Shown here: positions 1-56,638 of the stretch, piece by piece
Layout: every line of letters starts with the position of its first letter
How positions within the stretch are numbered: the stretch's first letter is position 1
Assembly (NCBI GenBank): GCA_937901015.1
Contig: CALCGQ010000084.1
Span: 1-56,638, forward strand
Length of the DNA stretch: 56,638 nucleotides
Direction: 5' to 3'
Origin: an uncultured Bacteroidota bacterium
Lineage (GTDB): Bacteria > Bacteroidota > Bacteroidia > Bacteroidales > F082
Made by a program: the position numbers and the translations under genes
Notes under the pieces: generated by a model
Database searches by the model: none
Told to the model about the DNA's origin: nothing
Seen by the model: only the letters and a program-made list of their open reading frames with translations

Positions 1-738
1 GCGAACTTCAATTAAATCTTCCAGATTATCAGTTAACACAATACTATCAGTATTATCCAAAGCAAGATAAAACTTGAGGTAAGCATTAAAATAGACTAAT
101 TGATTACTCAAATTTAAGACATCCGCCTCAAGTCCAGACACAATAAGTTCAAACTGATCTACATCAAGATCTTCGGCAAAACCAACATTATATCTTTCTT
201 TTGTTTCCAGAAGTTGATTTCTGTTAACAATAAGTGTTGAGTCAAGTATTTTTAAAGCTCTTCGTGCAGATAATACCTGATAATATGAATTACTAACCAG
301 TTGTTTCACTTCAACCTTATTTTTAAAGAAATCAGTATTTGTTTTATCAAGATACTTTTTAGCAGCTTGTAATCCGACGATATATTCACCACTAAAGATT
401 AATTGAGAAACACTGGCCCCCAAATTGGCGTCATATTTGGTTCCAAATTGTACTTCATTTGATTGACCAGGCTGAGTGAATTCAGGAGGCAGGATCATCA
501 CAGGTCGTGCTATATTATTATTGTAGCCAATGGAAGCATCAATTTGTGGTAAACCTATCGATGTTGATTCCTTAACCTGATAACCAGCAGCATCAACATC
601 CTTTTTAGCGTTGATTATCTGATAATTATTCTCCATTGCATAAGCTACAGCCTGATCCACAGAGAAATACTTTATCTCCTGTGCAGTAAGACCCATGGAA
701 ATGACCAATGAAATGATTATAATTATGTTTTTATTCAT
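1..738 (-). CDS. TolC-family outer membrane efflux protein (3' end truncated by window edge)
   Basis: Not in the ORF track. ATG at 738 (minus) opens MNKNIIIIISLVISMGLTAQEIKYFSVDQAVAYAMENNYQIINAKKDVDAAGYQVKESTSIGLPQIDASIGYNN..., in frame through base 1 (246 codons). Signal peptide plus TolC-like N-terminal pattern. Confidence 0.85.
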   Translation of the reverse strand, partial: MNKNIIIIISLVISMGLTAQEIKYFSVDQAVAYAMENNYQIINAKKDVDAAGYQVKESTSIGLPQIDASIGYNNNIARPVMILPPEFTQPGQSNEVQFGTKYDANLGASVSQLIFSGEYIVGLQAAKKYLDKTNTDFFKNKVEVKQLVSNSYYQVLSARRALKILDSTLIVNRNQLLETKERYNVGFAEDLDVDQFELIVSGLEADVLNLSNQLVYFNAYLKFYLALDNTDSIVLTDNLEDLIEVR

Positions 739-966
739 TGAATTATAGTTTAATATTATTTTAAAATGCAAATTTATGCAAAATTAAACTTAGGAAACTT
801 AAATTATGTTAAAAGTTTATTAAGTTTTTGTTAACTGGCTATTATAATATTTAATGTGATGATTTTCAAGGGTTATATAATTAGCATCTTGTTTTATCAA
901 AAACAAAGACAAAAAAAAGAGGCAAGGGTTACCTTGCCTCCATAAATCTATCTATTAATTATAAGA

Positions 967-3120
967 TTATTTTCTTGCGTCAATTAACAAGTTCAGCATA
1001 TTTACTCCTGCTTCAGAGATTACAGTTCCAGGGCCAAATATTGCAGCAACACCTGCATCATAAAGAAATTGATAATCCACTGATGGAATTACTCCGCCTA
1101 CAATCACCATAATATCTTCACGACTAAGTTTCTTAAGCTCTTCAATTACTTGTGGAACTAGAGTTTTATGACCTGCAGCTAAGGAAGAAACGCCCAGGAT
1201 ATGAACATCATTTTCAACAGCTTGTCTTGCAGCTTCGGCTGGTGTTTGGAACAATGGTCCAATGTCAACATCAAAACCCATATCAGCATAACCTGTTGCC
1301 ACTACTTTTGCTCCTCTATCATGTCCATCCTGTCCCATCTTAGCTATCATAATCCTAGGACGACGTCCATCTAAATCTGCAAATACATCTGCAAGTTCAT
1401 GGGCTTTTTTAAATGAGGCATCATTGCCAGCTTCAGCAGCATATACTCCTGATATTGATCTTATGACAGCTTTATATCTTCCCATAACTTTTTCGCAAGC
1501 ATACGAAATTTCTCCGAGACTAGCCCTATTACTAGCAGCTTCAACAGCTAACTCAAGCAAGTTTCCTTTTCCGGTTTCACAAGCTTCAGTAATAGCTTCC
1601 AGGTTTTTTTTAACAAGATCATTATCACGATTAGCTTTTAGTTTAGCAAGTCTTTTCAATTGTGCTTCACGAACAGCAGCATTATCTATATCCAAAGTTT
1701 CAATTGGATCTTCTTTTTTAAGTTTATACTTATTAATACCTACGATTACATCTTTATGTGCATCAATACGGGCTTGTTTACGAGCAGCAGCTTCCTCAAT
1801 ACGCATTTTTGGCAATCCAGTTTCAATGGCTTTGGACATTCCACCCATTTCTTCAATTTCCATAATATGCTCCCAAGCTTTGTTTGCAAGTTCATTTGTT
1901 AGTGTTTCAACATAATATGAACCAGCCCAAGGGTCAACTGATTTACAGATATTGGTTTCTTCCTGAAGATAAATCTGAGTATTACGTGCAATACGAGCTG
2001 AAAAATCTGTAGGTAAAGCAATTGCTTCATCCAATGCATTGGTATGTAGAGACTGAGTATGTCCTAAAGTTGCTCCAAGTGCCTCAACACAAGTTCGGGC
2101 AACGTTATTAAACGGATCCTGCTCGGTTAAACTCCATCCTGATGTTTGAGTATGAGTTCTCAATGCCATAGATTTTGGATTCTTTGGATTAAATTGTTTA
2201 ACGATTTTAGCCCAAAGCATTCGACCGGCTCTCAGTTTTGCTATTTCCATAAAGTGATTCATACCTGAACCCCAGAAAAAAGACAAACGAGGTGCAAAAT
2301 CATCAACTTTTAACCCTGTCTTAATACCTGTACGGATATAATCAAGACCATCAGCAAGTGTATAAGCAAGTTCAATATCAGCAGTAGCTCCAGCTTCCTG
2401 GATATGATAACCTGAAATTGATATTGAGTTAAACTTTGGCATTTTTTGAGATGTGTACTCAAAAATATCAGCAATGATACGCATTGAAGGATCCGGTGGA
2501 TAAATATAGGTATTACGCACCATGAATTCCTTAAGAATATCATTTTGGATAGTACCTGATAACTCTTCAAGTTTAGCTCCTTGTTCAAGTGCTGAAACGA
2601 TATAAAAAGCAAGAATTGGTAATACTGCACCATTCATTGTCATGGAGACTGATATCTTGTTTAATGGAATCTGGTTAAACAGAATTTCCATATCAAGAAT
2701 CGAATCAATTGCAACTCCAGCTTTACCAACATCACCCACAACACGCTCATGGTCACTATCATAACCACGGTGAGTAGCAAGGTCGAATGCAACAGAAAGC
2801 CCTTTTTGACCGGCTGCAAGATTACGACGATAAAATGCATTTGATTCTTCCGCAGTGGAGAATCCGGCATATTGACGAATTGTCCATGGACGAGTAACAT
2901 ACATTGTGGAATATGGTCCTCTTAGATATGGAGCCAGTCCGGCAGCATAGTTTAAGTGTTCCATGCCCTTAAGATCTTCTGAAGTATAGACAGGTTTTAC
3001 ATCTATGTTTTCAGTTGTCTTCCAATCGGCTTTTATATTATTATCCTTTTCCCACTCAGAATTAGACTTTGCAGGTTGTGGATTGTTATCTATGTTTATA
3101 TTTTTAAAATTAGGTTTCAT
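967..3120 (-). CDS. scpA: methylmalonyl-CoA mutase large (alpha) subunit
   Basis: 717 aa; (beta/alpha)8 mutase domain ([18 protein letters not shown]) and C-terminal B12-binding motif [30 protein letters not shown] (DxHxxG). Confidence 0.97.
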
Positions 3121-3161
3121 AGTTTTCGATTTTTAAGGTGTAAATAAACTTTGTTGGTGTA

Positions 3162-5021
3162 TTAAACAATATTTAAAAGTTCATTATACCTTTTCAATTC
3201 TTCCAACAGATTACTTTTTACATGAATTAAATTTGTTAACCCAATCTCATTTAACTTCTCAATCATCTCTTTTGGATATCCTGCCAGTACAACTACGGCA
3301 TCATTTTTTAGAGCCGTGAATATGGGTTCAGCTATATCATGGTACTCAAGATCTGAACTACAAATAACAATAACGTCTGGTTTATCTTGCTTAGCTGCTG
3401 AAATCCCTTCTTCAACTGAGCTAAATCCTGCATTATCAACGATTTCATATCCTGCACATCCAAAGAAATTACCTGCAAACTGTGATCTTGCTTTACGCAT
3501 TGCAAGGTTACCATAAGCAAACATCCATGCAACAGGGCGTTTATTTGATTCTGCGAATCTATCTGTGATAAACCTTAACTCTTCTAACTTTTCTGCACCT
3601 CTGTACATTACCAGTGGTTCATAATCTGAATCATTTTTAACAGGAGTTACTGGGAAATTGAAATCTGAATTAAGATGCTCAGTAATATTTGGATATTGGT
3701 TAGTTCCCAGAACAGATCTTCTGCGAGTTGCAATTTCCATATCTTTTTTTGATGCCTCTTCTGAAACTATCTTTTGAATAATTCCCTTTTTAAAAGCAAC
3801 TATATATCCACCTACCTCATCAATTTTTAGGAATTTATCCCATGCATAGTGGATAAGCTTATCGGTAAGTTCTTCAATATAATATGATCCTGCACTTATA
3901 TCAGCCACCTTATCTAAATACGATTCACCTTTAAGAACCAGTTGTTGGTTTCTGGCAATACGTTCAGAAAATTCGGTTTCAGTTTCATAAACCGAGTTAA
4001 ATGGAAGTACACTCAATGAATTCACACCGCCAAGTATTGCCGACATGGATTCGGTTGTTGTTCTAAGCATATTCACATAAGGATCATACACTGTTTTATT
4101 CCACGCTGAATTAGTGCAATGAATATGGATAGCGGCATTTTCTGCATTGTTTAATCCGTAAGCATTAACAACTTTTGCCCATAAATATTTAACAGCTCTG
4201 AATTTTGCAATTTCCATAAAATAATCTGAGCCAACAGCAAAATTAAACCTGATACGAGGTGCTGCTTCATCTACATCAATAACATTTTCCGTCATGTGTG
4301 TTAGATAATCAGCACCCATGGACAATGCAAATGCAAGTTCGTTTCCAATACCTGCGCCAGAATTATTAAAGATAGACGCATTAACCACAAGATATTGGTA
4401 TTTTGATAGATGAGCAGAGGCGCTATGAAGATCAGCAATAAGACCTAGATCTTTTTCTTCTGAAGTTTTAAATCCTCCTGTTAAACTCAAATCACCGATT
4501 GGATCATACTCCACACAACCACGTACTTTTTCCAGATCACGGTTATATTTTTTTGCAAGTGTATCAATTGATTTCAACGCTTCAAGAGGCTCATTTGTCT
4601 TGAAGTTAAGTTCCAAAAGATCAGCACGAATATTCTCACATAATCCTTCAATATTTTCAACAGTAGGTTTAATATTATCATTAAAATTAAATCCTAAAGA
4701 ATCTACACCAAGTAGTCTTATTTCTAAGGCTTTTTTATTGGCATCGCTAATATTAGCAACTGTAATATCTTGGCGTACTAACCAGTTATTATTTTTCACC
4801 TCTTTACCACGAACAAAAGGAAAGTTACCAGGTATAACATTCATATGAGGTATATTTGCCAGATCATCTGCGCGGTAATATGGCTGTACTTTAAATCCTT
4901 CACCAGTTTTCCATACCAGTTTCTTATCAAAGTCAGCACCTTTCAAGTCCTTGATTACTTTCTCTTTCCATTCCTCATTGGAAATGGGAGGAAATGTTTC
5001 AAAAAGCTTCTCTTTATTCAT
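3162..5021 (-). CDS. mutA: methylmalonyl-CoA mutase small (beta) subunit
   Basis: 619 aa, immediately upstream of and co-oriented with the large subunit; mutase fold with degenerate B12 domain (no DxHxxG). Confidence 0.95.
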   Translation of the reverse strand: MNKEKLFETFPPISNEEWKEKVIKDLKGADFDKKLVWKTGEGFKVQPYYRADDLANIPHMNVIPGNFPFVRGKEVKNNNWLVRQDITVANISDANKKALEIRLLGVDSLGFNFNDNIKPTVENIEGLCENIRADLLELNFKTNEPLEALKSIDTLAKKYNRDLEKVRGCVEYDPIGDLSLTGGFKTSEEKDLGLIADLHSASAHLSKYQYLVVNASIFNNSGAGIGNELAFALSMGADYLTHMTENVIDVDEAAPRIRFNFAVGSDYFMEIAKFRAVKYLWAKVVNAYGLNNAENAAIHIHCTNSAWNKTVYDPYVNMLRTTTESMSAILGGVNSLSVLPFNSVYETETEFSERIARNQQLVLKGESYLDKVADISAGSYYIEELTDKLIHYAWDKFLKIDEVGGYIVAFKKGIIQKIVSEEASKKDMEIATRRRSVLGTNQYPNITEHLNSDFNFPVTPVKNDSDYEPLVMYRGAEKLEELRFITDRFAESNKRPVAWMFAYGNLAMRKARSQFAGNFFGCAGYEIVDNAGFSSVEEGISAAKQDKPDVIVICSSDLEYHDIAEPIFTALKNDAVVVLAGYPKEMIEKLNEIGLTNLIHVKSNLLEELKRYNELLNIV

Positions 5022-5434
5022 AAGAATAATTTTTATTTATATCTGTTAGCTCTTTATGAAGAGCGTTTTAAGCAATACTAAATTTCGAGCGGCAAAATTA
5101 ATACAAAAAACACAGATGAGGAGAAATAAGGCGTAATTATTGTTAATAATTTAACACACTTTACCCACACCCTTGTTGCTATTTATAACATTCTCATTTC
5201 AAATGATTTATTAACTTAAAATGATTATCAGAACATAATAATCAAAATATTTGGCAATCAACTTTCAGGTTTATGTATTATTTAAAATACCAGATTATAT
5301 AATTCCTATTAATTCCATAAATATTTCTAGCCTAAAAAAGGAACATATAAATTAGTTTACAACTAAAATAAAAAAAGGGGAACCAATAGTTAAACTATCA
5401 GCACCCCAGGTAATCTTAGAGATGAAACTATAGA

Positions 5435-5785
5435 TTACTCTTGAGTATCCATTTGTTTAGTTAAAAAGAATCCGATTAGTAAACCAATACCACTCATAAG
5501 AAAGATTGATGCGGAAATTGCAACTTCTTCCTGCATGCCTCCCACGTGATATAAGAAACTTCCGAATAGAATTCCAGTTCCAATACCAATGGCTATTAGT
5601 CCAAGATTTAGGATTACTACTTTCCAAACCATACTACTTCTTGATGCCTTTTTTGTGAAAAATACACTCACATCTTTATCCTTTTCAATTAAAGCAAGGC
5701 GTTCTTTGTTCCTAGTGTTGTAATAAAGATAAAAGATTCCGAATACTACTATAAATAGGCAAATAAATACAATTGATACTTCCAT
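5435..5785 (-). CDS. hypothetical membrane protein
   Basis: 116 aa, three predicted hydrophobic segments; followed downstream by a G/C-containing hairpin-like region. Confidence 0.6.
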   Translation of the reverse strand: MEVSIVFICLFIVVFGIFYLYYNTRNKERLALIEKDKDVSVFFTKKASRSSMVWKVVILNLGLIAIGIGTGILFGSFLYHVGGMQEEVAISASIFLMSGIGLLIGFFLTKQMDTQE

Positions 5786-5985
5786 TTTTCTAGTTTTTAT
5801 GTTTTAATGATTTCAACTATTTCTTTGACACACCTCTGATTATTTTGGTTACAAAAAAAAGCAATTATATTTTATCTTACTGATTTTATGATATCTACAT
5901 AGCAACAAACACAATAACATCCTCTATACTACTAAAAAATGTAGTTTTACAATTGCAACTTGATGGTGTTAATTCAAAATAAATA

Positions 5986-6429
5986 ATGATTAAAAGAGAA
6001 GGAAATAATCATAAACATAAAAATTGGATCTCCATCAGAAGTATCATTAATTACGGAGGACGATTTATTGATTATAAAATTGGTTTCCTTGGAGCCGGGT
6101 TCATGGGGGTAGTAGTCTTCTTTATAAACTATTCTTCAACAGAAGAATTATCATTATCTATAATCGCTGGTTCAAAACAAGGTATATATACATTCTTCTT
6201 TGGTGGTGCAATTATGAAAAGTTGTGAATACTTGGCCACAAATATTAGAAAGCGATATATTGCAATTATTGCTGCCGTGTTTATCCCATCAATAATTACC
6301 CTTTCATTAACATTTGGGGTTCATAAACTTAAAGGAACTCCACTTCCAGTTGAATCAACATTGCCAACTTTATTGATAATCCCATCAACAATAGTTTGGG
6401 GAATAAAAAAAAGGAAAGAAAAACTGTAA
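5986..6429 (+). CDS. hypothetical membrane protein
   Basis: 147 aa with several hydrophobic segments; 16 bp upstream of and co-oriented with a sigma factor gene. Confidence 0.65.
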   Translation: MIKREGNNHKHKNWISIRSIINYGGRFIDYKIGFLGAGFMGVVVFFINYSSTEELSLSIIAGSKQGIYTFFFGGAIMKSCEYLATNIRKRYIAIIAAVFIPSIITLSLTFGVHKLKGTPLPVESTLPTLLIIPSTIVWGIKKRKEKL

Positions 6430-6445
6430 CCAATATATTGTTTCG

Positions 6446-7042
6446 GTGTCTAAAAAAGTGATGAATACAGTAGATGAACACAAAACTATCAAGAGAGTTC
6501 TGAATGGTGATGTGAAAGCTTTTGAGGAGATTGTAGTGTTATTTCAGGACATGGTTTTTACCCTTGCTTATAGAGTAGTGAAGAATCGTGAGGAAGCCGA
6601 GGAAGTTGCACAGGACGTGTTCATTAAGGTATTTAAGTCATTGAAAAGCTTCAATGAAAAATCGAAACTTTCAACATGGATATACCGAATAACATACAAT
6701 TTATCCATTAATCGCTATCGATCACAGAAACAACAATTAGTTACCACAAAAATTGATAATAGCAATGAAAATAAATTAGGGTATACAAAGGATGCTCTTA
6801 CTGAATTAAGTGAACAGGAAAAGCGCGAAGTAATTAATAAAGCAATACTAAGGTTAGCTGAAACTGAAAAGATTATTATAACTTTGTACTATTATGAGGA
6901 CTTACCAATTGCTGAAATAGCTGAGATAGTTGGTATTTCTCCTCAAAACGTAAAAGTTAAGCTATTCAGGAGCCGACAAAAACTACATACTGAACTAAAA
7001 GATAAAGTTGGACTAGAAATACTGGACTATGAATACAACTAA
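6446..7042 (+). CDS. ECF-type RNA polymerase sigma-70 factor
   Basis: Region 2 (VVLFQDMVFTLAYRVVKNREEAEEVAQDVFIKVFKSLKSFNEKSKLSTWIYRITYNLSINRYRS) and region 4 (LPIAEIAEIVGISPQNVKVKLFRSRQKL). GTG start at 6446; ATG at 6461 is an alternative. Confidence 0.93.
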   Translation: MSKKVMNTVDEHKTIKRVLNGDVKAFEEIVVLFQDMVFTLAYRVVKNREEAEEVAQDVFIKVFKSLKSFNEKSKLSTWIYRITYNLSINRYRSQKQQLVTTKIDNSNENKLGYTKDALTELSEQEKREVINKAILRLAETEKIIITLYYYEDLPIAEIAEIVGISPQNVKVKLFRSRQKLHTELKDKVGLEILDYEYN

Positions 7043-7469
7043 TGAAGATATGGATAGGTTAGTAAGGAGGGCAGTGAAAATGTCACCTTTGGAGAAACCA
7101 GATAAAGGTTTTAGCCATTCTGTTATGAGTAAAATCGAAGGATTGGCTGAGGAAAAAGTCATTATACCTGAAAGATCACCATTGATTTCTCAAACCGGAT
7201 GGATGATTATTGTTAGCCTTATAGTTATAGCATTTTCCGTATTATTGATATCTGGGCCCACAAAGATAAGCTTATCTTATTTTGATAATTATGTTTCTCT
7301 GTTTAACTCTATTTCTCTGTTTAACTCTGTTTCTCTGTTTAGTAACATAAATTATTCTTTTCCAATATCAGTATCAAATATTTTCCTTACAGGTTTATTC
7401 GCTTTTGTATTCTTTTTCATTATTGAGATATCAATAATTACCAGAAACATAAAGAAAGTCAATCATTAA
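7029..7469 (+). CDS. putative membrane-bound anti-sigma-like protein
   Basis: Overlaps the sigma gene by 14 bp; cytosolic N-terminus (DKGFSHSVMSKIEG) followed by two hydrophobic segments. Confidence 0.55.
   Translation: MNTTNEDMDRLVRRAVKMSPLEKPDKGFSHSVMSKIEGLAEEKVIIPERSPLISQTGWMIIVSLIVIAFSVLLISGPTKISLSYFDNYVSLFNSISLFNSVSLFSNINYSFPISVSNIFLTGLFAFVFFFIIEISIITRNIKKVNH
7293..7346 (+). repeat. three tandem 18-bp units, in frame
   Basis: gtttctctgtttaactct / atttctctgtttaactct / gtttctctgtttagtaac, encoding VSLFNS-ISLFNS-VSLFSN. Confidence 0.95.
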
Positions 7470-7486
7470 TAATTCTATGCATAAAA

Positions 7487-9877
7487 TTAAGGACTTAGAA
7501 TAAGAACCTTCTTCGACCCCATTTCAGATCTATCCAAATTTAATATTCTATAATCACCATTATTGAACATATATGACTGATCAGAATAATGTGGACTCAT
7601 AATATTACCCGATTGACCTGTGGGAATTATTGATAGAGAATGATCAGGGTCAGCGAAATCCACAATCATTCTCATTGCCGGACCATCTACAACATCAAAA
7701 ATGCCCTCCTTGTTATATCTATATCCCTCTTTGTCAATCACATCATTTCCTCCGGCTTTTGCAAAAGGTCCAACATTAAAAATAATATCAAGAGGTTCTT
7801 CTCTTCCAATCGGATGAACATGAGTAAGAGTATGAACTCTTCCCCAATTCCAGGTACTAACATCATCTCCCAGTTGGTTAATCATTGATTCAAATGCTTC
7901 TTCAAGTGAAACAGTGAAAATCTGCCTTCTTGTTTCAATTGTTTCAGTCTTATTATTATCAAACCATGGGGAATTTTTGTTTTTGATTAGAGATGCCATT
8001 TTTGATCTTACCAAAAAAGAACCGATAAATCTTTCATCGGATATATCATCAATTTCATCAGCAAGTATATTATGCAGAACATGATAAATCACATTACTAA
8101 ATATTGTTGCCCCAATACTATTGGTTTCCGTATCACCATTCCAATCACGAAGCTGGTTGATGGCCATGGCATATGTTGGTCCAAGGCTGGAAACTTTGCT
8201 GATATCTGCTTCTTTTAGAATTAATTGGACTAACATTGTATCCTTTTCAGAAATATTGTCAAGTTGAACTGCCTTTAGTTCTTCAACACTCCATTTATCC
8301 TTTGAGTTTATTAATTTTTTAATGCGACTGGCTCTAATACCAGGTGAGTAATACCCAGGATATAAAACACCATCAACCCGAATATGCTTATCATTAGAGG
8401 TTGTAATAAAACCATCTTCAGGATTAATAATCCTTGGATTCTTATCAAATGGATAATATCCTAATATGTCATCCTTTCCACTGGCACCATCCAGAATAAT
8501 CTTAGAGTTTACATCCTCTCCCCTAATGGGTATTTTTCCAGCAGACCACAGTGCAATATTCCCCAGAGCATCACCATAAACTAAGTTCATCCCGATTAAA
8601 TCAACATATTTCATTGCAGCCTCAAAGTCTGCCATTTTTTTTGTATTGTTTATTCTATAAAGAGCATCCAAAACTTCCGATTCCATATCCATAAGTGCCC
8701 ACCAAAGTGAAATTGGAGGATCTTTTTCTGTTGCGATTCTATTATATACTCCATTTAGGATGGGTCCATGCCTAGTTTTCTTGATGGTGAATTTAATATC
8801 ATCCTCACCTTTAATTGGTATTTGCTTATTGATCAAAGTATAGTCCTCCCAGTGATCAATTGCCCAAACCTGATTGGGATTTTCAGGATTTTGAGTCTCA
8901 CGGTATAAATCCATATTATCAAAAGGAAAAATTGTTGTACCCCAAGCAAACTGCTGGTTATGACCCATAATTGCGTAAGGTACACTTGCCAAATAATAAC
9001 CTGCCATTGAAAATCCCGGGTATTCAACCTGAGCTTCAAACCAAACTGCAGGTTGTGAGTATTTTATGTGGGTATCATTTGCAAGTATCACCTTACCTGA
9101 TTTTGACCTATCGCCACTTAACACCCAATTATTGGATCCATGCCATACAGGTATGGGTAATGTTGAAAATACCTGCTTCACAGTTTCTGAAATGTGAGCC
9201 AGAGTAGTATTTTGTTCTTGCTTATAATCTTTCTGCCTTGATACCGAATCTAAGTCAAAATCCACAAGATAATCTTCGCCTAAACCTTCCAATATTTGTG
9301 TTACAATTGGCTCCTGTGATAATGCAGATGTGAATGAGAGCGACATATATCCAATGGCAGTATAAACATCAACAGGTTCAAAAGGTTCCGGACTAAAATT
9401 TAATAAAGTAAATTCAATGGGTAAATTTCCATTTTCAATGAAACTGTTCACTCCTTCAAGGTAAGCCATGGTTTCCTTTTTATATGGGGCATCAATTTCA
9501 TTGAAGAACTTATTGGCACTTCGATGTGCCATTTCCCGAATGGAAAGTGTTAACATCGTTTTATCTGTATTGAGAAATTTATCTCCTAATAATTCGGATA
9601 ATCTACCTGAAGTTACCCTCCTGATCATTTCCATCTGGAAAAGTCGCTCCTGAGCCTGCACATATCCAAGTGCCATGTATGCGTCATGTGAATTCTTAGC
9701 ATAAATATTTGGAACACCGTAATCATCAAAAATAACCTCTACAGTTTCTGTAAGACCATATAGTTGTAAATTTCCAGAATAAGTAGGCTCCGTTGATTTA
9801 AGCCAAAAATAGCTGGCAGTGATAAAAACTACTACTACAATAAGTATTGTTATGAATATTCTTTTAATGATCTTCAT
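7487..9877 (-). CDS. penicillin acylase (amidase) family Ntn hydrolase
   Basis: 796 aa; signal anchor, VIFDDYGVPNIYAKNSHDAYMALGYVQAQERLFQMEMIRR, and the WHGSNNWVLSGDRSKSGKVILANDTH autoprocessing Ser motif. Confidence 0.93.
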   Translation of the reverse strand: MKIIKRIFITILIVVVVFITASYFWLKSTEPTYSGNLQLYGLTETVEVIFDDYGVPNIYAKNSHDAYMALGYVQAQERLFQMEMIRRVTSGRLSELLGDKFLNTDKTMLTLSIREMAHRSANKFFNEIDAPYKKETMAYLEGVNSFIENGNLPIEFTLLNFSPEPFEPVDVYTAIGYMSLSFTSALSQEPIVTQILEGLGEDYLVDFDLDSVSRQKDYKQEQNTTLAHISETVKQVFSTLPIPVWHGSNNWVLSGDRSKSGKVILANDTHIKYSQPAVWFEAQVEYPGFSMAGYYLASVPYAIMGHNQQFAWGTTIFPFDNMDLYRETQNPENPNQVWAIDHWEDYTLINKQIPIKGEDDIKFTIKKTRHGPILNGVYNRIATEKDPPISLWWALMDMESEVLDALYRINNTKKMADFEAAMKYVDLIGMNLVYGDALGNIALWSAGKIPIRGEDVNSKIILDGASGKDDILGYYPFDKNPRIINPEDGFITTSNDKHIRVDGVLYPGYYSPGIRASRIKKLINSKDKWSVEELKAVQLDNISEKDTMLVQLILKEADISKVSSLGPTYAMAINQLRDWNGDTETNSIGATIFSNVIYHVLHNILADEIDDISDERFIGSFLVRSKMASLIKNKNSPWFDNNKTETIETRRQIFTVSLEEAFESMINQLGDDVSTWNWGRVHTLTHVHPIGREEPLDIIFNVGPFAKAGGNDVIDKEGYRYNKEGIFDVVDGPAMRMIVDFADPDHSLSIIPTGQSGNIMSPHYSDQSYMFNNGDYRILNLDRSEMGSKKVLILSP

Positions 9878-10015
9878 TTGATAGTGTTTGAAAAATAAGG
9901 TATTGATACTTACCTATTGCAATAATACGAAATCCACAACTTTAACTTCGATTATATATATTCAAAATAATTTCGGATATTTGCCACTTGAATTATTAAA
10001 TTAAAACTTATAAAG

Positions 10016-10198
10016 ATGGAAAACAATACCAAAGTATGCCTTTTCTGTAAGCGTGATGAGCAGGAAGTGCCTTTACTATCAGTGGATTTTAAAAATAAAA
10101 ACTACTGGATTTGCCCACAACATATGCCGACACTAATTCATAATCCTTCTCAACTTGAAGGTATGTTACCAGGTGCAGAAGATCTTACAGCCGGTTAA
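10016..10198 (+). CDS. small putative zinc-binding protein
   Basis: 60 aa; CLFC near the N-terminus and CPQH later; followed by a clear terminator. Confidence 0.75.
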   Translation: MENNTKVCLFCKRDEQEVPLLSVDFKNKNYWICPQHMPTLIHNPSQLEGMLPGAEDLTAG

Positions 10199-10212
10199 TA
10201 ATATTTAAAATG

Positions 10213-10249
10213 AAAAAAGGAGCATTTTGTAATATATGCTCCTTTTTTT
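10213..10249 (+). terminator. Rho-independent terminator
   Basis: aaaaaaggagca-ttttgtaatata-tgctcctttttt. Confidence 0.85.
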
Positions 10250-10285
10250 GTGTTGTTAAGTTTAGGATTTATAAACTAATGAACT

Positions 10286-10927
10286 CTATAAATGATAGAT
10301 CTCGTCTGCTGAATCGAAATCCACAAAGAAATCTGCATCTTGTTTTAATTGTTTAACGATTGATTGTTCTTTCGCCATTACACTCAACCTGAAGTCATCT
10401 TCTTCTTCAACACCTTCGTATGTATTAAACTTACTGGCTTCTTTTGTGGATAATTCTATGAATACCTTTAATCTGGATTCTTTACACTTTATTGAATAAA
10501 GTCCTTTGATTATTAATATGTCCACACCATTGAAATCGGTAATCAACTCATCCTGATAATCAGTCACCATATCAACAAGTGGCATTCTAGCTACCTTACT
10601 TTCCTTAAAATCCTGGATGTTCTCGTAAATCTTTTCCCAGTCATACTCCTCCAGGCCTACTTTTTCAATGCCATTTTTCAATCTCCATTCTTTTCTATTT
10701 ATTGGAGGAATCTTATAATAATTATCAAGATCCATAATTTTCGCTCTAACACCCTCTCTTTTCTTGAGGTATTTGGCCAGAAGATATGAAACTGTTGATT
10801 TTCCTGTTCCAACCTCTCCTGTAACGGTGACAATATTTTTTGGTACATAATCCTGCATTACTCTGTCAAGGATTATTCCTGCTGCTGCACGATGTTTATT
10901 GGTAATTGTAAATACTTGATTCTGCAT
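10286..10927 (-). CDS. uridine-kinase-like P-loop kinase
   Basis: 213 aa; Walker A GEVGTGKST; MDLDNYYKIP resembling the uridine kinase/PRK fold. Confidence 0.65.
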   Translation of the reverse strand: MQNQVFTITNKHRAAAGIILDRVMQDYVPKNIVTVTGEVGTGKSTVSYLLAKYLKKREGVRAKIMDLDNYYKIPPINRKEWRLKNGIEKVGLEEYDWEKIYENIQDFKESKVARMPLVDMVTDYQDELITDFNGVDILIIKGLYSIKCKESRLKVFIELSTKEASKFNTYEGVEEEDDFRLSVMAKEQSIVKQLKQDADFFVDFDSADEIYHL

Positions 10928-11235
10928 AATAAATAAATATAGTAGCCTATAAGACTGTTAGTAAGTTAGTTAACTAGTATTTTGGTCAAGTACAGTTTGG
11001 AATGCAAGAATACAAACAAAAGTTGAATTTTTAAAAATATATTTAATAAGTTTTTTCTCCATCTAGTTTGATAAAAAAAAACAATTTTTAAACAACACAT
11101 ATAGAAAGCTACATTTAATCCCATATAAATATTTGATATTATGTAATAATCGAATGGCAAATTAATATGCAAATATTTTATAATTAGCACTTTATGATCA
11201 TAAAAAAAGGATTTGCCGAATAAATCTAATATTAT

Positions 11236-11243
11236 TACATTTG
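11236..11243 (+). promoter_or_regulatory. putative -7 box TACATTTG upstream of mdh
   Basis: Matches Bacteroidota TAnnTTTG; 45 bp before the ATG at 11288. Confidence 0.55.
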
Positions 11244-11287
11244 CCGTAATGAATAAGAAGGTTAAACGCAAAAAAAAACCGTACAAA

Positions 11288-12229
11288 ATGCAAAAAATAA
11301 CTGTTATTGGAGCTGGTAATGTTGGTGCTACATGTGCCAATGTAATTGCTCACAAAGATCTAGCTAAAGAAGTTGTACTTCTAGATGTAAAAGAAGGAAT
11401 TGCCGAGGGTAAAGCTCTTGACATATGGCAAACAGCAGCCATTAATCACTTCAACACTCGAGTTACTGGAGTAACTAATGATTATCTAAAAACCAAAGGA
11501 TCAGGAATAATTGTTATTACCTCAGGTATTCCACGTAAACCTGGTATGTCACGTGATGATTTAATTAAGACCAATGCAAGCATTGTAAAAGATGTTACAG
11601 AAAAGGCTATTAAGTATTCACCAGATGCTATTATCATTGTGGTTAGTAACCCTCTTGACGTTATGACATATGCTGCATATCAAGCTTCAAATAAACCATC
11701 TAGAAAAGTATTTGGAATGGCTGGAACACTCGATACAGGTAGATACAGAGCATTTATTGCAAATGCATTAAATGTAACTCCAATTGATATACATGCTATG
11801 CTTCTTGGTGGACATGGTGACACAATGGTACCATTACCAAGATACACATCCATCAACGGGATTCCTATTACTCAATTACTTGGTAAGGATGAAATAGATA
11901 AGATCGTTGAAAGAACCAAAAAAGGTGGTGGAGAACTTGTAAATCTAATGGGTACAAGTGCATGGTATGCTCCAGGTGCTGCGGCTGCTCAACTTGTGGA
12001 AGCAATTGTTGATGATCAGAAAAAGATTGTTCCTCTATGTGCATACCTTAATGGTGAATATGGATTAAAAGATGTATTTTTAGGTGTACCTGTTAAACTT
12101 GGAAAAGAAGGTATTGAAGAAATCATTGAAATTGATCTTGACAAAGACGAGAAAAAACTACTCGAAACTTCTTCAAATTCTGTTAAGAGCGTAATGAAAG
12201 TTCTTGATGACATGAAGATTTTTGATTAA
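11288..12229 (+). CDS. mdh: malate dehydrogenase
   Basis: MQKITVIGAGNVGATCANVIAHKDLAKEVVLLDV...; start refined from ORF-track 11213 because the putative promoter box lies inside the proposed extension. Confidence 0.95.
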   Translation: MQKITVIGAGNVGATCANVIAHKDLAKEVVLLDVKEGIAEGKALDIWQTAAINHFNTRVTGVTNDYLKTKGSGIIVITSGIPRKPGMSRDDLIKTNASIVKDVTEKAIKYSPDAIIIVVSNPLDVMTYAAYQASNKPSRKVFGMAGTLDTGRYRAFIANALNVTPIDIHAMLLGGHGDTMVPLPRYTSINGIPITQLLGKDEIDKIVERTKKGGGELVNLMGTSAWYAPGAAAAQLVEAIVDDQKKIVPLCAYLNGEYGLKDVFLGVPVKLGKEGIEEIIEIDLDKDEKKLLETSSNSVKSVMKVLDDMKIFD

Positions 12230-12276
12230 AATACTGCCTGATCATTAATGGTTGCGATTCTTGTTTAGGCTTGTAG

Positions 12277-12302
12277 CGCTCTCTTTGGAGAGCGTTTTTT
12301 TT
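12277..12302 (+). terminator. Rho-independent terminator after mdh
   Basis: cgctctc-tttg-gagagcg followed by a T-run. Confidence 0.85.
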
Positions 12303-12344
12303 GTGTTTTACTTTTGTTAATTTTATGCATTAATATTAATCATT

Positions 12345-13031
12345 ATGAAAAGAATTGTAATACTAACCGGTGCCGGGATGAGTGCTGAAAGTGGTGTTAG
12401 CACCTTTCGTGATAATAATGGTTTATGGGAAAACCATAGAGTTGAAGATGTTGCAACACCTGAAGCATGGCACAGCAACCAGGAGTTGGTAATGGAATTC
12501 TACAATCAGCGAAGAAAACAATTATTTGAAGTTGGGCCAAACAAGGGGCATTTAGGGTTAGTTAGATTAGAAGATAAGTTTGACGTCCAGATCATCACAC
12601 AAAATGTAGATGACTTGCACGAACGTGCAGGTTCTTCAAATATTCTTCATCTTCATGGAGAGTTGAAAAAAGTCAGAAGTACAAGTAATCAAGATTTAAT
12701 TTACACTCTTGATAGCTGGGAATTAAAAATTGGTGATAAATGTGAAGAAGGATCACAACTAAGGCCTCATATTGTTTGGTTTGGTGAAAGTGTTCCCATG
12801 ATAGAACCTGCAGTTAGGATTGTTGCAAACGCCGATATTCTAATTGTGATTGGCACATCGATGGCAGTTTACCCAGCAGCAAGCCTGATTAATTATGTTG
12901 ATCACAATATCCCTAAATATTATATCGATCCCAAAGCCTTTCAGGTTTCAGGAGTTGAAAACCTTACCATTATAAACGAAAAGGCCGGTATTGGGGTACC
13001 AAAACTTGTTGATGATTTGCTTATGAATTGA
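12345..13031 (+). CDS. cobB: NAD-dependent protein deacylase (Sir2 family)
   Basis: GAGMSAESGVSTFRDNNGLWE, TQNVDDLHERAG, HLHGE and RPHIVWFGESVP motifs. Confidence 0.92.
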   Translation: MKRIVILTGAGMSAESGVSTFRDNNGLWENHRVEDVATPEAWHSNQELVMEFYNQRRKQLFEVGPNKGHLGLVRLEDKFDVQIITQNVDDLHERAGSSNILHLHGELKKVRSTSNQDLIYTLDSWELKIGDKCEEGSQLRPHIVWFGESVPMIEPAVRIVANADILIVIGTSMAVYPAASLINYVDHNIPKYYIDPKAFQVSGVENLTIINEKAGIGVPKLVDDLLMN

Positions 13032-13134
13032 GTACTTAATGATGTCCTGATTTAAATGGAAATTCATTCATTATAAAAAATCATAAAAAATAGATACCAC
13101 TTAGTTCAAATATTTCGTTAGACATAAAAAAATG

Positions 13135-13142
13135 TAGTTTTG
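13135..13142 (+). promoter_or_regulatory. putative -7 box TAGTTTTG
   Basis: TAnnTTTG box 20 bp upstream of the FKBP lipoprotein ATG. Confidence 0.5.
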
Positions 13143-13162
13143 CGAAAAATATTCAATCTGTA

Positions 13163-13630
13163 ATGAGAAAAAGTTTTTTAGTCATATTTTCGATAGTACT
13201 ATTAAGTACTTTAATAGGATCTTGTAAAAAAGAAGATCAAGGTGAGCTTGACAGGGAAATAATTGAAGCTTATGTTCTTGAACATGAACTTAACGGACAG
13301 TTTAATGAAAGTGGTTTATACTATGTTATAGAAGAGCCTGGAGGAGATGCACATCCTTCTGTTTATTCAGAAGTAACTGTTTATTACAAGGGTTATTTTT
13401 TGGATGGGACAGTTTTCGATAGTAATATTGGTGGAGATAAGCTTACAACCCCTTTGTATAATCTAATAAGAGGATGGCAACAAGGTCTTCAATTAATTGG
13501 TAAAGAAGGAAAAATCACTATGGTCATTCCTTCTGGTTTGGCATATGGTTATAATGGATCAGGTAGTATTGCCCCCAATACAGTTATTGCATTTGACGTT
13601 GAATTAGTGAGTTTTAGAAACTTTGATTAA
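13163..13630 (+). CDS. FKBP-type peptidyl-prolyl cis-trans isomerase lipoprotein
   Basis: Lipobox LIGSC; VTVYYKGYFLDGTVFDS, RGWQQGLQLIGKEGKITMVIPSGLAYG, VIAFDVELVSF. Confidence 0.9.
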   Translation: MRKSFLVIFSIVLLSTLIGSCKKEDQGELDREIIEAYVLEHELNGQFNESGLYYVIEEPGGDAHPSVYSEVTVYYKGYFLDGTVFDSNIGGDKLTTPLYNLIRGWQQGLQLIGKEGKITMVIPSGLAYGYNGSGSIAPNTVIAFDVELVSFRNFD

Positions 13631-13686
13631 CCAAAATTAAATTCTAGTTTATACAGATATTAATTACCACAAACTAAAATAAGCAT

Positions 13687-14142
13687 ATGTACAGTAGATA
13701 TTTATCAGTTATTTCAATACTAGTATTAGCCACCGTTCTGTTCTCATGTAAAAAAGATGCGAATCAAGGCGAGATTGACAGGGGTTTAATCGAAGCTTAT
13801 ATCATGGAAAACCAGCTGGCTGGAACATACTCATCAAGTGGATTGTACTATGTTATTGAAGAAGAAGGTGAAGTAGAACATCCTAATTTAAATTCCAATG
13901 TAGCAACTTCATACAAGGAGGAATCATTGTATGGAATAGTATATGATGAGAAAGAATACTATACAGAGATACTTTCACAAAAAATTCCTGGAGTACAAGA
14001 AGGTCTGCAGTTAATTGGCGAAGGTGGCAGTATAAAATTATTGATCCCATCCAATCTGGCATATGGGTCAAATGGAAATGAAAATATTGGCCCGAATGAA
14101 GTAATTGTATATGATGTTACGCTCCACTATTTTAATCAATAG
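13687..14142 (+). CDS. divergent FKBP-like lipoprotein (paralog of the preceding gene)
   Basis: Shares the EID/ELDRGLIEAY..., SGLYYVIEE, GLQLIGEGGSIKLLIPSNLAYG backbone; lipobox LFSC. Confidence 0.85.
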   Translation: MYSRYLSVISILVLATVLFSCKKDANQGEIDRGLIEAYIMENQLAGTYSSSGLYYVIEEEGEVEHPNLNSNVATSYKEESLYGIVYDEKEYYTEILSQKIPGVQEGLQLIGEGGSIKLLIPSNLAYGSNGNENIGPNEVIVYDVTLHYFNQ

Positions 14143-14246
14143 CGGAAGTTTTTTGATTAAATAAAAGCTACTATCTTTATACCTGAAAATTTAGGAAGAG
14201 CTATTTGCTTTTTAACTAGTAGGTTTATCACAAAAGACTTTTAATT

Positions 14247-14699
14247 ATGGCACCTGAACATACCTTTTTATTGGAAAAAGCACGTAAGTACTGTGTATAT
14301 CAGGAAAGATCAATTTTTGATGTAAAATCAAAACTAAACAGTTGGAATCTCAGTGAAAATATTGTTTCTGAGATTATTCTAAAACTCAAAAAAGAAGACT
14401 TCATTAATGAAGACAGATATGCTCTTGCTTTTGCAACAGGGAAGCTGAGAAATAACAAATGGGGTCGGAATAAAATTTCCTATGCGCTTGCGCAGAAACG
14501 AGTTCCGGACTTAACTATCCAAATTGCTTTAAATTCATTGGATGAAGATGAATATATAAAAACCCTTAAGTATGTATTGGCATCTAAAAAAATAGATGAT
14601 GACAATGATTTTCGGAGAAATGGAAAACTTGTTAAATATGCACAACAAAAAGGGTTTCAACCTGAGTTATCCTGGAAAGTAATTAATGGAGAGATTTAA
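14247..14699 (+). CDS. recX: RecX family regulatory protein
   Basis: 150 aa; ...FINEDRYALAFATGKLRNNKWGRNKISYALAQKRV typical of RecX; directly upstream of prfB. Confidence 0.85.
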   Translation: MAPEHTFLLEKARKYCVYQERSIFDVKSKLNSWNLSENIVSEIILKLKKEDFINEDRYALAFATGKLRNNKWGRNKISYALAQKRVPDLTIQIALNSLDEDEYIKTLKYVLASKKIDDDNDFRRNGKLVKYAQQKGFQPELSWKVINGEI

Positions 14700-14727
14700 T
14701 AACACCACAAAAATCTAGTAGAAATCC

Positions 14728-15820
14728 ATGTTCACAACAGAAGGTAGAAATGATATTAAAAAGAGGTTAGATGCCTTAAGGGGGTATCTTTGACGTTGAT
14801 CGAAAGAAACTTGAGATCGAAGAGGAAGAAGAACAAACGCTATCACCTGAATTTTGGAATAATCCCAAAGCTGCTGAGTCACATCTAAAAAAAATCAAAG
14901 AAAAAAAGATTTGGGTCGATGCATTCAATAATGCTCATGAATCGGTAAGCGACTTGCTTGTATTGGAAGAGTTTTTTGAAATGGATGAAGCCACCCGTGA
15001 GGAACTCGACATTCAATTTGACAATACAATAAAGGCCATATCAGACCTCGAGTTTCTTCAAATGCTAAGCAATAAAGAAGATTCATTTGATGCCATCCTT
15101 AAGATTAATCCTGGGGCCGGAGGAACGGAAAGTCAGGATTGGGCAGAAATGCTCATGAGAATGTATATTCGTTATGGTGAACGGAATAAGTTTAAAGTAA
15201 AAGAATTAGATTATCAGGCTGGAGATGGCGCCGGTATAAAATCCGTAGCTCTACAATTTAGTGGTGAGTTTGCTTTTGGTTATTTGAAAGGTGAAAATGG
15301 TGTTCATCGGTTAGTCCGTCTTTCTCCATTTGATTCCGCAAATAGAAGGCACACATCTTTTGCATCTGTATACGTATACCCAGTTGTTGATGACACTATC
15401 GATATTAAAGTAAACCCGGCAGATATTAGTTGGGATACTTTCAGGTCGGGTGGCCCAGGCGGACAAAATGTAAACAAGGTTGAAACAGCTGTGCGATTAC
15501 ATCACGAACCTTCAGGAATAGTAATTGAATGTCAGGAAACAAGGTCACAACTTCAGAATCGTGAAAAAGCAATTCAGATGCTCAAATCACAGCTTTATGA
15601 GGTCGAACTTCGGAAAAAACAGGAAGCCATCGACAAAATTGAAGGTAGTAAGAAAAAGATCGAATGGGGATCTCAAATCAGATCCTATGTAATGCACCCA
15701 TATAAACTTGTTAAAGATGTTAGAACTAATTATGAAACTTCTAATGTTCAAAATGTTATGGATGGTGATCTTGATGATTTTATCAAAGCCTACCTCTTGG
15801 AATTCAGTGGAAATAGCTAA
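14728..15820 (+). CDS. prfB: peptide chain release factor 2, expressed by programmed +1 frameshift
   Basis: ATG 14728; frame 0 [21 protein letters not shown] then in-frame TGA at 14791-14793 within AGG GGG TAT CTT TGA C; +1 frame continues [13 protein letters not shown]... to 15820, including [10 protein letters not shown]. Confidence 0.97.
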
Positions 15821-15981
15821 ATAAAGAATCGCTTATATTCCAAAATAAAGAAACTCTTCCCATTACTGGAACTAATCGAGAAATAATACTAATGCTATAT
15901 TCATGATTACGAGCAAATTACACGCGTTATAAAACAATGGCAAATAGTTTGTACCTTTGAATCAAAGCTAAAAATAATACT

Positions 15982-17946
15982 ATGAAAAAGACTAGCATAC
16001 TTGGATTAATTGTAATACTTGTTTCTCTATTATCAATAATATCTTGCAACAAAGTAAATAACCCCACTCCCCCTCAAGGTGGTGGACTCGACGAATTAAT
16101 TATTCCAGACGGTTTTACATTTAATACCACAACTGAATATCAGATAAACCTACAAGTGATTGGTGATGGTTCTGCAAAATTCGATCGCGCTAAATTTTTC
16201 ATTTATTCTGGTATACCAGATAGCACCGGTGTATTATTGGCTTCAGGAGGTGTTGATTCGCAAGGCAGATACATTACTTCTTTGTCAAAATCTGTAATTA
16301 TGGATAGTCTCTATATTTCATCTAACATAACAGGGATGAGTTTAGGGATGGTATACATTGATGGTGATTCATTCTCACATCAGTTTAATTTCTCAAGCAA
16401 GGCTCCACTCATAGGAGGTGCAAATAGAGGGATGTTCACAGATATTATCAGCGATTTTGAAAATGGCTTAGATGGTTGGCAACCTTATAGAGATATATCT
16501 ATTTTCACATCCGATGCAAACAACACCCCTATATCTGGTGGTCCATCTGGAGCAACCGATGGTTTCATATGGGGTTTTGACACCAGAAGTGGACTTAGAT
16601 CATATTTAGCTCCAGCAAAATTTGCAGGTGATTTATACGGTCAGTATATTGCTTATCATTATTATTTGGGAAATACTGATCAAGCCAGACCAACTCAAAA
16701 CAATATTGCAGACATTAGAATTACCGATGGAAATAATGTACTTGCAATTGATCTAAGCTCAACTTTCCAGCATGAAGTTAATGCAGGTTGGCAAACCATT
16801 TACTGTAAGTTAGATGAAACTGAAACTTCTGGTAGTGGTTGGTTATATGGGAATATGTCGACATGGACCACAGGTAATGGCGGAAATTCAACTCCAAACT
16901 CATCTGCAACCAACGCACAAGTAATACAAATACTTCAAAATGTAACAGGTGTAATGATTGCTCCTGAATATCAAGTTGGATATTTTTCGTCCAACGGTCC
17001 TGAGTTTATTTGCTTAGGTAAGGTAGGTATTGTTGAGGATGTTACCACATTCCCAATTCTTCAACAAGGTCAACAACCAGATGATTCCGACAATGACGGT
17101 GTTCCAAACTCAACCGATGATTACCCAAATGATCCTGACAAAGCATATAATAACTATGGGCCAGGTGAAGATATCTATGGTACTCTTGCTTATGAAGATT
17201 TATGGCCGGCAAAGGGTGATTACGATTTCAATGATTTAGTTATAGATTATAACTACAATGTAATTACAAATGCCAGTAACAAAGTTGTAGAAATTGATGG
17301 TAATTATATTGTTAAAGCAACGGGTGCGGGATTTCTTAATGGTTTTGCTATTGAGCTCCCAATAAACCCATCCACAGTTACTTCGGTTTCGGGTCAGCAA
17401 CTCTCAAGTAATACATTTGAACTATCAGCAAATGGAACAGAAACAGGACAATCAAATGTAGTGATCCCCATGTTCGACGATGCACATACCTTATTTGGTG
17501 TAACAGGATTTATCAATACCAATCCTTCATCTGAATACTATACACCTGTTGAGCTTAATATAATTGTAGAGCTTGATGGCAGTATGAATATCTCAGATCT
17601 TGGTACAGCCCCTTATAATGCTTTCATGGTTTCAAACCAAAGAAGAGGATACGAGATACACTTGGCTGGTCAAGAAAATACTGACAAAGCGGACACAGAT
17701 TTATTTGGTACTTCGAACGATGACACTAACCCTGCAATATCAAAATATTATCAAACATCTAACAACTTGCCTTGGGCCATACATTTGCCTGTTAGTTTTG
17801 ATTATCCCATCGAAACCAACTCCATCGAAACTGCATATTTGAAATTAGTGGAATGGGCAGAATCAGGTGGATCGCAATTTCCAGACTGGTATCTTGATGA
17901 ATCGGGTTATAGAAATGATAACCATATATATCCTATTCCTAACTAA
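15982..17946 (+). CDS. LruC-domain-containing lipoprotein
   Basis: 654 aa; lipobox SIISC; Ca-binding type DDSDNDGVPNSTDDYPNDPDKAY; YEDLWPAKGDYDFNDLVIDYNYN motif of LruC/DUF4842 proteins. Confidence 0.85.
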   Translation: MKKTSILGLIVILVSLLSIISCNKVNNPTPPQGGGLDELIIPDGFTFNTTTEYQINLQVIGDGSAKFDRAKFFIYSGIPDSTGVLLASGGVDSQGRYITSLSKSVIMDSLYISSNITGMSLGMVYIDGDSFSHQFNFSSKAPLIGGANRGMFTDIISDFENGLDGWQPYRDISIFTSDANNTPISGGPSGATDGFIWGFDTRSGLRSYLAPAKFAGDLYGQYIAYHYYLGNTDQARPTQNNIADIRITDGNNVLAIDLSSTFQHEVNAGWQTIYCKLDETETSGSGWLYGNMSTWTTGNGGNSTPNSSATNAQVIQILQNVTGVMIAPEYQVGYFSSNGPEFICLGKVGIVEDVTTFPILQQGQQPDDSDNDGVPNSTDDYPNDPDKAYNNYGPGEDIYGTLAYEDLWPAKGDYDFNDLVIDYNYNVITNASNKVVEIDGNYIVKATGAGFLNGFAIELPINPSTVTSVSGQQLSSNTFELSANGTETGQSNVVIPMFDDAHTLFGVTGFINTNPSSEYYTPVELNIIVELDGSMNISDLGTAPYNAFMVSNQRRGYEIHLAGQENTDKADTDLFGTSNDDTNPAISKYYQTSNNLPWAIHLPVSFDYPIETNSIETAYLKLVEWAESGGSQFPDWYLDESGYRNDNHIYPIPN

Positions 17947-17996
17947 TCCAGTTAGGACAACAATGTTTTTTGATAAGTTTGGTTATTGAGTTGTTT

Positions 17997-18608
17997 CTAT
18001 ACTAGAAAAAAGAGGCAAGACATTCCTATTGATCCCAGTAGGAATCCTAAATAGATTTGGAATGGTTTATGTGCATTAAGTTTTAACCTTGCAGCTGCAA
18101 TTATTCCTATCAATAATATCAGAGAAAATATTACTAGCGTGAGGTTATATTGGAATCTAATTGCGAAGCCAAATAAAGTTCCCAACAAACCTCCCCAGGC
18201 AGTCATATGCAAGCTGATTTTTGTGGCATAATTTATTAATAGTGTGATTAATACAAGCATAGTAGACCCAACCATAAAAAAGGTTATTAACCCTGACATT
18301 GAAGCTTGTTTCAGCATATAATATGTAGCATAAAACAACACCGCTACCATAAGTAGTGGAAATACCCTTTCCCTTTGAGTTTCCATTTGCAGACTCCCAA
18401 CTTTACCAAGCCGCACGGTTATTAGGATTATTAAGGTGGGAATTAGAAATGTGAAAATAAAAACAAATCCCACAACTATGTACCTGTAGTTTTCCGGAAT
18501 TGAAAGTATTGAATGAGTATTTAAGTTCATCAATAACAATAATGCATAAGTGGGGACCAGCAATGGATGAAAGATTGTGGAAACTATTTTAGCTGAAAGT
18601 GTTGTCAT
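17997..18608 (-). CDS. multi-pass membrane protein, possibly PAP2-like
   Basis: 203 aa, about six hydrophobic helices; no complete PAP2 catalytic signature seen. Confidence 0.6.
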   Translation of the reverse strand: MTTLSAKIVSTIFHPLLVPTYALLLLMNLNTHSILSIPENYRYIVVGFVFIFTFLIPTLIILITVRLGKVGSLQMETQRERVFPLLMVAVLFYATYYMLKQASMSGLITFFMVGSTMLVLITLLINYATKISLHMTAWGGLLGTLFGFAIRFQYNLTLVIFSLILLIGIIAAARLKLNAHKPFQIYLGFLLGSIGMSCLFFLV

Positions 18609-18677
18609 TGTAGTGGAGGTGTCATTGTTGCCTAGTTGTTTCGGTTTGCTATTGATTACAACCTTATGACAATCATT

Positions 18678-20165
18678 TTATAGTTCTTTTCTAAGTCGTG
18701 CAACAGGAATTTTTAGTTGTTCTCGATATTTAGCAACAGTACGACGTGCAATGGGATAACCTTTTTCTTTCAATTTTGTTGTCAAATATTCGTCAGTAAA
18801 AGGTTTTTCCTTGCTTTCGGCATCAATTATTTCCTTGAGAATAGTCTTTATTTCACGTGTAGATACTGTTTCACCATCATCTTTTTGCATTGATTCACTG
18901 AAAAAACTCTTTATTAATAATGTCCCAAAAGGAGTTTGCACATACTTACTATTCGCTACTCTTGAAATTGTTGAAATGTCCAGATTTACTTTTTCAGCAA
19001 TATCCTTAAGAATCATTGGTTTAAGCTTTGTGTCGTCACCAGTTAACAAATACTCATACTGATAATCCATAATAGCCTTCATTGTTGAATAAAGTGTATT
19101 CTGCCGCTGTTGAATAGCATCAATAAACCATTTAGCTGAATCAACTTTTTGCTTTATGAAAGAAAAAGCTTCACGCTGCTTTTTTGTCTTTTTCTGACCT
19201 ACAACCGACTCTAGCATATTTGAATAAGTATTACTGATTTTTAATTCAGTATTATTCCATGAATTTAATGAGAGTTCAAGTTTATCACCATTATTTGTGA
19301 TGGTGAAATCAGGTATGATATAATGGTTCTCTTTGGTGGTTTCACTCAGAGAGTTTCCCGGCTTAGGATTAAGCTTAAGTATCTCATCCATTGCCTGCTT
19401 TAATTGCTCTTCAGTGATATCCATCCTTTTCATTATCTTTTGATAATGTTTCTTGGTGAAATCATTAAAGTATCTTCCAATAATCCTTTTAGAAAGCTCT
19501 AATGTTGTTGATGGTGTTTCCTGTAATCTTCTGTTTATCTGAATTAATAAGCAGTCTTTTAGATCAGAGGCACCAACTCCTGAAGGATCAAACTGTTGGA
19601 TAATCTCAAGAACATAATCAACTTCCTCTTTCGAGGTCATTATATTTTGAGTGAAGGCAAGGTCGTCAACAATAGCATCTGTGGAGCGCTGTAAATAACC
19701 AGAATCATCAATATTACCAATTATATACTCGCCAATATATGTTTCTTGTTCTTTGAGATTTCGCATATTAAGCTGAGCCAGTAGATTTTCATGAAAACTG
19801 GTTCCAGAGGCATATGGAATTTCCCTTCTCTCATCGTCGGAACTATAATTATTGGTTTTCAATTTATAAGATGGGACATCATCCTCATTTATATAATCAT
19901 TGAAATCGAATTCATCATCCTTGCTCTTAAAATCATCAAGCTCAGTATCTCCAAAATCATCCTTTGTGTCACTGTCAGGCTCATCATCAAATTGATCATC
20001 ATCAGATGTATCATTGGCATCAACCTCCAATGCCGGATTATCTTCTATCTCCTGCTTTATACGTTGTTCCAAACCAACAGTAGGTATCTGCAACAGCTTC
20101 ATCAGCAATATCTGCTGAGGACTTAGCTTTTGCAATAGCTTCTGCTGTAAACGTTGATTAAGCAT
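18678..20165 (-). CDS. rpoN: RNA polymerase sigma-54 factor
   Basis: N-terminal QKLSPQQILLMKLLQIPTVGLEQRIKQEIEDNPALE; C-terminal RpoN box ARRTVAKYREQLKIPVARLRKEL. Confidence 0.97.
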   Translation of the reverse strand: MLNQRLQQKLLQKLSPQQILLMKLLQIPTVGLEQRIKQEIEDNPALEVDANDTSDDDQFDDEPDSDTKDDFGDTELDDFKSKDDEFDFNDYINEDDVPSYKLKTNNYSSDDERREIPYASGTSFHENLLAQLNMRNLKEQETYIGEYIIGNIDDSGYLQRSTDAIVDDLAFTQNIMTSKEEVDYVLEIIQQFDPSGVGASDLKDCLLIQINRRLQETPSTTLELSKRIIGRYFNDFTKKHYQKIMKRMDITEEQLKQAMDEILKLNPKPGNSLSETTKENHYIIPDFTITNNGDKLELSLNSWNNTELKISNTYSNMLESVVGQKKTKKQREAFSFIKQKVDSAKWFIDAIQQRQNTLYSTMKAIMDYQYEYLLTGDDTKLKPMILKDIAEKVNLDISTISRVANSKYVQTPFGTLLIKSFFSESMQKDDGETVSTREIKTILKEIIDAESKEKPFTDEYLTTKLKEKGYPIARRTVAKYREQLKIPVARLRKEL

Positions 20166-20302
20166 TTGTGTTAGTTAGATTCGACCTAGACAAATGTAAC
20201 AACAATTTTATTATGGCACAATTTTGGTGATAAATAATTATAAGATTTTTCAAACCACTATATATCAACTGTTTGAATACCTGAACTAATCCCTGTTATG
20301 AT

Positions 20303-21742
20303 CTAAAACTCAAGATTCATAGGAGTTCTGGGGAATGGAATTACATCACGAATATTACCCATACCCGTCAAGAATAGTATCAGTCGTTCAAAACCTAAGC
20401 CAAAACCAGCATGTGGAACTGTTCCAAATTTTCTGGTTTCAAGATACCACCACATTGATTCTTCAGGTATATCCATTTCTTTCATTTTGGAATATAGCTT
20501 ATCATAATTCTCTTCTCGTTGAGAACCACCGATGATTTCACCTATCTGAGGAAATAGTATATCCATTGCCCTTACAGTTTTGCCATCATCATTTTGCTTC
20601 ATATAAAAAGCTTTTATGGACGCAGGGTAATCGGTAAGAATAACAGGTTTTTTAAAATGCTTTTCAACCAAGTATCTTTCATGTTCTGATTGAAGATCGG
20701 CACCCCATCCTTCAATAACAAACTGGAATTTCTTCTTTTTGTTAGGTTTTGAATTTCTTAGGATATCGATTGCCTCAGTATAAGTAAGTCGTTCAAAAGG
20801 TTGGTCGATTACAAATCTCAGCTTCTCAACCAACTCAATGGAACGCTCGTCTGCTTTTTTATTTTTTTCCTCATCTATCTGACGTTTGCTAAGGAATTCA
20901 AGATCTTCAATACAATGCTCGAGAGCATATGCAATAACGTACTTAAGCATATCTTCGGCAAGATCCATATCATCAACTATATCTCCAAAAGCAAATTCAG
21001 GTTCAATCATCCAGAACTCAGCAAGATGACGAGCAGTATTAGAGTTTTCGGCACGGAAAGTAGGTCCAAAAGTATATACCTTTGATAGAGCTAAAGCTGC
21101 TAATTCAGCTTCAAGCTGACCACTAACGGTTAGGTTTGCTGCTTTACCAAAGAAATCCTTGGAAAAATCAACCTTACCATCATCATTCTTAGGAATATTA
21201 TCAAGATCCATGGTTGTTACCTGAAACATCTCTCCTGCACCTTCGGCATCAGAACCTGTAAGAATAGGAGAATGAATATTGTAAAAACCTCTATCATTGA
21301 AAAACTTATGGATTGCAAAAATCATATTATGTCTGATTCGAGCAATTGCTGAAAAAGTGTTTGTTCGATATCTTAAATGAGCTTTTTCACGAAGAAACTC
21401 AAGAGAATGCTTTTTAGGCTGCAAAGGATATTCATCAGGATTTGCAACCCCAAGTACTTCAACTTTTTTAGCATGAACCTCAACACTTTGCCCACTACCA
21501 GCAGATTCAACAAGTTCGCCTAAAATCGACAAAGCAGCCCCTGTATTAATTTTATCAAGTGTGTCATTAGAATTTTCATCTACATCAACAACAATTTGTA
21601 CATTATTAATTGTTGATCCATCATTTAGTGCAATAAATGCAACATTCTTACTTCCGCGCTTTGTGCGTACCCATCCCTGTACAAGAACTTCACTTCCGAA
21701 GTCTCTTGATTCTAGTAATGATTTGATTTCTGTTCTTCTCAC
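20303..21742 (-). CDS. asnS: asparaginyl-tRNA synthetase
   Basis: 479 aa; class II aaRS motifs, [21 protein letters not shown] and [35 protein letters not shown]. Confidence 0.96.
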
Positions 21743-21849
21743 TTGATAAAATTTTAAATAAGATGCAAAAAAACTAAATTTCAGGGATATAAATGATGAA
21801 TTGATATAATTTTTAGATTAAAATATTCAAATTGAACTAATAACCCTAT

Positions 21850-23784
21850 CTAATAATAAAAAGGCCTGTTCAATTCAGCATCTATAAGGTTGGCAAGTTT
21901 TTTTAATTCGAAAAATTCTTGTTGTAGCAAAAATATTTCAGCATCATCCTGATTATCTTTCATCTGCACAATAATACTTTTAAGCTTCTTACTTATCAAT
22001 CGTGATTTAAATGACATTAGAGAAGACAATGCAAAATTGAATAAATCATCATCCTCTTTCTTTACAAAAATCTTATTCTTCTCCCAGTTATCACTTAGCT
22101 CATAAGGTGTGGATATGAGCTCAATAACCACAGAAGATAGCTGAGGATCAGGATGATTAGTGAAAAATGATGTGGCCAATACTCTTTCAGATTCTTTTGC
22201 CTTTTTTATTTCATCAACAATAACTTTATAATGATCATTACTAAAACTAAGACCATCATTTGCAAGATCATCAATAATAAAATCCGATATGGAAATTTCA
22301 TGCTCATTTCCTTCATCATCATTAACGGAAACAATAACATCACCAAAAAGCAATAATAAACGTGCTAGATTATTCTCCAAGAAACTTACATCCAGCGGGT
22401 CAATATCAACATTTCTTGGTTGAGATTCTATGACATCTGGTATTGGAGCAAGATCAATTTCGGGGCTTAATCCTTTGCGATACTTTTGTCGTAGGTGCTT
22501 GTTAAGCTCATTTATTAAAGTTTGCTCTCTAACATCGAGCAACACACTACATTCCTTTATGTAAACCGAACGACTTATACCATCTGGTATTTTAGATATG
22601 GTAAGAACAATATCTTTTATAAGTGAAGCACGTCCGGCTGGATCACCTTCCGTTTCTTCCTTAAGGATGCCAGTTTTAAACTTTATAAAATCAACTGCCT
22701 GGCCTGAAATAAAATCTTCTGCTTCGCTTGTTGTATGATTTCTAACATATGAATCAGGATCTTCTCCCTCAGGAAAAAGAACAATCTTAACATTCATACC
22801 TTGTTCAAGAATCAAATCAATACCTCTGAATGAAGCTTTCAGCCCAGCAGCATCTCCATCATATAGAATGGTGATATTCGTAGTATATCTACTTATAAGC
22901 TTTATTTGATCAACAGTTAGGGAAGTGCCAGAGGAGGAAACCACGTTTTCAATACCTGCCTGATGCATTGAAATAACATCCGTATAACCCTCAACTAGAT
23001 AACAGATATTTTGCTTTACAATGGCATTTCTGGCAAAATATATACCATATAATACCTTGCTTTTATTGTAAATATCAGATTCGGGAGAGTTAAGGTATTT
23101 TGCTTTGGATTTTTCGGATGACAATATCCTACCACCAAAACCAATAACTCGGCCTGTAAGATTATGGATTGGAAAAATAACTCGGCCTTTAAATCTATCA
23201 AGTAGTTTATCGTCTTTAGCAATACTCAATCCCGTTTCAACTAATACATCCTTTGAATACCCATTTTTGAGTGCATGTTTTGAATAGTCTTCCCAACTAT
23301 CAAGTGCATACCCAAGCTCAAATTTTTGAATAACAGATTCTCTGAAATCCCTCTCCTTAAGATATGACAACCCTATGGCTTTGCCTTCATTATTGTCACT
23401 GAGGTTTTTCGAAAAATACTGTGAAACGAAAGAGTTCAATGCCAGCATACTCTCCTTTTCATCCAACTCTTGCTGCATTTCAGGAGTAACTTCTTCTTCC
23501 TCTATTTCTATTGTGTATCGCTTTGCAAGATATCTGAGCGCTTCGGGATATGAATAATGCTCATGTTCCATTACAAAACCAACAACATTACCTGCTTTAC
23601 CGCATCCAAAACACTTGTAAATACCTTTGGATGGGCTTACGCTAAATGATGGAGTTTTCTCATTGTGAAAGGGGCATAATCCTAAATAGTTAGCACCTCT
23701 TTTCTTGAGTGTGACAAAATCACCAACCACCTCTTCAACATGAGCAGTTTCAAAAATAGTTTGTATGGTATTGGGATTTATCAC
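21850..23784 (-). CDS. dnaG: DNA primase
   Basis: CPFHNEKTPSFSVSPSKGIYKCFGCGKAGN zinc finger, TOPRIM region. Start proposed at GTG 23784 (VINPNTIQTIFETAHVEEVV) instead of TTG 23880. Confidence 0.93.
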   Translation of the reverse strand: MINPNTIQTIFETAHVEEVVGDFVTLKKRGANYLGLCPFHNEKTPSFSVSPSKGIYKCFGCGKAGNVVGFVMEHEHYSYPEALRYLAKRYTIEIEEEEVTPEMQQELDEKESMLALNSFVSQYFSKNLSDNNEGKAIGLSYLKERDFRESVIQKFELGYALDSWEDYSKHALKNGYSKDVLVETGLSIAKDDKLLDRFKGRVIFPIHNLTGRVIGFGGRILSSEKSKAKYLNSPESDIYNKSKVLYGIYFARNAIVKQNICYLVEGYTDVISMHQAGIENVVSSSGTSLTVDQIKLISRYTTNITILYDGDAAGLKASFRGIDLILEQGMNVKIVLFPEGEDPDSYVRNHTTSEAEDFISGQAVDFIKFKTGILKEETEGDPAGRASLIKDIVLTISKIPDGISRSVYIKECSVLLDVREQTLINELNKHLRQKYRKGLSPEIDLAPIPDVIESQPRNVDIDPLDVSFLENNLARLLLLFGDVIVSVNDDEGNEHEISISDFIIDDLANDGLSFSNDHYKVIVDEIKKAKESERVLATSFFTNHPDPQLSSVVIELISTPYELSDNWEKNKIFVKKEDDDLFNFALSSLMSFKSRLISKKLKSIIVQMKDNQDDAEIFLLQQEFFELKKLANLIDAELNRPFYY

Positions 23785-23799
23785 CTTTGAAAATTTAGA

Positions 23800-23807
23800 C
23801 AAATTTA
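23800..23807 (-). promoter_or_regulatory. putative -7 box TAAATTTG for dnaG
   Basis: Reverse complement of caaattta; 15 bp upstream of GTG 23784. Confidence 0.4.
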
Positions 23808-23876
23808 GGATTATTTGTCGTTGGTATGGTAACCTTAAAATGAAGTTGATTGGATAGTTGAAATATTTATTAAAAA

Positions 23877-24329
23877 TCAATAAATACTTTCAATAATAAT
23901 TTTCATTCCATTAAATACAATTTCATCGCCTACTCGCTTACCTTTCAATGCATTATAAATTGGAACTTTTGGAGAAATGGCGAAATATGTTATTCCATTA
24001 AAATCAACTTTTCCTAGTCCAGCCGAAACAAATATTTTTTGCTTATTGGTTATCACTAGAGCCCCAAATTCAACTACCGACAATTGCTTATCAGCCTCAA
24101 TTTTCCCGAGTGTGTTTATTACAATCTTAGCTTTGTCTAATTGCTTTGCAAATAGCTCAATCTGGCGCATTAGTTTGGTTCGGAACGCATCATATCTATC
24201 CTTTGGCTGCCCATAGTCATTTGCTTGATTTTGAGCTTCACTAATTTCGTTTTGCAATTGTTCAACAACTAACATTTGCTGATTAATGCAACTATCCAAT
24301 AAGCCGGCCTTAATATCCTTCATCACCAC
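23877..24329 (-). CDS. GreA/GreB-like protein
   Basis: 150 aa; N-terminal coiled coil and C-terminal VVEFGALVITNKQKIFVSAGLGKVDFNGITYFAISPKVPIYNALKGKRVGDEIVFNG (GreA C-domain-like). Confidence 0.65.
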   Translation of the reverse strand: MVMKDIKAGLLDSCINQQMLVVEQLQNEISEAQNQANDYGQPKDRYDAFRTKLMRQIELFAKQLDKAKIVINTLGKIEADKQLSVVEFGALVITNKQKIFVSAGLGKVDFNGITYFAISPKVPIYNALKGKRVGDEIVFNGMKIIIESIY

Positions 24330-24556
24330 ATTACTTTTGGCAAAAATAGTGAAGTTGTAGTTACTACATTTTTAATAATTGCATTGGTTTGCTATAGAGA
24401 GCTATTGTGAACTAGTCAAGAGCAAGCAATTGCTTTATGGAAAATTAGAATTGAAATTAAGTGGATACCTTTTTCTATTCTTATGATTTTTTAATAATTA
24501 ATCGCTATGAAGCACTCAAAATTCCAGTACTTTTGATCTTGATAAGTTAAAAATCA

Positions 24557-25789
24557 ATGTTTTTACTAGATAGGTGGATAGAAATAATTAGCATTATACG
24601 CAGAAATAAACTGCGTACCTTTCTTACGGGGTTCAGTGTTACCTGGGGAATATTTATGCTTATTATTTTACTGGGATCAGGGCATGGTTTAGAAAACGGT
24701 GTTCATGACCAATTTGGCAGCTCTGCGGTAAATACACTTTGGGTTTGGGGAGGTGAAACCAGTGTTCCATACAAAGGATATAAACCTGGTAGAGATATTA
24801 ATTTTAAAAATGAAGACTATGCTCAAATCCAAAAAAATATTGATGGAGTAGAGTATTTGTCGGGCAGATTAAATATTTGGGGGAATAATACCATATCATA
24901 CAAAAAGGAATATGGAGAGTTCAATTTACAAAGTGTTCATCCCGATTATGGTATTATTGAAAAAGTAGAAATACTAGAAGGAAGATTTGTTAATGATATT
25001 GATATCAGAAAAAACCGAAAAGTAGCAACCATTGGTATTGCAGTAGTTGATGCTCTCTTTAAGGAAGAGGAAGCTATTGGCAAATATATTAGTATTAGAG
25101 GAATTCCATTTAAAGTAGTTGGTGTTTTCACAGACGATGGTGGGCGACAAGACAGTCAAAGAGCGGTTTATATTCCTGTATCCACCGCCCAAAAAGCACT
25201 AATTGGTCAGGATTATATAAACACTTTGGCAGTTACCGTGGGCAGTAATGAAGTTGATGATAGTAAAAGAATGTCCGATGAAATCAGGGCTAATTTCTCT
25301 GAACGTCATATTTTTGATATTGATGACAAAAATGCTATGTTTATTTGGAATGGTGTTGAAGAGTTTAAACAGTTTCAGGATTTATTCGCAGCAATAAGAA
25401 TGTTTATTTGGGTTATTGGTATTGGAACCATTGTTGCCGGCATTGTTGGTGTAAGCAATATAATGATGATCTCTGTAAAAGAAAGAACACGTGAAATAGG
25501 AATTCGAAAATCCCTTGGAGCCACACCTTGGTCTATTATTAATATGGTGATGCAGGAAGCAATATTGATCACAGGAGTAGCAGGTTATATTGGCTTAATT
25601 CTGGGCGTAGGATTATTAGAACTGGTGAGTCCATATGTAAAATCAGAGTTTTTCCGTAACCCTGAGGCAAACCTAGGAGTGGCAGTCAGTGCTGTGATAC
25701 TATTGATTATCGCCGGGACTATTGCGGGATATATACCTGCCCGAAGAGCAGCAGCCATAAGGCCAGTAGAAGCATTAAAAGAAGAATAA
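24557..25789 (+). CDS. ABC transporter permease, MacB/FtsX family
   Basis: Four TM arrangement with large periplasmic domain; VSNIMMISVKERTREIGIRKSLGATPWSI; C-terminal PARRAAAIRPVEALKEE. Confidence 0.93.
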   Translation: MFLLDRWIEIISIIRRNKLRTFLTGFSVTWGIFMLIILLGSGHGLENGVHDQFGSSAVNTLWVWGGETSVPYKGYKPGRDINFKNEDYAQIQKNIDGVEYLSGRLNIWGNNTISYKKEYGEFNLQSVHPDYGIIEKVEILEGRFVNDIDIRKNRKVATIGIAVVDALFKEEEAIGKYISIRGIPFKVVGVFTDDGGRQDSQRAVYIPVSTAQKALIGQDYINTLAVTVGSNEVDDSKRMSDEIRANFSERHIFDIDDKNAMFIWNGVEEFKQFQDLFAAIRMFIWVIGIGTIVAGIVGVSNIMMISVKERTREIGIRKSLGATPWSIINMVMQEAILITGVAGYIGLILGVGLLELVSPYVKSEFFRNPEANLGVAVSAVILLIIAGTIAGYIPARRAAAIRPVEALKEE

Positions 25790-25808
25790 ATGAAATACAG
25801 CTAATCCA

Positions 25809-27077
25809 ATGTTTAATCGAGATAATTGGCAAGAAATTTTTCAAACACTGAAGAAAAACAAAATTCGTACTTTGTTGACAGCTTTTGGTGTGTTTTGGGG
25901 AATCTTCATGCTCATTATTATGCTTGGATCGGGCGCAGGTTTGGAAAATGGCGTATCATCAGGTATGGGCAACTTTGCCACAAACAGCTTCTTTGTATGG
26001 ACACAGAGAACTACAATTCCTTATAAAGGATTACCCCGTGGAAGGTTCTTCAATTTTAGAAATGACGACATTGATGCACTTAAAAAGAACATACCTGAAA
26101 TAAAATATATTGCCCCCAAAATATCTGGTTGGTCGGCAGGTGATGGAACCAATAATACAATTCGAAAAAATAAAACAGGTGCTTTTACTATCAAGGGTGA
26201 ATATCCTGAATGGAGCAAAGTGGATCCAATGGAGATACAAGGACGATTTATAAACAAAATTGACCTTGATAGACAGCGCAAAGTAGCTGTAATTGGGACT
26301 CGTGTAAAAGAAGTATTATTTGAAGCCGATGAAGATCCCATTGGAGAGTCTATCCAGATTCAGGGGATATATTTCAAAGTTGTTGGTGTTTTCAAACCTC
26401 TTAATACACAAATAAACTTTGGAGGTGAGAAAGAGCAATCCATTTATATCCCATTATCAACACTTCAAAAAACATATAATTATGGTGATATAGTGGGATG
26501 GTTTTCAATAACTGTTGATGATGAATATTATGCACCAGATATTGAGAAAGAAACAATTAAATTCCTAGCCTCACGGCATAGTATTCATCCTGATGATAAT
26601 GAAGCTTTTGGCCATTTCAATCTTGCTGAAGAATTTGAACAAATGAATGGATTATTTAACGGTATTAGTGGATTAATATGGATCGTAGGAATAGGAACAT
26701 TATTGGCCGGTGTAATTGGCATTAGTAATATTATGCTTGTAATAGTAAAAGAACGCACAAAAGAAATTGGTATCAAGCGTGCAATTGGGGCAACTCCATG
26801 GCAAATAATTGTTCAGATCATTACAGAGTCGGTATTTCTCACAACCATATCAGGATATATGGGACTTGTTGCAGGAGTTGGGATAATTGAAGGTGTTAAT
26901 TATGCACTGACAAAATTCCAAGTTGAGAACGACATGTTCAAAAACCCTGAAGTAGATTTTAATACTGCCATCATTGCGCTTATTATTTTAATATTTGCAG
27001 GTGCAATGGCAGGAATAATACCTGCTAATAGAGCAGTAAGCATTAAGCCAGTTGATGCATTAAGGGCTGAGGGTTAA
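25809..27077 (+). CDS. ABC transporter permease, MacB/FtsX family (tandem paralog)
   Basis: Same architecture: KNKIRTLLTAFGVFWGIFMLIIMLGSGAGLENGV, ISNIMLVIVKERTKEIGIKRAIGATPWQI. Confidence 0.93.
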   Translation: MFNRDNWQEIFQTLKKNKIRTLLTAFGVFWGIFMLIIMLGSGAGLENGVSSGMGNFATNSFFVWTQRTTIPYKGLPRGRFFNFRNDDIDALKKNIPEIKYIAPKISGWSAGDGTNNTIRKNKTGAFTIKGEYPEWSKVDPMEIQGRFINKIDLDRQRKVAVIGTRVKEVLFEADEDPIGESIQIQGIYFKVVGVFKPLNTQINFGGEKEQSIYIPLSTLQKTYNYGDIVGWFSITVDDEYYAPDIEKETIKFLASRHSIHPDDNEAFGHFNLAEEFEQMNGLFNGISGLIWIVGIGTLLAGVIGISNIMLVIVKERTKEIGIKRAIGATPWQIIVQIITESVFLTTISGYMGLVAGVGIIEGVNYALTKFQVENDMFKNPEVDFNTAIIALIILIFAGAMAGIIPANRAVSIKPVDALRAEG

Positions 27078-27078
27078 A

Positions 27079-30030
27079 CTAATATGCCCAAATTTCATCA
27101 GAAAATATCCAACATGGATTTCCAGCTCCTTTGTGCCAGTCCGGACAAATCCCTAGTGATATTCCTTTTACTTTAAGAAACTTAATTGACTCGTTTAATC
27201 CTGATAGTTCAAAATCCTTCAGAATTCCACCTGTTTCTCTCAGACTGATATCATTTTCAACGACTCCTAATTTATGGTAAACTACACCATCCATCGAACC
27301 TTCAAATATCACTTTGGTTGGCATAAATATCCATGAGTTTTCATCCTGAAGAAACCCTGCTCCTACTTTTGAGATTCTCTTAGTTTCTCCAAGATCAATT
27401 ACAACATCTAGATCCGGACCATAATATCCTTGCCAGTTTCCAGTTCTGAAGTTATCCCCACCTCTTATAGTATTAATAAGAGCAATATCACCCCCAGCAG
27501 TATATTGTGGGCTATATTCTGTGTTAACGGTTATATTTCTCCCCTTAGGTATGCGAATATATTCAGCTTCTTCAGTAAAACTCTTACGATCACCAATTTC
27601 CGCATATGCTGTTATCTCTCTGCTGGTTTGAATTTGAGCTGGAGTCGTATATCTCTCCTGAACACTTTCATACATGGAGAACCAAATGGTAGCATCCTTA
27701 TCAATACTACTCATGGAAACTTCCATTTTATCATGGAAAGTTTTTGAGTCAGCAACAAAATAAGGCACAGGTATTATCAGATTATCTGTAATCTTCTGAT
27801 ATGGTCTATCCTCAACCTTATTTCCAAATTCATGATTAGGATTTTCTCCCATATTGAATATCAACTCTCCCCCACTCATAATCATATCATGAGTAATATA
27901 TGATTTGGTGTAGAGATTATCATTATAGGAAACTGACTGAATATAAATGTCTTTAGAACTTTTACGTAATGCTTTGATTAGAAACTGTTTTCCATTCTCA
28001 AGACTTATTATCATATCATCAAATACTGGGCTTCCCAATATATAAATATCACTGCCTGGAGTCACAGGGTAAAAACCCATTGAACTTAACACATACCATG
28101 CTGACATTTGCCCACAATCCTCATTACCGCTTAAGCCATCAGGTGCATTGGAATATAGATCGGTACAAATTTCATGAATAATCTTCTGAGTTTTATATGG
28201 TTTACCAACATAATTATAAAGATATGCCATATGATGACTTGGTTCATTTCCATGGGCATACTGACCAATTAAACCGGTAATATCAGACTGATGTCTGCCT
28301 GATAGCTCCATTTTAGTATTAAATAAAGTATCTAGTTTAGCTTCATAGTTAGCATCGCCTCCCAATAGGTCTATGTGAGTGTTAATATCCTGAGGTACAA
28401 AGAAATTATATTGCCATGTATTAGCTTCTGTAAGCATGAAATTAACCTGAGTTGGATCAAACGGCACCACAAATCCACCATTACTTTTTCCTCTAAAAAA
28501 TCCTGTTTCCTTGTCATAAATGTTTTTGTAATACTGTGCGCGTTGAATAAAAGTAGCATAGGTTTCCGAATCATTTTGTGCTTTTGCAAACTCTGCGATG
28601 CACCAATCATCATATGCATATTCAAGTGTTTTCGACACAGATTCTCCTTCTTTATCTGCAGGTATATAACCCTTTGATCTATAGTATTTCAATCCAAACT
28701 GATCGGCATTGGCAGTTTCAATCATAGCCTCTAAAGCTAATTCGGCATCCCAACCTCGGATTCCCTTGACCCATGCATCTGTAATAACAGGAATTGAGTT
28801 ATATCCAATCATACAATTTGTCTCACAAGCAGCAAGTTCCCATACTGGCAGCAAACTATCATGTTTGTACATATCCAACATCGAGTTAATAAGATGATTC
28901 GTTTTTTCCTGCTCAATTATTGTAAATAATGGATGTAATGCTCTAAAGGTATCCCAAAGTGAAAAAACTGTATGCATGTCAAAAGAATTATCCTTGTGAA
29001 TGCCTCCATCATGACCCCGATAACGATGGTCCACATCAGAAGAAATGTAAGGCGCTAACATTGAATGATACATCGCTGTATAGAAAATTGATTTCTCATC
29101 GGCTGTTCCACCTGAAACTTCAATACTAGATAACCTGCTATTCCAGTTATTAAAGGCATTATTCTTCACTTCTTCAAAACCCCAACCTGGTATTTCAGAT
29201 AAGCAGTTTTCTTTGGCTCCCTTATAATCTACCATACTAATACCAACCTTTACCATTATTGGCTCACCATCATTTGTATCAAAATTCAGAACGGCAATTA
29301 AGCTATCAGCGTTAGCTGACCCCGAGTTTTGCAGATATTTTCCATCAGCTACAATCGCCTGTTGTACAGTTGGCTTTGAGAATGTAGCATAAAAATATAC
29401 CACCTGATCCGAAGCCCATGCCTTTGTTCGCCTATAACCTTGTACTTCATAATCCGAAAGAAACTGTATTTCAGCTTCAAGAATTTTTTCCGATACTACA
29501 CTCTCTATTAGATCTATTAATATCTGTGAACTATCAGACTTTGGAAAAGTATACTTATGAAATCCAACTCTCGGAGTTGTTGTAAGCTCAACAACAATAT
29601 TATTATCAAGGCTTACACTGTAGTATCCTGCTTTGGCAACTTCATTATCATGACTAAACTTCGAGCCATAACCTGATTCAGGATTTTCTGAAGTTCCAGG
29701 ATTAGTTTTAAGCTCACCAACCAAAGGAACAAATCTAATATCGCCATAATCACCAACACCAGTTCCACTCAAATGCATATGGCTAAATCCAAGGATAAAA
29801 TCATCACTGTAATGATATCCGGAACATCCGTCCCAGCTATCTTTTCGAGTATCCGGACTTAACTGAACCATACCAAAAGGTTGAGCTGCTCCGGGATAAG
29901 TATGACCGTGTCCTCCGGTCCCAATGAATGGATTTACATAATCTGCTGGATTTTTTTGCTCATCGCCACAACTGGTCAATAATATAATACTTAAAAAGAC
30001 TCCTGAAAATAATCGTGAAAAATTCATCAT
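27079..30030 (-). CDS. GH92-family alpha-mannosidase lipoprotein with C-terminal discoidin-like domain
   Basis: 983 aa; lipobox LLTSC; VNPFIGTGGHGHTYPGAAQPFGMVQLSPDT, SGNEDCGQMSAWYVLSSMGFYPVTPG. Confidence 0.95.
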   Translation of the reverse strand: MMNFSRLFSGVFLSIILLTSCGDEQKNPADYVNPFIGTGGHGHTYPGAAQPFGMVQLSPDTRKDSWDGCSGYHYSDDFILGFSHMHLSGTGVGDYGDIRFVPLVGELKTNPGTSENPESGYGSKFSHDNEVAKAGYYSVSLDNNIVVELTTTPRVGFHKYTFPKSDSSQILIDLIESVVSEKILEAEIQFLSDYEVQGYRRTKAWASDQVVYFYATFSKPTVQQAIVADGKYLQNSGSANADSLIAVLNFDTNDGEPIMVKVGISMVDYKGAKENCLSEIPGWGFEEVKNNAFNNWNSRLSSIEVSGGTADEKSIFYTAMYHSMLAPYISSDVDHRYRGHDGGIHKDNSFDMHTVFSLWDTFRALHPLFTIIEQEKTNHLINSMLDMYKHDSLLPVWELAACETNCMIGYNSIPVITDAWVKGIRGWDAELALEAMIETANADQFGLKYYRSKGYIPADKEGESVSKTLEYAYDDWCIAEFAKAQNDSETYATFIQRAQYYKNIYDKETGFFRGKSNGGFVVPFDPTQVNFMLTEANTWQYNFFVPQDINTHIDLLGGDANYEAKLDTLFNTKMELSGRHQSDITGLIGQYAHGNEPSHHMAYLYNYVGKPYKTQKIIHEICTDLYSNAPDGLSGNEDCGQMSAWYVLSSMGFYPVTPGSDIYILGSPVFDDMIISLENGKQFLIKALRKSSKDIYIQSVSYNDNLYTKSYITHDMIMSGGELIFNMGENPNHEFGNKVEDRPYQKITDNLIIPVPYFVADSKTFHDKMEVSMSSIDKDATIWFSMYESVQERYTTPAQIQTSREITAYAEIGDRKSFTEEAEYIRIPKGRNITVNTEYSPQYTAGGDIALINTIRGGDNFRTGNWQGYYGPDLDVVIDLGETKRISKVGAGFLQDENSWIFMPTKVIFEGSMDGVVYHKLGVVENDISLRETGGILKDFELSGLNESIKFLKVKGISLGICPDWHKGAGNPCWIFSDEIWAY

Positions 30031-30043
30031 GAGGTAAATTATT

Positions 30044-31672
30044 TTACTTGGTTACAAATGGGTGATCACAATAATTATATCCTAGTTTGTCATAGATTCC
30101 GAAATGGGTTTCTATCTTATTTTTAAATAATGGCCAATTTTTATCACCAGTCCAAACTACCTCGCTTAGAGCCGCCATTCTTGGTAGTATCATATACTCC
30201 ACATAATCCGTAGTTTCCATGTATTCTGTCCATACATTGCCCTGAGCACCAAGAATATGTTTTGCTTCCTCAGCATTGAGCTCTTCGGGAATAGGATTAT
30301 AAGAATAGACTTTTTCAAGAGTAGTAAAACCACCTATTGCAAGTGGCTCAGTTTCTTTATTAGCCTGATAATGATCGAAATAACAGTGTGACCCAGGAGT
30401 CATAATAGCATCATGACCATCTTTAGCTGCAGCAATACCCCCTTCAGTACCTCTCCACGACATAACTGTTGCATTAGGTGCCAGACCACCTTCAAGTATT
30501 TCATCCCATCCAATTATACTTCTACCATGACTATTCAGGAATTTCTCCATTCTTTGAATAAAATAGCTTTGAAGTTCGTGTTCATCATTCAGCCCTTCTC
30601 TTTTGATAGTAGCCTGACAAGTACTACATTCTTTCCATCTTGCTTTCGGAGCCTCGTCGCCACCGATGTGAATATATGTGGAAGGGAAAAGGTCCATTAC
30701 TTCAAGCAATACATTTTCCAAAAACTCAAAGGTTTGTTCTTTAGTACAATAAATATCTTCAAAAACACCCCAGGTTGTTGCAACTTCATAGGGGCCTTCG
30801 GTACATCCTAACTCAGGATATGAAGCAAGAGCAGCGAGTGAATGGCCGGGCATTTCAATTTCTGGTATTACGGTTATCTGACGCTCAGTTGCATATGCAA
30901 CAACTTCCCGAACCTCATCTTGAGTGTAGAATCCACCATATTTCTTTCCATCGTATTGTGGAGTTTCTTTTCCATAATGACCTACTAAAGTTTCTTTTCG
31001 CCATGAACCAACCTCCGTAAGCTTTGGATATTTCTTAATCTCAATTCTCCATCCTTGGTCTTCTGTTAAGTGCCAATGAAAGGTATTGAACTTATAGAAT
31101 GCTAATATATCGATATACTTCTTTATGAATTCCACAGGAAACATATGGCGGCAAACGTCGAGATGCATTCCTCGATATGGAAATTGCGGCTTATCCACTA
31201 TCTCCAATGTTGGAATCATCACCTGCATATTGTCGTGGTCAATGGTGAGTTTATTTGATAAAAATATTTGATACAATGACTGAAGGGCATAAAAAGTTCC
31301 TCTTGGTGAGTTTGCTTCAATGATAACCTTCTCCTCTTTTATTATCAGTTTGTAAGCCTCTTGATCATTATCATTGCTACCAGGTATTAATTTTAATATA
31401 ATAACATTGGACTCTTTGGAATTCTTAAGAGTTGATGTATTAATCTTAATCCCAAATGAATTAACTACCAAATCTGCAAAATATGAAGCTTGTTGTTTTA
31501 ACTCTTCATTATTATCATATACAACAACTGTATTCTTATGGAGTTTAAACTCATCACCTCCCATTATTAATTGTTGTGGTTCAGGTATTATCATTGTTTG
31601 TTTAATTTCTTTTTTTTGGCAAGATGTTAAGATTAACAGCATGGAAAGCAGGAAGAATAAAGATGGTTTCAT
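30044..31672 (-). CDS. GH20 beta-N-acetylhexosaminidase lipoprotein
   Basis: Start refined to ATG 31672 (MKPSLFFLLSMLLILTSCQKKE lipoprotein signal); FHWHLTEDQGWRIEIKKYP, HIGGDEAPK catalytic DE. Confidence 0.95.
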   Translation of the reverse strand: MKPSLFFLLSMLLILTSCQKKEIKQTMIIPEPQQLIMGGDEFKLHKNTVVVYDNNEELKQQASYFADLVVNSFGIKINTSTLKNSKESNVIILKLIPGSNDNDQEAYKLIIKEEKVIIEANSPRGTFYALQSLYQIFLSNKLTIDHDNMQVMIPTLEIVDKPQFPYRGMHLDVCRHMFPVEFIKKYIDILAFYKFNTFHWHLTEDQGWRIEIKKYPKLTEVGSWRKETLVGHYGKETPQYDGKKYGGFYTQDEVREVVAYATERQITVIPEIEMPGHSLAALASYPELGCTEGPYEVATTWGVFEDIYCTKEQTFEFLENVLLEVMDLFPSTYIHIGGDEAPKARWKECSTCQATIKREGLNDEHELQSYFIQRMEKFLNSHGRSIIGWDEILEGGLAPNATVMSWRGTEGGIAAAKDGHDAIMTPGSHCYFDHYQANKETEPLAIGGFTTLEKVYSYNPIPEELNAEEAKHILGAQGNVWTEYMETTDYVEYMILPRMAALSEVVWTGDKNWPLFKNKIETHFGIYDKLGYNYCDHPFVTK

Positions 31673-31785
31673 CAATTTAAAGCTTTGGTTTCTAATAAAA
31701 AATTTCAACGGATACAAAGTTATGTATTTTGTTGAGGAGCCCAACAAAATGAAATATTACTTCGTAATTAATGAAATAGAATAAA

Positions 31786-31819
31786 TGAAAAATCCCCACC
31801 TGAATGAACAGATAGGGAT
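31786..31819 (-). terminator. putative terminator downstream of the 31843-32217 gene
   Basis: Minus strand: atccctatctg-ttcatt-caggtggggat followed by tttt. Confidence 0.55.
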
Positions 31820-31842
31820 GAGTATAGAGAGTAATATATATT

Positions 31843-32217
31843 TTAATTTATAACTAATACTTTAGCGTAAGTTCTTACCGATGGCTTTGATAAATTTTGT
31901 GAAATTGCAGAAGGTATATCATTAATGTATTGTTCTTGTTCAAAACAGAAGTTTTCTGAAATTGCTTTATAATAAAGATTTAAGCTAGTTAAGTATTGTT
32001 CGTCAAATGGCAGATCATCAATAGTTGTTTCTTCATTAAAGGAAAAATCAACTTGGATAGCAATGTCGTATCTTGTTTGTATTTCAACATCTTCAAGGTT
32101 AAATGGGATATCATCTATGTATTCTTCTTGTTCAAACTCTAAACCAGTGGCCATTATATTTAGTGATGCTAGGAAGATGATCAGAATTAGTGCGGTAGTT
32201 TTAGTTAAAGTTTTCAT
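31843..32217 (-). CDS. small secreted protein with three 32-aa repeat units (YIDDIP motif)
   Basis: 124 aa; signal peptide MKTLTKTTALILIIFLASLNIMATG; FEQEEYIDDIPFN / FNEETTIDDLPFD / FEQEQYINDIPSA starting at residues 28, 60 and 92. Confidence 0.85.
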   Translation of the reverse strand: MKTLTKTTALILIIFLASLNIMATGLEFEQEEYIDDIPFNLEDVEIQTRYDIAIQVDFSFNEETTIDDLPFDEQYLTSLNLYYKAISENFCFEQEQYINDIPSAISQNLSKPSVRTYAKVLVIN

Positions 32218-32249
32218 CAGTATATTTTTTATCAGTTGTTATTATGAAG

Positions 32250-32280
32250 CAAAAATACGCTCAATAATGGCCCAAGTAAA
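32250..32280 (-). promoter_or_regulatory. putative promoter TTTA-N19-TATTTTTG
   Basis: rc of caaaaata (32250-32257) and taaa (32277-32280), 19 bp spacer; identical layout upstream of the paralog. Confidence 0.7.
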
Positions 32281-32289
32281 TAGATAATA

Positions 32290-32317
32290 GGTGAGTGGAA
32301 GGGGTTTTTCGGTGAGT
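32290..32317. promoter_or_regulatory. direct repeats GGTGAGT x2, 21-bp period, upstream of promoter
   Basis: ggtgagt at 32290-32296 and 32311-32317. Confidence 0.55.
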
Positions 32318-32404
32318 AGCGGAAATATTACTTTGTATCGTAAATCTATTAGATATGAATATATAATGGGCAGATTAAACTAGGTTAGGATAATAATTTC
32401 AATT

Positions 32405-32438
32405 CAAAAAAAGTCCCCACAGAGAGTGTCTATGGGGA
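32405..32438 (-). terminator. Rho-independent terminator downstream of the 32502-32858 gene
   Basis: Minus strand: tccccatagacactctctgtgggga then cttttttt. Confidence 0.75.
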
Positions 32439-32501
32439 GGAGATTTTAGTTTGAGCCAAAACCTTATATGTTGAGAAATTTATTACTAATTCCGGATGCT
32501 T

Positions 32502-32858
32502 CTAGTTTGTAACGGCAATAAGTCTGTAACATGACTTCATAACTATTGCAGTTGGGATATCATCTATGTATTCTTCTTCTTCAAAGCTAAATTCTTGATA
32601 AATGGTATTTGAATTATGCACTAAACTTGTATGAGATTCTATATTTGAAGGGATATCATCTATATATTCTTCATCTGAAAGTGAAAAATCCACGGCAAGT
32701 GCTTTTTCCAATGAAATCTGGTTTATAACTTCTTCTACATTAAAAGGTATGTCATCAATATAACTCTCTTGTTCAAATTCAAAACCTGTTGCAAAAATAT
32801 TTAGTGAAATTAGTAATGCTGAGAAGAAGAGGGCGGTAGATTTAGTATAAGTTTTCAT
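32502..32858 (-). CDS. small secreted protein with three 32-aa repeat units (YIDDIP motif), paralog
   Basis: 118 aa; signal MKTYTKSTALFFSALLISLNIFATG; FEQESYIDDIPFN / LSDEEYIDDIPSN / FEEEEYIDDIPTA at residues 28, 60 and 92. Confidence 0.85.
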   Translation of the reverse strand: MKTYTKSTALFFSALLISLNIFATGFEFEQESYIDDIPFNVEEVINQISLEKALAVDFSLSDEEYIDDIPSNIESHTSLVHNSNTIYQEFSFEEEEYIDDIPTAIVMKSCYRLIAVTN

Positions 32859-32889
32859 CGTTTTATTTTTTCTGTGATTAAATATGAAG

Positions 32890-32920
32890 CAAAAATATGC
32901 TCAATTATGGCTCATGTAAA
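32890..32920 (-). promoter_or_regulatory. putative promoter TTTA-N19-TATTTTTG
   Basis: rc of caaaaata (32890-32897) and taaa (32917-32920), 19 bp spacer. Confidence 0.7.
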
Positions 32921-32950
32921 CATTAAATAGGCCAATTGGAGAGTATTTTC

Positions 32951-32977
32951 GGTGAGTGGAGAAAACTGTCGGTGAAA
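32951..32977. promoter_or_regulatory. direct repeats GGTGAGT/GGTGAAA, 20-bp period, upstream of promoter
   Basis: ggtgagt at 32951-32957 and ggtgaaa at 32971-32977; the first copy lies at exactly the same distance from the -33 box as the 32311 copy. Confidence 0.55.
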
Positions 32978-33160
32978 CTAATACTGTTCTCAGTGTTTGC
33001 TTTAATAACAGGTTATATGGATAGGAATGGCGGGAGTATTGTTTGGTTCAAGATCAGTATCTATGGAGAAAATGTTAGATGTTATATATAATAAAAGCAC
33101 TAAGGGTAGACGAAAAAAAAGTTTGGACAACTATAAAGACTTAAAAAAGCTTACAGTCAT

Positions 33161-33281
33161 AAAAACGAAAAGTCCCGTGTCCAGGCGGACAGGGACTTTT
33201 CACATATTAACCTAAAAACCCTCATGTTTGAGGGATAACCCAAAAAATTAACCTGCTAAAGTTAATAGTTCTATGAAGAAC
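33161..33281 (-). ncRNA. putative structured small RNA
   Basis: Minus strand: TATATTTG box at 33294-33287, then hairpins GTTCT/AGAAC, ATTAAC/GTTAAT, CCCTCA/TGAGGG and AGTCCC(T)GTCC/GGACACGGGACT ending TTTTCGTTTTT; no plausible ORF. Confidence 0.45.
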
Positions 33282-33395
33282 CAATGCAAATATACAACAT
33301 ATTGGATGTTTTCCTTCAAATTTGGGCCAAAAAAAATCTTAAATAATTGTTAAATTTTGTAAAATACTGTCAATAAACAACATACAGACAGGAGG

Positions 33396-34133
33396 TTAGT
33401 CGAAGCTTTTCTCTCTAAGTGTGAAGTTTTTACCAAGATATACTTTTCTTACATGTTCATCATCTGCAAGTTCTTTTGCTGAACCCGATTTCAGTATTGA
33501 ACCTTCAAATAAGAGGTAAGCTCTATCAACTATTGTTAGAGTTTCATGAACATTATGGTCGGTAATAAGAATTCCAATATTTTTCTTCTTCAGCTTTGAA
33601 ACGATCTGTTGAATATCTTCAACAGCAATAGGATCAACACCAGCAAATGGCTCATCCAATAAAATAAACTTGGGATCTACTGCTAAAGCGCGAGCAATCT
33701 CACACCTACGGCGCTCTCCACCAGACAATTGAATACCTGTACTTTTTCTAATGCCTGATAAACCAAATTCATCCAGAAGCGATTCCAATCTTTCAGTTTG
33801 TTCTGCTTTTGTAAGATCAGTAAACTGCATTACTGCCCTCAGGTTATCTTCAATGCTAAGGTGCCTAAAAACAGAAGCTTCCTGAGCCAAATAACCAATG
33901 CCTCGCTGTGCACGTTTATACATTGGCTCATTTGTTATTTCAACATCATCTAGGAATACTTCTCCAGAAAATGGCTTTATCAATCCCACAATCATGTAGA
34001 AGTTTGTTGTTTTACCAGCACCATTGGGACCTAACAAACCAACAATCTCACCTCTGTTAACTTCCATTGATACAGAGTTAACTACAGTACGTTGTTTATA
34101 TTTTTTTACTAATTCTCTGGTCCAAAGTTTCAT
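33396..34133 (-). CDS. lptB: LPS export ABC transporter ATP-binding protein
   Basis: Walker A GPNGAGKTT, signature LSGGERRRCEIARALA, Walker B FILLDEPFAGVDP. Confidence 0.95.
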   Translation of the reverse strand: MKLWTRELVKKYKQRTVVNSVSMEVNRGEIVGLLGPNGAGKTTNFYMIVGLIKPFSGEVFLDDVEITNEPMYKRAQRGIGYLAQEASVFRHLSIEDNLRAVMQFTDLTKAEQTERLESLLDEFGLSGIRKSTGIQLSGGERRRCEIARALAVDPKFILLDEPFAGVDPIAVEDIQQIVSKLKKKNIGILITDHNVHETLTIVDRAYLLFEGSILKSGSAKELADDEHVRKVYLGKNFTLREKSFD

Positions 34134-34205
34134 CCTCTTAAGCTTATGATTTAATCATACTTCGACTTACAAACAAACGTAAAAATATCCGTTTCTTGTA
34201 TTGGT

Positions 34206-35171
34206 TTAAAAAATTCCTTCTTTAAGTATATCATGGAGGTGAATCACACCTATATATTTATTATCACCCATTACAGGGAGTTGTGTGATATTATTTTCAC
34301 GCATTAACGAAAGAGCATTCACAACTAAAGCATCTTTTTCGATTGTCATCGGATCTATACTCATAATATCTTTAGCAACAAGATTACTGAAATCCCGGTG
34401 CTTTTCTATCATTCTTCTAAGGTCACCATCTGTAATAACTCCAATCATCTTTTCATCTTCAATAACGGCAGTTGCTCCCAGCCTTTTAGATGATATTTCA
34501 ATAATTACTTTTGTTATATCATCAGTGGAACTAACCGTAGGTGCTTCATTTTTTGATGATAAGTCGAATACTCTCATATACATCCTTTTTCCCAATGCAC
34601 CACCTGGATGATAGTTTGCAAAATCAGATGCAGAGAACCCTCGAACCTCCAACAGACTTACCGCAAGAGCATCTCCCATAACGAGCTGTGCTGTTGTGCT
34701 TGTGGTAGGAGCTAAGTTATTGGGACATGCTTCTTTTTCAACCGTGACATCAAGAATAAAATCTGATTGCTGTGCCAAATACGAATTTACATTTCCCACT
34801 AAAGCAATTATGCTATTCTTTCTTGCCTTAAGCAATGGAATCAAAACTTTAATTTCAGGTGTTTCACCGCTTTTGGAAATGGCAATTAGAATATCATCCG
34901 GACGAACTATGCCCAGATCGCCATGGATTGCATCGGCAGCATGCATAAAAATTGAGGGGGTTCCAGTTGAATTAAAGGTTGCTACAATCTTTTGTGCTAT
35001 GTTGGCACTTTTGCCAATACCAGTAACTATAACTCTACCTTTTGACTTAAAGATTAAGTTCACAGAAGATACAAAATCTTCATTTACAGAGTTTGTTAGA
35101 TTTTTGATAGCCTTATATTCATCCGTAATAGCTGATATGGCAGTGTTCTTTATTTTATCGTTTATATTCAA
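34206..35171 (-). CDS. kdsD: KpsF/GutQ arabinose-5-phosphate isomerase (SIS + CBS domains)
   Basis: VTGIGKSANIAQKIVATFNSTGTPSIFMHAADAIHGDLG; tandem CBS domains. Confidence 0.94.
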   Translation of the reverse strand: MNINDKIKNTAISAITDEYKAIKNLTNSVNEDFVSSVNLIFKSKGRVIVTGIGKSANIAQKIVATFNSTGTPSIFMHAADAIHGDLGIVRPDDILIAISKSGETPEIKVLIPLLKARKNSIIALVGNVNSYLAQQSDFILDVTVEKEACPNNLAPTTSTTAQLVMGDALAVSLLEVRGFSASDFANYHPGGALGKRMYMRVFDLSSKNEAPTVSSTDDITKVIIEISSKRLGATAVIEDEKMIGVITDGDLRRMIEKHRDFSNLVAKDIMSIDPMTIEKDALVVNALSLMRENNITQLPVMGDNKYIGVIHLHDILKEGIF

Positions 35172-35326
35172 TTAAAAAATTGTTAAATTTTGTGTTAATA
35201 GGATTTATTATTATATTTGTACATACTCATAAAAGAATTGATTATAAATTCTGATGTTTCAGTATTTTACAAATCAATATTTTATTGATAATTTTACTAC
35301 AAAGATATATTTTATCTAACTAATTG

Positions 35327-37531
35327 ATGGGAACCAGTAACGATATTTATGAAGCTAGGAGAATCCTAAAAGCATTTTTTGGTTTTTCAAGTTTTAAAGG
35401 AGAGCAGGAAGAGATAATTCAGAATGTGATGGATCGTAATAACACATTTGTTGTTATGCCAACAGGAGGAGGAAAATCTTTATGCTATCAGTTGCCTGCA
35501 TTGATGAAACCCGGAACAGCAATTGTTGTATCACCACTCATCGCACTGATGAAAAATCAGGTTGATATGATACGCAATTTTGGAGACGAGACAGGAATTG
35601 CTCATGTAATGAATTCATCATTATCAAAAGCTGAGATAAAACAGGTACGTGAAGACCTAACTGCTGGTAAGACAAAATTGTTATACATGGCTCCAGAGTC
35701 ATTAACTAAGGAGGAGAACGTCATATTTCTAAAGAATATTGAAGTTTCTTTCTTTGCAATTGATGAAGCTCACTGTATTTCTGAATGGGGTCATGATTTC
35801 CGTCCTGAATACAGAAAACTACGATCAATTATTAATTCTATAAATCCTGATCTTCCCACAATAGCTTTAACTGCAACTGCTACTTTAAAGGTTCAGGAAG
35901 ATATTCTTAAAAATCTTGAAATACCAAATGCTGATGTTTATAAGGCCTCTTTCGACCGTACTAACTTGTATTATGAGGTTAGGCCTAAAACAAAAAGTGT
36001 TATAAAAGATATCATTAAGTATATTAAATCACAGCCCTCAAAATCTGGCATTGTTTACTGCTTAAGCCGCAAAAAGGTTGAGGAGATTGCTGAATCACTA
36101 GCAGTAAATGGTATACGTGCACTTCCTTATCATGCCGGTCTGGATGCTGCAACCAGAAGAAATAATCAAGATATGTTCCTGATGGAAGAAGCTGAGGTGA
36201 TAGTAGCCACAATTGCTTTTGGAATGGGTATCGATAAGCCTGATATTAGGTTTGTAATACATCATGATATTCCTAAGAGTATTGAAGGATATTACCAGGA
36301 AACTGGCCGAGGTGGTCGTGATGGTAGAGAAGGTAATTGCATTACTTTTTACTCCTATGATGACATTCAGAAACTTGAAAAATTTATGAAGGATAAGCCT
36401 GTTGCTGAACAGGAAATTGCCAAAGAGCTATTATTTGAAACAGTAGCATATGCAGAGTCATCGGTTTGCAGGCATAAATTATTGCTTCACTATTTTGGAG
36501 AAGTATATACTAAGGAGAGCTGCGGTGCATGTGATAATTGCCTGAACCCTAAAGAAAAGTTTGAGGGAAAAGATGACATTAAACTGGCATTAAAAGTTCT
36601 TCTGGATCTAAAGGAGCAGTATAAAGCTAAAATAATAGGAGAAGTACTTGCAGGTAAGAAAAGTGGCGATGTAAAGTCTATCAAACTCGATAGTACACCA
36701 TCTTTTGGAAAAGGCAAAGAGCATGATGAAAAATACTGGGTAATGGTTCTACGTCAGGGCCTTATTCAAAAACTTTGCGAAAAAGAGATTGAAAACTACG
36801 GCATTATTAAACTTACCGATAAGGGTAAGGATTATATATTAAACCCATATAGTATACTTATTGCCAAAGACCATGAATATGATCGTGGTGATGATGATGA
36901 TATTATCCTTAAGGCTGGTGGTCAGCGTCAAAGTGGGGCAGATACTGTATTGTTTGCCTTATTGAAAGATCTAAGGAAGGAACTTTCAAGAGAAGAGAAT
37001 CTTCCCCCATTTGTCATCTTTCAGGATCCATCACTTGAAGATATGACAATTCAGTATCCTATTACTGAAGAAGAGCTACAACAAATTTCAGGTGTTGGCG
37101 CTGGTAAGGCTTCAAAATATGGAAAGCCATTCCTCGAACTTATATCCAATTATGTTGAGGAAAATGAGATTACCAGACCCAATGATATGGTAATTAAATC
37201 GGTTGTGAATAAATCTGGACTTAAGGTTTACATTATCCAAAGTATTGACCGTAAGCGACCTCTTGACGATATCGCCTATGGCAAAAACTTAAGCCTTGAA
37301 GATATGCTTACTGAAATAGAGCAAATTGTATCATCTGGTACAAAGCTCGATATTAGTTACTACATTAATGAAAAGGTTGATGAGTATCATCAGGAAGAGA
37401 TCTTTGATTATTTTTCAGAAGCAGAAACTGATTCCATTCAGGATGCCCTAGATGAATTGGGAGAATCTGAATTTAGTGAAGAGGAAGTGAGATTGATGCG
37501 AATTAAGTTTTTATCCGAAATAGGCAACTAA
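35327..37531 (+). CDS. recQ: ATP-dependent DNA helicase RecQ
   Basis: FVVMPTGGGKSLCYQLPAL, FFAIDEAHCISEWGHDFRPEY, YYQETGRGGRDG, RQC Cys cluster and HRDC. ATG at 35327 (track used TTG 35324). Confidence 0.96.
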   Translation: MGTSNDIYEARRILKAFFGFSSFKGEQEEIIQNVMDRNNTFVVMPTGGGKSLCYQLPALMKPGTAIVVSPLIALMKNQVDMIRNFGDETGIAHVMNSSLSKAEIKQVREDLTAGKTKLLYMAPESLTKEENVIFLKNIEVSFFAIDEAHCISEWGHDFRPEYRKLRSIINSINPDLPTIALTATATLKVQEDILKNLEIPNADVYKASFDRTNLYYEVRPKTKSVIKDIIKYIKSQPSKSGIVYCLSRKKVEEIAESLAVNGIRALPYHAGLDAATRRNNQDMFLMEEAEVIVATIAFGMGIDKPDIRFVIHHDIPKSIEGYYQETGRGGRDGREGNCITFYSYDDIQKLEKFMKDKPVAEQEIAKELLFETVAYAESSVCRHKLLLHYFGEVYTKESCGACDNCLNPKEKFEGKDDIKLALKVLLDLKEQYKAKIIGEVLAGKKSGDVKSIKLDSTPSFGKGKEHDEKYWVMVLRQGLIQKLCEKEIENYGIIKLTDKGKDYILNPYSILIAKDHEYDRGDDDDIILKAGGQRQSGADTVLFALLKDLRKELSREENLPPFVIFQDPSLEDMTIQYPITEEELQQISGVGAGKASKYGKPFLELISNYVEENEITRPNDMVIKSVVNKSGLKVYIIQSIDRKRPLDDIAYGKNLSLEDMLTEIEQIVSSGTKLDISYYINEKVDEYHQEEIFDYFSEAETDSIQDALDELGESEFSEEEVRLMRIKFLSEIGN

Positions 37532-37534
37532 ACA

Positions 37535-38047
37535 ATGAAAAATATAATATTGGCTGCTATCAGTGTATTATTTACATTGACTTCCTGCTACAATGTAAAC
37601 GAAGGAGTTACAGAGATTCCCAAAGATCTTATTTCCAAAGAAAAACTTACTGAAGTATTAACAGATATTCAGATTGTGGAAGCTGGTTTCATTATCAGTA
37701 AAAACAGGAATGGTGTTAGAGATTTAAAACCTCAGTATTATACTGCCGTTCTAGAATCGCATAATATCACCCTTGTTCAATTGCGTGAAAATGTAAACTA
37801 TTACCAAGCATCGCCAAAAGTAATGGAAGAAATTTATGAAAATGTATTGGCAAATCTAAGTAAGATGCAGAGTAATGTAATTGCTGATATTGAAGAACGT
37901 ATTGCTGACAGCCTGAACAATCTTACGGACAGTTTAAATATTCTAACCGATAGCTTAAATAATCTTCTACCTGATAGCTTGAAATTAGACACCATTGTTT
38001 CTTTATCAAAAACAGATACATTACCTGACTATCTAAAAAAGAAATAA
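37535..38047 (+). CDS. DUF4296-like lipoprotein
   Basis: 170 aa; lipobox TLTSC; LISKEKLTEVLTDIQIVEAGF typical of DUF4296; 4 bp downstream of recQ. Confidence 0.75.
   Translation: MKNIILAAISVLFTLTSCYNVNEGVTEIPKDLISKEKLTEVLTDIQIVEAGFIISKNRNGVRDLKPQYYTAVLESHNITLVQLRENVNYYQASPKVMEEIYENVLANLSKMQSNVIADIEERIADSLNNLTDSLNILTDSLNNLLPDSLKLDTIVSLSKTDTLPDYLKKK
37907..37987 (+). repeat. imperfect 21-bp (heptapeptide DSLNNLT) tandem repeats
   Basis: DSLNNLT-DSLNILT-DSLNNLLP-DSLKL. Confidence 0.85.
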
Positions 38048-38081
38048 TTATTGTATTCGGAAACCTCTTTTAAAGTTGAGA

Positions 38082-38360
38082 CTAATAAGGGTTAATGAAG
38101 CTTACCGTTTTTCTAATAGGAATACTTGAGTCTTTTCCAACCCAAATTAAATGACCCCATTCATTATCCAACGGAAACAATTCGGAATTAACAATACTAG
38201 AATGTGCATGCACGGCATTTATAAATGGTACACTATTGTCAATCCTACGGTGAAGAATTAAGGTTGGACAAGTAATTTTCTCAATAACACCATCATTAAT
38301 GAATCCTATTTTTTTATCTAGTGAATGTGGCAATCCTAGGTTCACTGTCAATACCATCAT
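38082..38360 (-). pseudogene. C-terminal remnant of an alpha/beta hydrolase
   Basis: GLPHSLDKKIGFINDGVIEKITCPTLILHRRIDNSVPFINAVHAHSSIVNSELFPLDNEWGHLIWVGKDS; keeps Asp and His regions, lacks the nucleophile half; upstream DNA encodes another gene in another frame. Confidence 0.65.
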
Positions 38361-38709
38361 TCAGATCAAAATTAATGATAAGTTTTTTGCTATTTACATA
38401 ACTTCCAGAACCACTAACAGTATAATCTGAAGTTACCGATTGTGAGTCGATGGCCAATGAGTTCCCAACTACCAATGCCACTGCTGAACTACCTAGTCCG
38501 GCAAAATTGTTCAATAATATTTCTGCTGAATTTGAGGGATTTGGTTCAATTGTTACCGAATAATTAATACGAGCCGATTGATCACTCACATTCCAGGTAC
38601 CAACATATTTTTGTAAATCATCATCTCCATCGGTTGGAGTATCTGTACATGATGAAACAAAGAATGCCAATGTTACGAATGCTATGATGAAATACTTGAT
38701 ATTAGCCAT
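38314..38709 (-). CDS. small lipoprotein, hypothetical
   Basis: 131 aa; lipobox FFVSSC; beta-rich lipocalin-like sequence. Confidence 0.75.
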   Translation of the reverse strand: MANIKYFIIAFVTLAFFVSSCTDTPTDGDDDLQKYVGTWNVSDQSARINYSVTIEPNPSNSAEILLNNFAGLGSSAVALVVGNSLAIDSQSVTSDYTVSGSGSYVNSKKLIINFDLNDGIDSEPRIATFTR

Positions 38710-38731
38710 ATTTCTGAATTTACTGAAGAAT

Positions 38732-39526
38732 CTAATGTGAAACAGCTATCCTACTTGTTGCAATTGTTCCAGTATTTGAATCTAGTTTTACAAAATAATA
38801 ACCATTCTGTAGGTGTTCAACAGAAAATTCAATGGTATTATTTCCGTGTTCATAAACTGTTGCTGGCATATTTAATACTTCCTGACCCATAATATTAACA
38901 ATCTTTAAAATTATTTCAGATTCTTCTAGAAGATGAAATCCAATCTTCCCAGTACTAGTAATTGGATTAGGATAAATATTCACGTCAACTTGATTAATTG
39001 GGTTTTCATCTGTGTTAACCAAGATTCCACCAGCAGAAATCACAGCAGCAGTTATTGTTTCTTCATCGGGATACCATACATATTGTTCAACAATAGAATG
39101 GTCAGGGGTAATAACAATGACGGTTGGATATGATAGAATATTATAATCCTGATAAACAATATTTCCACCACCCTGACTTCCACTTGCTGTGGGAAATGTT
39201 AATCCAAAAACCGAATCGAACTCCTCTACTCCCTGATTATCATTACCCCAGTTTATTCCCATGAAATATACATTACTCTCATTGGATCCAAACTTTTCAT
39301 AACAAGCCTGAAAATCATCTGCATAATCCTGACAAGGTCCGCATGTGGTTGAGAAAAAGTCAATTACTACTATTTGATTTTCTTCATCAAGTAAAGGAAA
39401 TAAGTAAATAGGTTCACCATAAATGGTTTTTACATGAAAATTATTGGCTTCTGTTAAAGTAGTTTGCGATATGCCCGCTGTTGCAAACATGCATAATAGA
39501 GTTATGGTAAGTAGTTTATTTATCAT
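38732..39526 (-). CDS. thioredoxin/TlpA-like secreted protein with T9SS type A C-terminal sorting domain
   Basis: IVVIDFFSTTCGPCQDYADDFQ; C-terminal VNIYPNPITSTGKIGFHLLEES...GYYFVKLDSNTGTIATSRIAVSH. Confidence 0.9.
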   Translation of the reverse strand: MINKLLTITLLCMFATAGISQTTLTEANNFHVKTIYGEPIYLFPLLDEENQIVVIDFFSTTCGPCQDYADDFQACYEKFGSNESNVYFMGINWGNDNQGVEEFDSVFGLTFPTASGSQGGGNIVYQDYNILSYPTVIVITPDHSIVEQYVWYPDEETITAAVISAGGILVNTDENPINQVDVNIYPNPITSTGKIGFHLLEESEIILKIVNIMGQEVLNMPATVYEHGNNTIEFSVEHLQNGYYFVKLDSNTGTIATSRIAVSH

Positions 39527-39564
39527 TTTGTAAATATAGTGACATTGTTAAAACTGGAATTGGC

Positions 39565-40407
39565 TTATTTAATTATCTCATTAAATACATTATCAGTTAG
39601 CCTGCTAGCTCCAATCCTGAAATAATCTCGTGACAACCAACTATCTCCGAGAATCTCAGAAACTAAAGTGTAATAAACCATAGCTTCATCGGGTGTTGAT
39701 ATACCACCAGCAGGTTTAATTCCAATCATACTCCCAGTTTTATCGTAGTATTCTTTAATAGTGTCAAGCATAATTAAAAAGGCTTCTGGGGTTGCAGCTG
39801 GGCTTATCTTTCCGGTTGATGTTTTTATGAAGTCGGCTCCCGCCAATATGGATAATTCACTTGCTTTCCTGATATTAGTCACTGAAACCAATTCGCCTGT
39901 TTCAAGAATAACTTTTAGATGTGCTTTACCACAAGCTTTTTTAATGGCAGATACTTCTTCAGTAATAAACTTTTCATTTCCTTCGATTAATTTACCTCGC
40001 GAAATCACCATATCTATTTCGTCAGCACCATTTTCAACCGCATCCCTAACCTCAGCAGTTCTGATATGCAATGGCGATTGGCCACTGGGAAATGCCCCAG
40101 CAACACAAGCCGTGGCTATATTATGCCCTGAAAGCAATGTGCTCACAAGTTTAGCAAACACTGGATAAACGCAAACTGCAGCTACATTTGGTATACCGGC
40201 TAATTCATTTTCATAAGAATATGCCTTGTTACATAATTCAGTTACCCTGAGATTTGTATCATCACCACTTAAGGTTGTTAGGTCAATAATGCTAATGATT
40301 TTTTTTAGGACTTCCTGACGTTCCAACTTTTCTCTTCCAGCATCAATGATCGTTGAGATCCTTATGGCTAATTCTTCTTTTGTATAATTGTAACTATCAA
40401 ATACCAT
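39565..40407 (-). CDS. deoC: deoxyribose-phosphate aldolase
   Basis: IDLTTLSGDDT, VAAVCVYPVF, DFIKTSTGKISPAAT, IGIKPAGGIST. Confidence 0.95.
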   Translation of the reverse strand: MVFDSYNYTKEELAIRISTIIDAGREKLERQEVLKKIISIIDLTTLSGDDTNLRVTELCNKAYSYENELAGIPNVAAVCVYPVFAKLVSTLLSGHNIATACVAGAFPSGQSPLHIRTAEVRDAVENGADEIDMVISRGKLIEGNEKFITEEVSAIKKACGKAHLKVILETGELVSVTNIRKASELSILAGADFIKTSTGKISPAATPEAFLIMLDTIKEYYDKTGSMIGIKPAGGISTPDEAMVYYTLVSEILGDSWLSRDYFRIGASRLTDNVFNEIIK

Positions 40408-40487
40408 CGTATATTTTTTTACAAAAGTAAGAAGATCATATTAATTGACAGGAATTATTTGGCAATTGGAAAAATGGTAATCGTTTA

Positions 40488-40503
40488 TATACGAAAACGT
40501 ATA
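40488..40503. promoter_or_regulatory. perfect inverted repeat TATACG-AAAA-CGTATA
   Basis: Read directly; centred about 165 bp upstream of the predicted sigma-54 start site. Confidence 0.45.
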
Positions 40504-40633
40504 ACTATCCACTTACGTATGAATATTGGCTTGAATATATACTATATGTAATACCTCATATGATTCAGATGTTTTCTTATAAATGGCAGATAATAAATGT
40601 GTTAATCATTATTTTTTCTGCTTAAAGATTTTT

Positions 40634-40649
40634 TGGCATATCTATTGCT
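40634..40649 (+). promoter_or_regulatory. putative sigma-54 (-24/-12) promoter
   Basis: TGGCA-TATCTA-TTGCT: GG at 40635-40636 and GC at 40647-40648, 10 bp between, as in the TGGCACG-N4-TTGCW consensus; 26 bp before the ATG at 40675. Confidence 0.6.
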
Positions 40650-40674
40650 AACGTGAATGATCTAGGTAATAATA

Positions 40675-40824
40675 ATGTTAGGTATCACTATTAAAAAAAA
40701 CACAAATAAGAAAGCCCCGCAGCAAAAGTATTTTAAATGCGATAGATGCGGATATATAACCATTGTAAAGGATTCAACCTGTCCAATATGTGCAAAGGAT
40801 GGCTTTATTATTAAAATGATATAA
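40675..40824 (+). CDS. 49-aa zinc-ribbon/rubredoxin-like small protein
   Basis: Below ORF-track cutoff: MLGITIKKNTNKKAPQQKYFKCDRCGYITIVKDSTCPICAKDGFIIKMI*; two CxxC knuckles. Confidence 0.75.
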   Translation: MLGITIKKNTNKKAPQQKYFKCDRCGYITIVKDSTCPICAKDGFIIKMI

Positions 40825-40835
40825 CTTAATCTGCT

Positions 40836-41018
40836 ATGAAAATAAATAACAATTATTCTATCGATCAGATCGAATCCATTGGATTGAAAGAGAGGGAAGT
40901 AAAAGATTTACAAGCCAGCATTTTCACAAAAGACCAAAAAGTATACTTTTTTGAAAGGCTTGATCATGAGAAGTTCAGGCTTTATTCAGTAATTAATGAG
41001 CGATCCTTTTTCCTTTAA
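40836..41018 (+). CDS. 60-aa hypothetical protein
   Basis: 11 bp downstream of the 49-aa ORF, co-oriented; followed by a terminator. Confidence 0.65.
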   Translation: MKINNNYSIDQIESIGLKEREVKDLQASIFTKDQKVYFFERLDHEKFRLYSVINERSFFL

Positions 41019-41052
41019 TCGGATTCAACATCCGGCAAAAGCCCGCCCAAAA

Positions 41053-41086
41053 AACCTCGCAGCGTACCAGATGTGAGGTTTTTTTA
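41053..41086 (+). terminator. Rho-independent terminator
   Basis: aacctcgca-gcgtaccaga-tgtgaggtt followed by T7. Confidence 0.75.
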
Positions 41087-41137
41087 TGCCATCAAATTTC
41101 TTTTACATATTTTTGAAACTTATTCAATCCGTATCAA

Positions 41138-41947
41138 ATGATATGTTTTCCCAATGCTAAGATTAATCTTGGATTATCAGTTATTAGTAGCAGAAGTGAT
41201 GGAATGCATAATATTGAAACATGCATAATTCCGGTACCATTATTCGATATTCTAGAAATCAGAAAGTCTAGTAGTTTCTCCATTATTACCGATGGAATCA
41301 AAATAGATGGAGCACAAGAAGAAAACTTAATCACAAAAGCGTGGCGAATAATTTCCTCATTATATGATAATATTACTCCCGTTAAGGTCTATTTGTATAA
41401 AAACATTCCCATTGGTTCAGGACTTGGTGGTGGATCTGCTGATGCTGCCTTCTTTCTAAGAATGATAAGAACTTTATTTTCTTTGAAGATTCCTGATATG
41501 GAACTTGAATCCATTGCAACCAGTGTTGGTGCCGATTGCCCCTTCTTTATTAAAAACCAACCTGCACTAGCCACAGGAATTGGTAATATATTCAAATCCG
41601 TTAGCAACCCTATTTCTGGTAAATACCTTACAATTGTATATCCTGGTTTCAGTTCTAATACTAAAGATGCATATTCCAGCATAGTACCAAAAAAAAGTTA
41701 TGATTTACCAGAAGTGCTAAAAATGGATATTCATTTATGGAGAAATTTATTAAGCAATGACTTCGAAAACAAATTAATGATAGAATTTCCAAGGATAAAG
41801 CGATTAAAAGAAGAGCTATACAATTTTGGAGCAGATTATGTTTCATTAACCGGAAGTGGATCTGCATTATTCGCGGTATCAACTGAACCTATTATTACTA
41901 CCGACGGTCACTATGACTTTTCACACTGGTGTTTTTGCATAGATTAG
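41138..41947 (+). CDS. ispE: 4-diphosphocytidyl-2-C-methyl-D-erythritol kinase
   Basis: PNAKINLGLSVISSRSDGMHNIET; GHMP motif IPIGSGLGGGSADAAFFLR. Confidence 0.94.
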   Translation: MICFPNAKINLGLSVISSRSDGMHNIETCIIPVPLFDILEIRKSSSFSIITDGIKIDGAQEENLITKAWRIISSLYDNITPVKVYLYKNIPIGSGLGGGSADAAFFLRMIRTLFSLKIPDMELESIATSVGADCPFFIKNQPALATGIGNIFKSVSNPISGKYLTIVYPGFSSNTKDAYSSIVPKKSYDLPEVLKMDIHLWRNLLSNDFENKLMIEFPRIKRLKEELYNFGADYVSLTGSGSALFAVSTEPIITTDGHYDFSHWCFCID

Positions 41948-42018
41948 TAAGTAACAAATATAACAAGGAGTTATCGAACGTTAAAAAGTTGTAATTTTCA
42001 AGCCAAAATATAATCAAA

Positions 42019-42780
42019 ATGAATAAAATAACATTAATAACAGGTGCAACCAGTGGTATTGGACGATCATGTGCCTATATTTTTTCTGACAAGAAACATG
42101 ATTTAATATTAACCGGAAGAAGAGAGGAAAGACTTTCTGAAATAGCCCAAGAACTCACTTCTAAATTTGGAGTTAAGGTATTAACACTATGTTTTGACAT
42201 ACGTGATAATAAAGAAGTTAAAAAGGCGATATCTTCAATTCCCGATGAATGGCAAAAAATAGAAATCCTGATTAACAACGCTGGTCTGGCTGTGGGATTA
42301 AATACAGTTCAAGATGGTATTGTGGATGACTGGGATCGTATGATTGATACTAACGTTAAAGGATTACTTTATCTATCTAGGGCTGTTCTTCCGTTTATGG
42401 TTATGGGTAAAAAAGGCCATGTTATAAATATTGGTTCAATTGCAGGTAAAGAGGTATATCCCAATGGAAATGTTTATTGTGCCACAAAATTTGCTGTTGA
42501 TGCAATAACAAAGGCAATGCGCATCGATCTTGTTAAAGAAGGAATCAAAGTAACCCAACTTGCTCCAGGTGCAATAGAAACAGAGTTTTCAATGGTAAGA
42601 TTCAAGGGAGATATGGAGAAAGCCGGGGTGGTGTATAATGGATATAAACCACTTGACCCAGAGGATGTTGCCGAGATCGCTCATTATGTAACAACCCTAC
42701 CTCCTCATGTGAATATTAATGATATGGTTATAATGCCAACCGCACAAGCAAGTTCCACAGTTTTTAATAAAAATTCATAA
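42019..42780 (+). CDS. SDR family NAD(P)-dependent oxidoreductase
   Basis: ITGATSGIGRSCA; NNAGLAVG; YCATKFAVDAITKAMRID. Confidence 0.93.
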   Translation: MNKITLITGATSGIGRSCAYIFSDKKHDLILTGRREERLSEIAQELTSKFGVKVLTLCFDIRDNKEVKKAISSIPDEWQKIEILINNAGLAVGLNTVQDGIVDDWDRMIDTNVKGLLYLSRAVLPFMVMGKKGHVINIGSIAGKEVYPNGNVYCATKFAVDAITKAMRIDLVKEGIKVTQLAPGAIETEFSMVRFKGDMEKAGVVYNGYKPLDPEDVAEIAHYVTTLPPHVNINDMVIMPTAQASSTVFNKNS

Positions 42781-42794
42781 TAATTAATATTTCT

Positions 42795-42802
42795 TAATTT
42801 TG
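42795..42802 (+). promoter_or_regulatory. putative -7 box TAATTTTG
   Basis: TAnnTTTG match 30 bp upstream of the ligase ATG. Confidence 0.5.
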
Positions 42803-42831
42803 CAGCCTTCTGATAAACAGGAATTAATAAT

Positions 42832-44595
42832 ATGGAGATAACACGGATTTTTGAATTGCTCGATCGTTATAAGAAAAGTTTTAAGCCCAAGGATGATGTA
42901 CTGGCAGGTAAAGAAAATGGAGAATGGGTATTACACGATTTAGATAAGTACCAAAAAACGGCAACCCATATTAGCTATGCTCTGCTGAAACTTGGGGTTA
43001 AAAAAGGTGATAAAATTGCTACAATTTCCAATAATCGACCAGAGTGGAATTTTGTTGATATGGGTATAATGCAGGTGGGTGCTATTCATGTTCCCATTTA
43101 TCCAACAATAAGTGCCGACGATTATCAGTATATACTTAAACACGCCAATGTAAAATATGTGTTTGTTTCTGGTAAGGAGATAATTCGTAAGATTGGTCAT
43201 ATTCTTGAATCCACTGAGAATATTAAAAGTGTTTTTACTTTTTCAGATGTTGAAGGTTATAAACACTTCAATGAAATTGTTAAACTTGGTGAAGCCAATG
43301 AAAATCCGGTTGAAGTTGACAATATTAAATCAACAATTAGTGAGGATGATGTAGCTACATTAATTTACACATCTGGTACCACAGGATTTCCAAAAGGAGT
43401 AATGCTCTCACATAAAAATATCCTCAGTAATGTAACAGCATGCTTTGATATTTTTCCGGTAGATGAAACATCGAGAGGCCTTAGTTACCTTCCCTTATGC
43501 CATGTGTACGAGAGAATGGTTAATTATGTGTTACAATACAAAGGTGTTTCCATTTATTATGCCGAAAGCATGGCCACAATAGTTGATAATATTCAGGAAA
43601 TAAAGCCGCATATTATGACAACTGTACCTCGCCTGCTTGAGAAAGTCTATGACAAAATAATGGCAAAGGGCAGAAAACTAAGTGGTCTTCAAAAGCAAAT
43701 TTTCTTTTGGGCGGTTAATCTTGGACTAGGATATCAATTCGACAGACCAAACAGATTACTCTATAATGCACAATTAAAAATTGCCAACAAACTGGTATTT
43801 AGCAAGTGGAGAGAAGCATTTGGTGGTAATATGAGAGCCATAGTTTCTGGTGGTGCAGCACTACAACCAAGATTAGCTCAAGTGTATAATGCGGCTCAAA
43901 TACCGGTTATTGAAGGATATGGAATGACAGAATCATCACCTGTGATAGCTGTTAACACCTTTGAGCCAGGACAAAGAAAAATTGGGACAGTTGGTCCTCC
44001 TTTGAAGAATGTAATTGTAAACATTTCGGATGCAGGAGAAATCATGGTTCAGGGACCAAATGTAATGAAAGGCTATTATCATGATGATGAAATGACCAGT
44101 CAAACAATTATTGATGGATGGCTTCATACTGGTGATGTTGGAATAATTGATGAAGACGGAATGGTGAAAATCACTGGTAGGGTAAAAGAGATTTTCAAAA
44201 CATCGATGGGTAAATATATAAGTCCGGTATTAATTGAGAATAAAATTAAGGAGTCCCCATTTTTTGATCAAATTATTGTACTTGGTGAAAATCAAAAATT
44301 TGCGGCAGCACTTATAGTTCCTGATTTTGAACACCTTGCATCATGGTGTAAAATTAAGGACATTGAATATACCACAAATGAGGAAATGATTGCCAGCAAG
44401 GTTATTAAGGATAGATTTAAGAAAGAAATAGACTGTTTTAATAAGCAATTTGGGGATACTGAAAAGATCAAAAAGTTTGAGCTAATTGATCATGAGTGGA
44501 CAATAGACTCAGGAGAGATAACAGCTAACCTTAAGCTTAAGAGAAGCTTAATTATGAAAAAGTACAACGCTAAAATCGATAGACTTTTTGGATAG
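42832..44595 (+). CDS. AMP-dependent long-chain acyl-CoA synthetase
   Basis: ATLIYTSGTTGFPKGVMLSHKN; EGYGMTESSPV; HTGDVGIIDEDGMVKITGRVKEIFKTS. Confidence 0.95.
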   Translation: MEITRIFELLDRYKKSFKPKDDVLAGKENGEWVLHDLDKYQKTATHISYALLKLGVKKGDKIATISNNRPEWNFVDMGIMQVGAIHVPIYPTISADDYQYILKHANVKYVFVSGKEIIRKIGHILESTENIKSVFTFSDVEGYKHFNEIVKLGEANENPVEVDNIKSTISEDDVATLIYTSGTTGFPKGVMLSHKNILSNVTACFDIFPVDETSRGLSYLPLCHVYERMVNYVLQYKGVSIYYAESMATIVDNIQEIKPHIMTTVPRLLEKVYDKIMAKGRKLSGLQKQIFFWAVNLGLGYQFDRPNRLLYNAQLKIANKLVFSKWREAFGGNMRAIVSGGAALQPRLAQVYNAAQIPVIEGYGMTESSPVIAVNTFEPGQRKIGTVGPPLKNVIVNISDAGEIMVQGPNVMKGYYHDDEMTSQTIIDGWLHTGDVGIIDEDGMVKITGRVKEIFKTSMGKYISPVLIENKIKESPFFDQIIVLGENQKFAAALIVPDFEHLASWCKIKDIEYTTNEEMIASKVIKDRFKKEIDCFNKQFGDTEKIKKFELIDHEWTIDSGEITANLKLKRSLIMKKYNAKIDRLFG

Positions 44596-44603
44596 TAATA
44601 TGA

Positions 44604-45611
44604 TTAATTAAGTACTTTAAAAACAAGTTCTTTAAGCTCGCCATAGCTTGAAGCATTTAAGCTTCCAACACCTTTACTTTTAAGGTCAAGTGATCTAATG
44701 TCTGATATTATTTGCTTTATTTTATGTGGAGGAAACATCCTGCCTGCCTTTGTATAATCCTTTACAAAGAAGGGTGCAATCCCAAGCTCAGCAGCTATTT
44801 TATTCTGAGGTTCATTCTTAACCTGATGATACATAAACACCTTCATAAAATAATTGTGTAGCACAACCGATATCATTTGCAGAGGATGACCTTTAGGGTT
44901 TGCCTCGAAATAATCCACAATTCTGAAAGCTTTTAGGGCATCTTTATCTGCCATAGCATTTTGCAACTCAAACAGATTATAATCCTTACTTATTCCAATG
45001 TTATCCTCAATTTCAATCTCAGTGATTTTTGATCCCGGCTTTAGGTTTATTACGAGTTTATCTATCTCATTTATAATTTTACCTAAGTCATTACCAAGAT
45101 ATTCAGACATTAGCATTAGGGCAACCGGAGAAATGGAAAGTTCCCTTGATTTGATTTCCGATTCAATCCATTTTGGGATATTGTAATCCCTTACCTTCTG
45201 AGATTCAAAAACAACAGAGTTTATTTTGGGCGAATTAATCTTTTTGTAAAAAGACTTTCTCTTGTCTATTTTCTTGTGCTTAAATGCAATAATAAGAATG
45301 GTTGTATCTAGCGAATTTTCCAGATATAATTCCAGACCTTCAATTTTGTCAATATATTGAGCCTCTTTAACAATCACTACCTGATAGTTTCCCATCATTG
45401 GATACCTGCGACTTAAATCAATAATTTCTTTAGTTGTTACATCTCGACCATATACTATTGTTTGATTAAAGCCTTTCATGCTTTCATCCAGAATACTTTC
45501 CTCCAATAGATCAACAATCTTATCAATGAAATAGGGTTCCTCCCCCCAAAGAAGGTAAATGGGAGAAAAAATATTGTTTTTTATGTCTCTAATAATATTG
45601 TTATAATCCAA
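44604..45611 (-). CDS. holA: DNA polymerase III subunit delta
   Basis: 335 aa; PIYLLWGEEPYFIDKIVDLLEE...; domain pattern of HolA. Confidence 0.88.
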   Translation of the reverse strand: MDYNNIIRDIKNNIFSPIYLLWGEEPYFIDKIVDLLEESILDESMKGFNQTIVYGRDVTTKEIIDLSRRYPMMGNYQVVIVKEAQYIDKIEGLELYLENSLDTTILIIAFKHKKIDKRKSFYKKINSPKINSVVFESQKVRDYNIPKWIESEIKSRELSISPVALMLMSEYLGNDLGKIINEIDKLVINLKPGSKITEIEIEDNIGISKDYNLFELQNAMADKDALKAFRIVDYFEANPKGHPLQMISVVLHNYFMKVFMYHQVKNEPQNKIAAELGIAPFFVKDYTKAGRMFPPHKIKQIISDIRSLDLKSKGVGSLNASSYGELKELVFKVLN

Positions 45612-45613
45612 AA

Positions 45614-46384
45614 CTAAAACTTCAAATGTTTAACTGTAGCCTCATTGTTTATTAGTTGCTTAAGCGATTCTATTCCAATTTTCAAATGATCCTCAACAAA
45701 GTTTTCACTAACTTTTTTGTCGCTCTCAATTGTTTTTATTCCTTCAGGAATCATTGGTTGATCAGTAACAAGTAATAATGCCCCAGTTGGAATTTCATTT
45801 ACAAATCCAACGGTAAAAATAGTTGCTGTCTCCATGTCGATAGCCATGGACCTTGTTGTTTGAAGGTACTTTTTAAACTTAACATCGTGTTCCCAAACCC
45901 TCCTGTTTGTTGTATAAACAGTTCCAGTCCAATAATCTCTTTTAGAATCAATAATTGAGGATGATATTGCTTTTTGAAGGCTAAATGCGGGAAGGGCAGG
46001 CACTCTTTTTGGGAGATAATCATCAGATGTTCCATCACCCCTAATTGCTGCAATGGGTAGTATTAAATCTCCAACCTCATTTTTCTTTTTAAGACCACCA
46101 CATTTTCCAAGAAAAAGAACAGCTTTTGGGTCGATACCACTTAATAAATCCATTATGGTTGCGGCATTTGCACTACCAATACCAAAGTTTATCATTGTAA
46201 TGTAACCCGAAGTTGCACATGGCATTGGTCTGTCTTTACCAATAATTTCCACATCGTTCCAGCTTGCGAATAGCTTGAGGTACTCGCTAAAGTTCGTTAG
46301 AATTATATATTTCCCGAATTTATCCAGTTCCAACCCAGTGTATCTTGGAAGCCAGTTGGATACTATCTCATGCTTATCCTTCAT
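45614..46384 (-). CDS. amn: AMP nucleosidase
   Basis: SGYITMINFGIGSANAATIMDLLSGIDPKAVLFLGKCGGLKKKNEVGDLILPIAAIRGDGTSDDYLP; SMAIDMETATIF. Confidence 0.9.
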   Translation of the reverse strand: MKDKHEIVSNWLPRYTGLELDKFGKYIILTNFSEYLKLFASWNDVEIIGKDRPMPCATSGYITMINFGIGSANAATIMDLLSGIDPKAVLFLGKCGGLKKKNEVGDLILPIAAIRGDGTSDDYLPKRVPALPAFSLQKAISSSIIDSKRDYWTGTVYTTNRRVWEHDVKFKKYLQTTRSMAIDMETATIFTVGFVNEIPTGALLLVTDQPMIPEGIKTIESDKKVSENFVEDHLKIGIESLKQLINNEATVKHLKF

Positions 46385-46493
46385 CGTATAAATTTTTAAG
46401 CAAAGTTAATTATTTTGAGGATTTTTAGACTAGTTTTATCCTTCCTAAGGATATAAAATATTAATTAAAATCTCATTAGGATACTCTAATAAT

Positions 46494-46943
46494 ATGAAGC
46501 TAAATTTACCGGAATATGTTTTTAGGACTCGTAAAAACTCGATGGGTAAGATTGAGATTTTTGATGACTATAGAAAGAAATATGTGATAATCACTCCTGA
46601 AGAATGGGTACGGCAAAACTTTATCAAGTATTTAGTTGAAGAGAAGAATTATCCGGCTTCATTGATTGCTATCGAGAAAGGCATTAAGGTAAACAATATG
46701 CAAAAGAGGTTTGATGCTGTTGTATTTGATCGTAAAGGTCAGCCAATTGTTCTTATCGAATTTAAATCAACAGAAGTTGAAATTGATCAAAAAGTAATGG
46801 AACAGATATCGAGATATAACCTGAATCTTAAAGTAAACTATTTGATTGTTAGTAATGGTATTACACATTATTGTTGCCACATAAACCAAAGTAACTCTGT
46901 GATCTCATTTCTGGAATCAATCCCAGATTATAATCAACTATAA
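46494..46943 (+). CDS. stand-alone HsdR N-terminal-like (PD-(D/E)xK) protein
   Basis: EWVRQNFIKYLVEEKNYPASLIAIEKGIKVNNMQKRFDAVVFDRKGQPIVLIEFKSTEVEID; D...ExK motif. Confidence 0.85.
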   Translation: MKLNLPEYVFRTRKNSMGKIEIFDDYRKKYVIITPEEWVRQNFIKYLVEEKNYPASLIAIEKGIKVNNMQKRFDAVVFDRKGQPIVLIEFKSTEVEIDQKVMEQISRYNLNLKVNYLIVSNGITHYCCHINQSNSVISFLESIPDYNQL

Positions 46944-47227
46944 TAAAACAAACCCCATTCTAAAGTATATATAAATGTTGTTTTTATTGATGGTTTGAGT
47001 TAGTTATCGTTGTTTAGAGTTATTATAGATTTACTTATTTTCGAATAAATTAATATGATAATTAATTTCTTTACGTTAAATTAATGTACATTTGCTTAAA
47101 TTTTTTTGGTCATAAAATGAACCAATGGAAGTATGCTTATATCAGATGAATATGGGTATTTTTGATTGGAGATTTTTTAGACTTTATCATTTGGCAACTG
47201 ACTGATTTATAAATAAAATAGATACAG

Positions 47228-47827
47228 ATGAAAAAGACTTTAATCCAACTTGCTTTATTTGTAGTAATAGTAGCTTTGGGATATATGGTATACGATAGTA
47301 TCATGGAGCCTGTTAGATTCAACAAAGAAAAACAACAAAGGGAAAAGGTTGTTATTGAAAGACTAAAGGATATTAGAAGTTCACAGTTTATTTACAAACA
47401 ATTAACTGGTGCTTATGCTAGTGATTTTGATACATTGATTTCATTCTTGAAAATCGCTGAAATTCCTGTTGTGAAAATTATTCCGGATCCAAATGATACA
47501 ACATATACATTAACGATTAATGATACTGTTGGTTACATTAAAGTGGCAGATTCACTATTTGGAAAGCGTAATGGTTTTACTTATAGCATGTTAACGAATA
47601 TACCATTTTCAAACGGAGATCTTTTTGCAATGCAGGCTGATACTATTGAAAGAGGTGGTGTTGAAGTACATGTTTTTGAAGCAAAAGCACCGTTTACCAC
47701 ATTCCTTAAGGGTATGGATGAGCAAACAATTATCAATCTCATCTCTAAGTTTGAAGATATAGAAAGATACCCCGGATTAAGAGTTGGATCATTAGCAGAA
47801 CCATCCACGGATGGTAACTGGGAGTAA
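47228..47827 (+). CDS. hypothetical membrane-anchored protein
   Basis: 199 aa; single N-terminal TM; ERLKDIRSSQFIYKQLTGAYASDFDTLISFLK. Confidence 0.7.
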   Translation: MKKTLIQLALFVVIVALGYMVYDSIMEPVRFNKEKQQREKVVIERLKDIRSSQFIYKQLTGAYASDFDTLISFLKIAEIPVVKIIPDPNDTTYTLTINDTVGYIKVADSLFGKRNGFTYSMLTNIPFSNGDLFAMQADTIERGGVEVHVFEAKAPFTTFLKGMDEQTIINLISKFEDIERYPGLRVGSLAEPSTDGNWE

Positions 47828-47927
47828 TTCTCAGTATTGTTTTTATGGTTATTGGCATAGTATTATTTTTCAGATGAAATAATAGTGATTGCCAATTAAA
47901 CACTTCGGTTTAATAATCAATTAATTG

Positions 47928-48797
47928 ATGGCGTTACAATTAAAACCATACTTTAGTTATTTCGATAAGTCTTTTAAAGAGTCGCAAACACGAAACTATC
48001 AACTGTCGATTCAACTTAGCCTTGAACAACTCATATTTACTGTATATAATCCTGAGAAGAATAAGTTTATTGGTATTGAATCATTTAGGTTTACCGATAT
48101 TGAAAGTATAGATCAATTACCATCTTTTCTGGGAAAAGTTCTAAATAACAGACCTTCATTTGCTTTTCCTTATGAATCCGTATTCCTGCTTTTTCAAAAC
48201 AGATACTCAACTTTGATTCCTCAGCCTCTTTTCAATGAGGAAAATAAAAATCTCTATCTTGGATTTAATCAACCTTTTCAGGAGAACAGTCGTATTGTTT
48301 TTGATTCTTTAAAAAATATTGAAGCTGTTAATGTTTATTATATTCCAAATTTAATAGTTGAAAAGGCTAAGAACTTTTGGCCCAATGTTAATATTCTTCA
48401 TTACTCCACAGGACTAATTGAGAGCCTATCAATAAATTTTAAGAATCAGGTTGACTCAAATACATTATTTGTAAACGTTCGAAAAGATTGCTTTGACATA
48501 GTATACTTTAAGGAAAATAAATTAAACTACTACAACTCATTCGTATTCCATACAAAAGAGGATTTTATATATTTTCTTCTAATAACAATTGATCAACTTG
48601 GTCTTAATCCTGAAGATATTAACCTAATTCTTTCAGGAGAGATTAGCAAAACCGATGAACGATATCAAATGGTTGATCAATACATAAAGAACTATAGTTT
48701 CATTACTAGAAATGATAATTTTGGATATTCATATATCCTTGATGAATTGAAATACCATTGCTATTATTCTCTTTTCAATTCCCTACAATGCGAATAG
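47928..48797 (+). CDS. DUF3822-like protein
   Basis: About 289 aa; gene order immediately before rsmD; ATG at 47928 rather than TTG 47925. Confidence 0.7.
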   Translation: MALQLKPYFSYFDKSFKESQTRNYQLSIQLSLEQLIFTVYNPEKNKFIGIESFRFTDIESIDQLPSFLGKVLNNRPSFAFPYESVFLLFQNRYSTLIPQPLFNEENKNLYLGFNQPFQENSRIVFDSLKNIEAVNVYYIPNLIVEKAKNFWPNVNILHYSTGLIESLSINFKNQVDSNTLFVNVRKDCFDIVYFKENKLNYYNSFVFHTKEDFIYFLLITIDQLGLNPEDINLILSGEISKTDERYQMVDQYIKNYSFITRNDNFGYSYILDELKYHCYYSLFNSLQCE

Positions 48798-49327
48798 TAA
48801 GCGGTAAATACAAACGCCGAATTATTTCTCCACCTAAAAATTTGCCGGTTCGCCCAACGACCGATATGGCTAAGGAAAGCTTATTCAATATTATGAGTAA
48901 CCTTCTTGATTTCAATGGAATGGATGTGCTTGATCTATTTGCTGGCACAGGAAATATATCATTTGAGTTTGTTTCACGAGGTTGTGCATCAGTTACATCG
49001 GTAGATCAGGATTTTGGATGTGTGAAATTCATTAAGCAAGTTGCCGAAAAACTTGAAATGAATGAACTCTCTGTTTTGAAACAAGATGTATTCAGGTTTA
49101 TCAACATGTCGAGGAGAACATATGATATTATTTTTGCCGACCCGCCTTATAAACTTGAAAATATATTGGAAATAAGCGATGCTATTTTCGAAAAACAACT
49201 CCTTGTGGATGGTGGATGGTTAATAATTGAACATCCCAAAGAAGCAGACTTCTCATCTAAACAATATTTCAAAGAACATAGGAAATACGGTAGTGTTAAT
49301 TTCAGTTTCTTCCATTTTGTAATCTAA
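48788..49327 (+). CDS. rsmD: 16S rRNA (guanine(966)-N(2))-methyltransferase
   Basis: MRIVSGKYKRRIISPPKNLPVRPTTDMAKESLFNI; DLFAGTGNISFEFVSRG; FADPPY. Start refined to 48788, overlapping the previous stop by 10 bp. Confidence 0.93.
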   Translation: MRIVSGKYKRRIISPPKNLPVRPTTDMAKESLFNIMSNLLDFNGMDVLDLFAGTGNISFEFVSRGCASVTSVDQDFGCVKFIKQVAEKLEMNELSVLKQDVFRFINMSRRTYDIIFADPPYKLENILEISDAIFEKQLLVDGGWLIIEHPKEADFSSKQYFKEHRKYGSVNFSFFHFVI

Positions 49328-49343
49328 GTTTAACTTTGTCATC

Positions 49344-49883
49344 ATGATAGTTTATATTGCATTATTGCGAGGTATTAATGTTGGTGGCAAACGAAAAATA
49401 TTGATGGCCGACCTAAGGTTACTGTTTGCTAGTATTGGCTTATCTGATGTTACTACCTATATTCAAAGTGGGAATATCTATTTTAAGTCTTCAATTACAG
49501 AAAAAGAAAAACTGGAGAATATGATAGCAGAGGCAATCAATTCCAAGTATGGTTTTGATGTTCCTGTAATTATAAGAACAGCATCAGAAATAGAGTCTAT
49601 TATATTAAATAATCCATTTATTAAACAAGAGGGTGTTACCATCGATAACTTACACTTAACATTTATAAAGACCTATCCAAACCCTCAATATCTAGACACT
49701 ATTCCTAGTAATAGTTTCCTGCCCGACAAATTTGAAATAATTGGTAATAACATCTATATCTATTGTACTGGAAAGGTTAGTCAATCGAAAATAACAAACA
49801 TAATATTTGAAAAAAAATTTAAGGTAGTTACCTCCACAAGAAACTGGAAAACAGTTATAAAGCTTGGAGAAATGTGTAAGTAA
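49344..49883 (+). CDS. DUF1697 domain protein
   Basis: YIALLRGINVGGKRKILMADLRLLFASIGLSDVTTYIQSGNIYF. Confidence 0.9.
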   Translation: MIVYIALLRGINVGGKRKILMADLRLLFASIGLSDVTTYIQSGNIYFKSSITEKEKLENMIAEAINSKYGFDVPVIIRTASEIESIILNNPFIKQEGVTIDNLHLTFIKTYPNPQYLDTIPSNSFLPDKFEIIGNNIYIYCTGKVSQSKITNIIFEKKFKVVTSTRNWKTVIKLGEMCK

Positions 49884-50231
49884 TATTGTGGTAAAAATAC
49901 AATCTCTGTTTAACCACAAAGTCACACTAAGAATTGCACAAAATATCTCATAGGGATATAATTAATCATTAAAATTACAATTTGTAAATCATACAGGTTC
50001 TTGCTTGATATTGTCACTATACTATATGCTCCCTTTTCAGTGGGTGTTAGGTCTCGGATGACAACAAAGGGCTAGATTCTCGCATTAAATCATTGATTCA
50101 TTCAATCATTATTTCATTAATTACTAAATAACCCACTCCTTAGTTTTTCTTTTTGAATAAATATTACTGTGCATTGCAATAGTTAAAATTATAAATTTGT
50201 TACCCAATGTTTTAATAAGCCCAATTGCAAT

Positions 50232-53200
50232 ATGAAACAAAAAGTAATCTCATTATTTCTCTTACTAATTTCTGCTACATTGATAGCTCAGGTATCAAGT
50301 TATGAATATTTTCAAGGATATTCCGAGGAGATTTCAGGTAAAAGGTTTGGATATCATTCGCCATTGCCAGAAGTTAATGAATCACTTCTTCTAAGAGGTC
50401 AGGATGATTATAATGCAATTGAATGGTACTCAGAAATAGTACCATCTAATTATTCAAACGAATTCGCCACTTTCATCTGGCCATTTGGAATGGATGTTAG
50501 TTCTACTCCTGTTGATTTTGAACTAAGTATTAATGGAGTTCATTATGTATCTTTCAGTAGTTCTCGAACAAGTGATCTTGGTCCAAAAATAATAGATGGA
50601 GCTAAAGGTTCACAATTAATACTCAATGTGACAATGCTCGATAAGTATGAAGACCAAATGGGGTTTGCAATACTGAAAATACCAACTACTGTTATCAACA
50701 AAGGGAAGCCATCTCACTTTAAGATTTCAACGAAAACCAATAATAATAATGCCTGGTTTATGACATTCAAGTCTTCTGTGGAGAAGAAGATTGATATTTA
50801 TCAGAATAAGGTTGTAGCAAAGAAAGACGGTAAACTATTTCATTCCTTAAGTATAGATTTTGTACATCTTGGTGAAGATGCATTGGCAAAAATTAACATC
50901 GGTGAAAATAATGCAGAGTTATTGTTGACTGCAGGTTACAATAAAGTTGAGATATATGTTCCTAAGGTTATGGATACAACAGAAATTGTAGCCAGTATCC
51001 AGATCGCAAATGAACTTTTTTCAATACCGGCTGTTCTGACTCCGATAAGAGAATGGGAAATATATCTTGTTCAGCATACCCATACCGACATAGGCTATAC
51101 TCGACCTCAAACAGAAATTCTACCTGAACACCTTAGATATATTGACAATGCTCTGGATTTTTGTGATCAAACTGATAACTATCCTGATGATGCCAAGTTC
51201 AGATGGACTTGTGAAACTTCATGGTCAGTTAGAGAATACTTAAATAGTAGACCTAAGAAACAAGTCGACAGACTATTGAAAAGAATTCAAGAAGGGAGAA
51301 TTGAAGCTACTGGAATGTTCCTAAATTTCTCAGAAATAATTGATGAATCTGCTCTAGCAGCTCAAACCAAAACCCTAAGAATGCTAAAAAATAAGGGTAT
51401 TGATGTTACCACTGCAATGCAAAATGATATTAACGGAATAGCATGGTGCATGGTTGATTACTATCACAATACAGATGTTAAATATCTTACCATGGGAATT
51501 CATGCACATCGGGCACGAAAACCATTTAATAAGCCAACTTCTTTTTGGTGGCAATCACCCTCTGGAAATAGGTTGCTTGCCTATCGAAGTGAACATTATC
51601 AACATGGAAACTCATTAAGTTTAACCACAGGACAACAGGATGTACTAAGAAATAATCTTTCAAAATATCTTTCAAGTCTTGAAGAAAGAGAGTATCCCTA
51701 TGATAAAATATCGCTACAGTTTTCGGGCTATATAACTGATAATTCACCTCCATCAACTAAGGCATGTGATATCATAAAAGAATGGAATGAGAAGTACGAA
51801 TGGCCTAAACTGAAAAGTGCTTTGGCAAGAGACTTTATGATATATCTTGATGAATATCATAATAATGACATACCTGTGCAAGAAGTGGCTTGGCCAGATT
51901 GGTGGACAGATGGAGTAGGATCAGCTGCCAACGAAACTAAAATTGTTCGAAATACTCAGACTAAGATGACTGCGATTACAGGAAGTATGGCAATGGCGGT
52001 GGCTCTTGGTATAGATATGCCATCTGATCTAAATTCAGAAGTTGAAGAAGTTTATGACAATCTATTATTTTATGATGAGCACACACATGGAGCCGCTGAG
52101 AGTGTGTCGGACCCTCTTGCTCAAAACACTGTAAACCAATGGGGAATGAAAGCTTCCTATGCTTGGGAAGCTGCGAAGAAATCCCATGCACTTGAAGAAA
52201 AGGTATTAGCTTTTATTGAAGAAGATCTAAACACCTGTGATCAACCTACAATAGCTGTATTTAATACTCTTAACTGGGAAAGAGCCGGGATGATTGAACT
52301 TTTCCTCCTTCATGAAATAATACCCGAAGGAGTTAATTTTACCATAACTGATGTGAATGATAAGGAAATACCGTATCAGAGATATGAGCGACGACAAGAA
52401 GGGTCATATTATGGTTTATGGGTAGAGGATATTCCACCCATGGGATACAAAACATTGAAAATAAATGTAGGGAAAAAGAGTAATATAGAAGACCCTCAGA
52501 TATCTGAATTGCTCGAAAATCAAAATTACAAAATTGATATTGATACTAAAAAAGGAGTTATTGCAAGCATATTTGATAAAGACCTCAACATTGAATTAAT
52601 AGATCAGAATGATACCCTAAGATTGGGACAATTGGTTTATGAGCAACTCGACAACAGGCATGAATTAGAGCGCCTTACATCAGGAACCCGGGATACTATA
52701 TACAAGCCTCTTGGGATGACTAGATCAACATTGAAGAACATTAAAACCATAAGTCATGCTTCTGGAGCCATTTATAATAGCATAGTCCTAAACGGAGAAA
52801 TCCCCATTTGTGCTGATTCGAGAGGCGTAACCATTGAAATAAGGCTATACCACTATCAGAAGAAAATAGAACTCTTATACAGTATGCATAAGTTACCCAT
52901 TGTTGACCCTGAAGGAGTATATGTTTCTTTTCCTTTCAAGTTGAATAATGGTATTCTTGCATTTGAGGCACAAGGAGGAATTGTATATCCTGGTAAAAAT
53001 CAGCTGGGAGGAAGTTCTTCAGATTGGAATACAATACAAAACTTTGCTTCGGTAAGAAATAATAACTCTCAGGTTGTATTTGTAAGTGATGAAATCCCGC
53101 TTGTTCAATTTGGTGATATTAACACCGGAAGATACTATTATCGATTGGAACCCAAAACAAATCATATTTTCTCATGGGTGTTAAATAACTATTGGGTAAC

Positions 53201-53630
53201 AAATTTTAAGGCAAGTCAGCAAGGTGAATTAAGATGGACATATTCACTAACTTCAGCAAATGATAATACTGATATGTTTGCAACTAAGTTTAGTTGGGGA
53301 GAACGTGTTCCAATATTATCAAGAGTAAAGCTTCCAACCGTTGGAGCTATTGATACTAAACTTGTTTCGAAGTCAATTATCGATTTAAGAGTTCCAAATT
53401 TGCTATTGGTTAATTCTACCATTTCCATAGAAGATAATGGAGTAATACTACATATTAGAGAAGTTGAAGGCGATCATGCAATTTTAGATATCCGCAGGAT
53501 AATTGAAGAAACTGGAGCTATTTCTGCACAAGAAGTGAATATCTTGGAAGAAGAGATATCACGACTAACTTCTCCTTTATTAATTGAACATTTTGAAACT
53601 AAATTTATCAGACTGGTTTTTGATAAATAA
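50232..53630 (+). CDS. secreted GH38-family alpha-mannosidase
   Basis: 1132 aa; signal peptide; QHTHTDIGYTRPQTEI, FRWTCETSWSVREYL, AMQNDINGIAW (nucleophile Asp region), YRSEHYQHGNS. Confidence 0.88.
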   Translation: MKQKVISLFLLLISATLIAQVSSYEYFQGYSEEISGKRFGYHSPLPEVNESLLLRGQDDYNAIEWYSEIVPSNYSNEFATFIWPFGMDVSSTPVDFELSINGVHYVSFSSSRTSDLGPKIIDGAKGSQLILNVTMLDKYEDQMGFAILKIPTTVINKGKPSHFKISTKTNNNNAWFMTFKSSVEKKIDIYQNKVVAKKDGKLFHSLSIDFVHLGEDALAKINIGENNAELLLTAGYNKVEIYVPKVMDTTEIVASIQIANELFSIPAVLTPIREWEIYLVQHTHTDIGYTRPQTEILPEHLRYIDNALDFCDQTDNYPDDAKFRWTCETSWSVREYLNSRPKKQVDRLLKRIQEGRIEATGMFLNFSEIIDESALAAQTKTLRMLKNKGIDVTTAMQNDINGIAWCMVDYYHNTDVKYLTMGIHAHRARKPFNKPTSFWWQSPSGNRLLAYRSEHYQHGNSLSLTTGQQDVLRNNLSKYLSSLEEREYPYDKISLQFSGYITDNSPPSTKACDIIKEWNEKYEWPKLKSALARDFMIYLDEYHNNDIPVQEVAWPDWWTDGVGSAANETKIVRNTQTKMTAITGSMAMAVALGIDMPSDLNSEVEEVYDNLLFYDEHTHGAAESVSDPLAQNTVNQWGMKASYAWEAAKKSHALEEKVLAFIEEDLNTCDQPTIAVFNTLNWERAGMIELFLLHEIIPEGVNFTITDVNDKEIPYQRYERRQEGSYYGLWVEDIPPMGYKTLKINVGKKSNIEDPQISELLENQNYKIDIDTKKGVIASIFDKDLNIELIDQNDTLRLGQLVYEQLDNRHELERLTSGTRDTIYKPLGMTRSTLKNIKTISHASGAIYNSIVLNGEIPICADSRGVTIEIRLYHYQKKIELLYSMHKLPIVDPEGVYVSFPFKLNNGILAFEAQGGIVYPGKNQLGGSSSDWNTIQNFASVRNNNSQVVFVSDEIPLVQFGDINTGRYYYRLEPKTNHIFSWVLNNYWVTNFKASQQGELRWTYSLTSANDNTDMFATKFSWGERVPILSRVKLPTVGAIDTKLVSKSIIDLRVPNLLLVNSTISIEDNGVILHIREVEGDHAILDIRRIIEETGAISAQEVNILEEEISRLTSPLLIEHFETKFIRLVFDK

Positions 53631-53699
53631 TGTGAATTTATACTTTAAATTAAACAATCGTTGGTTTAATGTTATACTAGCACTGTTCAGCAAATTAAA

Positions 53700-54236
53700 A
53701 TGACAAACTATATTATCTACATATTTGTGATTGTATTAATGTTGACCTTTAGACTACAAAGTCAAGAAGTTAATAAATGCTATCAATTTGTAACTGCTTT
53801 TGATTATGTTGAGAATAATATAATTACTAATGATTTTTTAAAAGAAAAGAGTATAAAAATCACCATTGACACAACAGTTCATACTTGGCCTGGAGTACTA
53901 TTTATGATCGATGAATACAACGCTTATAAAATGGACATATCACTTGAAGAATATGAAATGTTGGATAATGAAATAAAAGACAAAATATATTGGGAAAATC
54001 AAGACAGATTATTAAAGATTGACTCAACATACTCTATTGATTGTTTTAAAGATTTCAATCATCAAAGACCAAATGTTATGGTCCGCTTTACTAGAGTGGA
54101 TAATAATGTTTTGAGTGTTTGGATTCGTAAAATTAGAAAGAACCCAAAGAAACATTCGTATGGGAAGTATTTGATAATGTTTTTCGACATAGATAAGAAA
54201 ATTGAAAAAGTAATAGAAACAAATTGGGTTGAATAA
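53700..54236 (+). CDS. hypothetical secreted protein
   Basis: 178 aa; N-terminal signal-like segment; no recognised family. Confidence 0.6.
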   Translation: MTNYIIYIFVIVLMLTFRLQSQEVNKCYQFVTAFDYVENNIITNDFLKEKSIKITIDTTVHTWPGVLFMIDEYNAYKMDISLEEYEMLDNEIKDKIYWENQDRLLKIDSTYSIDCFKDFNHQRPNVMVRFTRVDNNVLSVWIRKIRKNPKKHSYGKYLIMFFDIDKKIEKVIETNWVE

Positions 54237-54484
54237 ATTACGACGGTACAACAACATCTATAAACAATAGCAAAGGTTAGGCTTTCAACTCAAAGCATAG
54301 TCAGATAGTTAAGCCAAGGCCAAGTCAATCCTTCGCTCTTGGTCTGGTATGGAATACCTGCACTAGTTATGGACCCAATATCGTAGCTATATGAACTGGA
54401 TTGACAAGAAAGGTGATCAGTTTGTAAAGATTTTTGTATGTTTATAAATTCTAATTTTACTAATTCTATCTAAAACTTATAACT

Positions 54485-54691
54485 ATGAAGAAAAATATGG
54501 GTATGGCAGATAAACTGATCAGATTTCTTGTTGCAATAGCAATAGCAGTATTATATTTTATGAATGTAATCTCTGGAACAGTAGCCATAATACTATTGAT
54601 TTTAGCAGTAATTTTTGTCCTAACAAGTTTTGTGAGCTTCTGTCCACTTTATTTACCTTTTGGAATATCTACTTGCAAAAAGAAATCATAA
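54485..54691 (+). CDS. DUF2892-like small membrane protein
   Basis: 68 aa; KNMGMADKLIRFLVAIAIAVLYF...FCPLYLPFGISTCKKK. Confidence 0.85.
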   Translation: MKKNMGMADKLIRFLVAIAIAVLYFMNVISGTVAIILLILAVIFVLTSFVSFCPLYLPFGISTCKKKS

Positions 54692-54692
54692 A

Positions 54693-54728
54693 AAAAACGG
54701 GCTGTAATTAATAAATTCAGCCCGTTTT
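54693..54728. terminator. bidirectional terminator
   Basis: aaaaacgggctg-taattaataaatt-cagcccgtttt between convergent genes. Confidence 0.85.
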
Positions 54729-54749
54729 CAGATTAATTAGGGTTTGTAA

Positions 54750-55085
54750 TTACTTCTTTCCAAGCATTTGAATTTCGTTAGCAACAACTTCAGTGATGTA
54801 GTTTGTTTTTCCATCTTTATCTTCCCAAGAACGGTAAGTTATTTTACCGGCAATGGCAATTTCATCACCTTTCTTAACATACTTTTCTGCTATTTCTCCT
54901 GTTTTTCCATAGGCAACAACATTATGCCATTGGGTTTCTTCCTGGCGCTCACCATCCTTATCTTTGTAAAATTCATTTGTGGCAAGAGAAAACTTTACTC
55001 TGCTTTTGTTGTCACCATAATTACTGGTTTCAGGGTTCATACCCAAGCGTCCGATTAACTGTACTGAGTTTCTTAAAGTTGTCAT
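54750..55085 (-). CDS. ssb: single-stranded DNA-binding protein
   Basis: NSVQLIGRLGMNPE...RVKFSLATNEFYKDKDGERQEETQWHNVVAYGKTGEIAEKYVKKGDEIAIAGKI. Confidence 0.96.
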   Translation of the reverse strand: MTTLRNSVQLIGRLGMNPETSNYGDNKSRVKFSLATNEFYKDKDGERQEETQWHNVVAYGKTGEIAEKYVKKGDEIAIAGKITYRSWEDKDGKTNYITEVVANEIQMLGKK

Positions 55086-55336
55086 TGTAGTAATTTTTAG
55101 TTAGTAATTTATTGTATTTATTATTTGTATTTTCATTTCAATATTTATATGAACTAAATCTGATGCAAACATATAATGACTAATAAACCTAAGTCGTATA
55201 ATAACCATTTAGTTACGTTATGTTACGCTTGTAAACGTTTATAAATTATTTTTATACTATATATCAATACTATATAAATATAGTCTGATTGGACAATCTT
55301 GATACCAAAACATATTTGCATGGAGATGAAAATTAA

Positions 55337-55344
55337 TAACTTTG
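55337..55344 (+). promoter_or_regulatory. putative -7 box TAACTTTG
   Basis: TAnnTTTG match only 4 bp upstream of the ATG at 55349. Confidence 0.45.
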
Positions 55345-55348
55345 CATT

Positions 55349-56119
55349 ATGTTGCGAAGAGTAGTTAATATCTTTACGCTATCGGTTACCTCACTGGTTG
55401 TTATTGCATGGTTATTAGATATAGTATCCCTATATTATTTGATACCATTGGCAGTCTTGTATACAATCATTAATATAATAGGGTCATCCAACATTCAATT
55501 GAATTACTTCACTCATTCATATTGTAATGCAATAACTGAGAGTAAGGAAATTTCATTAACATTTGATGACGGGCCAGACCCGGAGATAACACCTCGACTA
55601 TTGGAGCTTCTTAAAGAAAATAATATTAAGGCAACTTTTTTCTGTATTGGATCAAAAGTCAAAGCTGAGGATACTATCATAAATGAAATACATAATGCCG
55701 GTCATATTATTGGAAATCATACCTACTACCATTCTAAATTTTTTGATTTGTTTTCCGCATCCCGAATGGTGAATGAAATAAACTTTACCAACAATCTGAT
55801 ATATAAGACAATTGGTAAAACTCCACTATTATTCAGGCCTCCATATGGTGTAACAAATCCAATGCTTAAAAGAGCACTTTCTCGTACAAAGTTAATTTCA
55901 ATTGGATGGAGTCTTAGATCACTAGATACTGTAAAGAAAGAAAGTGCCGTTATTGAAAAGCTAAAATCAAAGACTAAACCTGGAGATATTGTTCTGTTTC
56001 ATGATACTGTTCCCGATATAGTTTCAGTTGTTAGAAACTACATCCAGTGGCTTAATGAAAATAATTTCAAAATTGTAAGTTTGAATAACCTCATAAATGT
56101 GCCTGCATATGAAAATTAA
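55349..56119 (+). CDS. polysaccharide deacetylase family protein (NodB-like)
   Basis: ISLTFDDGPDPEITPRLLELLKENNIKATFFCIG; IIGNHTYYHSKF; FRPPYG; GDIVLFHD. Confidence 0.93.
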   Translation: MLRRVVNIFTLSVTSLVVIAWLLDIVSLYYLIPLAVLYTIINIIGSSNIQLNYFTHSYCNAITESKEISLTFDDGPDPEITPRLLELLKENNIKATFFCIGSKVKAEDTIINEIHNAGHIIGNHTYYHSKFFDLFSASRMVNEINFTNNLIYKTIGKTPLLFRPPYGVTNPMLKRALSRTKLISIGWSLRSLDTVKKESAVIEKLKSKTKPGDIVLFHDTVPDIVSVVRNYIQWLNENNFKIVSLNNLINVPAYEN

Positions 56120-56638
56120 GCTCCTTTTGTTACTCTCTTTAGTATTTATAGTTTTTACTACTTCCTATTCTCAAGAAGGTGAATTTTCAAATATTTCATC
56201 AATTGATGTTGTTAAGGAGAGACTTATTGAACATTCCGAGTCGACAAACAGTATTGAAAGTAATTTTATACAGGAGAAACACTTATGGATGCTTAATGAA
56301 GTTATTGTAAGTGAAGGAATATTTCTTTTCAAGAAGGACAACAGTGTAAGGTGGCAGTATAATACTCCCATTGAATACACAATCATTATACATAAAGGAA
56401 AATTTACAATTATAAATAGTGATAAAATAAGCGAGTTTGATATTGATTCAAACCCCATGTTTAAAGAAATTAACAAGATGATTGTTACTGCAATAAGAGG
56501 TGATTTTATCAATAACCCTGATTTTTCAGCTATCTTTAAGGAAAGTGATAATCAGTACCTTGTTGAACTTTCACCAACAAATGCACGTGTTAGCAATATG
56601 CTAACTTCAATTAACATATACTTTGACAAATCTTCAAT
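56109..56638 (+). CDS. LolA-like outer membrane lipoprotein carrier protein (truncated by window end)
   Basis: Not in ORF track: MKIKLLLLLSLVFIVFTTSYSQEGEF...ESTNSIESNFIQEKHLWMLNEVIVSEGIFLFKKDNSVRWQYNTPIEYTIIIHKGKF. Confidence 0.8.
   Translation, partial: MKIKLLLLLSLVFIVFTTSYSQEGEFSNISSIDVVKERLIEHSESTNSIESNFIQEKHLWMLNEVIVSEGIFLFKKDNSVRWQYNTPIEYTIIIHKGKFTIINSDKISEFDIDSNPMFKEINKMIVTAIRGDFINNPDFSAIFKESDNQYLVELSPTNARVSNMLTSINIYFDKSS

Follow-up and report, generated by a model that had tools for sequence, protein, structure and literature searches.

A Tandem Pair of Exported Repeat Proteins

The window, a 56,638-nucleotide stretch of DNA from an uncultured Bacteroidota bacterium, contains two adjacent genes on the minus strand that encode small proteins of 124 and 118 aa. 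Both ORFs lie where a preliminary description, made from the sequence alone, had placed them. Each product consists of an N-terminal signal-peptide region followed by three 32-aa units. The features of the pair are as follows.

31792..31819, minus strand: intrinsic terminator of gene 1
31843..32217, minus strand: repeat gene 1 (P0001, 124 aa), signal peptide and three 32-aa units (YIDDIP, TIDDLP, YINDIP)
31909..31929, minus strand: gene 1 motif core 3, YINDIPS, residues 97-103
32005..32025, minus strand: gene 1 motif core 2, TIDDLPF, degenerate, residues 65-71
32101..32121, minus strand: gene 1 motif core 1, YIDDIPF, residues 33-39
32146..32217, minus strand: gene 1 signal-peptide region, residues 1-24, read from sequence, without a lipobox
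32414..32438, minus strand: intrinsic terminator of gene 2
32502..32858, minus strand: repeat gene 2 (P0002, 118 aa), signal peptide and three 32-aa units (YIDDIP in all three)
32550..32570, minus strand: gene 2 motif core 3, YIDDIPT, residues 97-103
32646..32666, minus strand: gene 2 motif core 2, YIDDIPS, residues 65-71
32742..32762, minus strand: gene 2 motif core 1, YIDDIPF, residues 33-39
32787..32858, minus strand: gene 2 signal-peptide region, residues 1-24, read from sequence, with an AlphaFold2 helix at residues 2-24

In both proteins the motif Ile occupies positions 34, 66, and 98, which bears out the exact 32-aa period noted earlier. Three YIDDIP copies had been ascribed to each protein; three units are indeed present in both, but the middle and third units of gene 1 read TIDDLP and YINDIP. 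Self-comparison at a lag of 32 gives 17 identities over 70 positions for the 124-aa protein and 23 over 64 for the 118-aa protein, against a shuffle mean of about 4.5. This score was unreached in 10,000 shuffles, and 32 was the best lag for both proteins. The dN/dS ratio between genes 1 and 2 is 0.22, indicating purifying selection, and values of 0.14-0.39 were obtained in most paralog and ortholog comparisons (0.00 where dS was saturated). Both ORFs thus look like real coding genes.

Three intrinsic terminators were found in the region versus 0.3 in shuffles, and each gene has its own terminator and upstream control region, in agreement with the view that these are duplicated, separately transcribed units. 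A sigma-70 consensus scan, however, stayed at the level of chance. Gene 1 is the ortholog of the second tandem gene of a relative (L008/L175; tree support 0.96), so the duplication that produced the pair predates the split from the relative. GH92-like and GH20-like glycosidase genes beside the pair (window positions 27079-31747) are conserved neighbors in relatives (L151, L157, L175, and L176), which marks the tandem pair as a stable locus.

Distribution of the Repeat Family

The YIDDIP proteins are a large, undescribed family found in uncultured relatives of Bacteroides. The family is multicopy, with six genes in this genome: the window pair, a tandem pair on contig C27 whose products are 82% and 78% identical to that of gene 2, and single genes on C10 and C65. 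Matches were found in 33 of 61 genomes comprising this genome and its relatives, and in 30 of 393 genomes sampled evenly across the order, in about fifteen GTDB families. Similar small ORFs are therefore present in other Bacteroidota, as the preliminary description had stated. In a phylum sample of 396 genomes, largely of the same class, the family was seen in this genome only; the restriction to one family that this had hinted at was overturned by the order sample. All named records with the family are metagenome-assembled genomes, titled Bacteroidales, Marinilabiliales, Bacteroidia, Bacteroidetes, or "Chlorobiota".

Most members have three units (range 2-5), and the 32-aa spacing is conserved in homologs: a spacing of 32 residues was counted 62 times and one of 31 residues 12 times. 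The consensus of the unit is F-x-E-E-E-x-Y-[IV]-[DN]-D-I-P-F-[ND]-T-x-x-[IV]-A ... A-[LM] ... F, the linker being its least conserved part. Signal peptides across the family share a conserved MKT, a hydrophobic stretch, and A-x-A, and C-termini are short and variable; in the C10 copy and its relatives the last unit is truncated in a conserved form, YIDDIEL or YINDINL. Searches of Pfam (39 members), NCBIfam, and PDB sequences gave no convincing match, which leaves the proteins outside any characterized family, as first supposed. Single weak matches to DUF7391, ferredoxin, MCM_WH, and ArsA were dismissed as chance. Most of what gene-neighbor clustering recovered was conserved synteny of housekeeping genes such as rsmI and thymidine kinase; the informative neighbors are an ABC transporter beside some members and the link to rsmI described below.

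Export and Predicted Structure

By their sequence, the window proteins appear to be exported via Sec-type signal peptides. We found no lipobox, type-IX tail, or C-terminal anchor by sequence, Pfam, or NCBIfam. The tail past the last motif is shorter than 25 aa in the window proteins, and the short, variable C-termini, which match nothing in Pfam or NCBIfam, do not form a PEP motif, membrane helix, and basic tail. The products had been called secreted; export holds, but the location is probably periplasmic, by default. Mature family proteins are strongly acidic, with a median pI of 3.7 and a median charge of -18. AlphaFold2 predicts the signal-peptide helix followed by extended acidic segments alternating with unpacked helices of ~15 residues (pLDDT 76, pTM 0.21), and a similar model was obtained for a five-unit member (pTM 0.19), although such low pTM values may stem from shallow alignments. 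Foldseek returned no fold match in the PDB.

An Apparent LytTR-Type Operator Shared with a LiaF-Kinase-Regulator Operon

Upstream of both window genes we found TCACCGA and TCRCCTA-like direct repeats 21 bp apart, followed on the gene strand by ATTTAC and a TAT-TTTTGC element. The direct repeats bound by LytTR regulators lie about two helical turns apart. The sites are listed below.

32249..32258, minus strand: putative -7 element of gene 1, GTATTTTTGC, also present in family members (sequence, aligned by eye)
32276..32315, minus strand: LytTR-type double direct repeat upstream of gene 1, TCACCGA-N14-TCACCTA-N6-ATTTAC, 0 mismatches
32889..32898, minus strand: putative -7 element of gene 2, ATATTTTTGC (sequence, aligned by eye)
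32916..32955, minus strand: LytTR-type double direct repeat upstream of gene 2, TCACCGA-N14-TGGCCTA-N6-GTTTAC, 2 mismatches
32969..32975, minus strand: third half-site copy of gene 2, TCACCGA, one 20-21 bp step further upstream

The core pattern has two matches in the window versus 0.26 expected. Across this genome, a 20-base pattern with up to three mismatches gave nine matches versus one for the reversed control. These precede five repeat genes, an operon on C16, a PspC/LiaF-type gene pair on C395, and a TonB-dependent receptor gene on C161; the match on C101 is chance-like. The C16 operon encodes a LytTR regulator (PF04397, 3.6e-26), a histidine kinase (His_kinase, PF06580, 3.2e-30), and a LiaF-like membrane protein (LiaF-TM, PF22570, 7.4e-14). 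A refined pattern applied to 37 genomes, this one and its relatives, yielded 55 matches and no reversed-control matches. All 28 newly fetched loci precede LiaF-like (14), repeat (9), PspC (4), or TM2-type (1) genes. Besides the repeat genes, the site in this genus and family occurs almost only before the LiaF-histidine kinase-LytTR operon and PspC genes, and no PspA or LiaH was seen among the classified matches.

Judged from these matches and the genes that follow them, a LytTR-LiaF system and the window genes have the same apparent operator, a connection that the preliminary description, which mentioned no shared regulatory sites, did not draw. As in Lia/Psp-type systems, regulator and kinase are encoded with a LiaF-like protein and the targets carry the regulator operon's own operator, and the operon is apparently autoregulated.

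At several loci, a repeat gene with the LytTR-type operator (class A) is followed in the same direction by genes for an ABC ATPase and an ABC permease/M1 peptidase, some with TolC-type genes (G000:C10, which is L048 189-6510, and L125, L130, L163, L166, L172, and L173). The TonB-dependent receptor gene (G000:C161:343-382) and a TM2-domain gene (L053) are candidate further members of the regulon. A second two-component system, a sigma-54 activator with a kinase, adjoins the LytTR-LiaF operon on C16 (L194 8960-12662, L045); a MacB/FtsX-type ABC transporter, associated with a TGGCAC-type site, is oriented divergently from it. Seven LiaF-like proteins of this regulon (L041, L058, L059, L067, L068, L076, and L078) carry YIDD[VI]S[IV][LF]GG, with Y/F variants, where the Toastrack-like region begins; the likeness to YIDDIP may be coincidental.

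Sigma-54 and ECF-Type Promoters in Other Family Members

Two further promoter types precede family genes. Class B comprises a sigma-54 -24/-12 element preceded by the inverted repeat [CT]GNACA-N4/5-TGTNC[GA]; the distance from the start of this repeat down to TTTGGCA is mostly 92 or 102 bp, a fixed helical phasing. Class C is the element TGTAAC-N16/17-[CAT]GTC, which we take to be an ECF-type promoter by comparison with the general ECF consensus. Among 147 distinct repeat genes, as classed from promoter sequence only, 75 have the sigma-54 type alone (76 with one that is also ECF-type), 55 the LytTR type alone, and two both. The remaining 14 have neither, and 10 of these are ECF-type, so that one of the three classes is present in 143 of 147. 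The same tests on 671 other ORFs gave 54 (sigma-54), 7 (LytTR), and 8 (ECF-type), a comparison in which the sigma-54 and LytTR patterns were learned on the family in which they were then counted; the independent part is formed by the genome-wide searches with reversed controls. In the 37 genomes, the combined class B pattern precedes mostly repeat genes, with some chance-like matches and a non-zero control.

Seven strong EBP genes in this genome were considered as the class B activator, and none is preceded by the inverted repeat. The window itself contains rpoN, which encodes sigma-54 (18678-20165, minus strand; PF04963, 3.6e-57), the expected driver of the class B relatives; its linkage to the pair is probably coincidental. 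Outside the window organism's family, repeat genes are mainly of the sigma-54 type (20-21 of 26), and LytTR control is almost confined to that family. This distribution suggests that sigma-54 control is the older arrangement and that LytTR control may have arrived with gene multiplication.

A Second Tandem-Motif Family Occupies the Same rsmI-Linked Slot

Following up a sigma-54 match from another family, we came upon a protein whose tandem motif, L-x-L-[ED]-x-W-[ML], differs from YIDDIP; we call it LExWM. Of 198 genomes of the order, a profile identified relatives in 19, all from families without YIDDIP proteins; the complete lack of genome overlap with YIDDIP is not significant alone (about 1.6 expected). 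The genes of these exported tandem-motif proteins (L196-L201 and L206-L232), likewise an undescribed family, are preceded by sigma-54 or ECF-type promoters. A LytTR-like match before two of the genes (L209 and L225) was set aside, with three mismatches and an ECF-type promoter present. Alignment of the YIDDIP and LExWM profiles by hhalign joins only the signal peptides (probability 20) and gives no repeat homology. The two families nevertheless share a slot, mostly 117-290 bp downstream of rsmI on the same strand and mostly with a sigma-54 promoter. It is held by YIDDIP genes in the window organism's family (the C65 copy here) and several others, and by LExWM genes in families f8 and f15. Either one rsmI-linked gene has diverged beyond recognition, or one family has replaced the other in place.

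Discussion

We propose that the window genes are outputs of an envelope-stress regulon and encode exported, mostly unfolded, multivalent acidic binders; for this reading as a whole, the case for and the case against are about evenly balanced. The regulatory part, read from shared DNA sites, is quite likely. In this scheme, the LytTR response regulator of an operon that also encodes a LytS-type histidine kinase and a LiaF-like membrane protein would bind the paired direct repeats, which are spaced 21 bp apart and precede the promoters, and would turn on the repeat genes. PspC/LiaF-type membrane proteins and, at some paralogous loci, an ABC transporter/M1-peptidase/TolC operon would be induced with them. 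LiaF, PspC, and the regulator types point to envelope stress as the signal, and FtsX-type antimicrobial-peptide permeases and chaperones are reported in Bacteroidia by a sigma-54 survey (PMC12316311). Not all targets of LytTR regulators are stress genes, however, and the range of sigma-54-dependent functions is wide. The products, Sec-exported and probably periplasmic, would be about 95-100 residues long with a charge of about -16 to -19, presenting three or so extended motifs (F-x-EEE-x-Y-[IV]-[DN]-D-I-P-F-[ND]-T); a short helix would follow each motif, and the chain would lack a fixed tertiary fold. Taking the place of the Spy/CpxP or LiaH of other bacteria, they might act as multivalent "sponges" or simple chaperones, either for intruding molecules that are cationic or amphipathic or for envelope proteins that have misfolded. 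This binder role, suggested by charge and repeat architecture, is a tentative proposal that may well prove wrong.

Several known systems resemble parts of this arrangement. Like the Lia/Vra systems (B. subtilis LiaFSR-LiaIH and S. aureus VraTSR), it groups a LiaF-like protein, a histidine kinase, and a response regulator in a single operon, with a PspC/LiaF pair among the other members of the regulon. Here, however, the response regulator is of the LytTR type and the kinase of the His_kinase (PF06580) type, and the outputs include exported tandem-motif proteins, with no LiaH/PspA among the regulon matches. In the main text of the PSP survey of Ravi et al. (PMC11237479), LytTR with Toastrack-LiaF is mentioned in Firmicutes only. 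The E. coli Psp system (PspF/sigma-54, PspA, PspB, and PspC) shares sigma-54 with some members and PspC with the regulon of others, but in the present case sigma-54 and PspC belong to separate circuits and the products are exported and unrelated to PspA. The Cpx-controlled Spy/CpxP proteins, also small, exported, and stress-induced, serve as a working analogy. Their helical LTXXQ fold differs from the acidic extended repeats in both sequence and fold; no LTXXQ/Spy domain was matched by Pfam in 39 members, nor was there a PDB sequence or fold match. In ECF regulons (B. subtilis sigma-X/M/W type promoters) the promoters resemble TGTAAC-N16/17-CGTC, found before ten members, but here the ECF type is only a minority class.

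The sigma-54 promoters invite comparison with PEP-CTERM proteins under PrsK/PrsR, and an extracellular matrix or aggregation protein akin to these floc proteins, its repeats cross-linking polysaccharide or cells, is an unlikely though not far-fetched alternative. Both groups are multicopy small exported proteins with sigma-54 promoters, here with an upstream inverted repeat, and PEP-CTERM genes in other phyla can be RpoN-dependent, according to one study (PMC9850573). The present proteins have repeats instead of a C-terminal sorting signal, however; neither a lipobox nor a type-IX tail was found, polysaccharide genes do not recur nearby, and the LytTR class accompanies LiaF/PspC. The near-constant length of the tandem unit, the multicopy genes, and export would equally suit a precursor from which the 32-aa units are cut as acidic signal peptides after export, unit number setting the dosage, and some LytTR systems elsewhere control peptide signals. 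This proposal, raised in the preliminary description, fares poorly and we regard it as improbable: linkers are the least conserved part, a dibasic pair occurs in only 16 of 154 linkers and 32 of 154 contain no K/R at all, units inside one protein differ, and no maturation gene is common to the loci.

The idea of a calcium or other metal-binding surface ligand, also raised there, draws on the high density of Asp and Glu. No EF-hand, dockerin, or other known domain was found, nor any surface anchor. Conservation of Tyr, Ile, Pro, and Phe is no weaker than that of the acidic residues, a pattern suggestive of a linear motif for protein binding, and we consider the metal ligand very unlikely. We likewise see little chance that the repeats are a feedback ligand in which YIDD[IV] mimics the start of the LiaF-like Toastrack ([DN]DYIDDVSILGG) and titrates or resets the sensor complex. 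The YIDDV or YIDDI element does occur in LiaF-like proteins behind the same DNA site, and the co-regulation is dedicated, but the match spans four or five residues, the LiaF C-terminal domain is cytoplasmic by its positive-inside pattern while the repeats are exported, and sigma-54 and LExWM members have no such partner.

Beyond the regulon reading of the window genes, a broader possibility, which we consider speculative and somewhat less probable than not, is that YIDDIP and LExWM proteins descend from one ancestral rsmI-linked gene, a general envelope-stress output of the order that would have been rewired between sigma-54, ECF-sigma, and LytTR-LiaF control while multiplying, and that would act by a novel motif-binding mechanism.

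The exported repeat family is probably a new kind of cell-envelope stress protein. Little seems to have been written on the envelope-stress responses of Bacteroidota, and our few full-text literature searches returned nothing on the YIDDIP or LExWM motifs or on a LytTR-LiaF regulon in this phylum. The analysis yields an operator that can be tested, a LytTR-LiaF system that apparently regulates itself, and a large exported family whose genes are regulated. If the proposal is true, a probable function could be given to unannotated small ORFs in many genomes, and the control of one family by three unrelated kinds of regulator would well illustrate how regulation can be rewired while the type of protein stays the same.
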